DNA from: Dinghuibacter silviterrae
Lineage (GTDB): Bacteria; Bacteroidota; Bacteroidia; Chitinophagales; Chitinophagaceae
NCBI RefSeq assembly: GCF_004366355.1
Contig: NZ_SODV01000001.1
Coordinates: 1,798,001 to 1,862,000, forward strand
Reading direction: 5' to 3'
DNA length: 64,000 bases
Shown here: positions 1 through 64,000 of the stretch, piece after piece
Layout: every line of letters starts with the position of its first letter
Position numbering within the stretch: the first letter of the stretch is position 1
The notes under the pieces: model-generated
Databases searched by the model: none
What the model was told of the DNA's origin: nothing
The model's input: only the letters and a program-made list of their open reading frames with translations
Translations under genes and position numbers: made by a program

Positions 1-656
1 AGGTGCTCAATGCCTTGCCGGTTTACGTTGATCAATAGGTGCGGGAGCCCCACCCTTGCCGCCCCCTGGCCGTCCGCCACCGGGTTGTCGCCGACATGAA
101 GAACGTCGTGGCGGGAGACCGGTACACGAGCCAGCATCCGCTCGAAAAACACGCTGTTGGGCTTGGACACGCCTTCTTCATCCGAAAAGAGCTCGAAATC
201 GAAGGCAAGACCCAGCGCGGGAAATGCTTTTCTGAGCGTCCGTCCCTTGATAAAGGCCGTATTGCTCAGGAGGCTCGTGGTATGGCCCTGATCCTGTAAT
301 GTCCGGAGCACCCTCAGGGTTTCCGGGCCATAGATCAGGGGCGGATGGGTCAGAAATACAGTTTCCATTTCCTCGTACAGCGCCACCGGGTCGACGTCTG
401 CAAGCGCCTCCGGGGAGGCCGCCTGCCCGATGACCCAGAGGTGCAGTTCCTCTGCCTGCAACTGCCCGCCCGTCCGTTCATTGATGGTGTTGGCCAGCAG
501 GTCGACCTGGCGGAAAACCGTCTCGATCTCGTCCAGGCTTTTCCCCGACGGATTATACCGCTCGTGGATCACCCTTGCCCTTTCATATTTGTACTGCGGA
601 TTCGACCGGATCAAGGTCATCCACAGGTCAAAGGAATAATGCCGGTAGGTTGCCAC
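1..656 (-). CDS. HAD-superfamily hydrolase, partial (3' end beyond the window)
   Basis: A cytosolic HAD-fold hydrolase; the frame is open to base 1, so the C-terminus is missing. The start is a GTG at 656-654: an in-frame TAG lies two codons upstream (662-660, also the stop of the TerD gene) and the next ATG would remove motif I. Motif I reads FDLWMTL with the nucleophile Asp10, but the usual second Asp is Trp12, as in dehalogenase-like rather than classical phosphatase HADs. Motif II (LLSNT), the motif III Lys (SKPN) and motif IV (GDNPVAD) are present. It lies 3 bp behind a TerD gene, so it is probably the third gene of a Ter stress operon; HAD enzymes are known partners of TerD proteins. 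The substrate is unknown. Confidence 0.82.
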   Translation of the reverse strand, partial: MATYRHYSFDLWMTLIRSNPQYKYERARVIHERYNPSGKSLDEIETVFRQVDLLANTINERTGGQLQAEELHLWVIGQAASPEALADVDPVALYEEMETVFLTHPPLIYGPETLRVLRTLQDQGHTTSLLSNTAFIKGRTLRKAFPALGLAFDFELFSDEEGVSKPNSVFFERMLARVPVSRHDVLHVGDNPVADGQGAARVGLPHLLINVNRQGIEH

Positions 657-659
657 GGT

Positions 660-1340
660 CTAGTAGGTATACCCCGCCTTGAGCAGGTCCACAAAGCTGT
701 CGGTCTGGTGGGGTTCGCCGATGGCCCGGAATTTCCAGGTCCCGTCCTTCCGGTATACTTCCGCAAAGATCATGGAGCACATCCCGTTGTACGTGGCGTC
801 CCCGGACAGGTTGAACTTGGCGATCTCGTGCCCTTGGTGGTCTACCGCGCGGATAAAGGCATTTTCCACCATCCCGAAGTGCTGGTGTTGCTGCCGTCCG
901 TGGTAGATGGCCACGAGGAAAACGATTTTTTGATAACGCTGGTCCAGGCTGTCGAGACGGACGATGATCTGTTCATCGTCACCTTCGCCGGCCCCGGTCC
1001 GGTTGTCCCCGGTCAGCCATATCTGGCCGGTGGGGTGCCGCATCGAGTTAAAATAGATGATATCCCCTTCGTACAGACCGATGCTCCGGCCGTTGATATC
1101 CGCGGTGCGGCCGAGGTTGGCTACCTTGCCGTTCCCGTCGAGTAAGAAAGCGATGGCGTCCAGGTCATACTCTTCTTCTTCTTCCCCCCCTAAAAGCTTG
1201 CTCAGGAAGCCGCCCCCGATCCCGTTTTTTTTGCGTACATCCCATCCGAGACCGATGGTGACTTGCGACAGGTCATAAGTTTCACCCCTTTCTCCCTTGC
1301 GGAGGTCTATGGTCTGTCCTTTGACTAGGTTAATGGCCAT
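660..1340 (-). CDS. TerD family protein (larger paralogue)
   Basis: A 226-residue TerD-domain protein beginning MAINLVKGQTIDL, the signature opening of the family. TerD domains bind calcium through clustered acidic residues; here these are YDLDAIAFLLDGNGK (about residues 58-72) and TGDNRTGAGEGDDEQI (about 108-123). A Gly/Lys stretch followed by five glutamates (about residues 38-57) is inserted between the first two core strands and is absent from the neighbouring paralogue. No signal peptide, so it is cytosolic. It sits 5 bp from the second TerD gene and 3 bp from the HAD gene. The family is linked to tellurite, phage and chemical stress resistance; the exact role here is inferred only. Confidence 0.93.
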   Translation of the reverse strand: MAINLVKGQTIDLRKGERGETYDLSQVTIGLGWDVRKKNGIGGGFLSKLLGGEEEEEYDLDAIAFLLDGNGKVANLGRTADINGRSIGLYEGDIIYFNSMRHPTGQIWLTGDNRTGAGEGDDEQIIVRLDSLDQRYQKIVFLVAIYHGRQQHQHFGMVENAFIRAVDHQGHEIAKFNLSGDATYNGMCSMIFAEVYRKDGTWKFRAIGEPHQTDSFVDLLKAGYTY

Positions 1341-1345
1341 AACAA

Positions 1346-1921
1346 TTATTTAATGATTTGTCCTTTGTAATATTTCGACAGGAAAAAAGCCAGGTCTTCC
1401 TTATACCCGATCCCCGACGCCTCGAACTTCCATTTCCCGTCCCGGCGGTACAGCCGCCCGAATTCCACGGCCGTCTCGATCGAAAAGTCTTCGCCCAGCT
1501 CGTATTTGGCGACTTCCAGCCCTGTGGAGTTGTCCACGATACGGATATAGGAATCCCGGACCTGTCCGAAGTTTTGGCGCCGGGGCCCCGAGTCATAGAT
1601 CGTCACCACGAACAGGATTTCCTGGACCCTCGGGTCTACTTTTGCCAGGTCCACGACGATTGTTTCGTCGTCCCCGCCGTCGCTGTTGCCCCCGGTGGGA
1701 TCGTCCCCCGAGTGGTGCAACGCAGTATCCGGGGAATCCGTGTTGCCGTAGAAAATAAAGTATTTTTCCTCGGGGATAAGCCTCGACTGGTCCAGCATAA
1801 ACGCCGATGCATCCAGGTCGAAGGCAAATCCCGTGCCTTCGTTGGGGGTCCATCCCAAACCGACGCTCATATTGTTGAGGCCGATGTCAATTTTTTGGCC
1901 TTTTTGCAGATTGATTGCCAT
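1346..1921 (-). CDS. TerD family protein (short paralogue)
   Basis: A 191-residue protein of the usual TerD/TerE length, opening MAINLQKGQKIDIGL. The calcium-site elements are canonical: FDLDASAFMLD near residue 35, and HSGDDPTGGNSDGGDDETI near residues 67-85. It is the first gene of a tight minus-strand group (TerD, TerD, HAD) with gaps of 5 and 3 bp. Two TerD paralogues next to each other are common in Ter modules, where they may form mixed complexes. The TerC membrane protein, TelA and ATP-grasp genes often found with them are not visible here but could lie beyond the left edge. Confidence 0.94.
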   Translation of the reverse strand: MAINLQKGQKIDIGLNNMSVGLGWTPNEGTGFAFDLDASAFMLDQSRLIPEEKYFIFYGNTDSPDTALHHSGDDPTGGNSDGGDDETIVVDLAKVDPRVQEILFVVTIYDSGPRRQNFGQVRDSYIRIVDNSTGLEVAKYELGEDFSIETAVEFGRLYRRDGKWKFEASGIGYKEDLAFFLSKYYKGQIIK

Positions 1922-1982
1922 AGGCCTCTAATGTAGGTAGATTTTCCCTTCCGGTGAAAAGGATGCTGCGAACCTTGATAAT

Positions 1983-3095
1983 TTAGTTGATATCCTGCCC
2001 GTTTTTGAGCTTATCGATAACATCCTGAACGTGAACTTTATTCCCCGGATCGGGCGCCAACGGCTGGGCCTCGGTCGCGTATTTTAACGCTTCTTTGTAG
2101 TTGCCGTTCGCGGACAGACCGCGGGCCATACCCATGAGCGTGGTAAACTGACCGGGGTTCTTCTTATAGTTGACCGTAAAAACTTCCAGGGCCTCTTTTG
2201 GCTTTTTTTCCGTCAACAGCTGGCGGCCGTATTGGTGCAGTTCCGCCATGGAGCCTAAGGGAAGCGCTTTTTTCATGACCTCCGCCGCCTCGGCGGTTTT
2301 CCCCAGTTGGTTCAGGATGTCGGCCTTGGTGCTCCAGGCGGTAAAACTGCTGCTGCCGCCGAAGTTGGGACCTACGGAGCTGTCCGCCCAAAGACTGGCT
2401 TCCTCCAGGTTGGTATGGTTTTGGGCGCACCAGGCGGCCGCCTGGTTCCAGGCGAACCAGGTGAATCCCCGCTCGGTCCGTAATTCCTTACGCATCTGGG
2501 CAAGCTGTGTCTGGACGTAGTCGACGCTGACGGTAAAGGGGATCAGGAGCTTTTCCCACTCCAGCGCCACCGTGGCCGAGTTGTCTGTTTCGTCGGTAAA
2601 CTCGTACCGCAGCCATTCTACCTTGTGGTCCAGGGCGACGGGTTTGACCTTGACCCGGAGCGCGTCCTCGTTGTCGTTGTAAAAAAACGAGCCCCAGGAG
2701 GTATAATTTTTGGAAAAAATAAGGGTGCATTCGTCCGGACCGTAGGCTACGAAAAAGCCATACTTCCCCGCGGGCAGGGGTTGCCCGTTGATGGTGACGT
2801 CCGTGGAAAAGGAAATGGTGGTATTTTCATTGGCGCCGGCCCTCCAGGGTGATGCCTTGCTGGGGCCAAACCCCTGGTCGTAAAATCCTACAGGCACCAG
2901 TTGCCCCCAGATCTTCCCGTCCCGGCCCTTTACACCCGGCCGGTCATAATGGATGGAGACGTCGGTGATCCCGATCGTTTCGGCGACCGAGGCCCTTTTA
3001 TTCCCCCCGTCGGGTTTCATCGTCAGGGGCAGGGATTGGGCCATAGTGAACACGGGCAGCAGCGCCAAAACGCCGCAGATCATAGTGAGTTTCAT
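1983..3095 (-). CDS. Secreted DUF2911 protein with C-terminal TPR region
   Basis: 370 residues with a clear signal peptide (MKLTMICGVLALLPVFTMAQ) for export to the periplasm. The segment from about residue 30 to 180 matches the DUF2911 family, with the typical stretch of IHYDRPGVKGRDGKIWG and a WRAGANENTTISFSTDV element. The C-terminal third is helical and reads like two or three tetratricopeptide repeats. DUF2911 proteins are common in Bacteroidota and have no established biochemical role. It lies 61 bp upstream of the TerD genes on the same strand, so co-transcription is possible but unproven. Confidence 0.88.
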   Translation of the reverse strand: MKLTMICGVLALLPVFTMAQSLPLTMKPDGGNKRASVAETIGITDVSIHYDRPGVKGRDGKIWGQLVPVGFYDQGFGPSKASPWRAGANENTTISFSTDVTINGQPLPAGKYGFFVAYGPDECTLIFSKNYTSWGSFFYNDNEDALRVKVKPVALDHKVEWLRYEFTDETDNSATVALEWEKLLIPFTVSVDYVQTQLAQMRKELRTERGFTWFAWNQAAAWCAQNHTNLEEASLWADSSVGPNFGGSSSFTAWSTKADILNQLGKTAEAAEVMKKALPLGSMAELHQYGRQLLTEKKPKEALEVFTVNYKKNPGQFTTLMGMARGLSANGNYKEALKYATEAQPLAPDPGNKVHVQDVIDKLKNGQDIN

Positions 3096-3189
3096 GACGC
3101 GTGATTTTTTTATGTAGTTAACCTACTCAATCAATCCGCGCCGGGCAACGGAAAAAGTGACCGGTGAAAAAAGGAAGGGATGGAAGGAA

Positions 3190-3699
3190 TTACCTGGTTA
3201 AAGTTATCTTGTCGGTTTCCCAGCCGATGGCGCTGTTGGAACTGTAATACTGGAGCCAGTAGATCTTCCCGCTCAGGATGTTGGTCGTAAACGTAAAGTC
3301 GCCCACGTCGAAATTGGCAAACTCGATGACCCCCGAGGTATTCATCCCGTAGATCTGGTCCGTCAGGGTCAGGGCGGAGGAAGAGATTTTGCCTGTAAAG
3401 GTCACGGGATACCCGTCCTCGATGGGCGGGGATTCCCCACAGTTGTCGCTTTTCCCGCTGCGAGCGTTCCCATAGATGTCCACCTGGACGTCGTTGTCGT
3501 CTATGGCGGTGATGTTGAACGTAAAGATGCAGGGAAAAGTCGTGTAGGTGGCCACGCTTCCGCTGTTGGTACAGTTGGTGATCTCGTAGACGGTCACGGT
3601 GGCGGAGGCCTTCCATTGGCCGGAGATGTTGCGGGCGGGTGAAAGGGAGTTTTTCGAACAGCCCCATAAAAGAATGCAGAGGAGCAGTGAGTATCGCAT
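3190..3699 (-). CDS. Putative lipoprotein
   Basis: 169 residues starting MRYSLLLCILLWGCSKN: a short hydrophobic signal followed by a lipobox (LLWGC) with Cys14 as the likely lipidated residue, then Ser-Lys. The mature part is rich in Thr, Ser and beta-strand patterns, with Cys residues at about 42, 55 and 84. A consensus GQWKASATVTVYEI after the lipid anchor resembles small Bacteroidota surface lipoproteins with a lipocalin-like barrel, but I do not recognise a named family. It stands alone with about 90 bp to the DUF2911 gene; function unknown. Confidence 0.75.
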   Translation of the reverse strand: MRYSLLLCILLWGCSKNSLSPARNISGQWKASATVTVYEITNCTNSGSVATYTTFPCIFTFNITAIDDNDVQVDIYGNARSGKSDNCGESPPIEDGYPVTFTGKISSSALTLTDQIYGMNTSGVIEFANFDVGDFTFTTNILSGKIYWLQYYSSNSAIGWETDKITLTR

Positions 3700-3761
3700 G
3701 ATATAAAATTGGAAAACCCTGCGTCCATTCTCAATACCGGTTTTTTGGTATTTTTACTCCT

Positions 3762-4928
3762 ATGACTGCTAAACCCGCCCGCATTGAGTCCATAGACCTG
3801 TTAAGAGGGATCGTGATGATCCTCATGGCACTGGACCACGTTCGTGATTATTTTCATTTTTCGGCGTATCAATATAATCCCCTGGACCTGGCGAGGACAA
3901 CGGCGCCGATCTTTCTGACCCGTTGGATTACCCACTTTTGCGCGCCTATCTTTATGCTCCTGGCGGGGGTGTCCGCCCACCTGTATGGGCTCAAGCGGAG
4001 CAAGGCGGAACTGTCCCGTTTCCTGCTGACCCGCGGGGTCTGGCTGATCTTCCTGGAACTCTTTATCGTGACGGTGGAGTGGACCTTCAACCCCCTGTTC
4101 AACTTCTATATCCTCCAGGTTATCTGGGCCTTCGGGGTCAGCATGATCGTCATGGCCGGTCTGATCCGTCTTCCGCTTTGGGCGATCCTCTCCGTCGGTA
4201 TCGTGCTGGTGGCCGGGCACAACACCCTGGACGGGATTCATGTACCCGGCGATGGCGCCCGCGCCTATCTGTGGTCGTTTCTCCACGACCAGCGTTTTTT
4301 TGACAACGTCGCGATGGGGTACCCCATCATACCCTGGATCGGGATCATGGCGCTTGGGTACGCCCTCGGGTCGTGGTATGCGCCTTCATTCGACGCCGCC
4401 CGGCGCCGCCGGAACCTCTTATATACCGGCTTTGCAGCGCTCCTCGCCTTCGTGCTGATTCGCTGGACCAACGTGTATGGGGATCCTCAGGGGTGGTCTG
4501 TACAAAAGACGCCGCTTTTTACGCTCTTGTCGTTTGTCAACGTCACCAAATACCCGCCTTCGCTGTTATATTGCCTGCTGACCCTTGGCCCCGCGCTGAT
4601 CTTCCTGGCCGTATCCGAACGGCCGGTGGGGGCGTTTGGACAAAAAATCCTGGTTTTCGGACGGGTGCCCTTGTTCTATTACCTGGTCCATATCTTTGTC
4701 GTCCACGCCCTGGCGGTCATAGGCGCCATGATCTGCGGCTATCCCTGGGGGGATATGACGATGATCCGGAGCTGGGTGACGAACAATGCCAGCCTGCGGG
4801 GCTACGGCTTTAACCTCCTGACGGTCTATGTCATCTGGATCGGGGTCGTGCTGGCCCTGTACCCGCTGTGCCGCTGGTACGACGCCTACAAACGCGGGCA
4901 CAAAAAGTGGTGGTTGAGTTATATGTAA
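3762..4928 (+). CDS. DUF1624 polytopic membrane protein, acyltransferase-like
   Basis: 388 residues of an inner-membrane protein with roughly ten hydrophobic spans. The N-terminus IESIDLLRGIVMILMALDHV, with the conserved Asp-Leu-Leu-Arg-Gly and a His at the end of the first span, is the hallmark of the DUF1624 / heparan-alpha-glucosaminide acetyltransferase-like family. These proteins are thought to move acyl groups across the membrane onto glycans, but most bacterial members are uncharacterised. It is followed after 5 bp by a Crp/Fnr-type regulator, so the two are probably one operon. The start at 3762 gives a normal family N-terminus. Confidence 0.88.
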   Translation: MTAKPARIESIDLLRGIVMILMALDHVRDYFHFSAYQYNPLDLARTTAPIFLTRWITHFCAPIFMLLAGVSAHLYGLKRSKAELSRFLLTRGVWLIFLELFIVTVEWTFNPLFNFYILQVIWAFGVSMIVMAGLIRLPLWAILSVGIVLVAGHNTLDGIHVPGDGARAYLWSFLHDQRFFDNVAMGYPIIPWIGIMALGYALGSWYAPSFDAARRRRNLLYTGFAALLAFVLIRWTNVYGDPQGWSVQKTPLFTLLSFVNVTKYPPSLLYCLLTLGPALIFLAVSERPVGAFGQKILVFGRVPLFYYLVHIFVVHALAVIGAMICGYPWGDMTMIRSWVTNNASLRGYGFNLLTVYVIWIGVVLALYPLCRWYDAYKRGHKKWWLSYM

Positions 4929-4933
4929 CCCTT

Positions 4934-5512
4934 ATGTATTCGTTAGTCACAGAGTATATACGGCAAAGGATCTTCGTCCCCGAGGAGGCGTTGCAGGAAG
5001 CCTTCACGTATTGTACGCTCCGGCATTTCCGGAAAGGAGACTACGTGCTGCGGGAAGGGGAATATTGCCGGTTCATCGGCTTTCTGAATGCGGGACTCAT
5101 CGTCAGTACTTTCGTAGGGGGGAATGGGAAGGACGTGGTCTGCAACTTTTTCTTTGAAGACCAGTTTTTCACCCATGTCGAAAGCCTGAACCATCCCCAC
5201 TCGTCTACGCGGAGCTTTATCGCCGTTGAAAACTGTGACGCCCTGATGCTGGACAAAGAAGACCTCTCGAAAATCTTTGCGATCCACCCCGCCTTCGAAA
5301 CCCTGTTCAACCGCCTGATCCTGGAAGACCTGCAACGGATGCTCGTCTATGAGCAGGAGAAACGGACCCAGACCGTGGAAGAAAGGTATCTGTATATCCA
5401 GAAGATCCGCCCCGACCTCCTGGAGCGGGCGCCCCTCAAGATCATCGCGGGGTACCTGGGGGTCGAGCCGCCCAGCCTTAGCCGCCTGAGAAAAAGACTG
5501 GTGAAACGGTGA
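4934..5512 (+). CDS. Crp/Fnr family transcriptional regulator
   Basis: 192 residues. The N-terminal two thirds is a cyclic-nucleotide-binding beta barrel (HFRKGDYVLREGEYCRFIGF ... FFFEDQFFTHVESL), the last 60 residues a winged helix with LERAPLKIIAGYLGVEPPSLSRLRKRL as recognition region. ATG at 4934 was preferred over the in-frame ATG at 4868, which would overlap the DUF1624 gene by 61 bp and add a non-family N-terminus. The Arg/Ser pair that holds cAMP phosphate is not evident, as usual in Bacteroidota members, so the ligand is unknown. It lies 5 bp behind the DUF1624 gene. Confidence 0.9.
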   Translation: MYSLVTEYIRQRIFVPEEALQEAFTYCTLRHFRKGDYVLREGEYCRFIGFLNAGLIVSTFVGGNGKDVVCNFFFEDQFFTHVESLNHPHSSTRSFIAVENCDALMLDKEDLSKIFAIHPAFETLFNRLILEDLQRMLVYEQEKRTQTVEERYLYIQKIRPDLLERAPLKIIAGYLGVEPPSLSRLRKRLVKR

Positions 5513-5552
5513 AAAATTAACCGGGGTTAAGCCGAACCCCGCCCACCGCGTC

Positions 5553-5560
5553 TAATTTTG
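5553..5560 (+). promoter_or_regulatory. Bacteroidetes -7 box TAATTTTG
   Basis: An exact TAnnTTTG box ends 5 bp before the ATG at 5566. No good -33 element is seen (only TTAA at 5527). Transcription would begin at or next to the start codon. Confidence 0.6.
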
Positions 5561-5565
5561 TGGAC

Positions 5566-6369
5566 ATGAAGTGGTCAGATTTCATCTATGAGCTCTACCA
5601 GGTCGCCAACAAGTACTATATCGTCGGCGGACTTGGATTTTTGATCTTTTATATACTCCTGCGTAAAAAGATCAGTTGGAAAAAAATACAAGCGAGATTC
5701 CCGAGGCGTAAGGATTACTGGCGGGAAATAGGCTGGTCGACCCTGTCCATTATCCTGTTTACGCTGCCCCCCCTGATCATCCTCCACAGCGATTCGATCC
5801 GGCCGCATTCCACTTTTTACCGGCACATTTCCGAACACGGGTGGGTGTACTTTTTCGCCGCTTTCCCGCTGATGGTCGTCGTCCACGACGCCTATTTTTA
5901 CTGGATGCACCGTATGATACACCACCCGAGGCTTTTTACACTGGTTCACCTGGTCCATCACCGGTCCACGAACCCCTCCCCCTGGGCGGCGTACGCGTTT
6001 CACCCCCTGGAGGCGGTCCTGGAGTCGATGATCTTTGTGATCTTTCTCTTTACCATACCCATCACGGGCTGGCATTTGCTTGTATTTTTCCTGATCAGCC
6101 TCATCTATAACGTGTACGGACACCTGGGCTTTGAACTGTACCCGGCGGGTTTCCACAGGCACTGGTTCGGCAAATGGGTGAATACCTCCGTGAGCCACAA
6201 TATGCATCACCAGTACTTCAAGGGGAATTACGGCCTTTATTTTCTTTTCTGGGACCGGGTGATGGGGACCCTCCGGAGTGACTATGACAAATCCTATCAA
6301 AACATAACAACGCGTAAAAAAAATGAAATACATCCTATTGATCCTGTCCCTGTGGGCATGGCGCAGTAA
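5566..6369 (+). CDS. Sterol desaturase / fatty acid hydroxylase family protein
   Basis: 267 residues, integral membrane di-iron oxygenase of the fatty acid hydroxylase superfamily. The histidine clusters that bind the two irons are visible: HDAYFYWMHRMIHH, then HLVHH, and finally HNMHHQYFKGNYG near the C-terminus. About four hydrophobic spans surround them. Members hydroxylate or desaturate lipids or carotenoids; the substrate cannot be told here. ATG 5566 is chosen because a -7 promoter box ends at 5560, on top of the alternative GTG at 5560. The 3' end overlaps the next gene by 47 bp in another frame. Confidence 0.92.
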   Translation: MKWSDFIYELYQVANKYYIVGGLGFLIFYILLRKKISWKKIQARFPRRKDYWREIGWSTLSIILFTLPPLIILHSDSIRPHSTFYRHISEHGWVYFFAAFPLMVVVHDAYFYWMHRMIHHPRLFTLVHLVHHRSTNPSPWAAYAFHPLEAVLESMIFVIFLFTIPITGWHLLVFFLISLIYNVYGHLGFELYPAGFHRHWFGKWVNTSVSHNMHHQYFKGNYGLYFLFWDRVMGTLRSDYDKSYQNITTRKKNEIHPIDPVPVGMAQ

Positions 6370-6766
6370 CGGCCAGGTAAAGGCAGACGACGTCACGGGC
6401 ACGTGGCTGACACATGGCGACAAACCCGCAAAGGTGAACATCTTCCGCTCCGGAGACAAGTATTACGGAAAGATCGTCTGGTTGCAAATCCCCCTCATGG
6501 ATGGAAAACCCGCCGTCGACAAAAATAACCCTGATCCTTCCAAACAAACACAACCTTTGTTGGGGTTGCAACTCCTGAAGGGATTCCACTTCGCCGATGA
6601 CGAATGGGACGACGGTAACATTTACGATCCGGAGTCCGGGAAGACGTACAAGTGTACGATGTCCCTGAAAGATCCCCAAACCCTTAAGGTAAGAGGGTAT
6701 ATCGGGATTTCGATGTTCGGGCGAACCGAGGTATGGACCCGCGTTACTCCGAGCGCAGGCTTGTGA
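6323..6766 (+). CDS. Secreted DUF2147 protein
   Basis: 147 residues with an N-terminal signal sequence (MKYILLILSLWAWRSNGQ). The rest matches DUF2147: DVTGTWLTHGDKPAKVNIF at the start of the domain, then YYGKIVWL and the late motif GNIYDPESGKTYKC. The fold is a small lipocalin-like barrel; role unknown. Its start lies 47 bp inside the hydroxylase gene, so translation is probably coupled, and its end overlaps the convergent permease gene by 23 bp. Both overlaps are unusual in length but each reading frame is well supported by family features. Confidence 0.88.
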   Translation: MKYILLILSLWAWRSNGQVKADDVTGTWLTHGDKPAKVNIFRSGDKYYGKIVWLQIPLMDGKPAVDKNNPDPSKQTQPLLGLQLLKGFHFADDEWDDGNIYDPESGKTYKCTMSLKDPQTLKVRGYIGISMFGRTEVWTRVTPSAGL

Positions 6767-9119
6767 TGGGATTGGCTGTCGCCGCCCTGGCGGTTTTCCA
6801 GGCAACGGTGGCCGCCGCGATGAATACCGTAGCCCCAAGGGAAAGGGCGAACGTCCCCCAGCCGATCGGGATCCGGTAGGTATAGTCCTGGAGGTAGCGC
6901 ATCATCGCCCACCAGGCGACCGGGGCGCCGATGACGAAAGCCAGCCCGATAAGCAGCGACAGTTCGCGTCCGAAAAGCCAGAGCACGTCACCCGTGCCGG
7001 CGCCCAGCACCTTGCGGACACCGATCTCCTTTGTCCGTTGCGCCGTCATAAAGGAAACCAGACCATAAAGACCCAGACAACCGATCACAATCGCGATACA
7101 GGCAAACCCCTCGACGAGCGCCAGGAGCGTATTGTCCACGGCATAAAAGCGCGCGATGCGTTCATCCAGGAACTGATCGCTGTAGACATAGGCCGGGTAG
7201 GCCTGGTTCCACATCCGTTCTATCGACGCCTGGGTATTTTTCCAGTCGGTCATATTGACCTTGACCGCGCAAAATTTATAGTCCCTTGCCGCGGTGGTGA
7301 CGCAAAGGGGATCGATGCCCGTCCGGAGCGAGCTGTGGTGAAAATCCCTGAGGACCCCGGCGATTCGCCCGGGTACATCGTGTCCGCCGATGGACATGGA
7401 TTTGCCGATCGCCTCGTCCGGGTTTGTCAACCCCAGTTTGCGAAGGAACGTCTCGTTGACCAGGAATTCCCGGAGGGTGTCCGACGCAAAAAGGTTCCGT
7501 CCTGCGACGAGCTTTAGTCCAAAAGTGGGCACATAGCGTTCGTCCGCGGCCTTGACGTTGACCTCCCAGTTTTCATCCTTCGGCCGGTTGTCGAAGCGTA
7601 TGTTCGTCAGGTGGGTGGAAGTGGAGGCCGGAGGTTGTGCACAAAGCGTGGCGGCCTGTACCCCGCTGAGCGCGGTCACGCTGTTGAGGAAGGTATGCAT
7701 CTTTTGTGCGTCGTCTTGGGGTATGGGCACGAGGACAACGGCGTCCTTGTTAAAACCTAAATCAGCGGTGACGGTATAGCGGAGCTGGTGCGCGACCACC
7801 AGCATGGAAATGATGAGCACCTGTGAGATCGTGAATTGCAGGACGACAAGCCCCCTTCTCAGGGAAACGCCGCCGATGTGCTGCTGCGATAATTTGCCTT
7901 TCAGCGCAATGACCGGCCTGAACCGCGACAGGATCAGTGCGGGATAGGCGCCCGACAAAAAGACCACCCCGGCCAGCAGGGCGGGCAGAAAGACCCAAAG
8001 CCCCGGGCCAAGCGTCATCTTTGTCCGGAAAAGGTCGTTGGCAAAAGGCAGCCCCCACCAGGCCAGCAGGTATGCCAGCGCAAAGGCCACCAACACGATG
8101 CCCGTTGTTTCCGCCATAAATTGCCAGAACAACTGGCGGCGAAGCGAGCCCATCACCTTGCGGACGCCCACCTCCCTGGCGCGGCGAAGCGCCTGCGCGG
8201 TCGCCAGGTTGACAAAGTTGACACAGGCCGTCACGATCAGGAAAAGCCCGATACACCCCAGCGCCCACAGGTATTTCCGGTCCGTGCGCCCATCCAGGGT
8301 CGTGTTGAAATGGATGTCCCGCAGCGGCTGTAGCGAAAACTCCGTCACCTTGGCGTCCTCGGGATCGTAGTACTTGTGCACCAACTGTGGCAGGGCTTTG
8401 TCGACCATGGCCGCGCTGACCCCGGGCCGGAGCCGCACAAAGAACTGCATATTCCCTTCCGTATTCCCCCAACTGCTGTCGCTGGCGAAATAAGGGCTTT
8501 TGTCCTTCAGGTTAGCATACGACAGGTAAATTTCCTGGTGCCGGTCCGTATTGTCGGGTAAGTCCGCCAGGATACCGGTGACTTTGTAGTCGCGCTGGTT
8601 GTCGTAGCGGATCATTTTGCCCACGGCGTCTTCGACGCCGAAATATTTACGCGCCACCCGTGCCGTGATCAGCGCGGTGTTTGGCTCGGCGAGCATTTGC
8701 GTTCCATGGAGCAATGGGAAGTGGAAAATGTCAAAGAAGCCGGGGTCCGCATACGCTACGCCATTTTCCTCCTCGTATTTGGCCGCCGTCTTTTCCTCCG
8801 GCAGGCTGATCAGCGCCCGCAGATTGACGTCCACCCGGGCCGTTTGCTCCGCGAAATTATATTCGTTGAGAAACGCCTTCCCAAAAGGCTGGGGGACCCC
8901 CGTCTGGTGTTCGACATTTTCCTCGTGAAACGTCGTCACGATGCGATAGATGCGGTCCGCGTCCTGGTGAAACGTATCGAAGTTCAGCTGGTAATGGATG
9001 ACGGAAAAAATAAGAAGCGCGCCACCGCAACCTAAGGAAAGCCCCAGTACATTGACGAAGGTATACACACGGTTGCGGCGAAGGGTGCGCCAGGCGGTGA
9101 GGAAGATGTTCTTTAGCAT
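6744..9119 (-). CDS. MacB/FtsX-like ABC transporter permease
   Basis: 791 residues. The N-terminus MLKNIFLTAWRTLRRNRVYT followed by a long hydrophobic span is the standard opening of Bacteroidota MacB-like permeases. A large periplasmic core (about residues 50-280) is followed by three spans with the FtsX signature (REVGVRKVMGS), a second periplasmic core, and a second FtsX half ending with TKEIGVRKVLGAG. This doubled arrangement gives eight spans. No ATPase gene lies beside it, so it must pair with one encoded elsewhere. These systems mostly move lipoproteins, peptides or act as mechanotransmitters; substrate unknown. Confidence 0.92.
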   Translation of the reverse strand: MLKNIFLTAWRTLRRNRVYTFVNVLGLSLGCGGALLIFSVIHYQLNFDTFHQDADRIYRIVTTFHEENVEHQTGVPQPFGKAFLNEYNFAEQTARVDVNLRALISLPEEKTAAKYEEENGVAYADPGFFDIFHFPLLHGTQMLAEPNTALITARVARKYFGVEDAVGKMIRYDNQRDYKVTGILADLPDNTDRHQEIYLSYANLKDKSPYFASDSSWGNTEGNMQFFVRLRPGVSAAMVDKALPQLVHKYYDPEDAKVTEFSLQPLRDIHFNTTLDGRTDRKYLWALGCIGLFLIVTACVNFVNLATAQALRRAREVGVRKVMGSLRRQLFWQFMAETTGIVLVAFALAYLLAWWGLPFANDLFRTKMTLGPGLWVFLPALLAGVVFLSGAYPALILSRFRPVIALKGKLSQQHIGGVSLRRGLVVLQFTISQVLIISMLVVAHQLRYTVTADLGFNKDAVVLVPIPQDDAQKMHTFLNSVTALSGVQAATLCAQPPASTSTHLTNIRFDNRPKDENWEVNVKAADERYVPTFGLKLVAGRNLFASDTLREFLVNETFLRKLGLTNPDEAIGKSMSIGGHDVPGRIAGVLRDFHHSSLRTGIDPLCVTTAARDYKFCAVKVNMTDWKNTQASIERMWNQAYPAYVYSDQFLDERIARFYAVDNTLLALVEGFACIAIVIGCLGLYGLVSFMTAQRTKEIGVRKVLGAGTGDVLWLFGRELSLLIGLAFVIGAPVAWWAMMRYLQDYTYRIPIGWGTFALSLGATVFIAAATVAWKTARAATANPITSLRSE

Positions 9120-9149
9120 AAAAAAGTAGGTCTTGCTTGGTGTGTGCTT

Positions 9150-10724
9150 CTAATCCATCCCGCCTCTGCGGATCGCCTTCACCTGCGCCGGCCACTTCGT
9201 CTGCTCGCCGGTGCGGGGATTGATCGGCAGGACGGCCTTTTCCACCGAGGCCCGCTGCGGGTCCTCGCTCGCCATATAGGCCAGGATCGCCACCAGGACG
9301 ACGTTATTCGACAGGTCGTCAAAGACGAGCTTGTCATACGTATCCCGGTTCGTGTGCCAGGTGTAATTGAAATAAGACCAGTTGAGGGCACCCAGCGAAA
9401 AACCGGGGGCGCCCACCGCGTCAAACGACGCAAAGTCGGAACCACCGCCCCCCGGTGTGCCCGGGAACGTCGTTTTTATCGAATCCCTGATGTACGAGGG
9501 CACCTTGCTCAACCAGCGGGTGAGGTAATCGTATGCGTGCAGGTAACCCTGCCCGGACATACTCACGACCCGTCCCGTCCCGTTGTCTTGGTTGAACAAG
9601 GCCTGTAGTTTGCTCACCGTATCCGGGTGGTCTTCCACAAACGCCCGCGACCCGTTAAGCCCTTCTTCCTCACTTCCCCAGTGGCCTACCAGGATCGTCC
9701 TTTTAGGGTGAGGATATACTTTTTGCAAGATCCGCATCGCCTCCATCATCATCAGGGTGCCGGTGCCATTGTCCGTGGCCCCCGAACCCCCGTCCCAGGA
9801 ATCGAAGTGGGCCGACAGCATCACGTATTCATCCGGTTTTTCCGTCCCCCGGATGGCCGCCACCACATTAAACGTCGGCACCGGGCCGCGTTCCTTCGAC
9901 TCCACGTGTACCGCGATCTTTGGGTTGGCACCCGATTCCACCAGGCGGTAGAGCATCCCGTAGTCCTCCTGCATCACGTCAATGGAAGGTATCTTTTTGG
10001 TATAGGCGCCAAAGATTTTATCCACGCCAAAACCCGCGGACCAGTAGGAAGAAACGACGCCTGCGGCCCCTGCATTTTCCAACGCCACCGGCAAGGTCCG
10101 GGTCGTATACCCGGTCTTTTTGACCCGGCTGGCCCAGGCGTCTGTCATGGCTTTCCGGTCGTCCTTCATCTTCTGGATCGACGCCGCCGTCCCAAACTGG
10201 TCCCAGTTGTCATCCGGGCGACCCGTCGGCTGGAGCATCGATACCATGACGAACTTCCCCTTTACCGAAGGCATCCAGGCCGCATACGCCGCAGAATCTG
10301 CGAGGTCGGGGAGGATCACCAGCCCCGCCGTGATGGTTTTATTCCCCATGTCGGGACACCAGGCGAGCTGCGTCGCTTCCAGCGTCCGGACACGTGGCGA
10401 CACCATGTCGATGTGGGAAATCCCTCTTTCCCAGCCCCTCCATACCCCCCAATCCTGTTCCTGGGCATCGATCCCCCAGCCCTTATACTTGGCCAGGGCC
10501 CAGTCCCGGGCCTTTTCCATCTGCGGCGACCCCACCAGCCGGGGCCCGATGCTGTCAAACAATTCATGCGCCAGGAGCTGGAGCTTGGAGTTGTCCTTTT
10601 CCTCCTGTATAATGCTTTCGACCACGGGGTCCTTCGGCGCCCGGTCGGGGCCTTGGTCAGGCCTTTGCGCTTGCGCGCCGGCGGTGGCCAGGGTGATGAT
10701 GGTGGTGACGACTAGTTTTCTCAT
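9150..10724 (-). CDS. Secreted M28 family metallopeptidase
   Basis: 524 residues with a signal peptide ending near AQAQ at residues 17-20. It belongs to the M28 (aminopeptidase Y / glutamate carboxypeptidase) family of zinc peptidases. The metal ligands and catalytic residues are visible: SAHFDSWDGGSGATDNG with His306 and Asp308, then WGSEEEGLNGSRAF with the Glu pair, and a later NQDNGTG. A PA-like insert lies between the N-terminal part and the zinc domain (about residues 130-290). A likely periplasmic aminopeptidase. It is 30 bp upstream of the permease gene on the same strand. A TATATTGG box (7 of 8 of the Bacteroidetes -7 consensus) lies at 10731-10738. Confidence 0.94.
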   Translation of the reverse strand: MRKLVVTTIITLATAGAQAQRPDQGPDRAPKDPVVESIIQEEKDNSKLQLLAHELFDSIGPRLVGSPQMEKARDWALAKYKGWGIDAQEQDWGVWRGWERGISHIDMVSPRVRTLEATQLAWCPDMGNKTITAGLVILPDLADSAAYAAWMPSVKGKFVMVSMLQPTGRPDDNWDQFGTAASIQKMKDDRKAMTDAWASRVKKTGYTTRTLPVALENAGAAGVVSSYWSAGFGVDKIFGAYTKKIPSIDVMQEDYGMLYRLVESGANPKIAVHVESKERGPVPTFNVVAAIRGTEKPDEYVMLSAHFDSWDGGSGATDNGTGTLMMMEAMRILQKVYPHPKRTILVGHWGSEEEGLNGSRAFVEDHPDTVSKLQALFNQDNGTGRVVSMSGQGYLHAYDYLTRWLSKVPSYIRDSIKTTFPGTPGGGGSDFASFDAVGAPGFSLGALNWSYFNYTWHTNRDTYDKLVFDDLSNNVVLVAILAYMASEDPQRASVEKAVLPINPRTGEQTKWPAQVKAIRRGGMD

Positions 10725-10781
10725 AGCGCCAATATATGGATTTGGCGCGGCGGCCCCGGGGGATTGTGACGGGTGGTCGAA

Positions 10782-11393
10782 TTAATCCTCCAGGTCGTCC
10801 AACACCCGTTTCAGCTCCGCTACGTGCCGTCCATATTTGGTCCTCACCTGCAGGTGCAGCACAAAGGCCACCATCGCCTGCGCGATCAGAAAGGTCACCA
10901 TGATCCAGAAGATTTTTTGCGCGGAACCGGGGGTATCCTCACAAATAAAGTCCCGCATAAACTTACCCCAGGACGAAGCGCCCATGACGGCGATCCACAA
11001 CAGGGTAGCGGTAGGGGTGACGCAGAACGAATAGGTTTTGTAGACCTCCATATTGAGTTCAAGCTCGTAGACGATCTTGCGGATGCTCTTTTTGAGCCCT
11101 AGGTCGTAGCGTTCCATGCGACGGTAAAAGAGGAAAAAACGCGTAAAATAATAACCCGTCTGGACGAACAAAAAGGAGGCCGTGCACACCACCAGGAAGG
11201 TGAGGTGGTTGAAACCGGACATCAGGACAATCACCAGCGTCAAGGCAAAGCCGAACGCCGTCGCTATAAATTCATTCCGCATGTTTTTGCGTATCCGGGA
11301 GACGGCGGAAGTGGTTTTTTCGGTGGGAAGGCTGGGCGAACCTCCTTCGGCGGGTTCCTTTGCCCAAGCGTCTTTCAGGTCGTCAAAATTCAT
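10782..11393 (-). CDS. Four-span membrane protein paired with the ECF sigma factor
   Basis: 203 residues: a 60-residue cytoplasmic part starting MNFDDLKDAWAKEP, then four hydrophobic segments at about residues 48-70, 74-100, 125-145 and 170-195. The gene overlaps the sigma gene by 11 bp, so it is translationally coupled and is the likely partner of that sigma factor. It lacks the Cys/His zinc motif of ordinary anti-sigma factors. The N-terminal LKDAW pattern is common in small Bacteroidota proteins encoded behind ECF sigma genes. Role as anti-sigma factor is inferred from position only. Confidence 0.8.
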   Translation of the reverse strand: MNFDDLKDAWAKEPAEGGSPSLPTEKTTSAVSRIRKNMRNEFIATAFGFALTLVIVLMSGFNHLTFLVVCTASFLFVQTGYYFTRFFLFYRRMERYDLGLKKSIRKIVYELELNMEVYKTYSFCVTPTATLLWIAVMGASSWGKFMRDFICEDTPGSAQKIFWIMVTFLIAQAMVAFVLHLQVRTKYGRHVAELKRVLDDLED

Positions 11394-11886
11394 AACCCAT
11401 GGTTTTAATAATCGTTTGCAGTTTTTCTTTGGCCCGGGTCAACCGGACCCGGACGTTGACGGGAGACAGTTCGAGGATCGTGGCCATGTCTTTACCCGAG
11501 TGGCCTTCCATATAAAGGAAGATGACCGCCTTTTCCACCTTATTCAGGTGCTGGACGGCGCGGTGAAAGATGGCCAGTTGTTGTTCGGGGTCCCGGACCG
11601 GCCGCACCTCCTCCGCCAATTCCGGATAGGGGATGTTGATTTCCAGGCGGCCCTTGGTCCGCCGGAGGTAGGCGATGGCCGTGTTGAGCGCCACGCGGTA
11701 CATCCACGAGCTGAACTTGCTATCCCCGCGGAAGGAATCGTAGGACACCCAGAGCTGGAGCACGATCTCCTGCAACAGGTCCTGCCGGTCTTCTTCCCTG
11801 TCCTGGTAGAGACGGCAGACCTTATAGAGCATGCCCTTGTGCGTCTCTATCTGTTGGAGGAAAGCGGTTTCTTTATCGTTGTTCAT
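11383..11886 (-). CDS. ECF RNA polymerase sigma factor
   Basis: 167 residues, sigma-70 family group IV. Region 2 covers about residues 15-80 (EDRQDLLQEIVLQLW ... KFSSWMYRVALNTAI), which binds core and the -10 element, and region 4 about 105-160 (LNKVEKAVIFLYMEGHSGKD with the helix-turn-helix ILELSPVNVRVRLTRAKEKL). The gene overlaps an 86-residue ORF at its 5' end by 14 bp and a four-span membrane protein at its 3' end by 11 bp, which makes a three-gene translationally coupled unit. The signal it responds to is unknown. Confidence 0.95.
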   Translation of the reverse strand: MNNDKETAFLQQIETHKGMLYKVCRLYQDREEDRQDLLQEIVLQLWVSYDSFRGDSKFSSWMYRVALNTAIAYLRRTKGRLEINIPYPELAEEVRPVRDPEQQLAIFHRAVQHLNKVEKAVIFLYMEGHSGKDMATILELSPVNVRVRLTRAKEKLQTIIKTMGYEF

Positions 11887-12133
11887 ACCGGGTGATCGCC
11901 TCTTTCAGTGCATCGCTCATGTGGCCGTCCGTCGGCTGGAAGTCCCCTTCCGCGGCGGAGAGCCAGGTACCGTCCATGGACCGGAGCAGGCGGTATTGTT
12001 GTTGCCCGACCTGGACGAAATAGGCCTTTTTCCGTTCGGCTTTTCGCCAGAACTGTAAGGTTTTCCGTATGATAAAACCCTGCCGTACATCCGCTTGCTC
12101 CCCCGTGGGGAGGTGTATGGTGTAGTGACTCAT
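11873..12133 (-). CDS. Hypothetical protein upstream of ECF sigma factor
   Basis: 86 residues, no signal peptide. It reads as one small beta-rich domain: MSHYTIHLPTGEQADVRQG, then repeated aromatic and basic residues (FWRKAERKKAYFVQVGQQQY) and an acidic tail. The ORF overlaps the sigma start by 14 bp, the pattern of coupled translation, and a competing ORF in another frame of similar length has no such coupling. I do not recognise a family. A TACCTTG sequence (one base short of the -7 consensus) at 12123-12129 could be the promoter of the whole unit. Confidence 0.68.
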   Translation of the reverse strand: MSHYTIHLPTGEQADVRQGFIIRKTLQFWRKAERKKAYFVQVGQQQYRLLRSMDGTWLSAAEGDFQPTDGHMSDALKEAITRYEQR

Positions 12134-12200
12134 GCAAGGTAAGTAGGGGCAGGGAGTGATTTGTTACAATTTAAGACGGGATTTCGTACATTGACGGCGC

Positions 12201-12716
12201 ATGACACGTCTAATTTTATGCCTCGGTTTGCTGTGCGCCGGCGCCGCCCGGGCCCAAACCATCCCGTCCGCCCTGGCCGTGCCCGCGGGCAACAAGCTGA
12301 TCCTTCACGCGTATGCGAAGGGGGTACAGGTCTATGTTTGTACACAGGACCCCAAGGACACCACCCATTACGTATGGACATTCACCGAACCCCAGGCGAC
12401 ACTGTATGCCGACAGGGATTATAAGACCGACATCGGTAAGCACTACTTAGGCGCCACCGGCCAGCCCACCTGGGAAAGCACCGACGGGTCCAAGGTGTCC
12501 GCTGTAAAAGTGCAGCAGGTACCCGATGCCGCATCGATTCCCTGGTTGTTGCTCAAAGCGGCGAGCACCGGCGGTTCCGGGGCGCTGAGCGCGACGACCT
12601 ATGTGCAACGTCTCCGGACGACCGGTGGGGAGCCCGCAGAGGCGGATGCGCGGCATAAGGGGGAAAAGATACGGGTGCCCTACACCGCGGAATATCTTTT
12701 TTATGGCCCCCAATAA
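12201..12716 (+). CDS. Secreted DUF3455 protein
   Basis: 171 residues with signal peptide (MTRLILCLGLLCAGAARAQ). The mature part fits DUF3455: it opens IPSALAVPAGNKLILHAYAK, has GVQVYVC, then HYLGATGQPTWESTDGSKV and a closing AEYLFYGP. The family is of unknown function and occurs in exported bacterial and fungal proteins. It is transcribed away from the sigma operon; the next gene starts 5 bp after the stop, so the pair is an operon. Confidence 0.86.
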   Translation: MTRLILCLGLLCAGAARAQTIPSALAVPAGNKLILHAYAKGVQVYVCTQDPKDTTHYVWTFTEPQATLYADRDYKTDIGKHYLGATGQPTWESTDGSKVSAVKVQQVPDAASIPWLLLKAASTGGSGALSATTYVQRLRTTGGEPAEADARHKGEKIRVPYTAEYLFYGPQ

Positions 12717-12721
12717 ATTTT

Positions 12722-13543
12722 ATGGCCCCAGGTAAGGCGATCGGTTGCATCGGCGTGGGCAAAATCGTGTCCGCCGTCGTGGAAGCCTGGTGTACCGCGG
12801 GGGTGGACGTCCCGATCTATCTTTCTCCGCGGAACGAAGCCGTGGGGCGCGACCTATCGAGCCGTTTCCCCAACGTACACCGTTTGCAGGATAACCAGGT
12901 GGTGCTCGACCGGAGCGACATCGTCTTATTGGCTTTGCGGCCGCCGGTTGCGTTGGAGGTGTTGGCGTCGCTCTCGTTTGCCCCCCGGCACATCGTGGTA
13001 TCCATGGTCTCCTTTGTATCCTATACGGATCTTTGCGCTGCGGTGTCACCCGCCGGGATGGTGTGCCGGGCGGTGCCCCAGCCGACGGTTGTCAACCACC
13101 GGTGTCCCATCCCCCTTTTCCAGGCGGACGATACCGTACGGCAATTGTTTTCGCGGATCGGTCAGTTGTATGAGGTGGAGAGCGAGGGACAGCTCCAAAC
13201 ATTGTCGACGCTCACCGGGCTAATAAGTCCTTACTACGACCTGCTCCAAACATTGAGCGACTGGACGGCTGCCCAGGGGGTGGATCCGGCGATCGCCGGG
13301 AACTATGTGGTGGACTTTTTCGAATCGCTGGCGTATGCGGCCCAGCAGGCCGCCCCGCCGGACTTCCACGCGCTCTCTCACCACGCCGCCACCCCCGGTG
13401 GCATGAATGAGCAGTCCGCTAAGCAAATCCGTGACAGCGGCGCCCACGAAGCCTGGCTGCGCGCCGCGGACAAGATCCTCGCGCGGTTCAGCCAATCTCC
13501 AACTCGAAAAGACTCAGCCCATCCCGGTAGTGCTCCGGAATGA
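12722..13543 (+). CDS. Divergent ProC-like NAD(P)-dependent oxidoreductase
   Basis: 273 residues with an N-terminal Rossmann fold beginning IGCIGVGKIV and a C-terminal helical domain as in pyrroline-5-carboxylate reductase. It is not the housekeeping enzyme: the usual GxGNM is GVGKI, and the MPNTP-type substrate motif of ProC is replaced by AVPQPTVVNHRCPIPLF. A normal ProC is encoded at 50686-51483. This group of reductase homologues is of unknown substrate. It follows DUF3455 by 5 bp. The 3' end overlaps the convergent GNAT gene by 56 bp, leaving the last residues uncertain in importance. Confidence 0.8.
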   Translation: MAPGKAIGCIGVGKIVSAVVEAWCTAGVDVPIYLSPRNEAVGRDLSSRFPNVHRLQDNQVVLDRSDIVLLALRPPVALEVLASLSFAPRHIVVSMVSFVSYTDLCAAVSPAGMVCRAVPQPTVVNHRCPIPLFQADDTVRQLFSRIGQLYEVESEGQLQTLSTLTGLISPYYDLLQTLSDWTAAQGVDPAIAGNYVVDFFESLAYAAQQAAPPDFHALSHHAATPGGMNEQSAKQIRDSGAHEAWLRAADKILARFSQSPTRKDSAHPGSAPE

Positions 13544-14000
13544 CTTCCTCCGGGTCGAAGTACCGGAACCCGCAAAACCGGAAGCCGCAACTGATGTAAT
13601 ATTCTTTGAGTTTTTCGTTGTCGGGAAAAGTATCCAGGCGAACATACTTTTTCCCCAAATCCCGGCCATACGCTTGCGCCCAAAGGATGATGTCCCGGAC
13701 GTATCCGTTCCCTTTAAACGCGGGATTTGTCACGATCCGGTGGAGGTAAAGCGATGGCGCGGGGTCGCCGTTCCACACCACGGGGTCGTCGTAAAGCACC
13801 GAGAAAACACACGCGATAGCATCACCGCAAAGAATCTTCCAGTGCCGCCCCTCCCCGATCTCGCGAAGGAGTAGGTCCCTGTCAAATCCAAACCAGTGGC
13901 GGTGAAACACTGTTTTCTGGAACTGGATGCCGAGGTCGTATACGCGAAGGATGTCGTCCACGTCGGCCGGCGTGCTGCGTATAGGGCTAGTCGTCCTCAT
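13488..14000 (-). CDS. GNAT family N-acetyltransferase
   Basis: 170 residues with a GNAT fold. The acetyl-CoA loop is LHRIVTNPAFKGNGYVRDII (the R/Q-x-x-G-x-G/A signature is the KGNGY part), followed by LGKKYVRLDTFPDNEKLKEY and YYISCGFRFCG. The start at 14000 (MRTTSPIR) is preferred over 14033 because it removes a non-family extension; it overlaps the upstream gene by 14 bp. Substrate is unknown. The 3' end overlaps the convergent ProC-like gene by 56 bp. Confidence 0.87.
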   Translation of the reverse strand: MRTTSPIRSTPADVDDILRVYDLGIQFQKTVFHRHWFGFDRDLLLREIGEGRHWKILCGDAIACVFSVLYDDPVVWNGDPAPSLYLHRIVTNPAFKGNGYVRDIILWAQAYGRDLGKKYVRLDTFPDNEKLKEYYISCGFRFCGFRYFDPEEVIPEHYRDGLSLFELEIG

Positions 14001-16404
14001 GTTTTTTTTGTTGACCCACCAGCACGAAAGCACTTCTCTTAGGCGCCGGCATGACGGCGGCTTCTCCTTTGACGGACTTCCAGATCACCTCGTTCATGTC
14101 TTTATCCGGCACGGCGTCCTCTTTGGCCAGGTCAAAACGGGCCGAACGGCGGACGCTTTCGTTGTCGGCGGTATTGCGTTCGTTGATGTCCACCCGGGCC
14201 GGCAGCAGTGCATAAGGCGTGGTATCGGGTTGAGCCGTAAAACAGGCGTACATCGGGAGCGCCGCCGCGTCGTACTGGCTCATCGGCGGAAGCCCCAGGA
14301 TGAGCTCGATGGTCCTGAGCATACCCGAGGTCGAGTACATGCTGTGGACCACCGCATTTCTTTTGACAAAGGGACCCACGATATACGCGGGGGACCGGTG
14401 CGCATCCACGTGATCCGGGCCGGCCTGGGCGTCGTCCTCCAGGATGAAAACGACGGACTCCTTCCAGATCCGGCTGTGGGAAAGGTGTTCAACGATCCGC
14501 CCCACCGCCAGGTCGTTGTCCGCCACGGCAGCGACCGGTGAATAATGCCCCTTTTGCTGCCCGCTGGTATGGTCATCCGAGATCCGGAGCGTGTTGAGCC
14601 GGGGCACCGCGTCCGCGGCGAGGAGCGAATCAAAATCCTTTTCCCAGGCGTCGGCCCGCACCTGGTCCTGGATAGTCATATCGAAACCCGGAGAATAGGG
14701 CGCCGAGTGCCCTTCCACCGAGGGGATGCTCGCCTTGCCATACGACCCGAATTCGCCATACGTCCGGTAGCTGATCCCCGCCCGTTTGGCATAGTCCCAG
14801 ATCCAGCCGTCGTTCGGGCCCGCTGCCACGTCTCCATAGCTGGGTCCCCGCCGGCCATAATTGGTCGGCCACGTTTTTTCGATTACGTCCGTGGCATACG
14901 CCGCCATGCTCCAATTGTGCCCATCCTCGCTCACCTCCGCGTCCACGTAGAAATTGTCCAACAGGACAAAGTTTTTCGCCAGCGCGTGTTGGTTCGGCGT
15001 CACCCGCTCCCCGAAAATGCAAAGGGACGTATCCCCATCACCCCCCGGCATATCCCCCAACACCTGGTCATACGTCCGGTTTTCCTTGATGATGTAAAAG
15101 ACATATTTGATCGGGGAGGGGTCGCCCACTTTGCGTGGGATCGGGTTGCCCTCCTCTCCGTCGGCTGTTTGTTTGCCGGTAAACGGCGTATTCGCATACA
15201 CCTGTTGTGTATAGGTCTTCAGCTGTCCGCTGTCCGGCCGGTCGATAAACGACAAAACACCTTTAAAAAGGCCGCCGATGTATTGGATAGTACTTTTGCC
15301 GGTCTGTCCCGTATGCTCACCGACGTTGTTCTCTTTTTCAAAAGGCTGCGGACCCAGCGGGTTCGCCTGGGAGCTCAGGCCCTTCCCGTTGGCCACGATG
15401 ATTTTGTCCCCCACCGTTTTTACATTCGTCGGATACCAGCCCACCGGGATAAAGCCCAGACCTCTGCTGTTCCCCACGGCCGACACATCAAAAACGGCCA
15501 GGTCATTGTTGTCCGCGTTGGCGACGTACAGTGCTTTTTCATCCGTCGACAACGCCAGCCCGTTGGTCGTCGATCCCGCCAGCCGGGTCGGATAAAGGGT
15601 AGTGGCAATGGTTTCCGTTACTGTGCCCGTTTTAGTATCGATCACCGACACCGTGTTGTCGTTGGCGTTTGCCACAAACAGCCGTGTTCCTTTTTTGTCC
15701 AGCAAAAGCTCATTGGGGTGCTCGCCGGTGCTGATCTTTTTGATGTCGCCTTTTTTCGTGTCATACACCGCTACGGCAGCACCGTTCCAAATCGAGATGT
15801 ACAACGTCTTGTTGTCGGGCGACAGCACGCAGCCATAGGCCGAGCCGGGTAGGGGAATCCGCTTCTTCACGCTCCGCTTGTCGATCACATACAGGCAACT
15901 GTCCCCCTTGGTGACGACGTACAACGTTTTGCCCGTTTTGTCTACGGTTATTCCCGTCGGGCAGGTAGTCCGTTTGGGCCACGGCTCCGCGAGGCGGATG
16001 GTATCGGCTTTGCCCAGCTTATCGTTGTCGATGGCAAAATCCAGCACCCAGTTGTCATACCCTCCCGACACATACAAATCCTTTTCATCCGGACTAAAAG
16101 CCAATCCATACCACGACTTCCCCACTTCTTTCTCGTCCAAAACTTTTTCGCTTTGTGGATCCAGCAACTGCACCGACTGCGTGCTTTGCCCGTTGTTGGT
16201 CACCGCCAGCAGGCGGCCGCTCCGGCTCACCTGGATATTCAACGGAAGGTCGCTCAGCGGTCCCAGCGGCAGCGAACGGCCCGCCGGGCTCAGCCGCCAG
16301 CCGTTTGGCAGCAGGATCTGGTTGTCTTTTTTCCCGGGGATTAGCGTTTGGGCACAGCAAAAAAAGCTGGTGCCTAAGAGAAGGCTTGTCAGAAGGGTTT
16401 TCAT
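13987..16404 (-). CDS. YncE-type beta-propeller / alkaline phosphatase family fusion
   Basis: 805 residues with a signal peptide (MKTLLTSLLLGTSFFCCAQ), so exported. The N-terminal half (about residues 40-400) is a seven-bladed propeller with YVTN-like repeats such as LYVANADNNDLAVFDV and RLFVANANDNTVSVID. The C-terminal half is a phosphoesterase of the alkaline phosphatase superfamily, marked by KYVFYIIKENRTYDQVLGD and DDHTSGQ and DAQAGPDHVDAHRSP; these sequences carry the metal ligands. ATG 16404 was chosen because the longer frame from 16533 adds a non-signal extension. The substrate is unknown, although such fusions are frequent in Bacteroidota. Confidence 0.9.
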   Translation of the reverse strand: MKTLLTSLLLGTSFFCCAQTLIPGKKDNQILLPNGWRLSPAGRSLPLGPLSDLPLNIQVSRSGRLLAVTNNGQSTQSVQLLDPQSEKVLDEKEVGKSWYGLAFSPDEKDLYVSGGYDNWVLDFAIDNDKLGKADTIRLAEPWPKRTTCPTGITVDKTGKTLYVVTKGDSCLYVIDKRSVKKRIPLPGSAYGCVLSPDNKTLYISIWNGAAVAVYDTKKGDIKKISTGEHPNELLLDKKGTRLFVANANDNTVSVIDTKTGTVTETIATTLYPTRLAGSTTNGLALSTDEKALYVANADNNDLAVFDVSAVGNSRGLGFIPVGWYPTNVKTVGDKIIVANGKGLSSQANPLGPQPFEKENNVGEHTGQTGKSTIQYIGGLFKGVLSFIDRPDSGQLKTYTQQVYANTPFTGKQTADGEEGNPIPRKVGDPSPIKYVFYIIKENRTYDQVLGDMPGGDGDTSLCIFGERVTPNQHALAKNFVLLDNFYVDAEVSEDGHNWSMAAYATDVIEKTWPTNYGRRGPSYGDVAAGPNDGWIWDYAKRAGISYRTYGEFGSYGKASIPSVEGHSAPYSPGFDMTIQDQVRADAWEKDFDSLLAADAVPRLNTLRISDDHTSGQQKGHYSPVAAVADNDLAVGRIVEHLSHSRIWKESVVFILEDDAQAGPDHVDAHRSPAYIVGPFVKRNAVVHSMYSTSGMLRTIELILGLPPMSQYDAAALPMYACFTAQPDTTPYALLPARVDINERNTADNESVRRSARFDLAKEDAVPDKDMNEVIWKSVKGEAAVMPAPKRSAFVLVGQQKKHEDD

Positions 16405-16453
16405 AAGGGGAAGATCGTTTTTTTGAGGGATCCTCCCCGGAGCTAACAATAAT

Positions 16454-17407
16454 TTAATGTCTTTCCTTCCGGTAAAGGGCCGGTGTCGTGTTCGCCAGTT
16501 TCCGGAAAAAATGGTTGAAATGCGAAGGTTCATTGAACCCCAGCCGGAACGATATTTCTTTAATGGTCAACTCGGTCTGGCTCAGCAAAGACGTCGCTTC
16601 GTGCAGGATATGCTCGTGGATAAAGGCAATGGCCGTTTTCTGCGTGTGTCTTTTGATCACCGCGTTCAAATGGTTCGGATGCGTCGACAGCTGTTCCGCA
16701 AAAAACTTCACCGTTCGTGCCTCTTTGTCTGCTTTCCCCGTGGCCAGGTGTTTCCGGATCAACGCCCGGAATTTCTCCACCAGGGTATGCTCCGATTGAC
16801 GGACGCTGGTGGCCAGCGCCTGGTCTTCTTCCACATATTTGTGGTACAGCCTTCTTACATGCAACAACAAGGCGTGCGTATACGTGGAAATAAGGTCGAA
16901 TTTATCCTTTCGGTCCGACCGGTATTCCTCCATGATCCGTTTATACAGCCCTCCCAGCAATGCTACCTCCTCCGGATCGATTTCAAAAGGAATGGCCTTC
17001 TCCATATCGAAAAAAGGCAACCCAAAAACCAGGTCCGCCAGCGCTTTATTTTTCAGCAAAAAGCCTTCCGTAAATACGATGAAATACTCCTTCAACCAAC
17101 GCTCCGGCTTCAACCACGACACGATCTGGCAAGGCGTTTTAAAATATAATGCCGGTTTGTTGATCCGTTTCTTCCAAAACCCGGCGTTGAGGGTTATATC
17201 CCCCTCCAGGAACAACGTAATGCAATAAAAAGAATGACGGAACGGTTTGGCGACGTAATCATACCCCTTCAATACTTCCGGGTCGATTTCACGGATGTCG
17301 AAATCCTTGTGCAACGGGGGTCTTGCCTTGATGTGTTTGTATAGGCCGAATAGGTCTTGCAGGTAGGGGATGTCTTCCTGCGGGGGGCTTTGGGTTTTTT
17401 TGCTCAT
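16454..17407 (-). CDS. AraC family transcriptional regulator
   Basis: 317 residues. The N-terminal part (about 1-210) is a sensor domain with cupin-like hydrophobic strands, and the C-terminal 100 residues are the two-helix-turn-helix AraC domain (FFAEQLSTHPNHLNAVIKRH ... EISFRLGFNEPSHFNHFFRK). It is 49 bp upstream of the YncE/phosphatase gene on the same strand and could regulate it; there is no direct proof. Length is normal for the family. Confidence 0.93.
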   Translation of the reverse strand: MSKKTQSPPQEDIPYLQDLFGLYKHIKARPPLHKDFDIREIDPEVLKGYDYVAKPFRHSFYCITLFLEGDITLNAGFWKKRINKPALYFKTPCQIVSWLKPERWLKEYFIVFTEGFLLKNKALADLVFGLPFFDMEKAIPFEIDPEEVALLGGLYKRIMEEYRSDRKDKFDLISTYTHALLLHVRRLYHKYVEEDQALATSVRQSEHTLVEKFRALIRKHLATGKADKEARTVKFFAEQLSTHPNHLNAVIKRHTQKTAIAFIHEHILHEATSLLSQTELTIKEISFRLGFNEPSHFNHFFRKLANTTPALYRKERH

Positions 17408-17434
17408 GGGAAGGGGCCCGCGGGCGAGGCGCTA

Positions 17435-17596
17435 CTACTCTAGAAATTTCGTATTACGCAAGATTTCTTTGGCCTTTTCCAATTTTTTAGGAAAAAGTGT
17501 TTCTTCTGCCGTTGTGCGTGTTACGACAACCACGGGAGGCAGATTCTTTTTGCGGCCTTTTACAGACGTTTTATTTTTCCCTTGAGTAGTCGACAT
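17435..17596 (-). CDS. Small basic protein of the DUF6934 cassette
   Basis: A 53-residue ORF too short for most gene finders, starting MSTTQGKNKTSVKGRKKNL and ending KFLE. The first half is Lys/Arg rich, the second half a helix with PKKLEKAKEILR. It lies 9 bp behind the DUF6934 gene on the same strand and shares its lower GC, so it belongs to that cassette. No known family is recognised; I remember similar basic peptides beside DUF6934 genes but cannot check this. It could be a nucleic-acid-binding accessory or the small partner of a two-gene system. Confidence 0.6.
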   Translation of the reverse strand: MSTTQGKNKTSVKGRKKNLPPVVVVTRTTAEETLFPKKLEKAKEILRNTKFLE

Positions 17597-17605
17597 ATTT
17601 CAAAA

Positions 17606-18061
17606 CTAAACAATTCTTTTTATAAAAAAGGCTTCGATCTGCCCGGGTGCGTCCGGGCGAAAAGGTTGCTCGATATAATCCGATCCCCGGTTCACCAATA
17701 CGTTGATATTGAATTGTCTATTAAATAGTGGATAATAGGATTTTAAGATTCTTATATACAAACGGGTTCGCTCCGGAGTACTCCCTGTAAAGAATATCTC
17801 TGCGTCTTTGTTGATGCTGGCAAAGTCAAGTAAGATTTGAATAACGGTGGATAGAACTTTCCGAATGTCGCCATTGTTAGAATTGGCTTCATCGTCGACG
17901 GAACCATCGGAACGTAAGTCACCAAATCCTATTGTTACAATTTGGCGGGTGCCGGTGTACGTGAAATCTACGACTTTGACAATTTTCCGACGCCCAGTAC
18001 TGGTAAATGTATACCGGGTAGTATAGCAATGATCAAATGAATAAGATGCTTCGTGAGACAT
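17606..18061 (-). CDS. DUF6934 family protein
   Basis: 151 residues, start ATG at 18061 (MSHEASYSF). The sequence follows the pattern I recall for DUF6934: IGFGDLRSDGSVDDE, then NSNNGDIRKVLSTVIQILL, and a conserved FTGSTPERTRLY. The longer frame from 18166 overlaps the upstream gene by 62 bp and reads like noise, so it was not used. Function is unknown. It is the middle gene of a three-gene group transcribed right to left (106-residue membrane protein, DUF6934, 53-residue protein) and its codon use is AT-richer than the neighbouring core genes, which points to horizontal acquisition. Confidence 0.82.
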   Translation of the reverse strand: MSHEASYSFDHCYTTRYTFTSTGRRKIVKVVDFTYTGTRQIVTIGFGDLRSDGSVDDEANSNNGDIRKVLSTVIQILLDFASINKDAEIFFTGSTPERTRLYIRILKSYYPLFNRQFNINVLVNRGSDYIEQPFRPDAPGQIEAFFIKRIV

Positions 18062-18104
18062 ATTCACCGAGGATGCAAGATTTTTCAGCTTTCGGTTGAG
18101 CGTA

Positions 18105-18425
18105 TTATTTTTTAAGGAAAAGCAGGATAACCCAGACGGTGATCGTAATCTGGCTGATACAGGCAATGAGCATCCATTTTAAAAGATCATAGTGCGTATG
18201 CGCAAGCTGGGTTCGCATATCCTCGAAGTCTTTGATAGGAAACTTCCAATCAATACAGCCCTTCAAGGGTTGAATGTCCTTGTGAACAATTTCAACCGTG
18301 TGCTTGCCCACACTTTGAATTTTTGCGATTTCATAGATGATTTTCACCACTTCCAGAGCCCTTTCCTCTGGTAATTTAAGATCGCTTCGGAGAACGTCAT
18401 ACGGCTTCAATACTTGAGATTCCAT
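18105..18425 (-). CDS. Small protein with C-terminal membrane span
   Basis: 106 residues: a helical cytosolic part (about 1-80) with EERALEVVKIIYEIAKIQ and a DIQPLKGCIDW segment, and one C-terminal hydrophobic span WMLIACISQITITVWVILLF followed by LKK. This is the layout of a tail-anchored protein and resembles the DUF1640/CCDC90 type of coiled-coil membrane protein only in general shape. It is the first gene of the DUF6934 cassette, with 43 bp to the next start. A -33/-7 promoter lies just upstream (18466-18498). Function unknown. Confidence 0.7.
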   Translation of the reverse strand: MESQVLKPYDVLRSDLKLPEERALEVVKIIYEIAKIQSVGKHTVEIVHKDIQPLKGCIDWKFPIKDFEDMRTQLAHTHYDLLKWMLIACISQITITVWVILLFLKK

Positions 18426-18465
18426 ACCCCACGAAACTTTTTATTTCAAAATCCGGTTATAATCA

Positions 18466-18498
18466 GGTAAAGATATAAATTGTTGGTAGAAGTACAAA
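18466..18498 (-). promoter_or_regulatory. Predicted promoter of the DUF6934 cassette
   Basis: On the minus strand a TTTG (-33, 18495-18498) is followed after 21 bp by TATCTTTA (18466-18473), seven of eight bases of the Bacteroidetes -7 box. It points to the ATG at 18425 with a leader of about 35 bases. Confidence 0.62.
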
Positions 18499-18514
18499 CA
18501 AGTGATAAAAGTTA

Positions 18515-18567
18515 ATACAAAAACGCCACAAATAATTGTCTGACAATTATTTGTGGCGTTTTTGTAT
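18515..18567. terminator. 26-bp perfect palindrome, bidirectional terminator
   Basis: Two exactly complementary 26-base arms (18515-18540 and 18542-18567) surround one central T. The arms end in TTTTTGTA on each strand, so the structure can end transcripts in both directions. It lies between the 3' end of the 193-residue outer-membrane gene (stop 18579) and the promoter of the DUF6934 cassette, insulating the two. An arm this long with a one-base centre is far above a normal terminator. Confidence 0.8.
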
Positions 18568-18578
18568 GGAGATATGGC

Positions 18579-19160
18579 TCAGAACTGAACCCCTATTGCA
18601 AAGAAGAAGCTACGATTCAGGTATTCGTAAACATAGGTCTGTAGAGTAACCTCGCAGGCACCGGGCGTGATGCACGTCGAGGAAGATGGGCCTGTCAGAT
18701 TCTCCTTCAACTTTTTCATACTATAACCGGCTGAAAGCAATAAAGCCTTGCCGGTTCGAACCGACAGTTTCCATTTGTAGTCGAGGCTGGCGCTCCACCA
18801 GGACCCGGGGTAGAATTTACTGGAAGTAAACTCATCGTAGGGCGACAGCTTTCTTGTATACCAGGGCAGATTTGTGCCGGCGTTCAGGGCGACAAATAAG
18901 CCGCTTCTTTTGCTAAAAGAGGGCAGGTCCCTGGTCAGGGAAAGGAACAGGGGGACGCTTCGGAAGCGATAGTAATCCAGACCTGCCCCGAGGCCAAGAA
19001 ACCAGGGACCTTTGTAGAGACCGTTGACGGTTTGGATCAGACCGGCGCTACCCCATGCGCCGGAGGAAAGACCGAGGTAATTGTCGGATCGGAATTTTAT
19101 CTGCGCGGAGCAAACGGTCAAGAAGGTACAGCACACCCCCAACAAGATGCATTTTTTCAT
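18579..19160 (-). CDS. Putative outer membrane beta-barrel protein
   Basis: 193 residues, signal peptide MKKCILLGVCCTFLTVCSAQ. The remainder alternates hydrophobic and polar residues in strands and is rich in Gly, Tyr and Trp, with a terminal aromatic (IGVQF), the usual C-terminal signal for outer-membrane barrels. No named family recognised. The ATG at 19160 was chosen over 19166 because MKK is a standard opening. It is 7 bp behind the LVIVD lipoprotein gene and shares its operon; the palindrome at 18515-18567 is its likely terminator. Confidence 0.78.
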   Translation of the reverse strand: MKKCILLGVCCTFLTVCSAQIKFRSDNYLGLSSGAWGSAGLIQTVNGLYKGPWFLGLGAGLDYYRFRSVPLFLSLTRDLPSFSKRSGLFVALNAGTNLPWYTRKLSPYDEFTSSKFYPGSWWSASLDYKWKLSVRTGKALLLSAGYSMKKLKENLTGPSSSTCITPGACEVTLQTYVYEYLNRSFFFAIGVQF

Positions 19161-19167
19161 AGGCAAC

Positions 19168-20421
19168 TTATTTTACCGGGAGGTAGCTTAATTGAGTGAT
19201 GTGGCTTGGGTTGCTATAGTCGAATTGATAAAGCCCGCCGGTGCTGGCGACCACCAGGATGTTGTTTGTTGCGATCATGTCGTAGGCGTTGGTCACGTTT
19301 AATTCGGTCAGCAACTGGAGATTGGCCGGATCGGACGCATTGAATGCCTTTACAACCGGTCCGTCGCAAACGAACAACAGTGACCCGTCTTTGCACAGAC
19401 CGGAAGGGCTGGTCATGGGATAGGTTTTTAGAAGGCTTGCCTGGGTGATGTCTTGCGCATTGAGTACGTCCAGTTCGTTGGCGGCGCCGCCGCAACTGGT
19501 ACCCGAATGCAACGTGACATAGGCGTAGTTCTGGTCGGCGATCACCGGGTCGCAGGCGGTCCCGTGTGTAAATTCACTCAGTTGAACGGGTTGCGCGGGA
19601 TTGTCGATGGAATATACATAGACGCCTTCCTTGGAGCCCAGCAACAGCCTGTTTTGCAGCGGGAATATCGTTTCGAGGTCGAAGCCGGCCTGCATGGTGG
19701 TGGTGATCGTGGGATGGGTGGCATCCGACACGTTGACGACACCCAGGGAATGCTCTTCCGGAATGACGTACAGGTAATCGCCGATGAGGGTCATCACCGC
19801 GGTCGAACCTGCTGTGCCGGTGGCGCCGGCCACTGCATTCGCCGCCGCGGGAACGGCGCTGGCGCTCATTGTATAGTAAATTGATCCTGGAATGTTATAG
19901 AACTGTGGCGTTCCCGGCGCGCTGGTCTCCACGGTGGTATCTTTCTTTATCCAGCTGGTGATCACATAATTGGTGTCCGTGCCGGTGGTGCGGTTTGAGA
20001 AAAAGCCCCATGCGGTGCCGGTGATCTTTGCCTGGTGTGGGTTGGTGATGTCGATGGCCAGGAGGTCGGTATACATATCGGCATATAGGATATTGCCGCG
20101 GATGGCGATATTCTCATTCCCCGGAATATTGAGAAATGCCGTTTGTACGGGGTTGGCGGGATCGCTGTTGTCGATGATATGGATACCCTTATCGACGTCG
20201 TTCAGGTAAATGAAGGAGCCCTTGGTATAGATTTGGCCGGGTTGGACAACCGACTGGCCCGGGTCTCCGTTGATGGCGGCCCGGACGGAAGATTTCAGGC
20301 TGTAGACCGGCGTATAAAGGGTATATGTCTTGGTAATGGTGTCTTTTACGCATCCGTTGAGCAGGAAGGTTGCCATTACTGAAATCCTGCAGATGGCGGG
20401 GAGATTTATTTTATTTCTCAT
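19168..20421 (-). CDS. LVIVD repeat-containing lipoprotein
   Basis: 417 residues. A lipoprotein signal (about residues 1-24, ending LLNGC) precedes repeated beta-propeller units, each about 40-45 residues and with the pattern of LVIVD repeats, for example GIHIIDNSDPANPVQTAFL, LLAIDITNPHQAKI and VYVYSIDNPAQPVQL. Such proteins are common exported components in Bacteroidota, probably scaffolds or sensors on the cell surface. The longer frame from 20472 lacks a signal at its start, hence ATG 20421. It is followed after 7 bp by the outer-membrane gene; no function is known for the pair. Confidence 0.87.
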   Translation of the reverse strand: MRNKINLPAICRISVMATFLLNGCVKDTITKTYTLYTPVYSLKSSVRAAINGDPGQSVVQPGQIYTKGSFIYLNDVDKGIHIIDNSDPANPVQTAFLNIPGNENIAIRGNILYADMYTDLLAIDITNPHQAKITGTAWGFFSNRTTGTDTNYVITSWIKKDTTVETSAPGTPQFYNIPGSIYYTMSASAVPAAANAVAGATGTAGSTAVMTLIGDYLYVIPEEHSLGVVNVSDATHPTITTTMQAGFDLETIFPLQNRLLLGSKEGVYVYSIDNPAQPVQLSEFTHGTACDPVIADQNYAYVTLHSGTSCGGAANELDVLNAQDITQASLLKTYPMTSPSGLCKDGSLLFVCDGPVVKAFNASDPANLQLLTELNVTNAYDMIATNNILVVASTGGLYQFDYSNPSHITQLSYLPVK

Positions 20422-20517
20422 AGCTTGGCTGGTTTTCCTAAGCTGACAACGGTTCGAAAAGGACCGTTGCATAAGAAAAAGTGCAGCCGGAGAATTGCAC
20501 CCGGGGTTAGAATTGTG

Positions 20518-20583
20518 AAAATGGAAAAATTGACCTAATTTCGCTTTGTAAAAATGGAAAAATTGATCATTTTTCGCCTTGTA
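20518..20583 (+). repeat. Two tandem 33-bp repeats before the AAA ATPase
   Basis: Unit 1 is 20518-20550 and unit 2 is 20551-20583, exactly adjacent. Both begin AAAATGGAAAAATTGA and end TTTCGcyTTGTA; five of 33 positions differ. The second unit ends 3 bp before the ATG at 20587. A TAATTTCG in unit 1 (20536-20543) resembles a -7 box, with ATTG 20 bp upstream. The repeat may be an operator, and the AAAATGG segment might be read by a regulator. Confidence 0.75.
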
Positions 20584-20586
20584 TAA

Positions 20587-21915
20587 ATGTATTTATCAAG
20601 AAATATCGACCAGGAGCTTACTGTTTGGAGGCAAGAGCAACAAGGCAAACCTCTTTTGATCCGGGGTGCCCGGCAGGTAGGTAAAACAACAGCTGTTCGA
20701 CATTTAGCGGAGCAGTTCAATCACTTTCTGGAGGTGAATTTTGAGGAACAGCGACAAGTTCATGTTCTTTTCGAAGGTGATCTTGATCCCCGTCAACTTT
20801 GTGAAAACCTGTCATTGTTATATAATGTGCCCATTCAACCGGGTAATACCTTGCTTTTTTTCGATGAAATACAAGCCTGTCTACCTGCTATTTCTGCCTT
20901 GCGCTTCTTCTATGAAAAATACCCAGAGCTTCATGTAATAGCGGCAGGCTCATTGCTGGAATTTGCATTGGCCGACCTGCCCTCATTTGGGGTAGGAAGA
21001 GTCCGTTCTGTCTTTGTTTATCCTCTTTCCTTTAATGAGTTTCTTCAGGCCAATGGAGAAAATCAATTGTTGGATGCAAAAAAAAAGGCTGCCCCAGGGA
21101 ATCCGCTCCTGGAGCCTATTCATCAGAAATTGATCGGGTTGTTGAAGCGTTTTTTAGTTTTAGGTGGCATGCCGGAAGTAATTGCGGCATATGTACAAGA
21201 TCGTAATTTGGTACGTTGTGGTCAGGTATTGGACGATCTGATTACCTCTTTAAGATCTGATTTCGCCAAGTACCGAAAGAATGTTCCCTTCCTACGCATT
21301 TCAGAAATCTTTGATTCGGTAGTTCAGCAGGCAGGTGGCAAGTTTGTATATGCAAAAGCCCATAGTGAGTCCAATCATAAACAGATCAAGGAGGCTGTGG
21401 ATTTATTGATCCTGGCCGGATGGGTAATTCCTGTCACCCATACGTCTGCAAATGGCTTACCATTAGGGGCCGAAAGTGACGCCAAAAAACGAAAGTTGAA
21501 TCTATTGGACACCGGGATCTTTCAACGTATTTTGGGCTTGAACATAGCTGATATCTTATTTGAGAATGAAACTGACGTGATCAACAAAGGAGCCATAGCA
21601 GAACAATATGCAGGTCTTGAAATGCTAAAGGCTGGTTCTTGTTTTCGGACAGAACCGCTTTATTTCTGGCATCGGGAAGCCAAAAGTAGTAATGCCGAGG
21701 TTGATTATGTGGTGCAGCACGGTGAGCAAATCATTCCCATTGAGATTAAATCCGGAAGACAAGGATCGATGCAGAGTCTCCATTTATTCCTTGAGGAGAA
21801 GAAGGCGCCTTATGGCATCCGCTTCTCATTGGAGAATTTTTCGGCTTATGATAAGATAAAGGTTTATCCTTTGTATGCAGTGAGTGATTGGATGGGCAGA
21901 GCCAACGGGAAATAA
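20587..21915 (+). CDS. AAA ATPase with DUF4143 domain
   Basis: 442 residues. Residues 1-160 are a P-loop ATPase: Walker A is GARQVGKTTAVRHL (about residues 26-39) and Walker B LLFFDEIQ near 92-99. The middle to C-terminal part is DUF4143. The tail contains EVDYVVQHGEQIIPIEIKSG, a Glu-Asp...Glu-x-Lys pattern like PD-(D/E)xK nucleases. These ATPases occur in many bacteria with variable copy number; their role is unsettled and they are often found near mobile or defence genes. Codon use is AT-richer than that of neighbouring core genes. The 136-residue gene follows after 8 bp. Confidence 0.92.
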   Translation: MYLSRNIDQELTVWRQEQQGKPLLIRGARQVGKTTAVRHLAEQFNHFLEVNFEEQRQVHVLFEGDLDPRQLCENLSLLYNVPIQPGNTLLFFDEIQACLPAISALRFFYEKYPELHVIAAGSLLEFALADLPSFGVGRVRSVFVYPLSFNEFLQANGENQLLDAKKKAAPGNPLLEPIHQKLIGLLKRFLVLGGMPEVIAAYVQDRNLVRCGQVLDDLITSLRSDFAKYRKNVPFLRISEIFDSVVQQAGGKFVYAKAHSESNHKQIKEAVDLLILAGWVIPVTHTSANGLPLGAESDAKKRKLNLLDTGIFQRILGLNIADILFENETDVINKGAIAEQYAGLEMLKAGSCFRTEPLYFWHREAKSSNAEVDYVVQHGEQIIPIEIKSGRQGSMQSLHLFLEEKKAPYGIRFSLENFSAYDKIKVYPLYAVSDWMGRANGK

Positions 21916-21923
21916 AGAATATC

Positions 21924-22334
21924 ATGTCATACGAGTATTTTTTGCAGGCGCATGTAAAAGGAGCCCCCCAAGGAATTCCGACGGAACGTATTTTGGAGGT
22001 TTTCAAGGATTACATCGTGGCAAAGGAAGAAACTTTCATCGATTTGGAATTTAGTGAGGGCAACAGTTGTTCTATTTATCTGGAAACGGAAGAGCCCAAC
22101 AATAGTGGTTTCATGATCAGTCGGCCGTGTGGTGACAAGCTGGGGGAGTGTCTATATGCGGTGATGTTATTAGGCAATTTCGTTTTTTTTGAGCCGGACG
22201 GGTTTCAAATGATTGTCGTCGCCCCCGACGTTGAGGCGCATCTACCGGAGGATATGGTTGCGTCTTTGGGAAAGCCTGTTGTCGCGACCGACCTTAAGTC
22301 TTTTTTGGAATTATACGCCAACAATAGAGAATAG
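21924..22334 (+). CDS. Hypothetical protein following the AAA ATPase
   Basis: 136 residues, soluble, acidic, no signal peptide. It starts MSYEYFLQAHVKGAPQGIP with an SD-like region in the preceding ATPase end; the upstream ATG at 21888 would overlap the ATPase stop. The composition and length recall immunity-type or SUKH-like proteins (central LEFSEGNSCSIYLETEEPN, hydrophobic LLGNFVFFEPDG), but no family was recognised. It is coupled to the ATPase by an 8-bp gap and ends in a terminator at 22345-22374. Function unknown. Confidence 0.72.
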   Translation: MSYEYFLQAHVKGAPQGIPTERILEVFKDYIVAKEETFIDLEFSEGNSCSIYLETEEPNNSGFMISRPCGDKLGECLYAVMLLGNFVFFEPDGFQMIVVAPDVEAHLPEDMVASLGKPVVATDLKSFLELYANNRE

Positions 22335-22344
22335 AAACAATAAA

Positions 22345-22374
22345 AAAAGCTTTAAGCACATGCCTAAAGCTTTT
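22345..22374. terminator. Hairpin terminator between the orphan gene and tRNA-Met
   Basis: A 13-bp stem (one mismatch) with AAAAGCTTTA arms around an ACAT loop. A-run on the left and T-run on the right make it usable from both sides: it would end the ATPase operon and the tRNA transcript. Confidence 0.75.
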
Positions 22375-22386
22375 ATATCAAGTGAG

Positions 22387-22460
22387 TAGCGAGGACGAGA
22401 CTTGAACTCGTGACCTTAGGGTTATGAATCCTACGCTCTAACCAGCTGAGCTACCTCGCC
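22387..22460 (-). tRNA. tRNA-Met (CAT anticodon)
   Basis: A complete 74-nt cloverleaf on the minus strand. The 7-bp acceptor stem (one G-U at 1-72), D arm, T arm (five pairs) and a seven-base anticodon loop TTCATAA give the anticodon CAT. The 31-39 pair is A-C, which I also recall for other Bacteroidota elongator tRNA-Met. CCA is not encoded. CAT also fits tRNA-Ile2, which cannot be excluded by eye. Confidence 0.95.
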
Positions 22461-22471
22461 AAAAAGGAGTG

Positions 22472-22479
22472 CAAAGATA
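22472..22479 (-). promoter_or_regulatory. tRNA-Met -7 box TATCTTTG
   Basis: An exact TAnnTTTG on the minus strand, 12 bp upstream of the tRNA 5' end (22460). No matching -33 TTTG at normal spacing was found. Confidence 0.6.
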
Positions 22480-22563
22480 GGGATTGGGGCGATATGCCCC
22501 ATAGGGGAAAGCAAAAGTTTTTGCACTGCAGGCGAGGCCAAGGAGGAGGCGACCCGCCACCCC

Positions 22564-22781
22564 CAAAAAACAGGGTCCCCCTGGGAACAGGGGGACCGTA
22601 AACGATTGCTTGCTATGTGAAAAGGAAATGCTCTTTTTTGGGGGCGGCTCCGCAGAAAAGGGGCCTAAATCGACTTCGATGCAAATATCATATCTTCTTC
22701 TAAGGCGTCCTGCAGATCCGTGTTACTAAATAGTAAATCGTGACCGTTTTTTATATTTAATTTTTAATCATTTGTTTGTTT
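22564..22781 (-). ncRNA. Candidate small RNA, about 215 nt
   Basis: A stretch without credible ORF between tRNA-Met and the aminotransferase gene. On the minus strand it has an exact promoter (TTTG-N21-TATTTTTG, 22787-22819), an AT-rich 5' part, a G/C-rich 3' part and a strong terminator at 22574-22597 with T-run at 22565-22570. The only reading frame without stops near the middle (encoding ...LQDALEEDMIFASKSI) has no usable start codon except an internal ATG giving 8 residues. Together this looks like a short RNA gene. No known RNA family was recognised; 6S-like or regulatory RNA are both possible. Confidence 0.55.
22565..22597 (-). terminator. Intrinsic terminator of the candidate RNA
   Basis: A perfect 10-bp stem (GGTCCCCCTG and its complement, 22574-22597) with a GGAA loop, followed on the minus strand by CTG and six T (22565-22570). 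Confidence 0.8.
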
Positions 22782-22786
22782 CCATT

Positions 22787-22819
22787 CAAAAATAACAAAA
22801 AAATGGATAGTAGATCAAA
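22787..22819 (-). promoter_or_regulatory. Exact Bacteroidetes promoter of the candidate RNA
   Basis: On the minus strand TTTG (22816-22819) is followed after 21 bp by TATTTTTG (22787-22794). Both elements match the consensus and the spacing equals that at 18466-18498. The start site would be near 22781. Confidence 0.72.
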
Positions 22820-22894
22820 AATTTAATACATAGTTTTTATTTTAATATTAATAGACAACAATAGCGAACTCGGACTACAAGGGGGCGGTGCACC

Positions 22895-24091
22895 TTAGGA
22901 CAGCCTTCCGGGATAAACCTCCAGGGCCTTTTCCAGGCAATCCATGGCCCGCGCGAGGTCCGTCTTATTGAGGACATAGGCCAGGCGGACTTCCTGCCCG
23001 CCGAGGCCGGGCGTCCCGTAGAAACCGGAGGCGGGGGCGAGCATGACGGTCTGGCCTTCAAAAGAAAAAGATTCGAGGAGCCACTGGCAAAAATTATCGG
23101 TGTTGTCGACGGGGAGTTCGGCCATGGCGTAAAAGGCGCCGCCGGGGTTGGGGCAGAAGACGCCCTTCATCTGGTTGAGCCGCGTGACGAGGAGGTCGCG
23201 GCGGGATTGGTATTCGGCGCGGGTGGTGTCGAAATAGTTTCCGGGCAGGTCGATGGCGGCCTCTCCGGCGATCTGGGCAAAACTGGGCGGGCTGAGCCTT
23301 GCCTGTGCAAATTTCATGGCGGCGTCCAACACGGTTTTATTGCGCGTGACAAGGGCGCCGATCCGGCCGCCGCAGGCGCTGTAGCGTTTGGAAATCGTGT
23401 CGAGCAGGATGACGTGTTGGTCGGCGCCCTTGAGGTGAAGGGCGCTGGTGTGGGTGCCTGTATAGCAGAATTCGCGGTAGGCTTCGTCGGAGAAAAGGTA
23501 GAGGTCGTGGCGGAGACATATATCTTTTAAGGTCTCCATCTCGACGGCATTGTACAGGTAGCCGGTGGGGTTGTTGGGGTTGCAGATCATGATGCCCTTT
23601 GTCCGGGGGGTGATTGCGGCTTCGAAATCCTGGATGGGGGGAAGGGCGAAGCCGCTCCGGATGTCGGACCGGATGGGGACCACGCGCACACCGGCTTCCA
23701 CGGCGAACCCATTGTAGTTGGCGTAAAACGGTTCGGGGATGATGACTTCGTCCCCGGGATCGAGACAGGTCATCATCGCGAACAGGATCGCTTCGGAGCC
23801 ACCGGTAGTAACGATGATCTGGTTGTAGTGAATGTCCACACCCACCCTGCCGTAGTATTCTACAAGTTTGCGGCGGTAGCTTTCATTACCGGCGCTGTGG
23901 CTGTACTCCAGCACCTTGAAATCGAAATGCCGGACGGCGTCGAGCACCGGCGCGGGCGTTTCTATATCGGGTTGTCCTATATTAAGATGGTATACTTTGA
24001 TGCCTTTTTTCTTGGCGGCCTCGGCGAATGGCACCAGCTTCCGGATGGGGGAGGGGGGCATGAGCTGACCCCGGTGACTGATCTGTAGCAT
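22895..24091 (-). CDS. Pyridoxal phosphate-dependent aminotransferase
   Basis: 398 residues, class I/II aminotransferase of the aspartate aminotransferase group. ATG 24091 is preferred; the longer frame from 24247 runs through a terminator and adds a non-family extension. The PLP core is visible: NPNNPTGYLYN (Asn of the cofactor loop), SDEAYREFCYTG (Asp and Tyr), ISKRYSACGGRIG with the Schiff-base Lys, and a C-terminal VRLAYV with the carboxylate Arg. The exact substrate cannot be told. It is followed by the candidate RNA and tRNA-Met; it is the first gene on its strand here. Confidence 0.93.
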   Translation of the reverse strand: MLQISHRGQLMPPSPIRKLVPFAEAAKKKGIKVYHLNIGQPDIETPAPVLDAVRHFDFKVLEYSHSAGNESYRRKLVEYYGRVGVDIHYNQIIVTTGGSEAILFAMMTCLDPGDEVIIPEPFYANYNGFAVEAGVRVVPIRSDIRSGFALPPIQDFEAAITPRTKGIMICNPNNPTGYLYNAVEMETLKDICLRHDLYLFSDEAYREFCYTGTHTSALHLKGADQHVILLDTISKRYSACGGRIGALVTRNKTVLDAAMKFAQARLSPPSFAQIAGEAAIDLPGNYFDTTRAEYQSRRDLLVTRLNQMKGVFCPNPGGAFYAMAELPVDNTDNFCQWLLESFSFEGQTVMLAPASGFYGTPGLGGQEVRLAYVLNKTDLARAMDCLEKALEVYPGRLS

Positions 24092-24146
24092 GCGGCAAAG
24101 TAACGATATGCGAACGAATGTACGCCGCCCAAAGGGTGGGCGGCGG

Positions 24147-24173
24147 AAAAAAAAAGCCGCCTGGGGAGGCGGC
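24147..24173 (-). terminator. Terminator of the DUF1573 genes
   Basis: On the minus strand a GCCGCC/GGCGGC stem with a six-base loop is followed by nine T. It lies 25 bp downstream of the stop at 24198. A second GC stem, CGCCGCCC/GGGCGGCG at 24123-24145, lies on the other side of the T-run. Confidence 0.85.
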
Positions 24174-24197
24174 CTTGACAATGTATGGAAAGAATAT

Positions 24198-24617
24198 TTA
24201 TTTGGACCCTGTCTTGACCGGCGTTGTCGTAGGCTGCGTTTCCGCAAAGACAGTACCGATGATGTTCAGACCGACCTGTTCGTTGACGCCGGCGAACTTT
24301 ACATAAACGGTTTTGTTGAAGTTGCCGACGACGGCGGCGTTATAGGTGGCGGTGATGGAACCGTCCTTGCCGGGGGCGATGGGCTGCTTGGTATAGTCGG
24401 ACTTGGTGCATCCGCAGGAGGGCTGCACATTTTCGATAATCAAGGGCGCCGAACCGACATTGGTGACCGTAAAGGTGCCGGTGACGGGGGATCCGACCTT
24501 TACGCGGCCGAGGTCAACGGTGGTGCTGCTGAACTTTGCTACGTCGCTGATCTTTTTGGTTTGGGCAGTGCTATAAAGGGCGAGTAGGGTACAGCAAGCA
24601 AGAAAAAGATGCTTCAT
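24198..24617 (-). CDS. Exported DUF1573 protein
   Basis: 139 residues with signal peptide (MKHLFLACCTLLALYSTAQ). The mature part is one immunoglobulin-like DUF1573 domain with the Cys pair in VQPSCGCTKSDY and the typical PLIIENV and GTFTVTN elements. Domain function is unknown, although proteins with this domain are widespread in Bacteroidota. It follows a second DUF1573 gene by 12 bp, so the two form one operon. Confidence 0.9.
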   Translation of the reverse strand: MKHLFLACCTLLALYSTAQTKKISDVAKFSSTTVDLGRVKVGSPVTGTFTVTNVGSAPLIIENVQPSCGCTKSDYTKQPIAPGKDGSITATYNAAVVGNFNKTVYVKFAGVNEQVGLNIIGTVFAETQPTTTPVKTGSK

Positions 24618-24629
24618 TTGGAATAGATT

Positions 24630-25052
24630 TTATTGTTTGACTAATTGTATGCCTACGTTCAAAGGTACTGAAGTATCCGGGGTTTTCCATACCTCGCCTT
24701 TAATATAGATCTGCTGGTGTAAGTTGTTGGTATAGAAAAGGCTGATATATTTGGTAAAGCCTCCTTCCCCGGCCGCGTTATAGGTGACGGGAATGGTCGT
24801 GCTGTCTCCGGGGGCCACGGGGGCGCCGCTCCAGTGGGGCGTGGTGCAGCCGCAGGAGGCTTCCACGTGGGCGAGGCGGAGGGTATCGAGGCCACGATTG
24901 TACAAAACAAAAGTATACGTGATCGGTTTACCCTGGGGGATCTCGCCGAAGTCGTGGGTACCCTCGCGGGGCTGGAGCTCGTGAGCGCTGTCCTGGGCCC
25001 TTGCAAAAAAGCCGGCCGACAGGAGGAGCAATACTAGGAATGGTCTTTGCAT
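24630..25052 (-). CDS. Exported DUF1573 protein, second copy
   Basis: 140 residues. ATG 25052 (MQRPFLVLLLLSAGFFARAQ) gives a clean signal peptide; the ATG at 25112 would extend across the divergent promoter region. The domain carries the same VEASCGCTTPHW cysteine pair, and THDFGEIPQGKPITYTF fits the family start. Two copies in tandem probably arose by duplication, but their sequences differ enough that each may have its own partner. They diverge from the fused E1 gene, with 52 bp between starts. Confidence 0.9.
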   Translation of the reverse strand: MQRPFLVLLLLSAGFFARAQDSAHELQPREGTHDFGEIPQGKPITYTFVLYNRGLDTLRLAHVEASCGCTTPHWSGAPVAPGDSTTIPVTYNAAGEGGFTKYISLFYTNNLHQQIYIKGEVWKTPDTSVPLNVGIQLVKQ

Positions 25053-25092
25053 AAGGAATAGATTTCTAATCACTACGAATATACAAAAAAGG

Positions 25093-25100
25093 TACTTTTG
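25093..25100 (+). promoter_or_regulatory. -7 box TACTTTTG of the fused E1 gene
   Basis: Exact TAnnTTTG ending 4 bp before the ATG at 25105; the transcript may be nearly leaderless. The best -33 candidate (TTTC, 25063-25066) is 26 bp away, longer than usual. Confidence 0.58.
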
Positions 25101-25104
25101 TTTC

Positions 25105-27492
25105 ATGGACAACCAAATCTACCAGGATACGATGGCAGGGGAAAAACTATCTTTTGATCGCTTCAGGGAAGAGGTGCTCAAAGACTACCGGATCGTCTGC
25201 GAAAGCAGGGAAGCCAGTTTGCTGGGGCGGAGGGAGGTGCTGACCGGGAAAGCCAAATTCGGCATTTTCGGGGATGGCAAGGAGCTCGCCCAGGTAGCGA
25301 TGGCCAAGTTTTTCCGCCCCGGGGATTTTCGGGCGGGGTACTACCGGGACCAGACCTGGATGTTTGCGTCGGGGTTGTCCACCATAGAACAGTTTTTTGC
25401 GCAGTTGTATTCCAACCCGGACCTGGAGCATGAACCTTTTAGCGGAGGGCGGCAGATGAACGCCCACTTTGCCACGCCGTTTGTCAACTCTGACGGCTCC
25501 TGGGTAAAACTCGCGGAAAGGAAAAACGTCACTTCGGATATCGCGCCTACGGCGGGGCAGATGCCCCGGGCCCTGGGGCTTGCCTTTGCGTCCAACCTGT
25601 TCCGGCAGTCGCCGGCGCTCAAACCGTTTACGGACCTCTCGCACAACGGGAACGAGGTGTGTTTTTGCACTATCGGTGACGCCGCCACGAGCGAGGGGCA
25701 CTTCTGGGAAACCATGAATGCGGCCGGTGTATTGCAGGTGCCCCTGGCAGTGTTTGTGTGGGACGACGGCTATGGCATATCGGTTCCCCGGAAATACCAA
25801 ACGGTAAAGGGATCCATCTCCGAAGCCCTGAAAGGATTCCAACAAAAGGACGGGACGAACGGGATCGACATCTACAGGGTCAGGGCCTGGGATTATGCGG
25901 GTCTTTGCGAGGTATTTGAAAAGGGGATCCGGAAGTGCCGCGAAACCCACGTACCCGTTATTTTTCATGTGGAAGAAGTCACGCAACCCCAGGGGCATTC
26001 GACCTCCGGGAGCCACGAACGCTATAAATCCCAGGAACGCCTGGAATGGGAGCGGGAATGGGACTGCCTGCCCAAGATGCGGGAATGGCTTTTCGAGAAT
26101 GCGTTGACAACGGAAGCGGAACTGGAAGAGCTGGAAGCAGCCGCCAAGACAGCAGTACGCCAGGCCAAAGAACGGGCATGGGACAATTATATAGCGCCCA
26201 TCAAAGACCAGCTGACGCATACCGTATTTCTGCTCAACGGGCTCCTGGGCGAAGGTGGGGAAAGGGATGTACGCATCCAGGGGCTGATCAAAGACCTGAC
26301 CACCCGGCGGGAGCCGTTGCGCAAGGACATCATGCATGCCCTTAGCCAGGCGAATTTATGGCTGGGCGACGAAGACCATCCCTTGCGTGAATTTTATGAA
26401 GCCTTAAAGGTCCTCAACAAGGATATATATAATACCTACCTCTATAACGAGGGTCCGGCTAGCGCCCTGCTGGTCAAGGGCACGGTGCCGGAATTTGACG
26501 CGGACGCCCCGCAGGTCAATGGCTTTGAAGTGCTCAACCGTTATTTCGACGCGCTTTTTGCGCACAACCCCAAGGTGGTGGCGTTTGGAGAGGACGTGGG
26601 CAAGATCGGAGACGTCAACCAGGGTTTTGCCGGCCTCCAGGATAAATATGGGCGAGAACGCATTTTCGATACGGGCATCCGCGAGCTGACCATCATGGGT
26701 CAGGGGCTCGGGCTGGCGCTCCGCGGGTTGAGACCCATCGCGGAAATCCAATACCTCGACTACCTGTTGTACGGGCTGGAGCCCTTGAGCGATGACGTGG
26801 CAACCACCCACTACCGGACGATGGGACAGCAAAGCGCCCCACTGATCGTCCGTACGCGGGGACACCGGCTGGAAGGCGTATGGCACAGCGGTTCTCCCAT
26901 GGGCATGGTATTGGGATCCTTGCGCGGGATGTATGTCTGTGTGCCTAGAAACATGACCCAGGCCGTGGGGATGTACAACACCTTATTACAATCGAACGAC
27001 CCTGCCCTCATGGTCGAAAGCCTGAACGGCTACCGGTTGAAGGAGCGTCTCCCGTCAAACCTGCTGGAGTACACGGTGGAGCTGGGGGTACCGGAGGTGA
27101 TCCGGGAAGGGAGCGACATCACCCTCGTCTCCTACGGCTCGATGCTGAGGATCCTCCAGGAGGCCGCGACGGCCCTCGATCACTGGGGCATTCATTGCGA
27201 GATCATCGACGTACAGACCTTGTTGCCCTTCGACCGGCACCACCTCATCCTGAAGTCGATCCAGAAAACCAGCCGCGTCCTCTTTGTGGACGAAGACGTT
27301 CCCGGGGGCGCCGCCTCCTATATGTTCACCGAGGTGATCGAGGGACAGGGCGCCTACCGCTGGCTGGACGCCGGTCCCCGGACCCTTACCGCCAAGGCCC
27401 ACCGGCCCGCGTATGGAAGTGATGGGGACTACTTCAGCAAGCCCAACGCGGATGAGGTGATCGAAACGGTAAAAAGTATGATGGAGGAATAA
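25105..27492 (+). CDS. 2-oxo acid dehydrogenase E1, fused alpha and beta
   Basis: 795 residues joining the alpha-like (about 1-350) and beta-like (about 450-795) parts of a branched-chain/2-oxo acid dehydrogenase E1. The alpha half has the thiamine pyrophosphate motif CTIGDAATSEGHFWETMNA followed by VWDDGYGIS, where the usual NN is DD. The beta half has FGEDVGKIGDVNQGF and a GAASYMFTEV segment. It decarboxylates a 2-oxo acid (such as 2-oxoisovalerate) and transfers the acyl group to an E2 lipoyl carrier, none of which is encoded nearby. PhzF follows after 2 bp. Confidence 0.93.
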   Translation: MDNQIYQDTMAGEKLSFDRFREEVLKDYRIVCESREASLLGRREVLTGKAKFGIFGDGKELAQVAMAKFFRPGDFRAGYYRDQTWMFASGLSTIEQFFAQLYSNPDLEHEPFSGGRQMNAHFATPFVNSDGSWVKLAERKNVTSDIAPTAGQMPRALGLAFASNLFRQSPALKPFTDLSHNGNEVCFCTIGDAATSEGHFWETMNAAGVLQVPLAVFVWDDGYGISVPRKYQTVKGSISEALKGFQQKDGTNGIDIYRVRAWDYAGLCEVFEKGIRKCRETHVPVIFHVEEVTQPQGHSTSGSHERYKSQERLEWEREWDCLPKMREWLFENALTTEAELEELEAAAKTAVRQAKERAWDNYIAPIKDQLTHTVFLLNGLLGEGGERDVRIQGLIKDLTTRREPLRKDIMHALSQANLWLGDEDHPLREFYEALKVLNKDIYNTYLYNEGPASALLVKGTVPEFDADAPQVNGFEVLNRYFDALFAHNPKVVAFGEDVGKIGDVNQGFAGLQDKYGRERIFDTGIRELTIMGQGLGLALRGLRPIAEIQYLDYLLYGLEPLSDDVATTHYRTMGQQSAPLIVRTRGHRLEGVWHSGSPMGMVLGSLRGMYVCVPRNMTQAVGMYNTLLQSNDPALMVESLNGYRLKERLPSNLLEYTVELGVPEVIREGSDITLVSYGSMLRILQEAATALDHWGIHCEIIDVQTLLPFDRHHLILKSIQKTSRVLFVDEDVPGGAASYMFTEVIEGQGAYRWLDAGPRTLTAKAHRPAYGSDGDYFSKPNADEVIETVKSMMEE

Positions 27493-27494
27493 CC

Positions 27495-28331
27495 TTGGAC
27501 CTTCCCCTTTACCAGGTAGACGCGTTTGCGTCCCGGCCCTTTTCGGGCAACCCCGCCGCGGTGGTGCCCCTGGACGAGTGGCTGCCGGACACGCTGATGC
27601 AGGAAATCGCGCGGGAAAACAACCTGTCGGAAACGGCCTTCTTTACACCCCGTGGTGCCGACTTCCACATCCGGTGGTTTACGCCCGGTGGCGAGATCAA
27701 CCTGTGCGGGCACGCAACGCTGGCCTCGGCGTTTGTGCTTTTCCACGAGCTGGGATATGTTCGGGACGAAATTCTTTTTGACTCTGCCAGCGGGCCGCTT
27801 AAAGTGAGCCGTGAGGCCGCGGCCCCGCCCGGCGCCCGCGGCGCGGTGCCCGCCGCCCCGCCGGAAGCCGCCGCCCCGCTCCTGACCCTCGACTTCCCCG
27901 CCTGGCCGCCACGGCCGGTGCAGGAATATCCCCCCGCGCTGGCGCAGGCGCTCAACCGCGAGATCGTCAGCGTCCACGAGTACCGCGACCTCCTGGTGGA
28001 GCTCGAAGACGAGTCCGCCGTCCGGAACCTCCATCCCGACTTCGGCCTGCTCCGGGAGCTGGGCCAGTGCGTCATCGTGACCGCGCGCGGCACGGACGCC
28101 GACTTCGTATCGCGGTTTTTTGCCCCCCACCTGGGGATCGACGAAGACCCCGTAACGGGCTCGGCGCACACGCAACTGATTCCTTTCTGGGGTGCCCGTT
28201 TGAATAAGAAAGATTTGTATGCCAAGCAGTTATCCAGAAGGGGCGGGGAGCTCTGGTGTACCTGGGCGGGGGACCGCGTCACCATCAGCGGGGCCTGTGC
28301 TTTTTTTCTAAAAGGGACCATCTCAATATGA
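27495..28331 (+). CDS. PhzF family isomerase/epimerase-type protein
   Basis: 278 residues. The start is TTG at 27495, the only start after the E1 stop (27490-27492), with a strong GGAGGAATAA site before it; translation then begins DLPLYQVDAFASRPFSGNPA, the family opening. The catalytic Glu lies in ENNLSETAFF. The late part VTGSAHTQLIPFW carries the family motif. An Ala/Pro-rich insertion (about residues 104-127) sits between the two halves. Members catalyse isomerisation in secondary metabolism, but most are of unknown role. Confidence 0.9.
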   Translation: MDLPLYQVDAFASRPFSGNPAAVVPLDEWLPDTLMQEIARENNLSETAFFTPRGADFHIRWFTPGGEINLCGHATLASAFVLFHELGYVRDEILFDSASGPLKVSREAAAPPGARGAVPAAPPEAAAPLLTLDFPAWPPRPVQEYPPALAQALNREIVSVHEYRDLLVELEDESAVRNLHPDFGLLRELGQCVIVTARGTDADFVSRFFAPHLGIDEDPVTGSAHTQLIPFWGARLNKKDLYAKQLSRRGGELWCTWAGDRVTISGACAFFLKGTISI

Positions 28332-28339
28332 TCTTGCCC

Positions 28340-28347
28340 TACCTTTG
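28340..28347 (+). promoter_or_regulatory. -7 box TACCTTTG of mdh
   Basis: Exact TAnnTTTG 39 bp before the mdh ATG (28387). No clear -33 box at usual spacing. Confidence 0.6.
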
Positions 28348-28386
28348 CTGCGCTAATACGTATTTTTCACATCCATAAACAAATTT

Positions 28387-29322
28387 ATGCCGACTAAAGT
28401 TACGGTGGTAGGCGCAGGCGCGGTAGGCGCCTCGGTCGCCGACAACATCGCCCGTGCAGAACTCTGCGAAGAACTGGTATTACTGGACATCAAAGAAGGC
28501 CTGGCCGAAGGTAAAGCCCTGGATATGACCCAGACGGCGGCCCTCTTAGGTTTCGATACCAAGATCACGGGCAGCACCAATGACTACAGCAAGACGGCCG
28601 GTTCCAAAGTCGTGGTGATCACCTCCGGTCTTCCCCGCAAACCGGGTATGACCCGCGAGGAACTCATCGGCACCAACGCGGGTATCGTCAAAGGGGTAGC
28701 ACAAAACATCCTGAAGTATTCCCCCGACGCCATCCTGATCATCATCAGCAATCCTATGGATACGATGACCTATCTCGCGCTGACTTCCCTCGGTCTGCCG
28801 AAACACAGGATCATCGGCATGGGCGGGGCCCTGGACAGCGCGCGTTTCCGCTGCTACCTGAGTGCGGCCCTGGGCAGCTCCCCCGCCGACCTGAACGCGA
28901 TCGTCATCGGCGGTCACGGCGACACCACCATGATCCCCCTGATCAGCAAGGCCACCTGGAACAGTGTTCCGGTGACCAAATACCTCACCGAAGAACAACA
29001 AAAGCAAATCGTCGCCGACACCATGGTCGGGGGCGCCACGCTCACGAAGCTCATCGGTACGTCCGCCTGGTATGCACCCGGTGCCGCCGGTGCCGCGCTT
29101 GTGGAAAGCATCATCCGTGACGAAAAGAAACTCTTTACCTGCTGCGTCCTCCTGGAAGGCGAGTATGGCCAAAAAGAAATCTGTCTCGGGGTGCCCGTTA
29201 CCATCGGCAAGAATGGCTGGGAAAAGATCCTCGACCTGGACCTGACCGCCGAAGAAAAGGCCGCTTTCGCCAAAAGCGCCGACGCCGTGCGGAGCATGAA
29301 TGATGTGTTGAAGACGCTCTAA
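28387..29322 (+). CDS. mdh: Malate dehydrogenase
   Basis: 311 residues, NAD-dependent malate dehydrogenase of the LDH-like family (malate to oxaloacetate, citric acid cycle, cytosol). The NAD fold begins MPTKVTVVGAGAVGASVAD. Substrate arginines lie in GLPRKPGMTREEL, the active-site Asp/His region is GMGGALDSARFR (Asp and Arg) with GGHGDTTMIPL holding the catalytic His. Size is normal for this type. A promoter box lies 39 bp upstream and a strong terminator follows at 29343. Confidence 0.97.
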   Translation: MPTKVTVVGAGAVGASVADNIARAELCEELVLLDIKEGLAEGKALDMTQTAALLGFDTKITGSTNDYSKTAGSKVVVITSGLPRKPGMTREELIGTNAGIVKGVAQNILKYSPDAILIIISNPMDTMTYLALTSLGLPKHRIIGMGGALDSARFRCYLSAALGSSPADLNAIVIGGHGDTTMIPLISKATWNSVPVTKYLTEEQQKQIVADTMVGGATLTKLIGTSAWYAPGAAGAALVESIIRDEKKLFTCCVLLEGEYGQKEICLGVPVTIGKNGWEKILDLDLTAEEKAAFAKSADAVRSMNDVLKTL

Positions 29323-29342
29323 GCGATCGCTCGACGATAACG

Positions 29343-29370
29343 ACCCGGGGCAACCGCTCCGGGTTTTTTT
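29343..29370 (+). terminator. Rho-independent terminator of mdh
   Basis: A 6-bp GC stem (ACCCGG/CCGGGT) with a 10-base loop followed by seven T, 20 bp after the mdh stop. Confidence 0.85.
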
Positions 29371-30364
29371 ATGTGCCCGGCGGCCGCTCATGAATGGCTT
29401 CCGCTATTTTGTCGATGTCCTGGCGTTCCATGCACTTGAAGTGGCCGAGGGGGCACTTGTCATACCCGATCTTGCTGCACGGGCGGCACCAGAGTCCCGG
29501 CACCTCGAAGGGCCTGGTGGCCACCATCGACCGGTCCCCGTAATAAGGCGCCATTCCAAAGGCCGGGACGGTATTCCCCCAAACGCTTATGATGGGCTTC
29601 CGGAAGGCCGCCGCAATGTGCATGAGCCCCGTATCATGGCTGATGACCAGCTTGGCGCCCCGGACCAGGTCGGCCGATTCATGGAGGCTGAACTTGCCGC
29701 AGGCATTGTAGACCTTGATGGGGTCTACCGCCGCAATAAGGTCGCCTTCCGCGCGGTCCTCCGGCCCTCCGAGCAGGACGATGGGGTGCTGGATCCGCTC
29801 GCAAAGGGCTTTGAGCTTGTGCAAGGGGAGCTTTTTCGTATTCAGGGCCGCCCCGATGACCAGCCCGATATATCCCGCGCGATGAGACATGGGGAGGTCT
29901 TCCTGGGTGATGCGATCCGCAACCGGAATAAAATAATCCAGCCCCTTGCCGTCGTTTTTGACGCCCAGCGCCGATACCGTTTCCATGTACCGGTCGACGA
30001 TGTGCACCTTCGGGAGGACGTTGATCTTTAACGCGGTGAGGATCCACTTTTGGATATTCAGCTTACGGAACGACCAGCTCTTTACTTTTAAGGCGCGCTT
30101 GACCCGAAGGGTGCGGAGGTTGTGGTGAAGGTCGATGACATAGTCGAAGCGTTCCTGCTTCAACCGTTCGATCATCCCGTCCCAGTCGTCCTCCAGGTAG
30201 TGACAACGGTCGATATGCGGGTTGCTCTCCACCAGGTCCTTGTAGGCGGGCTTTGTGAGGTAGTGTACCTGGGCCGTACCCACCTGTTGTTGGAGACAAC
30301 GGACCACCGGTGTGGTCAGGACGATGTCCCCGATGGAGGAAAAACGGATGACGAGGATCTTCAT
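29369..30364 (-). CDS. Glycosyltransferase family 9 (heptosyltransferase-like)
   Basis: 331 residues. The opening MKILVIRFSSIGDIVLTTPV and the late VISHDTGLMHIAAAFRKPI with GNTVPAFG match ADP-heptose:LPS heptosyltransferases, which add L-glycero-D-manno-heptose to the inner core of lipopolysaccharide at the inner face of the membrane. A Cys-rich VPGLWCRPCSKIGYDKCPLG near the C-terminus is common in Bacteroidota members. It overlaps the MFS gene start by 4 bp (ATGA). A matching rfaD (49672) lies in the same window. Confidence 0.9.
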   Translation of the reverse strand: MKILVIRFSSIGDIVLTTPVVRCLQQQVGTAQVHYLTKPAYKDLVESNPHIDRCHYLEDDWDGMIERLKQERFDYVIDLHHNLRTLRVKRALKVKSWSFRKLNIQKWILTALKINVLPKVHIVDRYMETVSALGVKNDGKGLDYFIPVADRITQEDLPMSHRAGYIGLVIGAALNTKKLPLHKLKALCERIQHPIVLLGGPEDRAEGDLIAAVDPIKVYNACGKFSLHESADLVRGAKLVISHDTGLMHIAAAFRKPIISVWGNTVPAFGMAPYYGDRSMVATRPFEVPGLWCRPCSKIGYDKCPLGHFKCMERQDIDKIAEAIHERPPGT

Positions 30365-31614
30365 TGCTCTATATAGTCAAGGTCTTTGCCAAATGTTTCT
30401 TCGGTCATGGCCAGCGCGATGGAGGAGATCGCGAAGACGATCAGCCCGGTGATCCAGCCGCTTTGGAAATACGCCTTGGACGCGGGAAGCACTTTTTGGA
30501 TCCCCGTGAACAGCGGCAGGACCACCAGCGAAAGCGAACCCCTGGCCATGTTGGGAACGGTCGTGGCCACCGTCGCGCGGATATTGGTCCCGAACTGTTC
30601 GGCGGCCATCGTCACGAACATCGCCCAGAAACCGGTCCCCAGGCCCAGGAAAAGACACACCCAGTAGACCGAGGCGGACGGTTGACCCTGGAGGTTGAAA
30701 TACCAGATCACCGAGAGGATGGTGATGATGTGAAACAACCAAAGCGAGTTCTTGCGGCTTTTCATCCACTGGCTGATAAAACCGATCAGGATATCCCCGA
30801 CGGTGATGGCGGCGTAGGCGACCATGACCGCGAAGCCCGGGTCGACGGTGCCCCGCACCTTCATGGTGCCCGCAAATTTATCGGAGAAGGTGACCAATAT
30901 ACCGATCACGTACCAGTTGGGCAAGGCGATCAGGATGGACGTGATGTATTTCTTAAAGCGCCTGCCGTTCGTGAACAACATAAAGAAATTCCCTTTACGG
31001 ACGTCCGTGCCCTCCATGCTTTTAAACAGGCCGGACTCCAATACGCCGACCCGCAGGAACAACAACAGGAAGCCCAGGCCTCCGCCGATGTAGTAACACA
31101 TCCGCCAGCCGTCGCCGGTGGGTCCCACGAACCATTGACGGATAAAAAACGCAAAGACCGCCCCGCTCAGCCCGATGCCGGCCACCAGTGAGGTGGCGAT
31201 GCCCCTTTTTTCCTTGGGCATAATCTCGCTGACGAGGGTGATCCCCGCCCCGAGTTCACCCGCCAGCCCCAGACCGGTGACAAACCGGGCCAATGCATAT
31301 TGTTCGAAGGTATGTACGAAGCCGTTGGCGATACTGCCCAGGGAATACAAAATGATCGAGGCAAAAAGAACCTTCAGGCGCCCTTTTTTATCCCCGAGTA
31401 CGCCCCAGAGGATGCCCCCGAGCAAAAGGCCATACATCTGGTATTGCAGGATATCCTGACCCCGCCGGGCCACGTCGTCCGGGCCAAGCCCGAGGGATTT
31501 CAGCGAAGGGACACGGATGATGCTGAACAGCAAAAGATCATAGACGTCTACAAAATAACCCAACGCCCCCACAATCACAGGGAGCGATAAGAGGATAGCC
31601 GTAGATTTCTTCAT
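30361..31614 (-). CDS. MFS transporter
   Basis: 417 residues with 12 predicted spans. The loop 2-3 motif is GVLGDKKGRLKVLFASI (the G-x-x-x-D-x-x-G-R-x signature), and the later part ALARFVTGLGLAGELGAG fits the sugar/metabolite:proton symporter type. Substrate unknown. Its start overlaps the DedA gene by 4 bp and its end overlaps the heptosyltransferase by 4 bp, so the three genes are one coupled operon. Confidence 0.9.
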   Translation of the reverse strand: MKKSTAILLSLPVIVGALGYFVDVYDLLLFSIIRVPSLKSLGLGPDDVARRGQDILQYQMYGLLLGGILWGVLGDKKGRLKVLFASIILYSLGSIANGFVHTFEQYALARFVTGLGLAGELGAGITLVSEIMPKEKRGIATSLVAGIGLSGAVFAFFIRQWFVGPTGDGWRMCYYIGGGLGFLLLFLRVGVLESGLFKSMEGTDVRKGNFFMLFTNGRRFKKYITSILIALPNWYVIGILVTFSDKFAGTMKVRGTVDPGFAVMVAYAAITVGDILIGFISQWMKSRKNSLWLFHIITILSVIWYFNLQGQPSASVYWVCLFLGLGTGFWAMFVTMAAEQFGTNIRATVATTVPNMARGSLSLVVLPLFTGIQKVLPASKAYFQSGWITGLIVFAISSIALAMTEETFGKDLDYIEQ

Positions 31615-32288
31615 TGGGCAGCCTTGGTTTTTCTAAAAAACAGTTTAAAAAGGACGGGCGCGGTGGTGATGATGATGATGACAATGGCCACCACGTCGAT
31701 ATGGTCCTTGAGGTCGAAATGGAACCACTTTTCGACCAGGGCCTGCAGGTAGAAGCCGCCGAGCAGCATGGCCAGGACCCAGGCGGCGCAGCCGATGATG
31801 TTATAGATATAAAACTGCTTCCGGTCCATCTGGACAATGCCCGCCACGATGGGCGCAAAGGTGCGGATGATGGGCAGGAAACGGGCGTACACGATGGCCG
31901 CGCCCCCATGCTTCTCATAAAATTCATGAGCCTGATCGAGGTGTCTTTTCTTAAAGAACCAGTTGTCCTTCCGCTCGTAGAGGAACGGGCCGCTTTTACG
32001 TCCGAACCAATACCCGACGAGGTTGCCCAGGATGCCCATGAGGGAGATCAGGACCCACAGCAGCATCAGGTTCAGGAATTCGTTGTGGGTATCGAAGGTG
32101 TGTGCCGCGAGTTTGTTGCTGTACATACCCGCCGCAAACAACAGCGAGTCGCCGGGTAAGAAAAAGCCGAAAAAGAGACCCGTTTCCGCAAAGACGATAA
32201 ATAGAATGAGATAAAGACCGCCGAGGTCGATATAAAAATCGGGCTTACGGAGTTGAGTCCAGTCGAAGTTGAGCAATAAGCTATGCAT
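31611..32288 (-). CDS. DedA family membrane protein
   Basis: 225 residues with about five hydrophobic spans. The motif GFFLPGDSLLFAAG and the later FYEKHGGAAIVYARFLPIIRTFAPIVAG are hallmarks of DedA (SNARE-associated/VTT domain) proteins, thought to move phospholipids or carriers such as undecaprenyl phosphate across the inner membrane. It is the first gene of the DedA-MFS-heptosyltransferase operon. Position beside a heptosyltransferase agrees with an envelope role. Confidence 0.93.
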   Translation of the reverse strand: MHSLLLNFDWTQLRKPDFYIDLGGLYLILFIVFAETGLFFGFFLPGDSLLFAAGMYSNKLAAHTFDTHNEFLNLMLLWVLISLMGILGNLVGYWFGRKSGPFLYERKDNWFFKKRHLDQAHEFYEKHGGAAIVYARFLPIIRTFAPIVAGIVQMDRKQFYIYNIIGCAAWVLAMLLGGFYLQALVEKWFHFDLKDHIDVVAIVIIIITTAPVLFKLFFRKTKAAQ

Positions 32289-32336
32289 GCTGATCGGTTA
32301 TGTGATAAGTCATATAAGGGCGAAAAATAAGCTATT

Positions 32337-33653
32337 TTACTTTATCCCCTCTGCCATTACGGGAGCGGTTGCCGGCTTTAACCGGGCGCGTACCTGCGCC
32401 AGCGGCGCCGCCAGGGCGTTCTCCCATTTGCAGACCACGGCGGTAGCGATGCTGTTCCCAATGACATTGGTCCCGCTCCGGCCCATATCCAGGAGCTGGT
32501 CGATCCCTAAGATGAGACCCACCCCCTCCACCGGGATGTGGAACACGGGGACGATGGCTGTGATGACCACCAGGGCCGCCCGGGGCACACCGGCCATCCC
32601 CTTACTGCTCAACATCAGGAAAAGGAGCATCGTGAGCTGCTGGGCAAAGGACAGGTGGACCCCATACGCCTGGGCAATAAAAAGGCTGCCAAAGGTCATA
32701 TAGATCATGCTCCCGTCCAGGTTGAAGGAATAGCCCAGGGGAAGGACGAAGCTGACGATTTTCTCCTCACACCCAAAGGCTTCGAGCTGTGTAATCAACT
32801 GGGGAAAAGCAGCTTCCGAACTGGCCGTGGTGAGCGCCAGCAGCGTGGGGTCCAGGATGAAACGGATCAGCTGGACGATGCGTTTGCGGAGGAACAACCC
32901 GCCCCCCGCAAAAAGGACGGCCCACAACACCAGCAGGGCGATATAGAATTCAAGGATAAACTTGCCAAAAGTGACCAGCACCTCCGGCCCCAGGATCGCC
33001 AGGGTGGCCGCCATAGAGCCAAAAGCGGCCAGGGGAGCGAAGTTCATGATATAGCCCGTCATGGTGAGCATGATCCGGGCCAGCGCGTCCAGGCCCCGGA
33101 TGATGGGCATGGCCGGTTCCCCCACGGCGGCCGCCGCCATCCCGAAAAAGATCGAAAACACGACGATCTGCAGGATCATATTGGTGGCCATCGCGTCCAC
33201 GATGCTGGACGGAAAGGCGTGGGTAACAAAACTCTGGAAGGAAATATCGCTGGGAGGGAGGGGTACCGTGCTGTTTTGGTCGGGAAGGACCGACAGGTGC
33301 AGGTGTGTCCCCGGCTGGAAGACATTCACCAGGAGGGCGCCCAAGGCGAGGGACACCAGCGAGGCCGCCAGGAACCACGCGATCGTTTTGCCCCCGATCC
33401 GGCCGATGGCCTTTCCATCCCCGAGTTTGAAGATCCCGACCACCAGCGTCGAAAACACCAGGGGCGCGATGATGACCTTGACCAGGTTCAGGAAGATGAC
33501 CGTGAGGAATTTGATGTCCGCCGCAAACTTTGCAGACGCCTTTGCCGTCGAGGTTTCATGGATAAGCGTCCCCAGGCCGATGCCCAGCAGCATGGCAATA
33601 AATATAAAAAGGCTCAATCGGTTCGGCTTTCGCGCGGTCGGCTTCAACTCCAT
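32337..33653 (-). CDS. Dicarboxylate/amino acid:cation symporter (DAACS)
   Basis: 438 residues, eight-helix plus two-hairpin transporter of the GltP/DctA type. Characteristic segments: the TTASSEAAFPQLITQLE hairpin (serine-rich HP1), LPLGYSFNLDGSMIYMTFGSLF around the NMDGT-like cation site (here NLDGS), and the MLSSKGMAGVPRAAL of HP2. It imports glutamate, aspartate or C4-dicarboxylates with protons or sodium; which one is not visible. It is divergently placed from the amino acid permease gene. Confidence 0.93.
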   Translation of the reverse strand: MELKPTARKPNRLSLFIFIAMLLGIGLGTLIHETSTAKASAKFAADIKFLTVIFLNLVKVIIAPLVFSTLVVGIFKLGDGKAIGRIGGKTIAWFLAASLVSLALGALLVNVFQPGTHLHLSVLPDQNSTVPLPPSDISFQSFVTHAFPSSIVDAMATNMILQIVVFSIFFGMAAAAVGEPAMPIIRGLDALARIMLTMTGYIMNFAPLAAFGSMAATLAILGPEVLVTFGKFILEFYIALLVLWAVLFAGGGLFLRKRIVQLIRFILDPTLLALTTASSEAAFPQLITQLEAFGCEEKIVSFVLPLGYSFNLDGSMIYMTFGSLFIAQAYGVHLSFAQQLTMLLFLMLSSKGMAGVPRAALVVITAIVPVFHIPVEGVGLILGIDQLLDMGRSGTNVIGNSIATAVVCKWENALAAPLAQVRARLKPATAPVMAEGIK

Positions 33654-33765
33654 GGACGGCGGTGTTTAACGCCGCAATATAGGTTTTTCCACTATTGGCG
33701 GCAGCGGGACCACATTTTTCCTTATTTTGCCCCTTTCTCACCATCAAAACCAGAATCATCTTTGT

Positions 33766-35364
33766 ATGAGTTTGTTTGTAAAGAAACCACTGGGACAACT
33801 GCTGGCCCAGGCCTCCGATAGTCATGGGCTGAAACGTACGCTGGGACCGGGAAACCTGGTAGCCCTCGGCGTTGGCGCCATTATCGGGGCCGGGCTGTTC
33901 GTCCGGACCGCCGCCGCCTCTGCGGAAGCCGCCGGCCCCGCCGTGACGATTTCCTTCGTGGTGGCTGCCATTGGCTGCGTGTTTGCCGGTCTTTGTTATG
34001 CTGAATTTGCCGCCATGATCCCCATCGCGGGCAGCGCCTATACTTATGCCTACGCCACCCTGGGCGAGCTGATCGCCTGGATCATCGGCTGGGCCCTGAT
34101 CATGGAATACGCCCTCGGCGCCACGACGGTGTCGATTTCCTGGAGCGAATACCTCAATAAACTCTTGGCGGATTTTGGATACCAGATACCCTATAAATGG
34201 TGTCACTCGCCGTTCGAGCACATCAACACGGTCGTCGGCTCCAGCGTCGCTTCGTTCCCCGCGGACCTTGCGAAGACCGCTAAAGAAGGGGTACTGATGC
34301 TCAGCGACCGGCAACTGACCGGTCTGACCCCGCAACTCCATAGCCTGGTCACGACCTACCATGGGTTGGTCAACATACCCGCCTTATTTATCCTCTTGAT
34401 CCTCAGCCTTCTGCTGATCAAAGGTACCGCCGAGTCCGCGCTGGTGAACTCCATCATCGTGGTTATAAAAGTGTCTATCGTATTGGTTTTCATTGCCTTG
34501 GGTTGGCACTTCATCAACCCGGCCAACCATACGCCCTATGTGATTCCCGAAGGGACACCCGGTCACGAAGGGTTCTTTAAACACGGTATACCCGGCATCC
34601 TTGGAGGGGCGAGCATCGTATTCTTTGCCTTCATCGGGTTCGACGCAGTATCCACCGCCGCCCAGGAAGCCAAAAACCCCAAAAAGGACATGCCAAAGGG
34701 CATCTTAGGGTCGCTGATCGTTTGCACCATCCTGTATATTCTGTTCTCCTACGTCCTGACGGGCGTCGCCAACTGGAGGGAATTCGAGCTCCAGGGCAAG
34801 GAAGCCTCCGTGGCATACGCCATCCGCACCTACATGACAGGGTATCACTGGCTGAGCACATTGGTCACGATCGCCATCCTGATGGGTTTCTCCTCCGTCA
34901 TCCTGGTGATGCTCCTGGGGCAGTCGCGGGTCTTTTACACCATGTCCACCGACGGTCTTTTGCCCAAAGTGTTTTCCGACCTGCACCCGAAGTTCCGGAC
35001 GCCCTACAAGTCGAATTTGATCCTTTTCGTTTTCGCCGGTCTGTTCGCGGCTTTTATTCCCGAAAGCGTGGCAGGTGACCTGACCTCCTTCGGAACCCTT
35101 TTCGCCTTCGTCCTGGTCAGCGCCGGGGTTTGGGTGATGCGCCGGTCGAACCCCGAGGTAGAGCGCCCCTTCAAGACCCCCCTGGTCCCGTTGGTGCCTA
35201 TCCTCGGTATCCTGGTCTGCGCCGGCATGATTATCGCCCTGGACGTCAACACCCTCGAAGCCGCCTTCTCCTGGATGATCCTGGGGTTGGTCGTCTATTT
35301 CGCTTATAGCAAGAAAAACAGCAAGCTCCGCGTTCAAAACGGGAAACTACAAGAAGCCGCATAA
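33766..35364 (+). CDS. APC family amino acid permease (CAT-type)
   Basis: 532 residues. ATG 33766 is chosen over 33727 since MSLFVKKPLGQLLAQASD is the family start. The first helix NLVALGVGAIIGAGLFVRTA is the APC substrate site; twelve or more spans follow, with GASIVFFAFIGFDAVSTAAQEAKNP as the sixth helix. The profile is that of cationic amino acid transporters of the CAT group common in Bacteroidota. Substrate not determined. A long inverted repeat follows the stop. Confidence 0.93.
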   Translation: MSLFVKKPLGQLLAQASDSHGLKRTLGPGNLVALGVGAIIGAGLFVRTAAASAEAAGPAVTISFVVAAIGCVFAGLCYAEFAAMIPIAGSAYTYAYATLGELIAWIIGWALIMEYALGATTVSISWSEYLNKLLADFGYQIPYKWCHSPFEHINTVVGSSVASFPADLAKTAKEGVLMLSDRQLTGLTPQLHSLVTTYHGLVNIPALFILLILSLLLIKGTAESALVNSIIVVIKVSIVLVFIALGWHFINPANHTPYVIPEGTPGHEGFFKHGIPGILGGASIVFFAFIGFDAVSTAAQEAKNPKKDMPKGILGSLIVCTILYILFSYVLTGVANWREFELQGKEASVAYAIRTYMTGYHWLSTLVTIAILMGFSSVILVMLLGQSRVFYTMSTDGLLPKVFSDLHPKFRTPYKSNLILFVFAGLFAAFIPESVAGDLTSFGTLFAFVLVSAGVWVMRRSNPEVERPFKTPLVPLVPILGILVCAGMIIALDVNTLEAAFSWMILGLVVYFAYSKKNSKLRVQNGKLQEAA

Positions 35365-35415
35365 CGCTCTACGGCCCTATAAAGCGTCGCATAGCGCACA
35401 TAGCGGCCCGCTGAC

Positions 35416-35520
35416 AAAGCAAGGTGGTGTGTCTTTTTTCTTCTTTTCCGTAGGATTTAAACCGGCAATGCGTGCCTAAACCCTACGGAAAAGAAGAAAA
35501 AAGACACACCACCTTGCTTT
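35416..35520. repeat. 39-bp perfect inverted repeat (hairpin)
   Basis: Arms 35416-35454 and 35482-35520 are exact reverse complements over 39 bp, separated by 27 bp that contain further short pairings (TTTA/TAAA and GGCA/TGCC, loop ATGCG). The arms are largely polypyrimidine/polypurine. The left arm starts 51 bp after the permease stop; the right arm ends 36 bp before the -7 box of yebC. It may work as a two-way terminator, a cruciform or a mobile repeat; no terminal duplication was seen. Confidence 0.85.
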
Positions 35521-35556
35521 TGAGGCATGCTTGCGGCGGTTCAAACCGGATTTTAT

Positions 35557-35564
35557 TACCTTTG
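35557..35564 (+). promoter_or_regulatory. -7 box TACCTTTG of yebC
   Basis: Exact TAnnTTTG with a CTTG (35530-35533) 23 bp upstream as possible -33 element. The yebC ATG is 31 bp downstream. Confidence 0.62.
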
Positions 35565-35595
35565 CCTTCCTTTTTGAATAGAATAGAAAGATTTT

Positions 35596-36318
35596 ATGGG
35601 TCGCATATTTGAAGTCCGCAAATCCACGATGTTCGCCCGCTGGGACAGGATGGCGAAACAATTTACCCGGATCGGGAAAGACATCGCCATTGCCGTAAAG
35701 GCGGGGGGCGGTGATCCTGCCACCAACCCCGCACTCAGGCGGTGCATGCAGAACGCCAAAAGCGTCAACATGCCCAAAGACCGGGTGGAAGCCGCCATCA
35801 AACGTGCCATGGGTAAGGATTCCGAGAACTATGACGAAATCCTGTACGAAGGATACGGTCCCCACGGCGTGGCCATCCTCGTGGAAGCCGCGACGAACAA
35901 CAATACCCGTACGGTCGCCAACCTGCGCAGCCATTTTACGAAGGGTGGCGGGGCCCTGGGTACCAACGGGAGCGTGAGTTTCCAGTTTAAAAAAATGGGG
36001 GTTTTCCGGTTGCATCCCGAGGGACTGAACCAGGATGACCTGGAGCTGGAGTTGATCGATTTCGGTCTGGACGAGCTGGGCGAGAGCACCGGCGAGAACG
36101 ACGAACCCATCCTGGTCCTCCGGTGCGCCTTTGCCGACTTCGGCAAGCTGCAGAAAGCGCTGGAAGACAAGGGGATTACGCCCATCAGCGCGGAGAACGA
36201 ATGGATCCCGTCGGTGACCGTACCGGTGACGGACCTCCAGGCGGAGGAAGTGTCCAAGTTGATCGATAAGCTGGAGCAGGACGACGACGTCAGCAAGGTT
36301 TTCCACAACATGGGTTGA
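35596..36318 (+). CDS. YebC/PmpR family transcriptional regulator
   Basis: 240 residues, the normal length of the YebC/PmpR (TACO1) family. The start [19 protein letters not shown] and the conserved ARKHGGDPxxNPxLR-like segment [20 protein letters not shown] are characteristic, as is [20 protein letters not shown]. These proteins bind DNA as regulators or act on ribosomes stalled at proline stretches. Some start residues differ from the usual AGHS opening. It is followed after 4 bp by the DCC protein gene, so both share the yebC promoter. Confidence 0.95.
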
Positions 36319-36322
36319 TCGT

Positions 36323-36727
36323 ATGGAGCAGGGACCCCTCTTGTTGTTTGACGGGGTTTGCAATCTTTGCAACCGCTCCGTTCAATTCGTGATCAGACAC
36401 GACAAGGGTAAGATATTCCTGTTCGCCCCGTTACAGGGGGAAAGTGCCAAAAAAATACTCACCGAGCTGGGCATAAAAGAGACCCTCCCCGAGCAGGGAG
36501 GGTCTGTATTTTTAGTCGATAGAGGAAAACTATATAGCCGTTCCGACGCGGTCCTCGAAACACTTTGGATACTGGGCTGGCGGTGGACCGCTGTGGCGAA
36601 GGTCCTGCCCAGGGGGCTCCGGGATTGGGTCTACGACTGGATTGCGCGCAACCGCTACCGGTGGTTTGGGAAGCGGGAGGCGTGCATGATCCCCACGCCA
36701 GCCCTAAGGGCCCGGTTCCTGCCCTAG
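36323..36727 (+). CDS. DCC family thiol-disulfide oxidoreductase
   Basis: 134 residues of the DCC (DUF393) family, named for the DGVCNLCN motif near the N-terminus, a CxxC redox pair in a thioredoxin-like context. The remaining part LFDGVCNLCNRSVQFVIRHD through VLETLWILGWRW fits the family. The substrate is unknown. It is 4 bp behind yebC and overlaps the convergent thioredoxin-like gene by 4 bp. Confidence 0.9.
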   Translation: MEQGPLLLFDGVCNLCNRSVQFVIRHDKGKIFLFAPLQGESAKKILTELGIKETLPEQGGSVFLVDRGKLYSRSDAVLETLWILGWRWTAVAKVLPRGLRDWVYDWIARNRYRWFGKREACMIPTPALRARFLP

Positions 36728-37254
36728 TCCTGGGTTACCAGTTGAATCAGGTTGGTCACCGTGGTCCCGCCGTCGAAAACCTTTACCAGTTTCTTGTGGC
36801 GGTCATATATGGCCAGGTAGGGCACATATTGAGAGCCATAGTGACGGGAAAAGAAAAACTCGTAGTCCCGGCCCATGGTGATGTTCTTATAGTCCGCCAG
36901 TTTATAATAGAAGTAGAAATTCTTCATTTTGTCGAAGGGCAGCGAAGTGAGCATCACGAACCGGACGCCTTTGAGGGAATCCATTTTACTCAGGATCGCC
37001 TCCGTCTGGTGCTGGCAGTGTTCACAATCAGGGCTGAAATACATCAGCACGATGGGTTTGCCCGACGGCAGCTTTTTGGTATTGAAAATGGTGGTGCTGT
37101 CCACTTCCAGGATATTGAATGATGGAAGGGTTTTGTCGGATTGATAGGGCAACTGGGGCTCCTGGGGCTGCTGGGGCGATGTTTGCTGGCTTTTACCGGG
37201 AACGGCCATCAACAGACTGGCAGCCAGGGCCAGCAGGTATAGGTTTTTCTTCAT
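36724..37254 (-). CDS. Exported thioredoxin-fold protein
   Basis: 176 residues with a signal peptide ending near SQQ and a Gln/Pro-rich linker. The redox motif is FSPDCEHCQHQTE, a CxxC with Glu-His between, as in TlpA/ResA-type periplasmic thioredoxins. A cis-proline is likely in YVPYLAIYD. It would reduce or form disulfides in the periplasm. It stands convergent to the DCC gene, with 4 bp overlap. Confidence 0.87.
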   Translation of the reverse strand: MKKNLYLLALAASLLMAVPGKSQQTSPQQPQEPQLPYQSDKTLPSFNILEVDSTTIFNTKKLPSGKPIVLMYFSPDCEHCQHQTEAILSKMDSLKGVRFVMLTSLPFDKMKNFYFYYKLADYKNITMGRDYEFFFSRHYGSQYVPYLAIYDRHKKLVKVFDGGTTVTNLIQLVTQD

Positions 37255-37295
37255 TCTGCAATTAACAAAAAAGAGGTGGTATTTTGTGATCTATA

Positions 37296-37303
37296 TATAT
37301 TTG
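37296..37303 (+). promoter_or_regulatory. -7 box TATATTTG of efp
   Basis: Exact TAnnTTTG, 34 bp before the efp ATG (37338). Confidence 0.6.
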
Positions 37304-37337
37304 CGCACTAAATACCCTTTTTTTGTAAACTTTAACT

Positions 37338-37904
37338 ATGGCAAATACTTCGGACATCAGGACGGGTTTGATCATAAAATTGGACGGCGGGTTGTATTCC
37401 GTGGTCGAATTTGGTCAAAACAAAACGGCCCGTGCTGCGGCAAAGGTTTGGGCAAAGCTCAAGGGCGTGGACAATGCACGCACCATCGAACACACGTGGA
37501 ACTCCGGGGACACGATCTTCCCGGTAAGGGTAGAAAAAAAGGCTTTTCAGTTCCTTTATAAAGACGATTCCGGGTACAATTTCATGGACAACGAGACCTT
37601 CGAACAGATCGTCATGGGGGAAAATCTGGTGGACGCGCCCCAGTTCCTAAGGGACGGCCAGGAAGTGGCCGTGCTGATCAACGGGGAAACCGAACAGCCC
37701 ATGGGCGTGGAACTCCCCGACAAGATCGTCGTCCGGGTGACCTATGCAGAACCGGGGGTGAAAGGGGATACGGCCACCCGTACCCTGAAACCGGCTACCG
37801 TCGAGACGGGGGCCACGGTGATGGTACCGCTTTTCGTGGACGAGGGGGAGTTGATCCGCGTCAATACCAAGACCGGTGAATATATCGAGCGCGTCAAAGA
37901 ATAG
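37338..37904 (+). CDS. efp: Elongation factor P
   Basis: 188 residues, the normal size of EF-P, which helps ribosomes past polyproline stretches. The three-domain pattern is seen: KOW-like N-domain, GQEVAVLINGETEQPMGVELP in the middle, and the C-terminal VKGDTATRTLKPATVETGA with VPLFVDEGE. The loop that enters the peptidyl-transferase centre reads QNKTARAAA, with arginine at residue 32, where E. coli has the modified lysine. No modification enzyme (EarP, EpmA, YmfI) is visible nearby. A 7-bp hairpin at 37919-37935 follows the gene, before accB. Confidence 0.96.
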   Translation: MANTSDIRTGLIIKLDGGLYSVVEFGQNKTARAAAKVWAKLKGVDNARTIEHTWNSGDTIFPVRVEKKAFQFLYKDDSGYNFMDNETFEQIVMGENLVDAPQFLRDGQEVAVLINGETEQPMGVELPDKIVVRVTYAEPGVKGDTATRTLKPATVETGATVMVPLFVDEGELIRVNTKTGEYIERVKE

Positions 37905-37985
37905 GCCGCCCGACCTTCGGCGATCTTTGATCGCCTGCGGTCCGCCCCCTACAGGGGCCCTTTAAAACCCAAAACACACAAACCC

Positions 37986-38453
37986 ATGGATTTCAAACAA
38001 ATTCAGGAGCTCATCAAGATCATCAACAAATCGAACATTGGTGAGATCAGCGTTGAAGAAAAGGACTTTAAGATAACGATCAAGCAAAAGGAAGACCAGG
38101 TTCATACCGTAGTAGCAGCTCCTGCACCCGTCCAGGTGCTCCCTGCGGCACCCGCGCCGGTTGAAACGGCAGCACGCCCCGCGCCCGCACCGGCGCCGGC
38201 GCCGAAATCGGACAACCTCATCACCATCAAAAGCCCCATGATCGGCACCTTCTACCGTAAGTCCTCTCCGGACAAGCCGAACTTCGTGGAAGCAGGCGAC
38301 GAGGTAAACCCGGGCAAGGTCGTGTGCATCATCGAGGCCATGAAATTGTTCAACGAGATCGAGAGCGAGGTCAGCGGGAAGATCGTAAAGATCCTTGTCG
38401 AAGACGCCTCTCCCGTGGAATACGACCAACCGCTATTCCTGGTCGAACCCTAA
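37986..38453 (+). CDS. accB: Acetyl-CoA carboxylase biotin carboxyl carrier protein
   Basis: 155 residues. An N-terminal helical part ([17 protein letters not shown]) is followed by a linker rich in Ala and Pro, and a biotinyl domain with the site [10 protein letters not shown], biotin on Lys120. It carries CO2 between biotin carboxylase and carboxyltransferase in the first step of fatty acid synthesis. The start codon is followed by a family-typical N-terminus. accC begins 10 bp after the stop. Confidence 0.96.
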
Positions 38454-38463
38454 TCTGAAGCTG

Positions 38464-39801
38464 ATGTTTAAAAAAGTATTGATTGCAAATCGTGGGGAAA
38501 TCGCGTTACGGGTCATCAGGACGTGCCGGGAAATGGGCATTAAGACCGTAGCCGTATATTCCACCGCGGATAAAGATAGTTTGCACGTCCGTTTTGCGGA
38601 CGAGGCCGTGTGTATAGGAAAACCTGCCAGCTCCGACTCCTATTTGAACATCACCCGCCTGATGGCCGCCGCGGAGATCACCAATGCGGACGCCGTTCAT
38701 CCGGGGTACGGATTCCTGGCGGAAAACGCCCGTTTTGCAGAGATCTGTACGGAACACGGGATCAAATTTATCGGACCCACCCCGGCGATGATCCGGTCGA
38801 TGGGGGATAAGATCACCGCCAAAGAAACCATGATCAAGGCCGGCGTGCCGGTCATCCCCGGGAGCGACGGTCTCCTGGAGAGCCTTGATCAGGCCAGGTC
38901 CATTGCACACGACATGGGCTACCCGGTGATCATCAAGGCTACCGCCGGCGGCGGTGGTAAAGGGATGCGCGTCGTATGGGAAGACAGTGAGCTCGAAAGG
39001 GCGTACAATACGGCCAAGGCCGAGGCCCTGGCTTCGTTTAAGAACGACGGGATCTACATGGAGAAGTTCGTGGAAGAACCCCGGCATATCGAAATCCAGG
39101 TTGCCGGCGACCAGTACGGCAAGGTGTGTCACCTTAGCGAGCGCGACTGTTCCATCCAGCGCCGCCACCAGAAACTGGTGGAGGAATCCCCTTCCCCGTT
39201 CATGACACCGGAGCTCCGGGAGAAAATGGGGGAGGCAGCCATCAAGGCGGCTTCCGCCATCAACTACGAGAGCGTGGGCACCATCGAATTCCTCGTGGAC
39301 AAACACCGCAACTTCTACTTCATGGAGATGAACACGCGGATCCAGGTGGAGCACTGCGTGACCGAGGAAGTCATCAACTACGACCTGATCAAGGAACAGA
39401 TCAAGATCGCGGCCGGTGTACCCATCAGCGGGCGCAACTATATCCCCGAAATGCACGCCATCGAATGCCGGATCAACGCGGAAGATCCCTACAACGACTT
39501 CCGTCCGTCCCCCGGCAAGATTACCGTCCTGCACCAGCCGGGCGGGCACGGGGTGCGTGTGGATTCCCACATCTATGCCGGGTATGTCATCCCTCCTTAC
39601 TACGACTCCATGATCGGGAAGATCATCGCCGTGGCCCGGACCCGGGAAGAGGCGATCGACACCATGAGCCGCGCGCTCAGCGAATACGTCATCGAGGGCG
39701 TCAAGACAACCATACCGTTCCACCAGCAGCTCATGCGGAACGAAGACTTCCGGAAAGGAAACTTTACGACCAAATTCCTGGAAACTTTCGTGTTGCAATA
39801 G
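38464..39801 (+). CDS. accC: Acetyl-CoA carboxylase biotin carboxylase subunit
   Basis: 445 residues, ATP-grasp biotin carboxylase. ATG 38464 ([19 protein letters not shown]) is chosen over 38395, which overlaps accB. Conserved features: [12 protein letters not shown] (ATP loop), [34 protein letters not shown] (catalytic Glu/Arg) and [11 protein letters not shown] near the end. It is translated with accB, and is followed by a terminator at 39835. The carboxyltransferase subunits are not in the window. Confidence 0.97.
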
Positions 39802-39834
39802 CGCCCCGGGCGCACCCGTCATTAGCGAATTAAC

Positions 39835-39864
39835 AAAAGCCGGCCCTTTGGAGCCGGCTTTTTT
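39835..39864 (+). terminator. Terminator of accB-accC
   Basis: A stem AAAAGCCGGC/GCCGGCTTTT with an eight-base loop and six T, 33 bp after the accC stop. The XRE-cupin gene begins 17 bp later. Confidence 0.85.
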
Positions 39865-39881
39865 GTTACTTTTATTTTGCC

Positions 39882-40460
39882 ATGCAAAAAGACGTCATTC
39901 TCCAGATCAGCAACAAGATCAAGGAAAAACGCAAGGAACGCCACATCACCATCCAGGAGCTTGCAGACAAAGCGGGGGTTACCAAGGGTTTTATTTCCCA
40001 GATCGAGAACAACCGGACCGTCCCTTCCCTCACGGTGTTGCTGAGCATCATCCGCTCCCTGAACATCGATCTGAATGCCTTTTTTGACGAGCTGCAAGGG
40101 GAAAACGGGGAAGAGGATAAGGTGGTGGTCCGCAAAAAGCAGGATTACCAGGAGTTTCAAAAGGAAAACGCCCGCGGGTTCGTCTACCAGCGCATCATGG
40201 CCACCCACGTCCAGGACCGGCACATCGACATTGTCCTGCTCCGGTTGCAAAAAAATTCCCGGCGGGCCCCCGTTCGTACGGACGCCTTCGAATACAAATA
40301 CGTCATCTCCGGGGAAGTGGAGTATACTATAGGCGACAAAAAATACATGCTCGGACCTGGTGACTCCATCTACTTCGATGCCCGGGAACCCCACAACCCC
40401 AAAAATGTGGGGGAGGACGATGCCCTCATGCTCGTCGTCTACTTTTTCATGGAGAAATAA
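39882..40460 (+). CDS. XRE-type regulator with cupin domain
   Basis: 192 residues. Residues 10-70 are an XRE helix-turn-helix (IQELADKAGVTKGFISQIEN with the recognition helix FISQIENNRT), residues 110-190 a cupin (YKYVISGEVEYTIGDKKYML and PGDSIYFDAREPHNPKNVG). Such regulators bind small metabolites in the cupin and often control adjacent catabolic genes. The next gene, PhnX-like hydrolase, is on the same strand 46 bp away with its own -7 box, so the regulator probably controls the phosphonate cluster. Confidence 0.9.
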   Translation: MQKDVILQISNKIKEKRKERHITIQELADKAGVTKGFISQIENNRTVPSLTVLLSIIRSLNIDLNAFFDELQGENGEEDKVVVRKKQDYQEFQKENARGFVYQRIMATHVQDRHIDIVLLRLQKNSRRAPVRTDAFEYKYVISGEVEYTIGDKKYMLGPGDSIYFDAREPHNPKNVGEDDALMLVVYFFMEK

Positions 40461-40494
40461 CATCTTTTTAAGGTCCAAAAGTTTAATTATACTA

Positions 40495-40502
40495 TACATT
40501 TG
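40495..40502 (+). promoter_or_regulatory. -7 box TACATTTG of the phosphonatase-like gene
   Basis: Exact TAnnTTTG ending 4 bp before the ATG at 40507. A TTTA at 40467-40470 lies 24 bp upstream. Transcription would start at or next to the start codon. Confidence 0.62.
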
Positions 40503-40506
40503 TGCC

Positions 40507-41202
40507 ATGAATAAGGTACAATTGGTCGTATTCGATATTGCCGGTACCACGGTGCTGGACGGGGGAAATGTCGCCATTGCTTTTGCCCAGGCTATGGGGG
40601 AGCATGGGTATACCATCGCCAAAGAAGAAGTAAACCCCCTGATGGGGTATAAAAAGCCGGTGGCCATTCGTATGCTGTTGGACAAATACGAACCCAACCC
40701 CGCGAAGATCAGCGAGGGGCTCATCCATTCGATCCACGACCGTTTTGTGGAGCTGATGATCAACTATTACAAAACCGGCCAGGGTGTCGAACCCCTGCCG
40801 GGTGTGGACAGGGTCTTCTCCTACCTGAAAGAAAAGGGTGTCAAAATCGGCCTGGATACGGGTTTTTCAAAAGACATCGCCACCGCGATCGTCGACCGTC
40901 TGGGGTGGGAAAAGGAAGGCAAAGTCGACTATATTGTTGCGAGCGACGAGGTTCCCTCCGGGCGTCCCGCACCCTTTATGATCCAAAAGATGATGGACGA
41001 GGCCGGTATTTCGGACCCCCGTCAAGTCGTCAAGATCGGGGATACCGAGGTGGACATCAACGAAGGGCTCAACGCGGGTTGTTTGTTCTCCATAGGGGTG
41101 ACCACGGGTGCCTTTACCCGGGAGGAGTTGCGGAAATACCACCCGACCCATATCATCGACCACATGGAGGAACTCATCCCTATCCTCGAAAGCGTCAATT
41201 AA
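40507..41202 (+). CDS. PhnX-like phosphonatase-type HAD hydrolase
   Basis: 231 residues. ATG 40507 is chosen; the track frame to 40360 runs through the regulator gene. Motif I is FDIAGTT: the DxAGT pattern with nucleophile Asp10 and Ala12 in place of the usual second Asp, seen in phosphonoacetaldehyde hydrolase. A Lys in the MGYKKPVAIR segment (Lys49 or Lys50) is in the place of the Schiff-base lysine, and the late motif has Arg instead of Lys (SGRPAP). This is the combination I recall for the PhnX-like family TIGR03351, which is found beside FAD oxidoreductases rather than PhnW. It should cleave a 2-oxoethylphosphonate-type substrate. Confidence 0.85.
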   Translation: MNKVQLVVFDIAGTTVLDGGNVAIAFAQAMGEHGYTIAKEEVNPLMGYKKPVAIRMLLDKYEPNPAKISEGLIHSIHDRFVELMINYYKTGQGVEPLPGVDRVFSYLKEKGVKIGLDTGFSKDIATAIVDRLGWEKEGKVDYIVASDEVPSGRPAPFMIQKMMDEAGISDPRQVVKIGDTEVDINEGLNAGCLFSIGVTTGAFTREELRKYHPTHIIDHMEELIPILESVN

Positions 41203-41206
41203 GTTT

Positions 41207-42364
41207 ATGCCTGATAAACATGACCTCCTCGTCGTTGGCGCCGGGGTACTGGGTACGTTTCATGCTTTTCATGCCTTGAGGCGGGGCTTGTCGGTGACCC
41301 TCCTGGAAAAAGACCGCTACCCGGTACAGGCCACCGTCCGCAATTTTGGCCAGGTGGTCCCGAGCGGGATGGCCGGCCGCTGGTTCGACTACGGCCGCCG
41401 CAGCCTCGAATGGTACCGGTTTATCCAGGAACGCGCGGACATTACCGTACGCCCCGGCGGGACGGTGTATATCGCGTCGGACCCGGAGGAACAACAGCTC
41501 TTACACGAGCTGCACGAGGTCATGACCGGCCGCGCGTATCCCGTTTCGATGCTGAGCCCCGCGGCCTGCCTGGAACGCTGGCCCGCGCTGCAAGCCGGGT
41601 ATTGCCGGGAAGGGCTTTTTTTCCCCGAAGAAGTCAGCGTGGCACCGGAAGCCATGATCTACCGGCTGCTCGATTTTATGCAGGAGTCGTTCCCCAGGTT
41701 TACGTACCGTACGCTGACCACCGCAGTGGACTGCCGGCCCAGCGGGGACGGGGTCGCCGTGGTAACGAACGCGGGGGAAACGATCTTTGCCGCTAAAGCA
41801 ATTGTGTGCAACGGCGGAGAATTTAAGCTGCTGTTCCCACAGTTGTTTGAGCGCAGTGGCATCGTGGTCAGCAAACTCCAGATGATGCGGACCAGGCCCA
41901 TGCCTTCGGTAGCGCTTCACGGCAACGTCCTGACGGGTCTGACGATCCGCCGCTACGAATCTTTTGAACAATGTCCTTCTTTTGCCGGGCTCTCCGTGCC
42001 GGAACACCTCCGGGAGCTCAAACAATGGGGGATTCATATCCTTTTCAAACAGGCGGACGACGGCAGCATCATCATCGGTGACTCGCACGAGTATGCGGGG
42101 GCCATGGAGGCGGACGACCTGGGTTTTTCCATCAACAGCCACATCAACGAGCTGATGCTCCGCGAGGCGTCCCGGATCGTTTCGTTTGACGTCCGCAACC
42201 TGGACCGGGTATGGGCGGGCTTTTATCCGCAGCACAAGGAACGGGACATCGTCGAGGAGGACCTGGAGGGGTGTATCCATATCCGGACCGCCATAGGCGG
42301 GAAGGGGATGACGTCGGCGGCGGGGTACGCCGAAGAAAGTATTACCGCGTTGTTCGGGCGCTAG
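41207..42364 (+). CDS. FAD-dependent oxidoreductase of the TIGR03364 type
   Basis: 385 residues, DadA/glycine oxidase-like flavoprotein with the FAD loop VVGAGVLGTFHAFHALRRG and LLEKD. It is 4 bp behind the phosphonatase-like gene. Members of this family (TIGR03364, also described as PbfD-like) are proposed to oxidise N-methylated or hydroxylated 2-aminoethylphosphonate to phosphonoacetaldehyde, feeding the hydrolase. That assignment is recalled, not measured here. The C-terminus overlaps the convergent DUF5690 gene by 4 bp. Confidence 0.87.
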   Translation: MPDKHDLLVVGAGVLGTFHAFHALRRGLSVTLLEKDRYPVQATVRNFGQVVPSGMAGRWFDYGRRSLEWYRFIQERADITVRPGGTVYIASDPEEQQLLHELHEVMTGRAYPVSMLSPAACLERWPALQAGYCREGLFFPEEVSVAPEAMIYRLLDFMQESFPRFTYRTLTTAVDCRPSGDGVAVVTNAGETIFAAKAIVCNGGEFKLLFPQLFERSGIVVSKLQMMRTRPMPSVALHGNVLTGLTIRRYESFEQCPSFAGLSVPEHLRELKQWGIHILFKQADDGSIIIGDSHEYAGAMEADDLGFSINSHINELMLREASRIVSFDVRNLDRVWAGFYPQHKERDIVEEDLEGCIHIRTAIGGKGMTSAAGYAEESITALFGR

Positions 42365-43677
42365 GCCGCTGCCAGGCCCCCGGCGGGTTGGGGCGGCGCC
42401 TCGCCGCGCATCTTCTGCGTGAAGTAGCGATAAGACAACCCGATGCACCCGAGCCCGATGATCGCCACCACGGTCAGCGACCACGTGAAGAACGACCCCC
42501 AGCTAAGGGCGTGTTTCCCAAACTCTTTATACAACAGCACCCCCACGCTCCCGGCGTAGCCGATGGAGTCGGCGGCATAGATCAGGAAACCGATGTTCCC
42601 CTTGATCCGGAATACCGCGATCAGGCGTTCGAAGAAAATGACCTGGTAGGGGATGTAGGCGAGGTATAGGCCGAAGGCCGCAAAGTACATCAGGACAAAG
42701 GGCGTGATGGCATGGATATAGAAGAGGTAGGAACCCGCCCCGATCGACAGGAAGCCCAGCACGATCAGCAGGTGCGAGAGCCGGAAGGCCTGGCGGTTGC
42801 TCCGGATATAGACCAGGGCGCCCACGCACAAAAGAACGGCGATGGACACGGGGGTGTCGATCTGGGCATAGACGGAGGGCGCCACCGGGTGACCATACAA
42901 TCCCTGCCATATTTCGACCTCGAAATTATCCCGGAGGTCCCGCATGGCGGTCAGGGTGATGTACAACCCCAGGTTGAACAGGAACCCGGGCCAAAAGCTC
43001 CGGAGAAATGCCCTCCTGTCCTCGGCAAACATCTGGGTTCTTTCGGAGCGGGCGGCTTTGTCCTCCGGGGTGGGCTCGGGGGTGACGCTCAGCAAAGCCA
43101 CGAAAACGAGCATCGGCACAAAAAAGACCGCCCCTACGGCAAACGGCATCCAATGCTCGGGCATGTGCCAGTCCACCACCATCATCCGGCCGATCCCTTT
43201 GACGACCCCGGCCGAAAAGATCAGGGATGCGCTGAGGATTGTCGCCATGATTTCGGTGGCCCTCCGGCCTTCCAGGTAGCTGTACACAAGCCCCCAGATC
43301 AACCCCAGCGGGAGACCGTTGGCAAACATACAAACGATGCCCCAGGGCGCGGGGACCAAGGCGAGCCCCAAGAGACAAAACCAGGCAAAACTCAGCAACC
43401 CGATGATATAAACGGGACGTTTTTCGGGGCGGACCTCGGAAATAAATTTGATCCCGATGAACTTGCTCGTGGCATATCCTAAAACCTGGGCAATGACGAG
43501 CAGGACCTTGTAGTCCATCCCCCAGAAGACCTGCCCCTCAAAGGTGGCGGCGGCAAAACTTTTCCGGAAACTATAGGTGCAGACGTAGATGCAAAAAGCC
43601 GATATACTGCTGAGCAGCAACACCGTCAGCGGCGAAGCCTGCTGCATCTTCCGGCGGAGGATTTCGTGGGGGCGCAT
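42361..43677 (-). CDS. DUF5690 MFS-type membrane transporter
   Basis: 438 residues, about 12 spans in a major-facilitator fold. The opening LTVLLLSSISAFCIYVCTYSFRKSFAAATF and the later FGLYLAYIPYQVIFFERLIA match my memory of DUF5690, a Bacteroidota family of uncharacterised transporters. It faces the FAD oxidoreductase with 4 bp overlap. With no PhnCDE or other phosphonate importer in sight, a role in importing the substrate of the adjacent phosphonate enzymes is a reasonable guess. A TACCTTTA box (7 of 8) lies at 43681-43688. Confidence 0.85.
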   Translation of the reverse strand: MRPHEILRRKMQQASPLTVLLLSSISAFCIYVCTYSFRKSFAAATFEGQVFWGMDYKVLLVIAQVLGYATSKFIGIKFISEVRPEKRPVYIIGLLSFAWFCLLGLALVPAPWGIVCMFANGLPLGLIWGLVYSYLEGRRATEIMATILSASLIFSAGVVKGIGRMMVVDWHMPEHWMPFAVGAVFFVPMLVFVALLSVTPEPTPEDKAARSERTQMFAEDRRAFLRSFWPGFLFNLGLYITLTAMRDLRDNFEVEIWQGLYGHPVAPSVYAQIDTPVSIAVLLCVGALVYIRSNRQAFRLSHLLIVLGFLSIGAGSYLFYIHAITPFVLMYFAAFGLYLAYIPYQVIFFERLIAVFRIKGNIGFLIYAADSIGYAGSVGVLLYKEFGKHALSWGSFFTWSLTVVAIIGLGCIGLSYRYFTQKMRGEAPPQPAGGLAAA

Positions 43678-43761
43678 CTGTAAAGGTATCTTCCCCAGCG
43701 TCAGCCAGGGTGGAAAAAAGTTTAAGGAATTGTTACTAAATGTTTACTTATACTAAACTCG

Positions 43762-43857
43762 ATGCTGAAATCTGAATTTTTAGCCCGGGGGTCAGGCAGC
43801 GAAAATATCACCGTCAGGGATCTACTATATAGGTTCCGAATACTTTTTTGCCACTAA
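43762..43857 (+). CDS. Candidate small protein of 31 residues
   Basis: A short frame starting MLKSEFLARGSGSENITVRD and ending RFRILFCH, closed by TAA at 43855-43857, with a strong terminator 11 bp later. No clear SD and no -7 box of the exact consensus lies before it. If real, it is a stand-alone small gene; if not, the same stretch may encode a small RNA of roughly 150-200 bases. Listed because a terminator without a known upstream gene needs an explanation. Confidence 0.28.
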   Translation: MLKSEFLARGSGSENITVRDLLYRFRILFCH

Positions 43858-43867
43858 GTAAGTTGTT

Positions 43868-43898
43868 GCCCAGCCCCTTGCCAGGGCTGGGCTTTTTT
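43868..43898 (+). terminator. Plus-strand terminator without an annotated gene
   Basis: A 9-bp GC stem GCCCAGCCC/GGGCTGGGC and six T. Nothing recognised is transcribed in this direction upstream (the preceding gene at 43677 begins on the other strand), so a short transcript must start after about 43690. Confidence 0.78.
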
Positions 43899-43927
43899 CA
43901 AAGGTTGATCTGGTACGGGTATATATA

Positions 43928-43962
43928 AAAAAGCCCCCTCCGTATGCGGAGCGGGGCTTTTT
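43928..43962. terminator. Bidirectional terminator beside glnN
   Basis: A 10-bp stem AAAAAGCCCC/GGGGCTTTTT with a nested TCCG/CGGA stem and TATG loop, 21 bp downstream of the glutamine synthetase stop. A-run and T-run on either side. Confidence 0.82.
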
Positions 43963-43982
43963 CTATTTCTTCAAAGCGCGTT

Positions 43983-46175
43983 CTAGCGCAGGAACAGCAT
44001 TTCGCGGTATTTCGGCAATTCCCACAACCGGTCGTCCACGATCATTTCCAGCTTGTCGACGTGGTAGCGGATCTCGTCAAAAAAGGGCTTTACCTTGTCG
44101 CAGTAGGCGATGGCGCGGGCACGGCTTTCGGCGATGGCGTTGGCTTCCTTGCGGGCTTCGGTCATTTCCTCGACCTTGGCGCGCACCACATTGATGTGCT
44201 CGGAGATTTCTTTCAGTACTTCCAGCTGCGCCTTGTAGGTGGACTCGGGGAGCCCGATTTCCTTCAGGCCTTTGATGTTCTGGATCAGCGTATTTTGATA
44301 GGTAAAGGCCGTGGGGAGGATGTGGTTGGTGGCCAGGTCCCCGATGACGCGGCCTTCGATCTGTACTTTTTTGATATAGTCTTCCAGGGCGATCTCGTGA
44401 CGCGCTTCAAGCTCCAGGTGGTTGTACACGTGGTGGGTCTCGAAAAGGTGTTTGGCCTTAGACGTGATAAAGGCGTCGAGGGCCAGGGGCGTGGTCTTTA
44501 CGTTGGGCAGACCGCGGCGATGGGCTTCTTTTTCCCACTCTTCGCTGTAACCATCGCCTTCAAAAAGCACTTTTTTGGCCGACACGATGTATTGCTGGAT
44601 GACCTGCATGATGGCCACCTCTTTTTTCTCGCCTTTTTCGATGAGGGCGTCGACTTCCTTTTTAAAATGCGCCAGGGTGTCGGCCATGATGGTGTTGAGC
44701 GTAATCATGGCATTGGCACAGTTGGCGGAGGAACCCACGGCGCGGAACTCGAACTTGTTACCGGTGAAGGCAAAAGGAGAGGTCCGGTTGCGGTCGGTGT
44801 TGTCCAGAAGCAGTTCGGGGATCGTCTTGTGGATGTCGAGCTTGAGCATGATCTCGTCCTGCTCGCTGAACTTTTTGCCCACCCGGCTTTCTACCTCGGT
44901 CAGGACTTCGGTGAGGTACTTCCCGATAAAGATAGAGATGATGGCGGGCGGTGCTTCGTTAGCACCCAGGCGGTGGTCGTTGCCGGCCGACGCAATGGCC
45001 GCGCGCATGAGGTCGGCGTGGTCATGAACCGCCTTGATCGTGTTGACGAAAAAGGTCAGGAACATGAGGTTGGTCTTCGGCGTTTTGCCGGGCGCCAGGA
45101 GGTTGACACCGGTGTCGGTGGCCATGCTCCAGTTGTTGTGCTTGCCCGAACCGTTGATCCCGGCAAAGGGTTTTTCGTGGAGCAGCACGACCAGGCCGTG
45201 CCGGTTGGCGACGCGGCTCATGACGTCCATCATCAGGATGTTGTGGTCGACGGCCAGGTTGACTTCCTCGAAGATAGGGGCGCATTCGAACTGGGAGGGG
45301 GCCACTTCGTTGTGACGGGTGCGCAGGGGAACCCCCAGCTTGTAGCACTCGGTTTCGAAGTCACGCATAAATGAATAGGCGCGTTCGGGGATGGACCCGA
45401 AATAGTGGTCTTCCAACTGCTGACCCTTGGCGGGGGCGTGCCCAAACACAGTGCGTCCGGTCATCGTCAGGTCGGGCCGGGCGTTGGCCAGGGCCGCGTC
45501 GATGAGGAAGTATTCCTGCTCCCAGCCGAGGGTGGCGGTCACCTTGGTGACGTTGCGGTCGAAGTAGTTGCAGACTTCCACGGCGGAGCGGTTCAGGGCG
45601 TCCAGGGCTTTCAGCAGGGGCGCCTTATAGTCCAGGGACTCCCCGGTATAGGAGACGAAAATCGTCGGGATACAAAGGGTTCTGCCTTCCCCGGTTTCGA
45701 TGACAAAGGCGGGGGAGGAAGGGTCCCAGGCGGTATAGCCGCGGGCTTCGAAGGTGGCGCGCAGACCGCCGGAGGGGAAAGAGGAGGCATCCGGCTCCTG
45801 CTGGATGAGGGCGGCGCCGTCAAATTCTTCCAGGGCGGAGCCGTCGCTTTTCAGCGTGAAAAAGGAATCGTGTTTTTCGGCCGTCGCCCCGGTCAGGGGT
45901 TGGAACCAGTGCGTAAAGTGCGTGACCCCTTTGGATTCGGCCCATTGACGAAGACCCGCTGCGATCTGGTTGGCCATGTTCCGGTCGATCCTCTTACCGC
46001 TCTTGATGGAAGCGGCCAGACTCTTATACCCTTCGTCGCTCAGGAACTCCCTGGCGGTCTTGAGGGTAAATACATTTTCATTGAAAATGGCAGTAATCTT
46101 CGAGGAAGAGGGTGCGTTACCCTCCACCCGGTCAGCAGTGAGCTTGTCGATAGCTTTGAATCGTAAAGAGGACAT
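43983..46175 (-). CDS. glnN: Glutamine synthetase type III
   Basis: 730 residues, the length of type III glutamine synthetase of Bacteroidota (type I is about 470). It makes glutamine from glutamate and ammonia with ATP. Characteristic segments: LGWEQEYFLID (metal-binding Glu), RTRHNEVAPSQFECAPIFEE and INGSGKHNNWSMATDTGVN (metal and ammonium site), and a long C-terminal extension of helices (about 600-730) special to this type. A TTCTTTTG box lies at 46195-46202, with ATTG 21 bp upstream, as a near-consensus promoter. A terminator follows the gene at 43928. Confidence 0.95.
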   Translation of the reverse strand: MSSLRFKAIDKLTADRVEGNAPSSSKITAIFNENVFTLKTAREFLSDEGYKSLAASIKSGKRIDRNMANQIAAGLRQWAESKGVTHFTHWFQPLTGATAEKHDSFFTLKSDGSALEEFDGAALIQQEPDASSFPSGGLRATFEARGYTAWDPSSPAFVIETGEGRTLCIPTIFVSYTGESLDYKAPLLKALDALNRSAVEVCNYFDRNVTKVTATLGWEQEYFLIDAALANARPDLTMTGRTVFGHAPAKGQQLEDHYFGSIPERAYSFMRDFETECYKLGVPLRTRHNEVAPSQFECAPIFEEVNLAVDHNILMMDVMSRVANRHGLVVLLHEKPFAGINGSGKHNNWSMATDTGVNLLAPGKTPKTNLMFLTFFVNTIKAVHDHADLMRAAIASAGNDHRLGANEAPPAIISIFIGKYLTEVLTEVESRVGKKFSEQDEIMLKLDIHKTIPELLLDNTDRNRTSPFAFTGNKFEFRAVGSSANCANAMITLNTIMADTLAHFKKEVDALIEKGEKKEVAIMQVIQQYIVSAKKVLFEGDGYSEEWEKEAHRRGLPNVKTTPLALDAFITSKAKHLFETHHVYNHLELEARHEIALEDYIKKVQIEGRVIGDLATNHILPTAFTYQNTLIQNIKGLKEIGLPESTYKAQLEVLKEISEHINVVRAKVEEMTEARKEANAIAESRARAIAYCDKVKPFFDEIRYHVDKLEMIVDDRLWELPKYREMLFLR

Positions 46176-46238
46176 CGAGTGGAAATTTTAGTTGGCAAAA
46201 GAACTTTAAACTTAACAAAAAAACAATTTTTTTGGACG

Positions 46239-47393
46239 CTAATGAGATATTGTTTTTTTTCCCCATACGGGGTCGCCTTTGCGATGTAACAGTGGTAATA
46301 AGCTGAATGCCAACACAAAAGGGAACATCAGGCTGCGGTACCGGATGAGCGCGCTGAGGATGGGGATGGTCAGCCCGATGAGGAGCCAGAAGGCAAGGGT
46401 CATGAACAGCCAGCTGTCTGTGTAAAAGGTTGTCCGGACCCGTTTTATCCTGCCCAACGTCCAGATCGCCCAAAGGGCCCAGACTTCCAGGCCACAGGGG
46501 ATATAAAAGGCGTTGGCCATGTCCCAGGGGGCCGGCCGGAAAAAAGCATTCCAGGCCGCGGCGGGGAGGCGCGCCACATAACCCGACCAGGACGCGCTGA
46601 GCGGTAGGACCGGGAGAAAATGCCCGTAAGGGAGCTGGAGGTACTGGTGCTGGACGGTGACCTGTTCGGGGAGGGTCGCCATAAAAAAGAGAAGGGTCAG
46701 CCCACCCAGCCAGCGCCAGCCGTTTTGCCTTTTTTTATAGAACAGCCACCAGGCGGCGGCCAGGATGAGCAACAGGACCACCAGGAAGGCTTTGAGGATC
46801 GCCAGGAGCAGGATCAGGGCGATCAGCCGGGCTATGGCGCGCCCGTCGCGGCCCCCTTCGACGAACAGCCGGTAGGCATCCAGCGCGATCCACCCCAGGA
46901 GCGCAAAGACAAGCCCATCCGGGTGAAGCCCGCTATAGCAAAACAGAAAGGTCGGCAACAGAAACGGCACGCAATACCACCAGGGATCCAGCCCCGGGTA
47001 AAGGCTGGTGAGCAGCCGGAGAAACCGGACCCAGCCGGTAAAGGTCAGGAGGGCATAGACCACCGTATCCACAAACGGGTTGTGCATCGTGACCAGGTTC
47101 ATCCCGAGCAGGATCAACACAAACAGGTTTTGTTTGAGGTTGTTCCAGAAATGATAGTGGAAGATATCCGTCCATGGTCCATGGAAGGGTAAGGCCAGGT
47201 TGAAAAAGTCGGAGGGGGTGTGGATCAGGTAGGCCAGCTGGCGGCTTTGGTCAAAGAATCCCCACGCATCGGAAGACTTTGGATATAGGGAAAAATAAAG
47301 ATAAGTGTAGCCTAGGGCCCAGATAAGTTTTACAGCCAGCAGACCGGCGATCCAGGATAAAGGAAGTGGGAGCTTACGTTTGGGATGGCCCAT
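46239..47393 (-). CDS. Polytopic membrane protein, possible GT-C type glycosyltransferase
   Basis: 384 residues with eight to nine hydrophobic segments, including SWIAGLLAVKLIWALGYTYL at the start and LIALILLLAILKAFLVVLLL in the middle. The first periplasmic loop has acidic and aromatic residues (SSDAWGFFDQSRQLAYL) near where GT-C mannosyltransferases keep their Asp. No firm family motif was recognised. It stands alone between glnN and purL, with about 60 bp on each side. Role in envelope glycan transfer is speculation. Confidence 0.78.
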   Translation of the reverse strand: MGHPKRKLPLPLSWIAGLLAVKLIWALGYTYLYFSLYPKSSDAWGFFDQSRQLAYLIHTPSDFFNLALPFHGPWTDIFHYHFWNNLKQNLFVLILLGMNLVTMHNPFVDTVVYALLTFTGWVRFLRLLTSLYPGLDPWWYCVPFLLPTFLFCYSGLHPDGLVFALLGWIALDAYRLFVEGGRDGRAIARLIALILLLAILKAFLVVLLLILAAAWWLFYKKRQNGWRWLGGLTLLFFMATLPEQVTVQHQYLQLPYGHFLPVLPLSASWSGYVARLPAAAWNAFFRPAPWDMANAFYIPCGLEVWALWAIWTLGRIKRVRTTFYTDSWLFMTLAFWLLIGLTIPILSALIRYRSLMFPFVLAFSLLPLLHRKGDPVWGKKTISH

Positions 47394-47426
47394 GGCCCGA
47401 AGATAGGAATCTTGGGCGTCTCTTCG

Positions 47427-47434
47427 TAACTTTG
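47427..47434 (+). promoter_or_regulatory. -7 box TAACTTTG of purL
   Basis: Exact TAnnTTTG, 23 bp before the purL ATG. Confidence 0.6.
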
Positions 47435-47457
47435 CGCTTCCACTCTTTCAAAGTCTC

Positions 47458-49665
47458 ATGGATACTACCATCGCAGTCGCAGAAAAGCTGGGCATCAGGC
47501 CCGAAGAATTTGAAGCCATCAAAGGCATCCTGGGCAGAACCCCCAATTTTACGGAACTCAGCGCTTACTCCGTGATGTGGAGCGAGCACTGCAGCTATAA
47601 GAATTCCATCAAATGGCTCAAGACGCTTCCCCGTGACGGGTCTCGTCTGCTGGTCAAGGCCGGGGAAGAAAACGCCGGCCTGGTGGATATAGGTGACGGT
47701 GATGCCGTCGTCTTTAAGATCGAATCCCACAACCACCCGTCGGCCATCGAGCCTTTTCAGGGGGCCGCTACCGGCGTGGGGGGCATCCACCGCGATATTT
47801 TTACGATGGGTGCCCGTCCCATTGCCGCTTTGAATTCCCTTCGCTTCGGTGACCTCGCCGAGGAGAAGACCCAGGCCCTGATGGCCGGGATCGTTCATGG
47901 GATCGGTCACTACGGGAACTGTTTTGGCGTACCCACCGTGGGCGGGGAAGTGTATTTCGAAGAATGTTACCACACCAATCCGCTGGTGAACGCGATGAGC
48001 GTCGGGGTGGTACGCGTGGGTAAGACCATCAGCGCGACGGCCGAAGGCATCGGCAATCCCGTCTTTATCGTGGGTTCCGCCACCGGAAAGGATGGGATGG
48101 GCGGTGCGGCTTTTGCTTCCGCCGATATCACCGAGCAAAGCGCCGAACAACTGCCGGCGGTACAGGTCGGCGACCCCTTCCAGGAGAAAAAACTCCTGGA
48201 GGCCTGTCTGGAAGTGATCGACCACGGGGGCGTGGTCGGCATGCAGGACATGGGTGCCGCGGGGATCATCTGTTCCACCTCCGAAATGAGCGCCAAGGGT
48301 GGCGTGGGTATGCGCATCGACCTCGACAAGGTGCCCACGCGTCAAAAAAATATGAAGGCCTGGGAGCTCCTGCTTTCTGAAAGCCAGGAGCGCATGCTCA
48401 TTGTTATGGACAAAGGGAAGGAGGCGGAAGTCCTCCGCATCTTTGAAAAATGGGACCTGCCTTGTTCCCAGATTGGTGAAGTGACCGGTGACGGCCGTTT
48501 GAAATTTTATAAGGAAGGCGTGCTCGAAGCCGATCTTCCCGCCGAAAGCCTTGTCCTTGGCGGCGGCGCTCCCCAATACGACCGCGAATACCGCGAACCC
48601 GCGTATTTGAAAACCATCGCCGCTTTCGATCCCGCCTCGGTGCCCCAGCCCGCCAGCCTGCGTGCTGTGGCGGAGCAACTGGTCCGCCTCCCGGGGATCG
48701 CCTCGAAGCGCTGGATCTATACCCAATACGACAGCATGGTGGGTACGGGCAACGCCTCTACCAATGCCCCCAGCGATGCCGCGATCGTCCTGGTTAAGGG
48801 TACCGATAAGGCCCTCGCCGTGACCACCGACTGCAACAGCCGCTATGTATACGCCGATCCCTTCAAGGGCGGCATGATCGCCGTGGCGGAAGCCGCCCGC
48901 AACATCGTGTGCAGCGGCGGGCATCCCCTGGCCATTACCAACTGCCTGAACTTTGGCAATCCTTACGACCCGGAAGTCTACTTCCAGTTCGTACACGCCA
49001 TCAAGGGCATGGGTGCCGCCTGTCTGGCTTTCGACACCCCCGTCACCGGCGGGAACGTCAGCTTTTACAACCAGTCCCCGGACGGTCCCGTTTACCCCAC
49101 GCCCACGATCGGCATGGTCGGGTTGCTGGAACATTTTTCCGACCGCATGACCCTCGACTTCAAAGCCGCCGGCGACCTGGTCTACCTGGTCGGTAAAAGC
49201 CGGGAAGACTTCGGGTCCTCCGAATACCTCCATAAGATCGTCGGGGTCGAACATTCGCCCGCGCCCTTCTTCGACCTGGAAGAGGAAAAGGCCCTTCAGT
49301 CCTTTGTCCTGAGCCTGGTCCGGGGGAAAAAAGTCCGCTCCGCCCACGACGTCAGCGAAGGCGGCCTGGTGGTTACCTTGCTGGAGAAAGGGTTTGCCCG
49401 CGGGCTCGGTTTCAAGGTCCAGACCGGCGAGACCATCCGCCCCGACGCGTTCTGGCTGGGTGAGGCCCAGGGCCGCGTCGTCGTCACGGTAAGCCGCCAG
49501 GGTGTTGCCGCCCTGGAAACCGCGGCCGCCGCCGCCGGCATCCCCTTCGAAAAGCTGGGTGAGGTCACCGACGGCCTTGTCCGTGTACAGGGCGAAGACT
49601 GGGGGATGATCGACACCTGGAAACAACGCTACGATACCGCTATTGAAAGCTTTTTGCAGAACTAA
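47458..49665 (+). CDS. purL: Phosphoribosylformylglycinamidine synthase subunit PurL
   Basis: 735 residues, the small form of PurL that needs separate PurQ and PurS. It catalyses the amination of FGAR in purine synthesis. The ATP/substrate motif is YSVMWSEHCSYKNS, followed by KIESHNHPSAIEPFQGAATG and GGIHRDIFTMGARPIA. A second conserved block (PVTGGNVSFYNQSP) and a C-terminal AIR synthase-like fold are visible. Genes for PurQ and PurS are not in the window. rfaD follows after 6 bp, so they are probably co-transcribed. Confidence 0.97.
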   Translation: MDTTIAVAEKLGIRPEEFEAIKGILGRTPNFTELSAYSVMWSEHCSYKNSIKWLKTLPRDGSRLLVKAGEENAGLVDIGDGDAVVFKIESHNHPSAIEPFQGAATGVGGIHRDIFTMGARPIAALNSLRFGDLAEEKTQALMAGIVHGIGHYGNCFGVPTVGGEVYFEECYHTNPLVNAMSVGVVRVGKTISATAEGIGNPVFIVGSATGKDGMGGAAFASADITEQSAEQLPAVQVGDPFQEKKLLEACLEVIDHGGVVGMQDMGAAGIICSTSEMSAKGGVGMRIDLDKVPTRQKNMKAWELLLSESQERMLIVMDKGKEAEVLRIFEKWDLPCSQIGEVTGDGRLKFYKEGVLEADLPAESLVLGGGAPQYDREYREPAYLKTIAAFDPASVPQPASLRAVAEQLVRLPGIASKRWIYTQYDSMVGTGNASTNAPSDAAIVLVKGTDKALAVTTDCNSRYVYADPFKGGMIAVAEAARNIVCSGGHPLAITNCLNFGNPYDPEVYFQFVHAIKGMGAACLAFDTPVTGGNVSFYNQSPDGPVYPTPTIGMVGLLEHFSDRMTLDFKAAGDLVYLVGKSREDFGSSEYLHKIVGVEHSPAPFFDLEEEKALQSFVLSLVRGKKVRSAHDVSEGGLVVTLLEKGFARGLGFKVQTGETIRPDAFWLGEAQGRVVVTVSRQGVAALETAAAAAGIPFEKLGEVTDGLVRVQGEDWGMIDTWKQRYDTAIESFLQN

Positions 49666-49671
49666 TCGCCC

Positions 49672-50652
49672 ATGACACCAAACGCACAGATCATCGTCAC
49701 CGGGGCCGCCGGGTTTATCGGAAGCGCCCTGGTCGGATTGCTCAATGAATGGGGGTACCGGCGGATCATCATCGTCGACGATTTCTCCCGTGCCGACAAG
49801 GTGCCGAACCTGGAAGGAAAGGTTTTCGAGGCGCGTGTCGAGCGGGATGCCTTTTTCGACTGGTTGCGTACGGAGCGGCCCGCGGTGGATTTCTTTTTCC
49901 ATATCGGCGCCCGCACCGACACCACCGAGTTCGACTACAGCATCCACCAGCGGTTGAACGTCGAATTTTCCCAAAAGGTCTGGAACTATTGCGCATCTTC
50001 CTCCGTCCCGCTCGTCTATGCCTCTTCCGCCGCCACCTACGGCGCCGGTGAGTTTGGTTACAACGACGACCACGAGACGCCCTTCAAGCTGCAACCCCTC
50101 AACGCCTACGGCGTGTCGAAAAACGAATTCGACAAATGGGCCCTGCACAACCCGGTCCAGCCCCCCTTCTGGGCCGGATTGAAGTTTTTTAACGTGTACG
50201 GCCCCAACGAATACCACAAGGCGCGCATGGCCAGCGTCATCTTCCATTCGGTCAACCAAATCCGCGCCAAGGGCGAGGTCGCCCTGTTCCGCTCCCACCG
50301 CCCCGATTTTGCCGACGGCCAGCAGCTCCGCGACTTCGTCTATGTCAAGGACCTCCTGAAGGTCTGCGTGTGGTTGATGGACCACCGGCCCGCCAGCGGG
50401 TTGTACAACCTCGGGACCGGTAAGGCCCGGTCTTTCTACGACCTCGCCGCCGCGACCTTTGCGGGGCTCGACCTCGCGCCGAATATTCGCTTTATCGACA
50501 TGCCCGTCGACATCCGCGATAAGTACCAGTACTTCACGGAGGCGAATATGTCCAAGCTTCGGGAGGCGGGGTATAGCGAGCCGTTTTATTCCCTCGAAGA
50601 GGGCATCGACGATTATGTGCGCCACTACCTGGCGCCCGGGAAATATTATTAA
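49672..50652 (+). CDS. rfaD: ADP-glyceromanno-heptose 6-epimerase
   Basis: 326 residues, short-chain dehydrogenase fold. NADP site IIVTGAAGFIGSALVGLLNE, catalytic YGVSKNEFDKW (Tyr-x3-Lys) and the family feature ASSAATYGAGEFGYND. It converts ADP-D-glycero-D-manno-heptose to the L-glycero form for the LPS inner core, which the family 9 enzyme at 29369 may then use. The length agrees with HldD. It lies between purL and proC; a 6-bp hairpin (GGCCGC/GCGGCC) is in the gap to proC. Confidence 0.94.
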   Translation: MTPNAQIIVTGAAGFIGSALVGLLNEWGYRRIIIVDDFSRADKVPNLEGKVFEARVERDAFFDWLRTERPAVDFFFHIGARTDTTEFDYSIHQRLNVEFSQKVWNYCASSSVPLVYASSAATYGAGEFGYNDDHETPFKLQPLNAYGVSKNEFDKWALHNPVQPPFWAGLKFFNVYGPNEYHKARMASVIFHSVNQIRAKGEVALFRSHRPDFADGQQLRDFVYVKDLLKVCVWLMDHRPASGLYNLGTGKARSFYDLAAATFAGLDLAPNIRFIDMPVDIRDKYQYFTEANMSKLREAGYSEPFYSLEEGIDDYVRHYLAPGKYY

Positions 50653-50685
50653 TGGCCGCTCCTGCGGCCCCATCATAAGGTTTTT

Positions 50686-51483
50686 ATGTCCAACAAACTT
50701 GCCATCATCGGCGGCGGCAACCTCGGCCGCGCCATCGCGGAAGGCGTCGTCAAGAGCGGTTTCATGCCTGCTGCCGACATCATCGTCACCCGTCGCAACA
50801 CCCAGCTTTTATCAGACCTCGCCGCACAGGGCGTCGTCGTCATGAGCGACAACCAGGAAGCGGTCCGCCAGGCGCGCACCGTAATCCTCGCCGTCAAACC
50901 CTACAACGTCCGCGACATCCTCCGGGAACTCAGCCCCGTGCTCTCCGAAACCCAGCACGTGTTGATCTCCGTCGTGACCGGTGTCTGGATGGAAGAGCTC
51001 CAGCAGGCTGCCGGTAAAACCCTCCCCCTGTTCCGCGCCATGCCCAATACCGCCATCGCGATCCAGGAAAGCATGACCTGTCTCAGCCACACCAACGCCG
51101 GCCCCGCCGACGTCCAGTATGTCCAGTCCCTTTTCGACACCGTCGGCCGGACCGTGACCATCGATGAAAAACTGATGGACGCCTCCACCGTGCTCGGCGC
51201 CTGCGGCATTGCCTATGCCCTGCGGTTTATCCGCGCCAACATACAAGGAGGAATTGAGATCGGTTTCGACGCCCAGACTGCCAGCCTCATCGCCGCACAA
51301 ACCGCCCTCGGGGCCGCCGAGCTGCTTATCCGCACGGGTCGTCACCCCGAGCAGGAGATCGACAAGGTAACTACCCCGAAGGGGTGCACCATCGCCGGAC
51401 TCAACGAGATGGAACACCAGGGGTTCAGCTCGTCGCTGATCAAGGGGATCGTCGCGAGTTATGTGAAAATTCTGAAACCTTAG
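50686..51483 (+). CDS. proC: Pyrroline-5-carboxylate reductase
   Basis: 265 residues. NADP loop IIGGGNLGRAIAEG, substrate segment FRAMPNTAIAIQESMTCLS (the MPNT motif) and a C-terminal catalytic domain with VTTPKGCTIAGLNEME, the ProC signature. It converts pyrroline-5-carboxylate to proline, in the cytosol. Normal length. The 3' end overlaps the convergent ilvE gene by 4 bp. A second, divergent homologue lies at 12722. Confidence 0.95.
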   Translation: MSNKLAIIGGGNLGRAIAEGVVKSGFMPAADIIVTRRNTQLLSDLAAQGVVVMSDNQEAVRQARTVILAVKPYNVRDILRELSPVLSETQHVLISVVTGVWMEELQQAAGKTLPLFRAMPNTAIAIQESMTCLSHTNAGPADVQYVQSLFDTVGRTVTIDEKLMDASTVLGACGIAYALRFIRANIQGGIEIGFDAQTASLIAAQTALGAAELLIRTGRHPEQEIDKVTTPKGCTIAGLNEMEHQGFSSSLIKGIVASYVKILKP

Positions 51484-52547
51484 CCCTTCACGGGGAACAT
51501 CCACTGGTGGACGTCGGCCTCGCGGCCCTCGCGGATCGCGTCCAGCCGGCGTTTTACTTCCGGTGAGATCGTCCACTTGTCCGTGTCGAGGAGCATCTCG
51601 TAGCCTTTGTAGTTGAGCTCTTTGATGGGCGTGATCGTGGCCGCGGTACCCGTACCGAAGGCTTCCTTCAGCGTCCCTGCCTTGTGTGCGGCGATGATCT
51701 CGTCGATGTGCAGGGGGCGTTCTTCCACCTTCAGGCCTTGTTCCTGCAACAGCGTGATCACGGTCGAACGCGTGACGCCTTCGAGGATCGACCCTTCGAG
51801 GTTCGGGGTGATAGCGGTATTACCGATGATAAAGAAGACGTTCATGGTGCCCATCTCCTGCACATACTTGTGCTCGAACGCGTCCGTCCAGAGGACCTGA
51901 TCGAAACCCTTGGCCTGCGCTTCGGCAAAGGCCAGGAGGCTGGAGGCATAGTTGCCGCCCGATTTGGCAAAGCCGATACCGCCTGGTGCCGCGCGGGTGT
52001 ATTTCTCTTCCACGTATATGCGGCAGGGCTTGCTATAGTACGGCCCGGTAGGGCTCAGCAGGATGTAAAAAGAATACGTCGACGAGGGCCTTACGCCGAT
52101 CGCTTCGTCCGTCGCAAACATAAACGGACGGATGTACAGCGAGTGGTCGGGCTTGTTGGGGATCCAGTCCAGGTCCACTTCGACCAGCTTGCGCATGCCT
52201 TCGATAAAGAGTTCTTCCGGGATCTCCGGCATCATCATGCGGGCCGCGGAAATATTAAAGCGATGGAAGTTATCAAACGGGCGGAAGATATAGGGTTCGC
52301 CGCTCACGGTGCGGTACGCCTTTATCCCTTCGAAGATCGTTTGTCCGTAATGGAGGGTTGCGTTGGTCGGCAGCATGGAGATCGGGCCAAACGGTTTAAT
52401 CACCGGCTGTTGCCATTGACCGTCCTTGTATTCCACCTCCAGCATGTGATCCGTAAAGACTTTGCCAAACGGAAGATTCTCCAGGGAAGTCCCGGGGAGC
52501 TTGCTTTTTTCTGTCTTGATGACTTTTATATCTATGACAGCCTCCAT
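51480..52547 (-). CDS. ilvE: Branched-chain amino acid aminotransferase
   Basis: 355 residues, fold type IV PLP enzyme. The sequence MLPTNATLHYGQTIFEGIKAY, KSGGNYASSLLAFAEAQ and the cofactor region EGVTRSTVITLLQEQGL followed by EAFGTGTAATITPI is typical. The Schiff-base Lys is the one in the KSGGNYAS area. It makes valine, leucine and isoleucine from their 2-oxo acids, and is convergent with proC and divergent from the 187-residue gene. A -7 box TAGGTTTG is at 52564-52571. Confidence 0.95.
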   Translation of the reverse strand: MEAVIDIKVIKTEKSKLPGTSLENLPFGKVFTDHMLEVEYKDGQWQQPVIKPFGPISMLPTNATLHYGQTIFEGIKAYRTVSGEPYIFRPFDNFHRFNISAARMMMPEIPEELFIEGMRKLVEVDLDWIPNKPDHSLYIRPFMFATDEAIGVRPSSTYSFYILLSPTGPYYSKPCRIYVEEKYTRAAPGGIGFAKSGGNYASSLLAFAEAQAKGFDQVLWTDAFEHKYVQEMGTMNVFFIIGNTAITPNLEGSILEGVTRSTVITLLQEQGLKVEERPLHIDEIIAAHKAGTLKEAFGTGTAATITPIKELNYKGYEMLLDTDKWTISPEVKRRLDAIREGREADVHQWMFPVKG

Positions 52548-52552
52548 ATCAC

Positions 52553-52560
52553 TAAATTTG
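52553..52560 (+). promoter_or_regulatory. -7 box TAAATTTG (plus strand)
   Basis: Exact TAnnTTTG for the 187-residue gene (ATG 52589), lying only 5 bp from the ilvE start on the other strand. Confidence 0.62.
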
Positions 52561-52563
52561 CTA

Positions 52564-52571
52564 CAAACCTA
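52564..52571 (-). promoter_or_regulatory. -7 box TAGGTTTG of ilvE (minus strand)
   Basis: Exact TAnnTTTG on the minus strand, 16 bp before the ilvE ATG (52547) and 3 bp from the opposite plus-strand box. The two transcripts cannot easily start at the same time. Confidence 0.62.
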
Positions 52572-52588
52572 CAAAAAAAAGCGCGTTC

Positions 52589-53152
52589 ATGGACCTGGAC
52601 AGGCTCACTTTGTCTCCTTCTCAAGTAGCGCAGTGGTATGCAAAATCGCTCGTGGTCGTTCCCGGGGCGCGGCCCCGTGCGCGGCGGCCGGAGAGGGAGG
52701 GCGTGCCTGCGCAGGTTTCTGCCGCGCCAGCGGCTTCGGGCGGGGCCACGCCCGCGACACCCGCGCCCCTCAAGTACCTGGGAGAGAACGAACAACACAT
52801 CCTGATCCTGGTCCGCGACACCTCCGCGGTGTTTCTGGAGGAAAAGGCCTTTCAGTTCCTGCTGAGCGTTTTGGAGGCGTGCAAGCTGTCCATGGCCTCG
52901 GTGGCCCTGGTCAACCTGGAAAATGAAGCCCGGACGCCGGAGGCCATTGCGGCTGAGCTCGGCAGTACCCAGGTGATCCTTTTCGGGGTAGGGATAGAAG
53001 AACTGGGATTGCCCATGCTTTTCCCTGCCTACCAGGTACAGCCTCACGGGAACCGGACCTACCTCGCTGCCGACGCGCTGGCGACGATTGCCGGAGAACG
53101 GACCCTCAAGGGCCGTTTGTGGGCTTGTCTGAAAAGTATGTTCCAAAGATGA
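52589..53152 (+). CDS. Hypothetical protein, possibly HolD-like
   Basis: 187 residues. Residues 1-65 are low in complexity (Ala, Pro and Arg), residues 66-187 form a compact alpha/beta domain: LGENEQHILILVRDTS, FLLSVLEACKLSMASVALVN, TQVILFGVGIEELGL. The last motif recalls uracil-DNA-glycosylase-like folds and the DNA polymerase III psi subunit, but no signature is clear. It overlaps rdgB by 4 bp (ATGA), so it is translationally coupled to a nucleotide-cleaning enzyme, which fits replication-linked work. Function not established. Confidence 0.75.
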   Translation: MDLDRLTLSPSQVAQWYAKSLVVVPGARPRARRPEREGVPAQVSAAPAASGGATPATPAPLKYLGENEQHILILVRDTSAVFLEEKAFQFLLSVLEACKLSMASVALVNLENEARTPEAIAAELGSTQVILFGVGIEELGLPMLFPAYQVQPHGNRTYLAADALATIAGERTLKGRLWACLKSMFQR

Positions 53153-53748
53153 TCCATTTGATTTTTGCCACGAATAACGTCCACAAGACGGATGAAGTCC
53201 GCGCGGCCCTTGGGGCGGCGTTTAGCCTGGAAACCATGAAGGAAGCCAGCCTGGACATCGACATCCCCGAACCTCATCCCACGCTGGAGGCCAATGCGCT
53301 GGAAAAAGCAAGAACCGTAGCACTCCTGACGGGTCAACCGGCCTTTGGAGAGGACACGGGGCTGGAGGTTTTTGCACTCCAGGGCGAACCCGGTGTGAAG
53401 AGCGCGCGGTATGCCGGGGAAGACCGCTCTACAGACGCCAACATCCGGAAGTTGCTGACCCGGCTGGGGGACAACCCCGATCGCGCCGCCCGGTTCCGGA
53501 CGGTGATGGCTCTCGTCATGGACGGGCGGGAATATTGTTTCGAAGGGATCTGTCCCGGACGGATCCTCCGGGAACCCCGGGGCACCGGTGGTTTTGGATA
53601 TGACCCGGTTTTTGTTCCGGATGGATCCGAACTTGCTTTTGCAGAGATGGACATGGAAGGGAAGAGCCGCTTTAGCCACCGTAAAAAGGCGTTGGACCAA
53701 TTGATCACTTTTCTAAAAAGCATACCGCATGGCCAGGGTAAAGATTGA
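53149..53748 (+). CDS. rdgB: Non-canonical purine NTP pyrophosphatase
   Basis: 199 residues of the RdgB/HAM1 family, removing ITP, dITP and XTP. ATG 53149 starts MIHLIFATNNVHKTDEVRAA; the 53119 alternative overlaps the preceding gene. The catalytic Asp lies in FGEDTGLEVFAL, and GFGYDPVFVPDGSE is the second signature. It overlaps the thioesterase gene by 20 bp. Confidence 0.95.
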   Translation: MIHLIFATNNVHKTDEVRAALGAAFSLETMKEASLDIDIPEPHPTLEANALEKARTVALLTGQPAFGEDTGLEVFALQGEPGVKSARYAGEDRSTDANIRKLLTRLGDNPDRAARFRTVMALVMDGREYCFEGICPGRILREPRGTGGFGYDPVFVPDGSELAFAEMDMEGKSRFSHRKKALDQLITFLKSIPHGQGKD

Positions 53749-54166
53749 CCTGCCTTCAACCTTTCATTTTACCACGCAGATTCCCGTGCGCATCACGGAC
53801 CTGAACTATGGGGGGCACGTCGGCAACGACGCGGTGTTGGGGATGCTGCACGAAGCGCGTATGCGGTACCTGGGTCAATGGGGATATACCGAGTTGGACG
53901 TGGCGGGGGTGGGTTTGATCATGAGCGACGCGATCCTCTCCTTCAAAGGGGAGTCATTTTACGGCGATGTCTGGACTATTCACATCCGGGCCGCCGAATT
54001 CAACCGAGTGGGTTTTGAGCTCTACTATGCTGTAGAAACCGTGCGGGACGGCCGCACGCACCGCATTGCGGAGGCCAAGACGGGGATGATTTGTTTTGAT
54101 TATACGGCCCGCAAGCCTGTTGGCGTGCCCGCGGCATTCGCAGCGCAGGTGGAGGCGCTGGGGTAG
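53729..54166 (+). CDS. Acyl-CoA thioesterase (hotdog fold)
   Basis: 145 residues with a 4HBT/hotdog fold: RITDLNYGGHVGNDAVLGML contains the Asp near the catalytic site, and HEARMRYL follows, as in thioesterases of the YbgC/FadM type. It hydrolyses acyl-CoA esters; chain length is unknown. Its start overlaps rdgB by 20 bp, so all three genes (187-residue protein, RdgB and this) form one translationally linked operon. Confidence 0.88.
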   Translation: MARVKIDLPSTFHFTTQIPVRITDLNYGGHVGNDAVLGMLHEARMRYLGQWGYTELDVAGVGLIMSDAILSFKGESFYGDVWTIHIRAAEFNRVGFELYYAVETVRDGRTHRIAEAKTGMICFDYTARKPVGVPAAFAAQVEALG

Positions 54167-54198
54167 CGCGGCCCGCGGCCGCATGGAACCGGCCGGGC

Positions 54199-54999
54199 TT
54201 ACCGCTCGCGGTTCCAGATGGCCCAGCCCTCTTCCGCCTGGATGCGCAGCATGTCGTACCCATTGCGGATGACCGCTCCACGGGCCTCGCCTTCCGCCAG
54301 GAAGCGCGTTTTTTCCGGATTATAGACGAGATCGAACAGGTAGTGCCTGGCGGATAAAGCCGCATAAGGCAGCGCGGGCGCTTCGTCCACGTGGGGGAAG
54401 GTGCCGACGGGGCTGCAGTTGATGAGGACCGTGTAGGTCTCCAGGAGGGCAGGGGTCACTTCGTCATAGCGGAGGGTGGGGCCTTCGGGGCCGAAAGGGC
54501 CGCCCGGGGTCGCGGCGCTCGCGCCGCCCACCGCCGCGCCAGCGCCCACCGCGCCACTACGCGACACATGGCGATACCCGATCCCCAACTCCGCGAGGGC
54601 GAACGCCGCCGCCTTGGATGCGCCCCCGGTGCCCAGGATAAGCGCATGCCGGTCAAACGGCCGGAGCCCCGGCCGGAAGGATTCGCGGAACCCGGCGACG
54701 TCGGTGTTATAGCCATAAAGCCTGCCGTCCCGGACAACAATACAGTTGCAGGCGCCGACAAGCGCGGCCTGACCGGGATCAAAAAGATAGGGGAGGACCT
54801 GTTCCTTGTAGGGAATGGTGACATTGAGACCGCAGAGGTCGGGCTGCGAAGCCAGAAGTCCGGGTAGGTCGGTGATCACCGGAATGGGGAAGAGCTCGTA
54901 CCGGCAGTCGGTGATGCCTTCGTCCTGGAATTTTTGGGTAAAATACTTCTTGGAGAAGGAGTGCCCGAGGGGATAGCCGATGAGCCCGAAGAGACGCAT
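54199..54999 (-). CDS. aroE: Shikimate dehydrogenase
   Basis: 266 residues. ATG 54999 is chosen; it shares one base with the stop of the preceding gene (TAATG). Substrate residues: GHSFSKKYF (Ser/Lys) and NVTIPYKEQV; the NADP loop is ILGTGGASKAAAFAL. The enzyme reduces dehydroshikimate in aromatic amino acid synthesis. A Gly/Ala/Pro-rich insertion (about residues 150-175) breaks the domain boundary and is not conserved in standard AroE. It is coupled to the phosphosulfolactate synthase homologue. Confidence 0.93.
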   Translation of the reverse strand: MRLFGLIGYPLGHSFSKKYFTQKFQDEGITDCRYELFPIPVITDLPGLLASQPDLCGLNVTIPYKEQVLPYLFDPGQAALVGACNCIVVRDGRLYGYNTDVAGFRESFRPGLRPFDRHALILGTGGASKAAAFALAELGIGYRHVSRSGAVGAGAAVGGASAATPGGPFGPEGPTLRYDEVTPALLETYTVLINCSPVGTFPHVDEAPALPYAALSARHYLFDLVYNPEKTRFLAEGEARGAVIRNGYDMLRIQAEEGWAIWNRER

Positions 55000-55769
55000 T
55001 ATGCTTCCGATTTGTTCAGGTAGAGGTGGAAGGTGTCTCCCCTGAGACCGATGCGCATGGCCTCCAGGGCGATGACTTCGCTGGGGGCGATGTTGCCGAG
55101 GTTGACGTTGCACCCAAGCAGTTCCAGGAAATAAAGCTGTTGGGCCTTTTGGGGGGCTTCCCAGATGATCTGTTCACCGGGGATCTGGGTGAGGATTTCC
55201 TGGACCAGCCCTTCCCGGACTTCCCCGGAGCCGCGGTAGATGCCCACGTTCCCGGATTCCCTGGCCTCGGCAATGACATAGGAGGCGCCGGCGCCCAGTT
55301 CCGCGCGCATCAGCTCGATCCACTTATAGGGCGGGATGATGTGGGTGGCGTCCTTGCTTCCGACCTCGCTGAGGACGGTTGCGTATTTGGTCAGTTTTTC
55401 GATATAACCGCACTTCTCGGCGTGGGGGATCGTGACGGATCCATCACTGACCTCCACGTGGCCGATGCCGTAGTCCTGCAGGATGCGGACAAAATCCTGG
55501 AACTGGCCGCGGATCAGGAAGGCTTCGAAAAGGGTGCCCCCGAAATAAACGGGGATGTTGTAGGAGCGGTAGACTTCGATCTTTTCCCGCAGGTTAGGGG
55601 TGACATAGGAGGTGCCGAAACCCAGCTTGAGGATGTCCACATGGGGGTGGGCGATGCTCATGAAGTTCTTGGCTTCCTGTATGCTCAGGCCCTTGTCCAT
55701 CACCATGGTGATGCCGGAGGACCGGGGCTTTTGCTGCCGGTCGGGCATCTGCGTAAGGTTAAAATTCAT
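54999..55769 (-). CDS. Phosphosulfolactate synthase homologue (ComA-like)
   Basis: 256 residues of the ComA/PSL synthase family, a TIM barrel that adds sulfite to phosphoenolpyruvate in archaeal coenzyme M synthesis. The sequence has VMDKGLSIQEAKNFM, ILKLGFGTSYV, EVSDGSVTIPHAEKCGYI and AEARESGNVGIY, the usual blocks. ATG 55769 is used, removing a non-family extension. Bacteria without coenzyme M carry these enzymes too, perhaps for sulfonate such as cysteate; Bacteroidota also make sulfonolipids. It is the first gene with aroE; the -7 box TATATTTG is at 55826-55833. Confidence 0.87.
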   Translation of the reverse strand: MNFNLTQMPDRQQKPRSSGITMVMDKGLSIQEAKNFMSIAHPHVDILKLGFGTSYVTPNLREKIEVYRSYNIPVYFGGTLFEAFLIRGQFQDFVRILQDYGIGHVEVSDGSVTIPHAEKCGYIEKLTKYATVLSEVGSKDATHIIPPYKWIELMRAELGAGASYVIAEARESGNVGIYRGSGEVREGLVQEILTQIPGEQIIWEAPQKAQQLYFLELLGCNVNLGNIAPSEVIALEAMRIGLRGDTFHLYLNKSEA

Positions 55770-55825
55770 TGATCGAGGTGGGCTTTTGATGTTCGCAGTG
55801 ACACGCAGCTGGCGTGCCACGCGCG

Positions 55826-55833
55826 CAAATATA
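55826..55833 (-). promoter_or_regulatory. -7 box TATATTTG of the comA-aroE operon
   Basis: Exact TAnnTTTG on the minus strand, 56 bp before the ATG at 55769. Confidence 0.58.
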
Positions 55834-55889
55834 GGGAGGGGGAGCCAATTACGGGCGGGTGCAAACGTTAAAATGGGTGAGCGTGCGCT

Positions 55890-57311
55890 TTAAATCGACT
55901 TATTGCGCTTGTAGCGCGCAATGATGTCCACCACCTGCTGGTGCTGGAGGAGACGGGGACTCAGGTCGATAAGCTTGCGGATCAGTTTGGGGGCCTTTTC
56001 CATGGCGACTTCCAGGAGGTTCAGGGCCTCCTTGCTTTTGCCTTGTGCAAAAAGGATCGCGGTTTTGTAAAACAGGAAAACGGGTTTGCTGCCGGTTTCC
56101 TCGTAGGCGGTCTGGGCGTATTCCTCGGCCTCGTCCAGCAGGTTCCCTTTCATCAGGCATTCCAGGAGCGCGCTCCAGCCTTTGATGCTTTTAGATTTGG
56201 CCCGGATGACGTTGCCGAAATATTCGATGGCGTCCTGGTAACGGCCCAGCTCGACCATGCACTCTCCCATCGCGAGGTTGAACTCGGGTTGGAGGGGTTG
56301 TAACCGCAGGGCGTTTTGCAGTTGCTTGACGGCGCTCTCGGTCTGACCTTCGTTGATATAGGTGCAGGCGATCTTATAGTACAGCTTGCTGTCTTCGGGG
56401 TTGAGGTGGGAGGCCTTTTTGTAGTAGAAACGCGCCTGAGCGTAGTTGCGGAGCTTGTCGTAACAGTGCCCCAGGGCCTCGTAGATGACGTCTTCCGGTC
56501 TGGACAGCTCGATCACCTTCTCCAGGGGCTCTATGGCTTCCTTGTAACGGTGGAGACGGATAAAGGCGTCGGCCATGTTCCGGTAGGCGAAGTCGAACTT
56601 TTCATCGATGGTGATGGCATATTGATAGGCATCGATGGCTTTTTCGTATAGCTTCAATCCCTGGTAGGCCGCGGCCAGGTTGAACCAGGCCAGCTCGTTG
56701 TAGGGGAATTCCTCCAGGATCCGCTGGTGGACCCGGATGCTTTCTTCGTTGCGGCCGGTAAAGTCCGTCCAAAAGCATATTTTATAAAGGGCTTCCTCGT
56801 TGTTGGCGTCCGCTTCCAGGATGAGTTTGAGACAGTCGAAGACCTTGTCAAATTCTTCGTAGTCGTCATAGACATCGGCCAGCTCGAACAACAGTTCTAT
56901 GCGCTCGTCGTCCTCGAACTGGATGATGGCTGATTCCAGGACCTCCACCGCCTTGGCTTGCAGGTCGAGGGCCAGGTAGGCGTCCGTTTTCAGGATGTAA
57001 ATATTGATGTCCCCACTGTCCATCACTTCCGCCTGGTCGAGGAGTTCCAGTGCTTCCCGGTAGCGCCGGGAGGCGATCATGAGGTCCGCCTTTTTGACCA
57101 TAAGGACGGAGGAATAGGGGTATTGCTCCATCGCCAGCTCCGCGGCCTGCATGGCCTGGACCAGCTCGTTGCGGTCGTCAAAATAGTCGATGATGCGTTC
57201 GAAAGATTCTTCTTCGAGAAAGGAATGGCGCCTGCCCGCCTTCATATTTTCGTACTGCCTCAGTAATTCTTTCAGCTCTTCACGGTCCTGTCTAAAGGAG
57301 TGGTCTCTCAT
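55890..57311 (-). CDS. Tetratricopeptide repeat protein
   Basis: 473 residues, almost wholly TPR units of about 34 residues, at least ten: examples are ALYKICFWTDFTGRNEESIR, AWFNLAAAYQGLKLYEKAID and LYYKIACTYINEGQTESAVK. No signal peptide, so cytosolic. It is a scaffold for protein contacts; partners are unknown. It lies upstream of the ComA-AroE pair on the same strand, separated by 120 bp that contain their promoter, so they are probably separate units. Confidence 0.92.
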   Translation of the reverse strand: MRDHSFRQDREELKELLRQYENMKAGRRHSFLEEESFERIIDYFDDRNELVQAMQAAELAMEQYPYSSVLMVKKADLMIASRRYREALELLDQAEVMDSGDINIYILKTDAYLALDLQAKAVEVLESAIIQFEDDERIELLFELADVYDDYEEFDKVFDCLKLILEADANNEEALYKICFWTDFTGRNEESIRVHQRILEEFPYNELAWFNLAAAYQGLKLYEKAIDAYQYAITIDEKFDFAYRNMADAFIRLHRYKEAIEPLEKVIELSRPEDVIYEALGHCYDKLRNYAQARFYYKKASHLNPEDSKLYYKIACTYINEGQTESAVKQLQNALRLQPLQPEFNLAMGECMVELGRYQDAIEYFGNVIRAKSKSIKGWSALLECLMKGNLLDEAEEYAQTAYEETGSKPVFLFYKTAILFAQGKSKEALNLLEVAMEKAPKLIRKLIDLSPRLLQHQQVVDIIARYKRNKSI

Positions 57312-57507
57312 ACAATGTGGTTACCGTAAGTTAAGTTATTTTGATAAAAATAGCCGGCCTTCACCCAACAATTTTTACCTATCTGCGTTAATTATATATG
57401 AAGGGCTTCCCATCTGATGCGACAACTGGTCCGGTAAAACCGGGTAAATAATCGGCGAATCGTAAAAGGTGCGTTAAAAAAAAGTGCACGACTTGCTAAA
57501 AAAATTG

Positions 57508-57515
57508 TAAATTTG
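57508..57515 (+). promoter_or_regulatory. -7 box TAAATTTG
   Basis: Exact TAnnTTTG ending 6 bp before the ATG at 57522. Confidence 0.58.
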
Positions 57516-57521
57516 CAGTAT

Positions 57522-57902
57522 ATGTTCCGTAAAAAATCCATACGGCTAACGGCTATGATGGGGATGTTGCTCCTGGCGGCTACCGCCTTGCATGCCACGT
57601 CCTACCATTACACGGGTACCGGCGGTGATAAAAAGCGGGATGTACATAAGGATACGCCCCTCGTATTTCCTTTTTCCAACCTCAAATCGACGGCTGCCCT
57701 CCAGTTGTCCCTCAAGACCGGTTTGCAGCCGGGTCTCCAGTTCACCGGCGACTTTACGGTACCCACACCGAGCCAGGACCAGACCATCATGAACGTGCAC
57801 TCGCTCATGACCTATCAGAAGGGTAATACCATCTACATTTACCCGTACAAACAGCCGATGCTGCTGACGAAATTCAGGACGCCCGAGCGGGTCCTGCATT
57901 AA
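57522..57902 (+). CDS. Hypothetical secreted protein
   Basis: 126 residues beginning MFRKKSIRLTAMMGMLLLAA, a signal peptide of about 27 residues (cleavage near HATS). ATG 57522 is used because a TTG at 57513 would sit inside the promoter box. The mature part is Thr/Ser rich with GTGGDKKRDVHKDTPLVFPF and a closing TIYIYPYKQP. No family recognised. It is convergent with the next gene (4 bp overlap). Confidence 0.68.
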   Translation: MFRKKSIRLTAMMGMLLLAATALHATSYHYTGTGGDKKRDVHKDTPLVFPFSNLKSTAALQLSLKTGLQPGLQFTGDFTVPTPSQDQTIMNVHSLMTYQKGNTIYIYPYKQPMLLTKFRTPERVLH

Positions 57903-58651
57903 TGCAATTTCTTACTTTCCGTATAGGACATTTCCCGGTATCCCGTCTTGGGGATGTCGAATTTTGTGCTGGGCACCGGGTCCAGTGATATTTTTACCGC
58001 CTGGTAGGTCACCTTCGACGGCCCCATGCGGCCTTCGTACGACAACGGCAGGCCCGGCAAAGGGGTAAAACGATAGCTGTATTCCTTGTTTTGGGGCAGG
58101 AGTTCCGGGGTGTACCAGATCAGGAGGGTATCCCCGGCCGGCGTGCGGCCGATCACCTTTTTGCAGGGATAACCCGCGATGGTCGCCGTGTCTCCCGTGT
58201 AGGTATAGGTCATCTTATAGGGTTTCCCCAGATCGTCGAAGTCTTCCTTGCCCATCCGGATCAGGATCTTTTGCTGCCCGTATTCCTGGAGCAGGGCACC
58301 CGCGTGGGTCAGGCTGCTGTAAATGGTGCTGGTGGAGCCGAGGCTCCCCGCAAAGTCGGTCCGGGTCCTGGACCCTTTTAGCTGGAGGGTGAACGAAGCA
58401 GCCGCAAGGATAGCGGCTTCGTCTTTCGAAGCGCCGTCGGAGACGAGCTTATACGTAATGGTCCCCTCGGTCATCATGCGAACCGGGGGGACCTTTGTGG
58501 TATCGGGGTGGAGGTGCGTCGTGTCGGCGCGCGAAGCGGAACCCGCGTTTTGGGCCCGGAGCGGCGCCCCCGCGAGCAGCGCCAGCGCGAGCAGCCCCGC
58601 GGTCAGGGCGGCCAGGACCGCCGTTCCCTGTATGGCCTTGTCCGCGGACAA
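57899..58651 (-). CDS. Hypothetical secreted protein
   Basis: 250 residues with a signal peptide (residues 1-33, ending RAQN). The mature protein has beta-strand character: GTITYKLVSDGASKDEAAIL, KGSRTRTDFAGSLGSTSTIY and YEGRMGPSKVTYQAVKISLD, which reminds me of the DUF4412/GLPGLI-type exported proteins, but no exact match is claimed. Gap of 3 bp to yidC suggests one operon. Function unknown. Confidence 0.75.
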   Translation of the reverse strand: MSADKAIQGTAVLAALTAGLLALALLAGAPLRAQNAGSASRADTTHLHPDTTKVPPVRMMTEGTITYKLVSDGASKDEAAILAAASFTLQLKGSRTRTDFAGSLGSTSTIYSSLTHAGALLQEYGQQKILIRMGKEDFDDLGKPYKMTYTYTGDTATIAGYPCKKVIGRTPAGDTLLIWYTPELLPQNKEYSYRFTPLPGLPLSYEGRMGPSKVTYQAVKISLDPVPSTKFDIPKTGYREMSYTESKKLH

Positions 58652-58654
58652 GGC

Positions 58655-60499
58655 CTAGCGCTTTTGCGTCTTGTCCTTCATATCCTGGACCTTCTTCTGG
58701 GTCTCCTGGATTTGTTCCAGCCGCTCCGCCCATTTGGATTTGGCCTTTGGCTTTTTCTTGTTTTCCTGGAGCTGGGCGTGGATCTTTTTCTCGTCGATGA
58801 TGAACTTCTGGATGACGAGCTGGATGGCAAGGGTGATGACGTTGGACACCGTGTAGTACCAGGTCAGACCGGCGGGCAGACCGTTGAAGACGCCCAGCAG
58901 CACAACGGGGAAGATGTAAGGCATGTACTTCATCATCGGGTTGTTCTGATCCGGGGTCATGTTCATGTTCCAGATCTGGATGAGGAAGCTGCTGACGATG
59001 GCGGTAAGGGTAAACAGGCTGACGTGGTCACCGTAGAACGGGATCTTGAAACCGAAGTTGAAGATCGAATCGTAGGTGGACAGGTCGTGGGACCACAGGA
59101 AGGACTGCCCCCTCAGGGCGATATTGCTGTTGAAGAAACTATACAGGGCAAAGAAGATGGGGATCTGTAGCAAGGCGGGGATACAACCACCCAGGGGGTT
59201 GACGCCCGCGGTCCGGAAGAGCTTCATTTGCTCCACGCCAAAGGCTTGCTGGTCGTCCTTGTATTTCTTTTTGAGTTCGTCGATTTCCGGCCGCAGGACG
59301 CGCATTTTCGCGCCGCTGAGGTAGCTTGAATAGGTGAGGGGAGAGATCACGAGACGGATAAAGAACGTCAGCAGAAGGATGACGATCCCGAAGTTGGAGA
59401 CAAAGCCGTGGAAAAAGTCGAACACGGGGATGACGATCCAGCGGTTGAGGTACTTGACAAACGCATAAATACCGTTACCCATCTGTACGTTTTCCTCCAG
59501 GTGAAGACCGTAGGTCTTCAGGAGGTGGTATTCGTTGGGGCCCATGTACCATTCCAGGGGGATGATGGCCGTACCGGCGGAAGGCGGCAGCTTGATCTGA
59601 AGACCGGCCGTGGTTTTGACCAGGTCATGAAGGCTGTCGCTGTTGGCTTCCCAATGGAGGGAAGCGCCCATCTTGTTGTCCTTGGAGATCAGGGTGTTGT
59701 TGAAGAAGCGTTGTTTCGTACCGATCCAGGTTACATTTTCCAGGTTTTTATCCCCGGTGCTGGACAGCGTCTTATAGTCGTAGCCGTCCTGGTCGTAATA
59801 GGACAGGGCGGTGGTCCGCTTTTCGTAGGTGACGTCGCGTTCCTGCGGTTGGGCGGTAAAAGACCAGGTAGCGTTCAAGGCATTTTGGGGCAGGAGTTGC
59901 AGGGCTCCGTCGATCCGGATATTGAGCTGCAGCATGTACTGGTTGGGCTGCAGGACATATTCATGTTGGACGGCGTGGCCGAGGGAATCCTTGAGGGTGT
60001 AACGGAGGACCTGGTTACCGCCTTCCTGCTGGACGCCGGTGGTCGAGAAAAAGAGATCCTTGGTGGCGGCAGCGTTGGAGCCGGTCTGGATCAGGTAGGA
60101 GAATTCCTGACCGCCGTCGGCGACCAGGTATAGCGGCGTCCCATCGAAGCGCTTGTACTTTTTGAGTTCTACGATCTTTGGCTGGCCGCCCCGGTTGCTA
60201 AAGGTGATCCGGACGAGGTCGTTTTCAAGGATGGATGTTTGCTCGGAACCCGCAACACCGGCGGAAAAAGAACCGGCGGTGGTGCTCCTCAGAAGGCTGT
60301 CCAGGTGTAGCGAATCCGCGCGCCCGGCGGTGGTGTTCACGGCAGGCGTCGCAGGGTGCAACGCCAGCGAATCCTTTATATGCTGTTGCTGTTTTTGCAG
60401 ATTTCCCTGTTCGCGCTGGGCAATAAAGATGTAGCCGATCAGGAGCACGACCAGGAGTGCGGTACCGATGATGGTATTTCTATCAAAACCATTTCCCAT
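58655..60499 (-). CDS. yidC: Membrane protein insertase YidC
   Basis: 614 residues. ATG 60499 starts MGNGFDRNTIIGTALLVVLL, a first membrane span. A large periplasmic domain (about 60-370) is followed by the conserved five-span region with the insertion groove, seen as LLTFFIRLVISPLTYSSYLS, MKLFRTAGVNPLGGCIPALLQIPIFFALYSF and a closing span before a Lys-rich cytoplasmic tail. It inserts inner-membrane proteins with or without SecYEG. A TACCTTCG box (60523-60530, 7 of 8) precedes it; pyrG lies 67 bp upstream on the same strand. Confidence 0.96.
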   Translation of the reverse strand: MGNGFDRNTIIGTALLVVLLIGYIFIAQREQGNLQKQQQHIKDSLALHPATPAVNTTAGRADSLHLDSLLRSTTAGSFSAGVAGSEQTSILENDLVRITFSNRGGQPKIVELKKYKRFDGTPLYLVADGGQEFSYLIQTGSNAAATKDLFFSTTGVQQEGGNQVLRYTLKDSLGHAVQHEYVLQPNQYMLQLNIRIDGALQLLPQNALNATWSFTAQPQERDVTYEKRTTALSYYDQDGYDYKTLSSTGDKNLENVTWIGTKQRFFNNTLISKDNKMGASLHWEANSDSLHDLVKTTAGLQIKLPPSAGTAIIPLEWYMGPNEYHLLKTYGLHLEENVQMGNGIYAFVKYLNRWIVIPVFDFFHGFVSNFGIVILLLTFFIRLVISPLTYSSYLSGAKMRVLRPEIDELKKKYKDDQQAFGVEQMKLFRTAGVNPLGGCIPALLQIPIFFALYSFFNSNIALRGQSFLWSHDLSTYDSIFNFGFKIPFYGDHVSLFTLTAIVSSFLIQIWNMNMTPDQNNPMMKYMPYIFPVVLLGVFNGLPAGLTWYYTVSNVITLAIQLVIQKFIIDEKKIHAQLQENKKKPKAKSKWAERLEQIQETQKKVQDMKDKTQKR

Positions 60500-60566
60500 A
60501 AAAAAGTGCGTCAATTGAGCCGCGAAGGTAAGACAAGTGGCCGGAACGGCCGCTTCTTTGCGGCCT

Positions 60567-62327
<1,761 letters not shown>

Positions 62328-62332
62328 TCATG

Positions 62333-62340
62333 CAAAGGTA
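62333..62340 (-). promoter_or_regulatory. -7 box TACCTTTG of pyrG
   Basis: Exact TAnnTTTG. The T-run upstream belongs to the terminator at 62352-62395, so promoter and terminator touch. The transcript would have a leader of about 115 bases before the ATG at 62216. Confidence 0.6.
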
Positions 62341-62351
62341 AGGAAAAAAAG

Positions 62352-62395
62352 AAAAAAATAGAGCGGGCCCTGAACTTATTGTCCATGCCCGCTCT
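62352..62395 (-). terminator. Terminator of the 509-residue gene
   Basis: On the minus strand a 9-bp stem AGAGCGGGC/GCCCGCTCT with an 18-base loop is followed by A and a T-run, about 27 bp after the stop (62422). Confidence 0.78.
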
Positions 62396-62421
62396 GGATG
62401 GCTGAATGACTAAAGGCCGGT

Positions 62422-63951
62422 TTAGTGATTAATGGCCCGTTTAACACTGACGTCTTCCGACTGCCCTTGGAATTCAAGAGGGGGCAGTATATGAAAGGGA
62501 AACCTCTGCCGGATTTTGTCAGCCTCCTGCTCCGCAAGCATGGAGAGCTTTTGTTTGCGCAAGGCCAGGTATGCGGTTGATTCCATCTGGTAGCACCAAT
62601 GGTCCATGAGGTTGAACCGGGCCGGTTTGGCCAGGGACTGGATATGGTGCACGGATTCCAGCATCTTGTCGTATTGGCCGTTCATCAAAAGCCGTACGGT
62701 CTTTACCTGGTAGAGACACATGGAGACGATCCGCGCGCCGTCGACCGGTGACTCGGAGCGGAGCACATTTTCGACGTGGGAGAGGCAACGGGTATAGGCC
62801 TCATCGTCTTCTTCATAAAGATAAAACCGTGCTTTGACCACCAGTGCCAGCAAACGGAAGGGGTCGTGGGACCGCATCTTCAGGGAGGGGATTTCCGCAA
62901 AAATATATTCCGTCACCCTTTCCAGGTGTTTATATTCCCCGAGCAGGAGGGCGCAGGTGATGAGCAGGTACACGTTCAGCTCGTCCTTTAAGGAAAGAAT
63001 GGTATGGTCCGAAAGGACCATGTATTCTTCGAACTGGTCGATCTTGCTCCGGGTAAGCGGATCGGGTGTTTTTCCCATCAGGCATTGATAGATAAAAAGA
63101 CACAGCTCGGATGGTTGTAGTGCGCTCCCTTCCCTGTTCAGGGGGGGAGCCATGGACCGGAGCAGGGCGACCTGTGTATCGATGGTCGCGCCGTCGAGCT
63201 GGTGCAGCGCCGTCAGGAAGTAGGCGCAGGCGACAGCCGCCCGGTCGTCGTCCCTGGTGAGGATCCGCATCAGGGGTTTGTATAAGAAACCCTTCCGGTT
63301 GCCCTGCGCTTCATAACAAAGGAAGTTCCGGAGGAAATAGGCCTTGAACGCGGCATCTTCCAGCAGTTGCTGGAGCAGCCGCGTATAGCGTTCATCCGTG
63401 GAGGGCTGCACCAGGAGGAATTCAAACAGGAGCGCTTTCCGGGAAAGGGGCACGACCTGGCAGAACAACCGGCCTATGGCATCATAGGCGCCCTGATCGA
63501 TGGCGTAGAGCAGTACCCATTGAAGGACACCCGTCTGGTCGGGGCAGTACGTACCCCCGGACAGCAGGTCCTGAAAAAGCTCCGGGGTGAGTTCGCCGTT
63601 GTGGGAGGACAGGCAAAAAGTAGCGATAAAAAAGCGGGCGACGTATTCGTTGTGGAAGTGGACCCTTTTGACGGGGATGGACCGCTGCCCCTCGTGGTTG
63701 TCTTCTTCGAGCACGTGGTCGGTCAAGAGTTTCCGGTAGGCTTCCTGGACGCGCATGTCGCCGCTGAACAACCGCACCTGGCCAGGTGGGATCTTCATCT
63801 TCAGGTTCTGGGTGTCGTCCATGATCCTGCGGAGGATGGCCATCTTCAGCCCGTAGTCCGGGCTGTTCATGACCTTACCGCGTATATAGTGGCCGATGAC
63901 GCGATGGATGAGCGACTCTTCGTGGATAAGCGGGAAGGCCGGCGTGTCCAT
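62422..63951 (-). CDS. Hypothetical helical protein, possibly 5'-partial
   Basis: 509 residues from the ATG at 63951, nearly all helical and cytosolic, with leucine-rich stretches such as LLFEFLLVQPSTDERYTRLL, a repeat-like TPR/HEAT profile and a Cys at EVLRSESPVDGARIVSMC. No family recognised. The frame stays open to base 63999 upstream (the codons before the ATG read LEFPPFLQLTCSL), so the true start may be outside the window. A Lys/Arg-rich start region and a closing KRAINH are not diagnostic. Confidence 0.7.
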   Translation of the reverse strand: MDTPAFPLIHEESLIHRVIGHYIRGKVMNSPDYGLKMAILRRIMDDTQNLKMKIPPGQVRLFSGDMRVQEAYRKLLTDHVLEEDNHEGQRSIPVKRVHFHNEYVARFFIATFCLSSHNGELTPELFQDLLSGGTYCPDQTGVLQWVLLYAIDQGAYDAIGRLFCQVVPLSRKALLFEFLLVQPSTDERYTRLLQQLLEDAAFKAYFLRNFLCYEAQGNRKGFLYKPLMRILTRDDDRAAVACAYFLTALHQLDGATIDTQVALLRSMAPPLNREGSALQPSELCLFIYQCLMGKTPDPLTRSKIDQFEEYMVLSDHTILSLKDELNVYLLITCALLLGEYKHLERVTEYIFAEIPSLKMRSHDPFRLLALVVKARFYLYEEDDEAYTRCLSHVENVLRSESPVDGARIVSMCLYQVKTVRLLMNGQYDKMLESVHHIQSLAKPARFNLMDHWCYQMESTAYLALRKQKLSMLAEQEADKIRQRFPFHILPPLEFQGQSEDVSVKRAINH

Positions 63952-64000
63952 GAGCGAACATGTCAGTTGAAGGAAAGGCGGGAATTCCAGGAGGCGGATA

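Follow-up and report, generated by a model that had tools for sequence, protein, structure and literature searches.

A DUF5690 membrane protein beside a PhnW-less phosphonate pathway in Dinghuibacter silviterrae is a probable phosphonate importer

The window analyzed here, a stretch of 64,000 nucleotides from the genome of Dinghuibacter silviterrae, contains at 39882-43677 a group of four genes that an earlier note, made from the letters alone, had described as a compact phosphonate cluster. All four proved to be intact open frames:

39882..40460, + strand: XRE-family regulator with a C-terminal cupin, 192 aa (HTH_3 and Cupin_2 above cut-off)
40507..41202, + strand: PhnX-like HAD hydrolase, 231 aa, ATG start (TIGR03351, 208.4 bits; cut-off 218.9)
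41207..42364, + strand: TIGR03364 (PbfD-type) FAD-dependent amine oxidase, 385 aa (353.1 bits against a cut-off of 285.1; DAO fold PF01266)
42361..43677, - strand: DUF5690 (PF18943) MFS protein with a 12-helix fold, 438 aa (505.6 bits over the whole model; cut-off 25)

Only 4 nt separate the stop codon of the HAD gene from the ATG of the FAD gene, and the TIGR03364 gene thus adjoins a PhnX-type hydrolase. The DUF5690 gene is convergent with the enzyme genes, not co-directional, and it meets them tail to tail as the earlier note had it, its stop codon and that of the FAD gene overlapping by 4 nt. A glutamine synthetase III gene (43983-46175) also adjoins DUF5690; it was considered as a conserved partner and rejected, being absent from every other locus tested.

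The recognition of the FAD protein as a TIGR03364-type oxidoreductase holds, its score lying above the NCBIfam cut-off. The hydrolase remains under the cut-off of TIGR03351 and also under that of the PhnX model TIGR01422 (131 against 220), and for this reason we name it PhnX-like only. Its best matches in the PDB are phosphonoacetaldehyde hydrolases (E 4e-23). The DIAGTT motif I that had been picked out in this protein aligns, as FDIAGTT, with the FDWAGTT of PhnX (D10-x-A12), and the motif lysine, K50, falls on the Schiff-base lysine of PhnX (an Arg in the aligned chain 2ioh). One detail has to be corrected: the Arg that was read as a replacement of a C-terminal Lys is no deviation, since solved PhnX has a GRP motif at the same place in the alignment.

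The chemistry to which these enzymes would belong is already on record. In the portion of Zangelmi et al. (2023, PMC10590968) on which we draw, the TIGR03364 enzymes are the PbfD oxidases, with PbfD1 of A. baumannii a member; PbfD enzymes oxidize N-methyl-AEP (AEP, 2-aminoethylphosphonate) to phosphonoacetaldehyde, PbfD2 does so with AEP as well, and the product is then cleaved by PhnX. Clusters of PbfD and PhnX without PhnW are described in the same portion, which names no transporter of the DUF5690 kind. The route proposed there is an oxidative deamination of AEP and N-methyl-AEP to phosphonoacetaldehyde. The locus resembles that pathway, as far as this portion presents it, in its pairing of an FAD amine oxidase with a PhnX-type hydrolase and in having PhnW in neither cluster nor genome (the best genome match reaches 42 bits, below the cut-off, in keeping with the absence claimed earlier); it differs in its hydrolase, which is shorter, TIGR03351-like and under the cut-off of that model. 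Because PhnW-less clusters of PbfD and PhnX have been published and this genome is without PhnW, the enzyme part of the locus adds one more example to a pathway already known, much as the earlier note had supposed in calling it a known oxidative route.

The same note had found no PhnCDE importer. This is true within the window; on the same contig, however, phnC, phnD and two phnE genes lie about 0.2 Mb away, accompanied by the C-P lyase genes phnGHIJKLM (PhnG, H, I, J and PhnD were confirmed, and the remaining phn genes were named from sequence and order). Since PhnCDE is present in the genome, the idea that DUF5690 is the importer must stand on other evidence. If DUF5690 works as an exchanger, as proposed below, the C-P lyase/PhnCDE system of Dinghuibacter silviterrae could serve its phosphorus supply.

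The distribution of DUF5690 was followed in a class sample of 295 Bacteroidia genomes, drawn evenly and spanning many families, in which all frames in the surroundings of DUF5690 genes were searched with profiles of the recurrent neighbors. DUF5690 is found above cut-off in 42 of these genomes and TIGR03364 in 24. Every one of the 24 TIGR03364 genomes also has DUF5690, against 18 of the 271 others (Fisher p 3e-24, a significance that relatedness of the genomes inflates). For 16 of these genomes the distance between the two genes is at most about 11 kb, where random placement leads one to expect well under one such pair (chance about 1e-21, likewise inflated by relatedness). That DUF5690 genes should mostly lie away from these enzymes, the outcome which the earlier note had named as adverse to its proposal, is the opposite of what was found: a phosphonate-catabolism gene lies within 8 kb at 32 of the 49 DUF5690 loci of the class sample. 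The partners within this distance are PhnX-type hydrolases (23 loci), TIGR03364 (14) and the HD oxygenase TIGR03276 (13), with PhnW (9), PbfC-like proteins (2) and HpnZ (2) more rarely. Among the 80 named loci that most resemble the window protein, a set biased toward its own subfamily, a phosphonate gene is near 69 of 81 DUF5690 copies.

In two Dyella loci (L171, L172) DUF5690 adjoins a C-P lyase operon (PhnF, PhnN, PhnI, PhnJ, PhnK, PhnM), in Novosphingobium (L184) TmpA together with a TmpB-like oxygenase, and in Pedobacter cryoconitis (L118) TmpA together with an HD oxygenase, the latter recognized by a profile built in this analysis. In two Alphaproteobacteria (L247, L248) it adjoins TIGR03364 and PhnX, which in L248 is a true PhnX by TIGR01422. 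Because DUF5690 thus adjoins different C-P chemistries (C-P lyase, TmpA/TmpB, HD oxygenase, PhnX), the common factor of its sites is phosphonate, not any one enzyme. Outside the Bacteroidota the family is rare: with the centre genomes counted, it occurs in 5 of 385 Alphaproteobacteria and in 1 of 274 Gammaproteobacteria, the sole genome in the latter sample being the centre itself.

A HMMER profile made from the DUF5690 alignment found no match in the PDB even at E 10, and profile-profile and structure comparison were therefore needed. The AlphaFold2 model of the window protein has a mean pLDDT of 93.9, and its best Foldseek matches are structures of human SLC37A4 (E 8e-8). SLC37A4 is a glucose-6-phosphate transporter of the GlpT/UhpT kind. 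The fold alone was rejected as evidence of substrate, since in VIA-align SLC37A4 (Z 34.8) ties with the E. coli galactonate:proton symporter (34.0); GlpT follows at 28.5. Comparison of profiles does tell the families apart. Set against a GlpT/UhpT/UhpC profile, DUF5690 gives E values of 1e-4 (local) and 4e-7 (global), against 0.18-0.33 for reversed controls, a match that is weak by itself; anion:cation symporters and DHA2 exporters were discarded as nearest relatives, their E values of 0.066 and 0.68 being like those of the reversed controls. An NCBIfam scan of the window protein for TIGR00881 and other antiporter models gave none at E 0.001. Judged from profile and predicted fold, DUF5690 is related, though distantly, to the organophosphate:phosphate antiporters (GlpT, UhpT, SLC37A4). 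It shares with them the MFS fold, an RK pair in TM1, YxxxK in TM2, an Arg in TM7 and a Tyr in TM11; it differs in matching no curated antiporter model and in having invariants of its own (K57, Q64, E136, R138, D370).

The residues in common are those that handle phosphate. The chief substrate residue of GlpT is R45, with K46, K80, R269, Y38 and Y76 touching the substrate at stages of the cycle; R45, K46, K80 and R269 contact phosphate itself (PMC4598623), and Y393 takes part in translocation (PMC2739438). The profile alignment places DUF5690 Y31, Y35, R38 and K39 on GlpT Y38, Y42, R45 and K46, and Y68, K72, R246 and Y374 on Y76, K80, R269 and Y393. Sixteen columns are conserved in both families; in 10 of them the residue is the same, and eight of these 10 are the GlpT residues just listed. 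Within DUF5690, K72 and R246 are kept in 130 of 130 rows, R38 in 129 and K39 in 127, such that the phosphate-site counterparts Y31, R38, K39, Y68, K72 and R246 are each retained in 127-130 of the 130; Y31, Y68 and Y374 are invariant and Y35 nearly so. GlpT H165 and E299 fall on a gap and on a variable column, in parts where the alignment is unsure. SLC37A4 uses R28, K29, Y60, K64 and K240 (PMC13411879), which we infer by motif to correspond to the GlpT and DUF5690 residues. This conservation points to binding of a phosphate group.

From these several lines we propose that DUF5690 is a probable phosphonate importer, an idea of the earlier note that gains strong support from the 32 linked loci, from the co-occurrence with TIGR03364 in every genome that has it and from the GlpT-type residues. 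It seems to us highly probable that the locus as a whole is a small module for the catabolism of AEP and N-methyl-AEP, in which DUF5690, as a relative of GlpT, UhpT and SLC37A4, would import the phosphonate, which PbfD and then the PhnX-like hydrolase would degrade. The presumed cargo, AEP or N-methyl-AEP, would be carried over the inner membrane, with substrate, direction and coupling all deduced from context. Because the GlpT-type phosphate-binding residues are retained, the phosphonate head group should be gripped where GlpT grips phosphate. The TIGR03364/PbfD oxidase would then convert AEP or N-methyl-AEP to phosphonoacetaldehyde, ammonia or methylamine and H2O2, and the PhnX-like hydrolase would cleave this aldehyde to give acetaldehyde and phosphate. 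Regulation of the module presumably falls to the XRE-cupin protein.

As to coupling, we hold an exchange against internal phosphate to be somewhat more likely than symport with protons, because the pathway makes one phosphate for each phosphonate; the product phosphate could be exchanged by DUF5690 for incoming phosphonate, and uptake would then drive itself. Such an antiport would bring no net gain of phosphorus and would therefore supply nitrogen and carbon instead. A precedent exists in AepP, a GlpT-related MFS permease that P. putida BIRD-1 requires for growth on AEP as a nitrogen source (Murphy et al. 2021, PMC8316502). Compared by its description in that paper, AepP is like DUF5690 in being a GlpT-related MFS carrier that keeps the phosphate-binding residues and adjoins genes of AEP degradation; it differs in that BLAST gives AepP 28% identity to GlpT, whereas DUF5690 forms a separate Pfam family. 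More tentatively, and as a possibility on which we would not yet insist, DUF5690 might be a widespread and hitherto unrecognized family of phosphonate/phosphate exchangers that forms the main inner-membrane route for AEP-type phosphonates in many Bacteroidota, serves C-P cleavage pathways of the hydrolytic, HD oxygenase and TmpAB types as well as, in Dyella, that of C-P lyase, is driven by the phosphate that the pathway releases and provides sources of nitrogen and carbon.

The enzymes being known (Zangelmi et al. 2023), the new element here appears to be DUF5690 itself as a probable and previously undescribed phosphonate importer. Neither DUF5690 nor PF18943 is mentioned in the open-access papers searched, and a transporter family of this kind goes unmentioned in the part of a 2023 review of phosphonate degradation that we used (PMC10574752). 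If the proposal is true, a domain of unknown function becomes a named transporter family whose substrate and key residues can be put to the test, and the PbfD/PhnX, PhnZ-type and TmpAB pathways of Bacteroidota gain the uptake step that they lacked. It would also suggest that phosphonates may serve these bacteria as a source of nitrogen, with phosphate being released, and DUF5690 would offer metagenomics a single marker common to several phosphonate pathways.

The association is not universal, and the strongest of the competing explanations draws on the exceptions. No phosphonate enzyme is near 17 of the 49 class-sample loci; a few of these 17 are on short contigs or at the ends of contigs, positions to which the test is blind. 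Among the 17 are the second DUF5690 copy of the Dinghuibacter genome (C2:137193-138332), which has the same binding-site residues, and a clade, marked by the motif FGFRKSFTV, that has almost no link to phosphonate genes. It is conceivable, but in our judgment unlikely, that the cargo of DUF5690 is phosphate itself or a phosphate ester, for example glycerol phosphate or a compound that secreted phosphodiesterases yield, and that its phosphonate neighbors reflect a shared scavenging of phosphorus. An alphaproteobacterial copy (L249) accompanied by genes for a glycerophosphodiesterase (GDPD) and a metallophosphoesterase would fit this explanation, as would the PhoD-like or type I phosphodiesterases (neighbor clusters 40 and 12) beside some copies and the seven of the 17 unlinked loci at which a HisJ-type PHP phosphatase is the only partner; moreover, the residues matching GlpT bind the phosphate group and not the rest of the ligand. 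The recurrent partners, however, are specific to phosphonate and belong to at least four pathways, and nothing would lead a carrier of phosphate esters to keep company with PbfD or TmpA, whereas DUF5690 accompanies TIGR03364 in all 24 genomes of the sample that have it. Because of the 17 unlinked loci and the nearly unlinked FGFRKSFTV clade, not every member of the family need carry phosphonates; the family may have several organophosphorus compounds as cargo, with phosphonates the commonest.

Import of phosphonate by DUF5690 also has to be set against the reverse direction, in which the protein would export excess phosphate or another product while phosphonate is consumed as a source of nitrogen or carbon. 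Each phosphonate consumed does yield one phosphate, and phosphate-binding antiporters have these same residues; yet the neighbor families of these clusters include no second inner-membrane transporter that recurs, such that an importer would then be missing, and AepP, the relative of GlpT, acts in uptake. We regard an export function as quite improbable.

That the association reflects shared ancestry only, DUF5690 hitch-hiking in a block that related Bacteroidota have by common descent, is scarcely credible: the samples are phylogenetically structured and near relatives do share blocks, but the order and strand of the genes around DUF5690 and the type of pathway vary among loci, the phosphonate-linked label is spread across the family tree, and other enzymes are involved where the association reappears in Alpha- and Gammaproteobacteria. 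Relatives of the XRE-cupin protein recur beside DUF5690/TIGR03364 at many loci.

DUF5690, the MFS protein family proposed here as a phosphonate importer, was also encountered in other genetic settings, the following among them:

L064, L080, L084, L094, L189, L194, L197: clade with the motif FGFRKSFTV
L249:7555-11862: alphaproteobacterial locus
G000:C2:137193-138332 (L062:9146-10420): second copy in the window's own genome

The members of the FGFRKSFTV clade have almost no linkage to phosphonate genes, and they may transport a different substrate. The alphaproteobacterial gene is flanked on one side by a metallophosphoesterase and on the other by a DeoR regulator and a GDPD, a setting that looks like a glycerophosphodiester-type one. 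The second copy in the window's genome retains all of the phosphate-site residues (those aligned with the phosphate-binding residues of GlpT); it has a nucleosidase-like gene as a neighbour, and no phosphonate genes were found near it.

Several other genes either recur beside DUF5690 or the phosphonate clusters, or belong to the window's own genome:

L066, L069-L079, L081, L083, L086: HisJ-type PHP phosphatase adjoining DUF5690
L063, L066-L068, L076, L082, L120-L155 and others: SusC/SusD-type pairs by phosphonate clusters
window 43983-46175, minus strand: type III glutamine synthetase
G000:C1:2046000-2060000 (L234): complete C-P lyase operon

The phosphatase gene adjoins DUF5690 in 15 of the 49 class-sample loci, where some of these pairs lie within phosphonate clusters and some stand alone; it may encode an unrecognised enzyme for phosphonate or phosphate-ester use.

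SusC/SusD-type outer-membrane pairs, often accompanied by an HD-domain oxygenase, occur repeatedly at most about 8 kb from phosphonate clusters, which suggests that they provide a matching outer-membrane uptake step. The glutamine synthetase gene has the same orientation as the window's DUF5690 gene and lies 305 bases upstream of it. Its product could take up the ammonia set free by the pathway into metabolism, but this neighbourhood is not conserved. The C-P lyase operon comprises phnGHIJKLM, phnC, phnD, two phnE genes, a second phnM-like amidohydrolase and a phosphoesterase.
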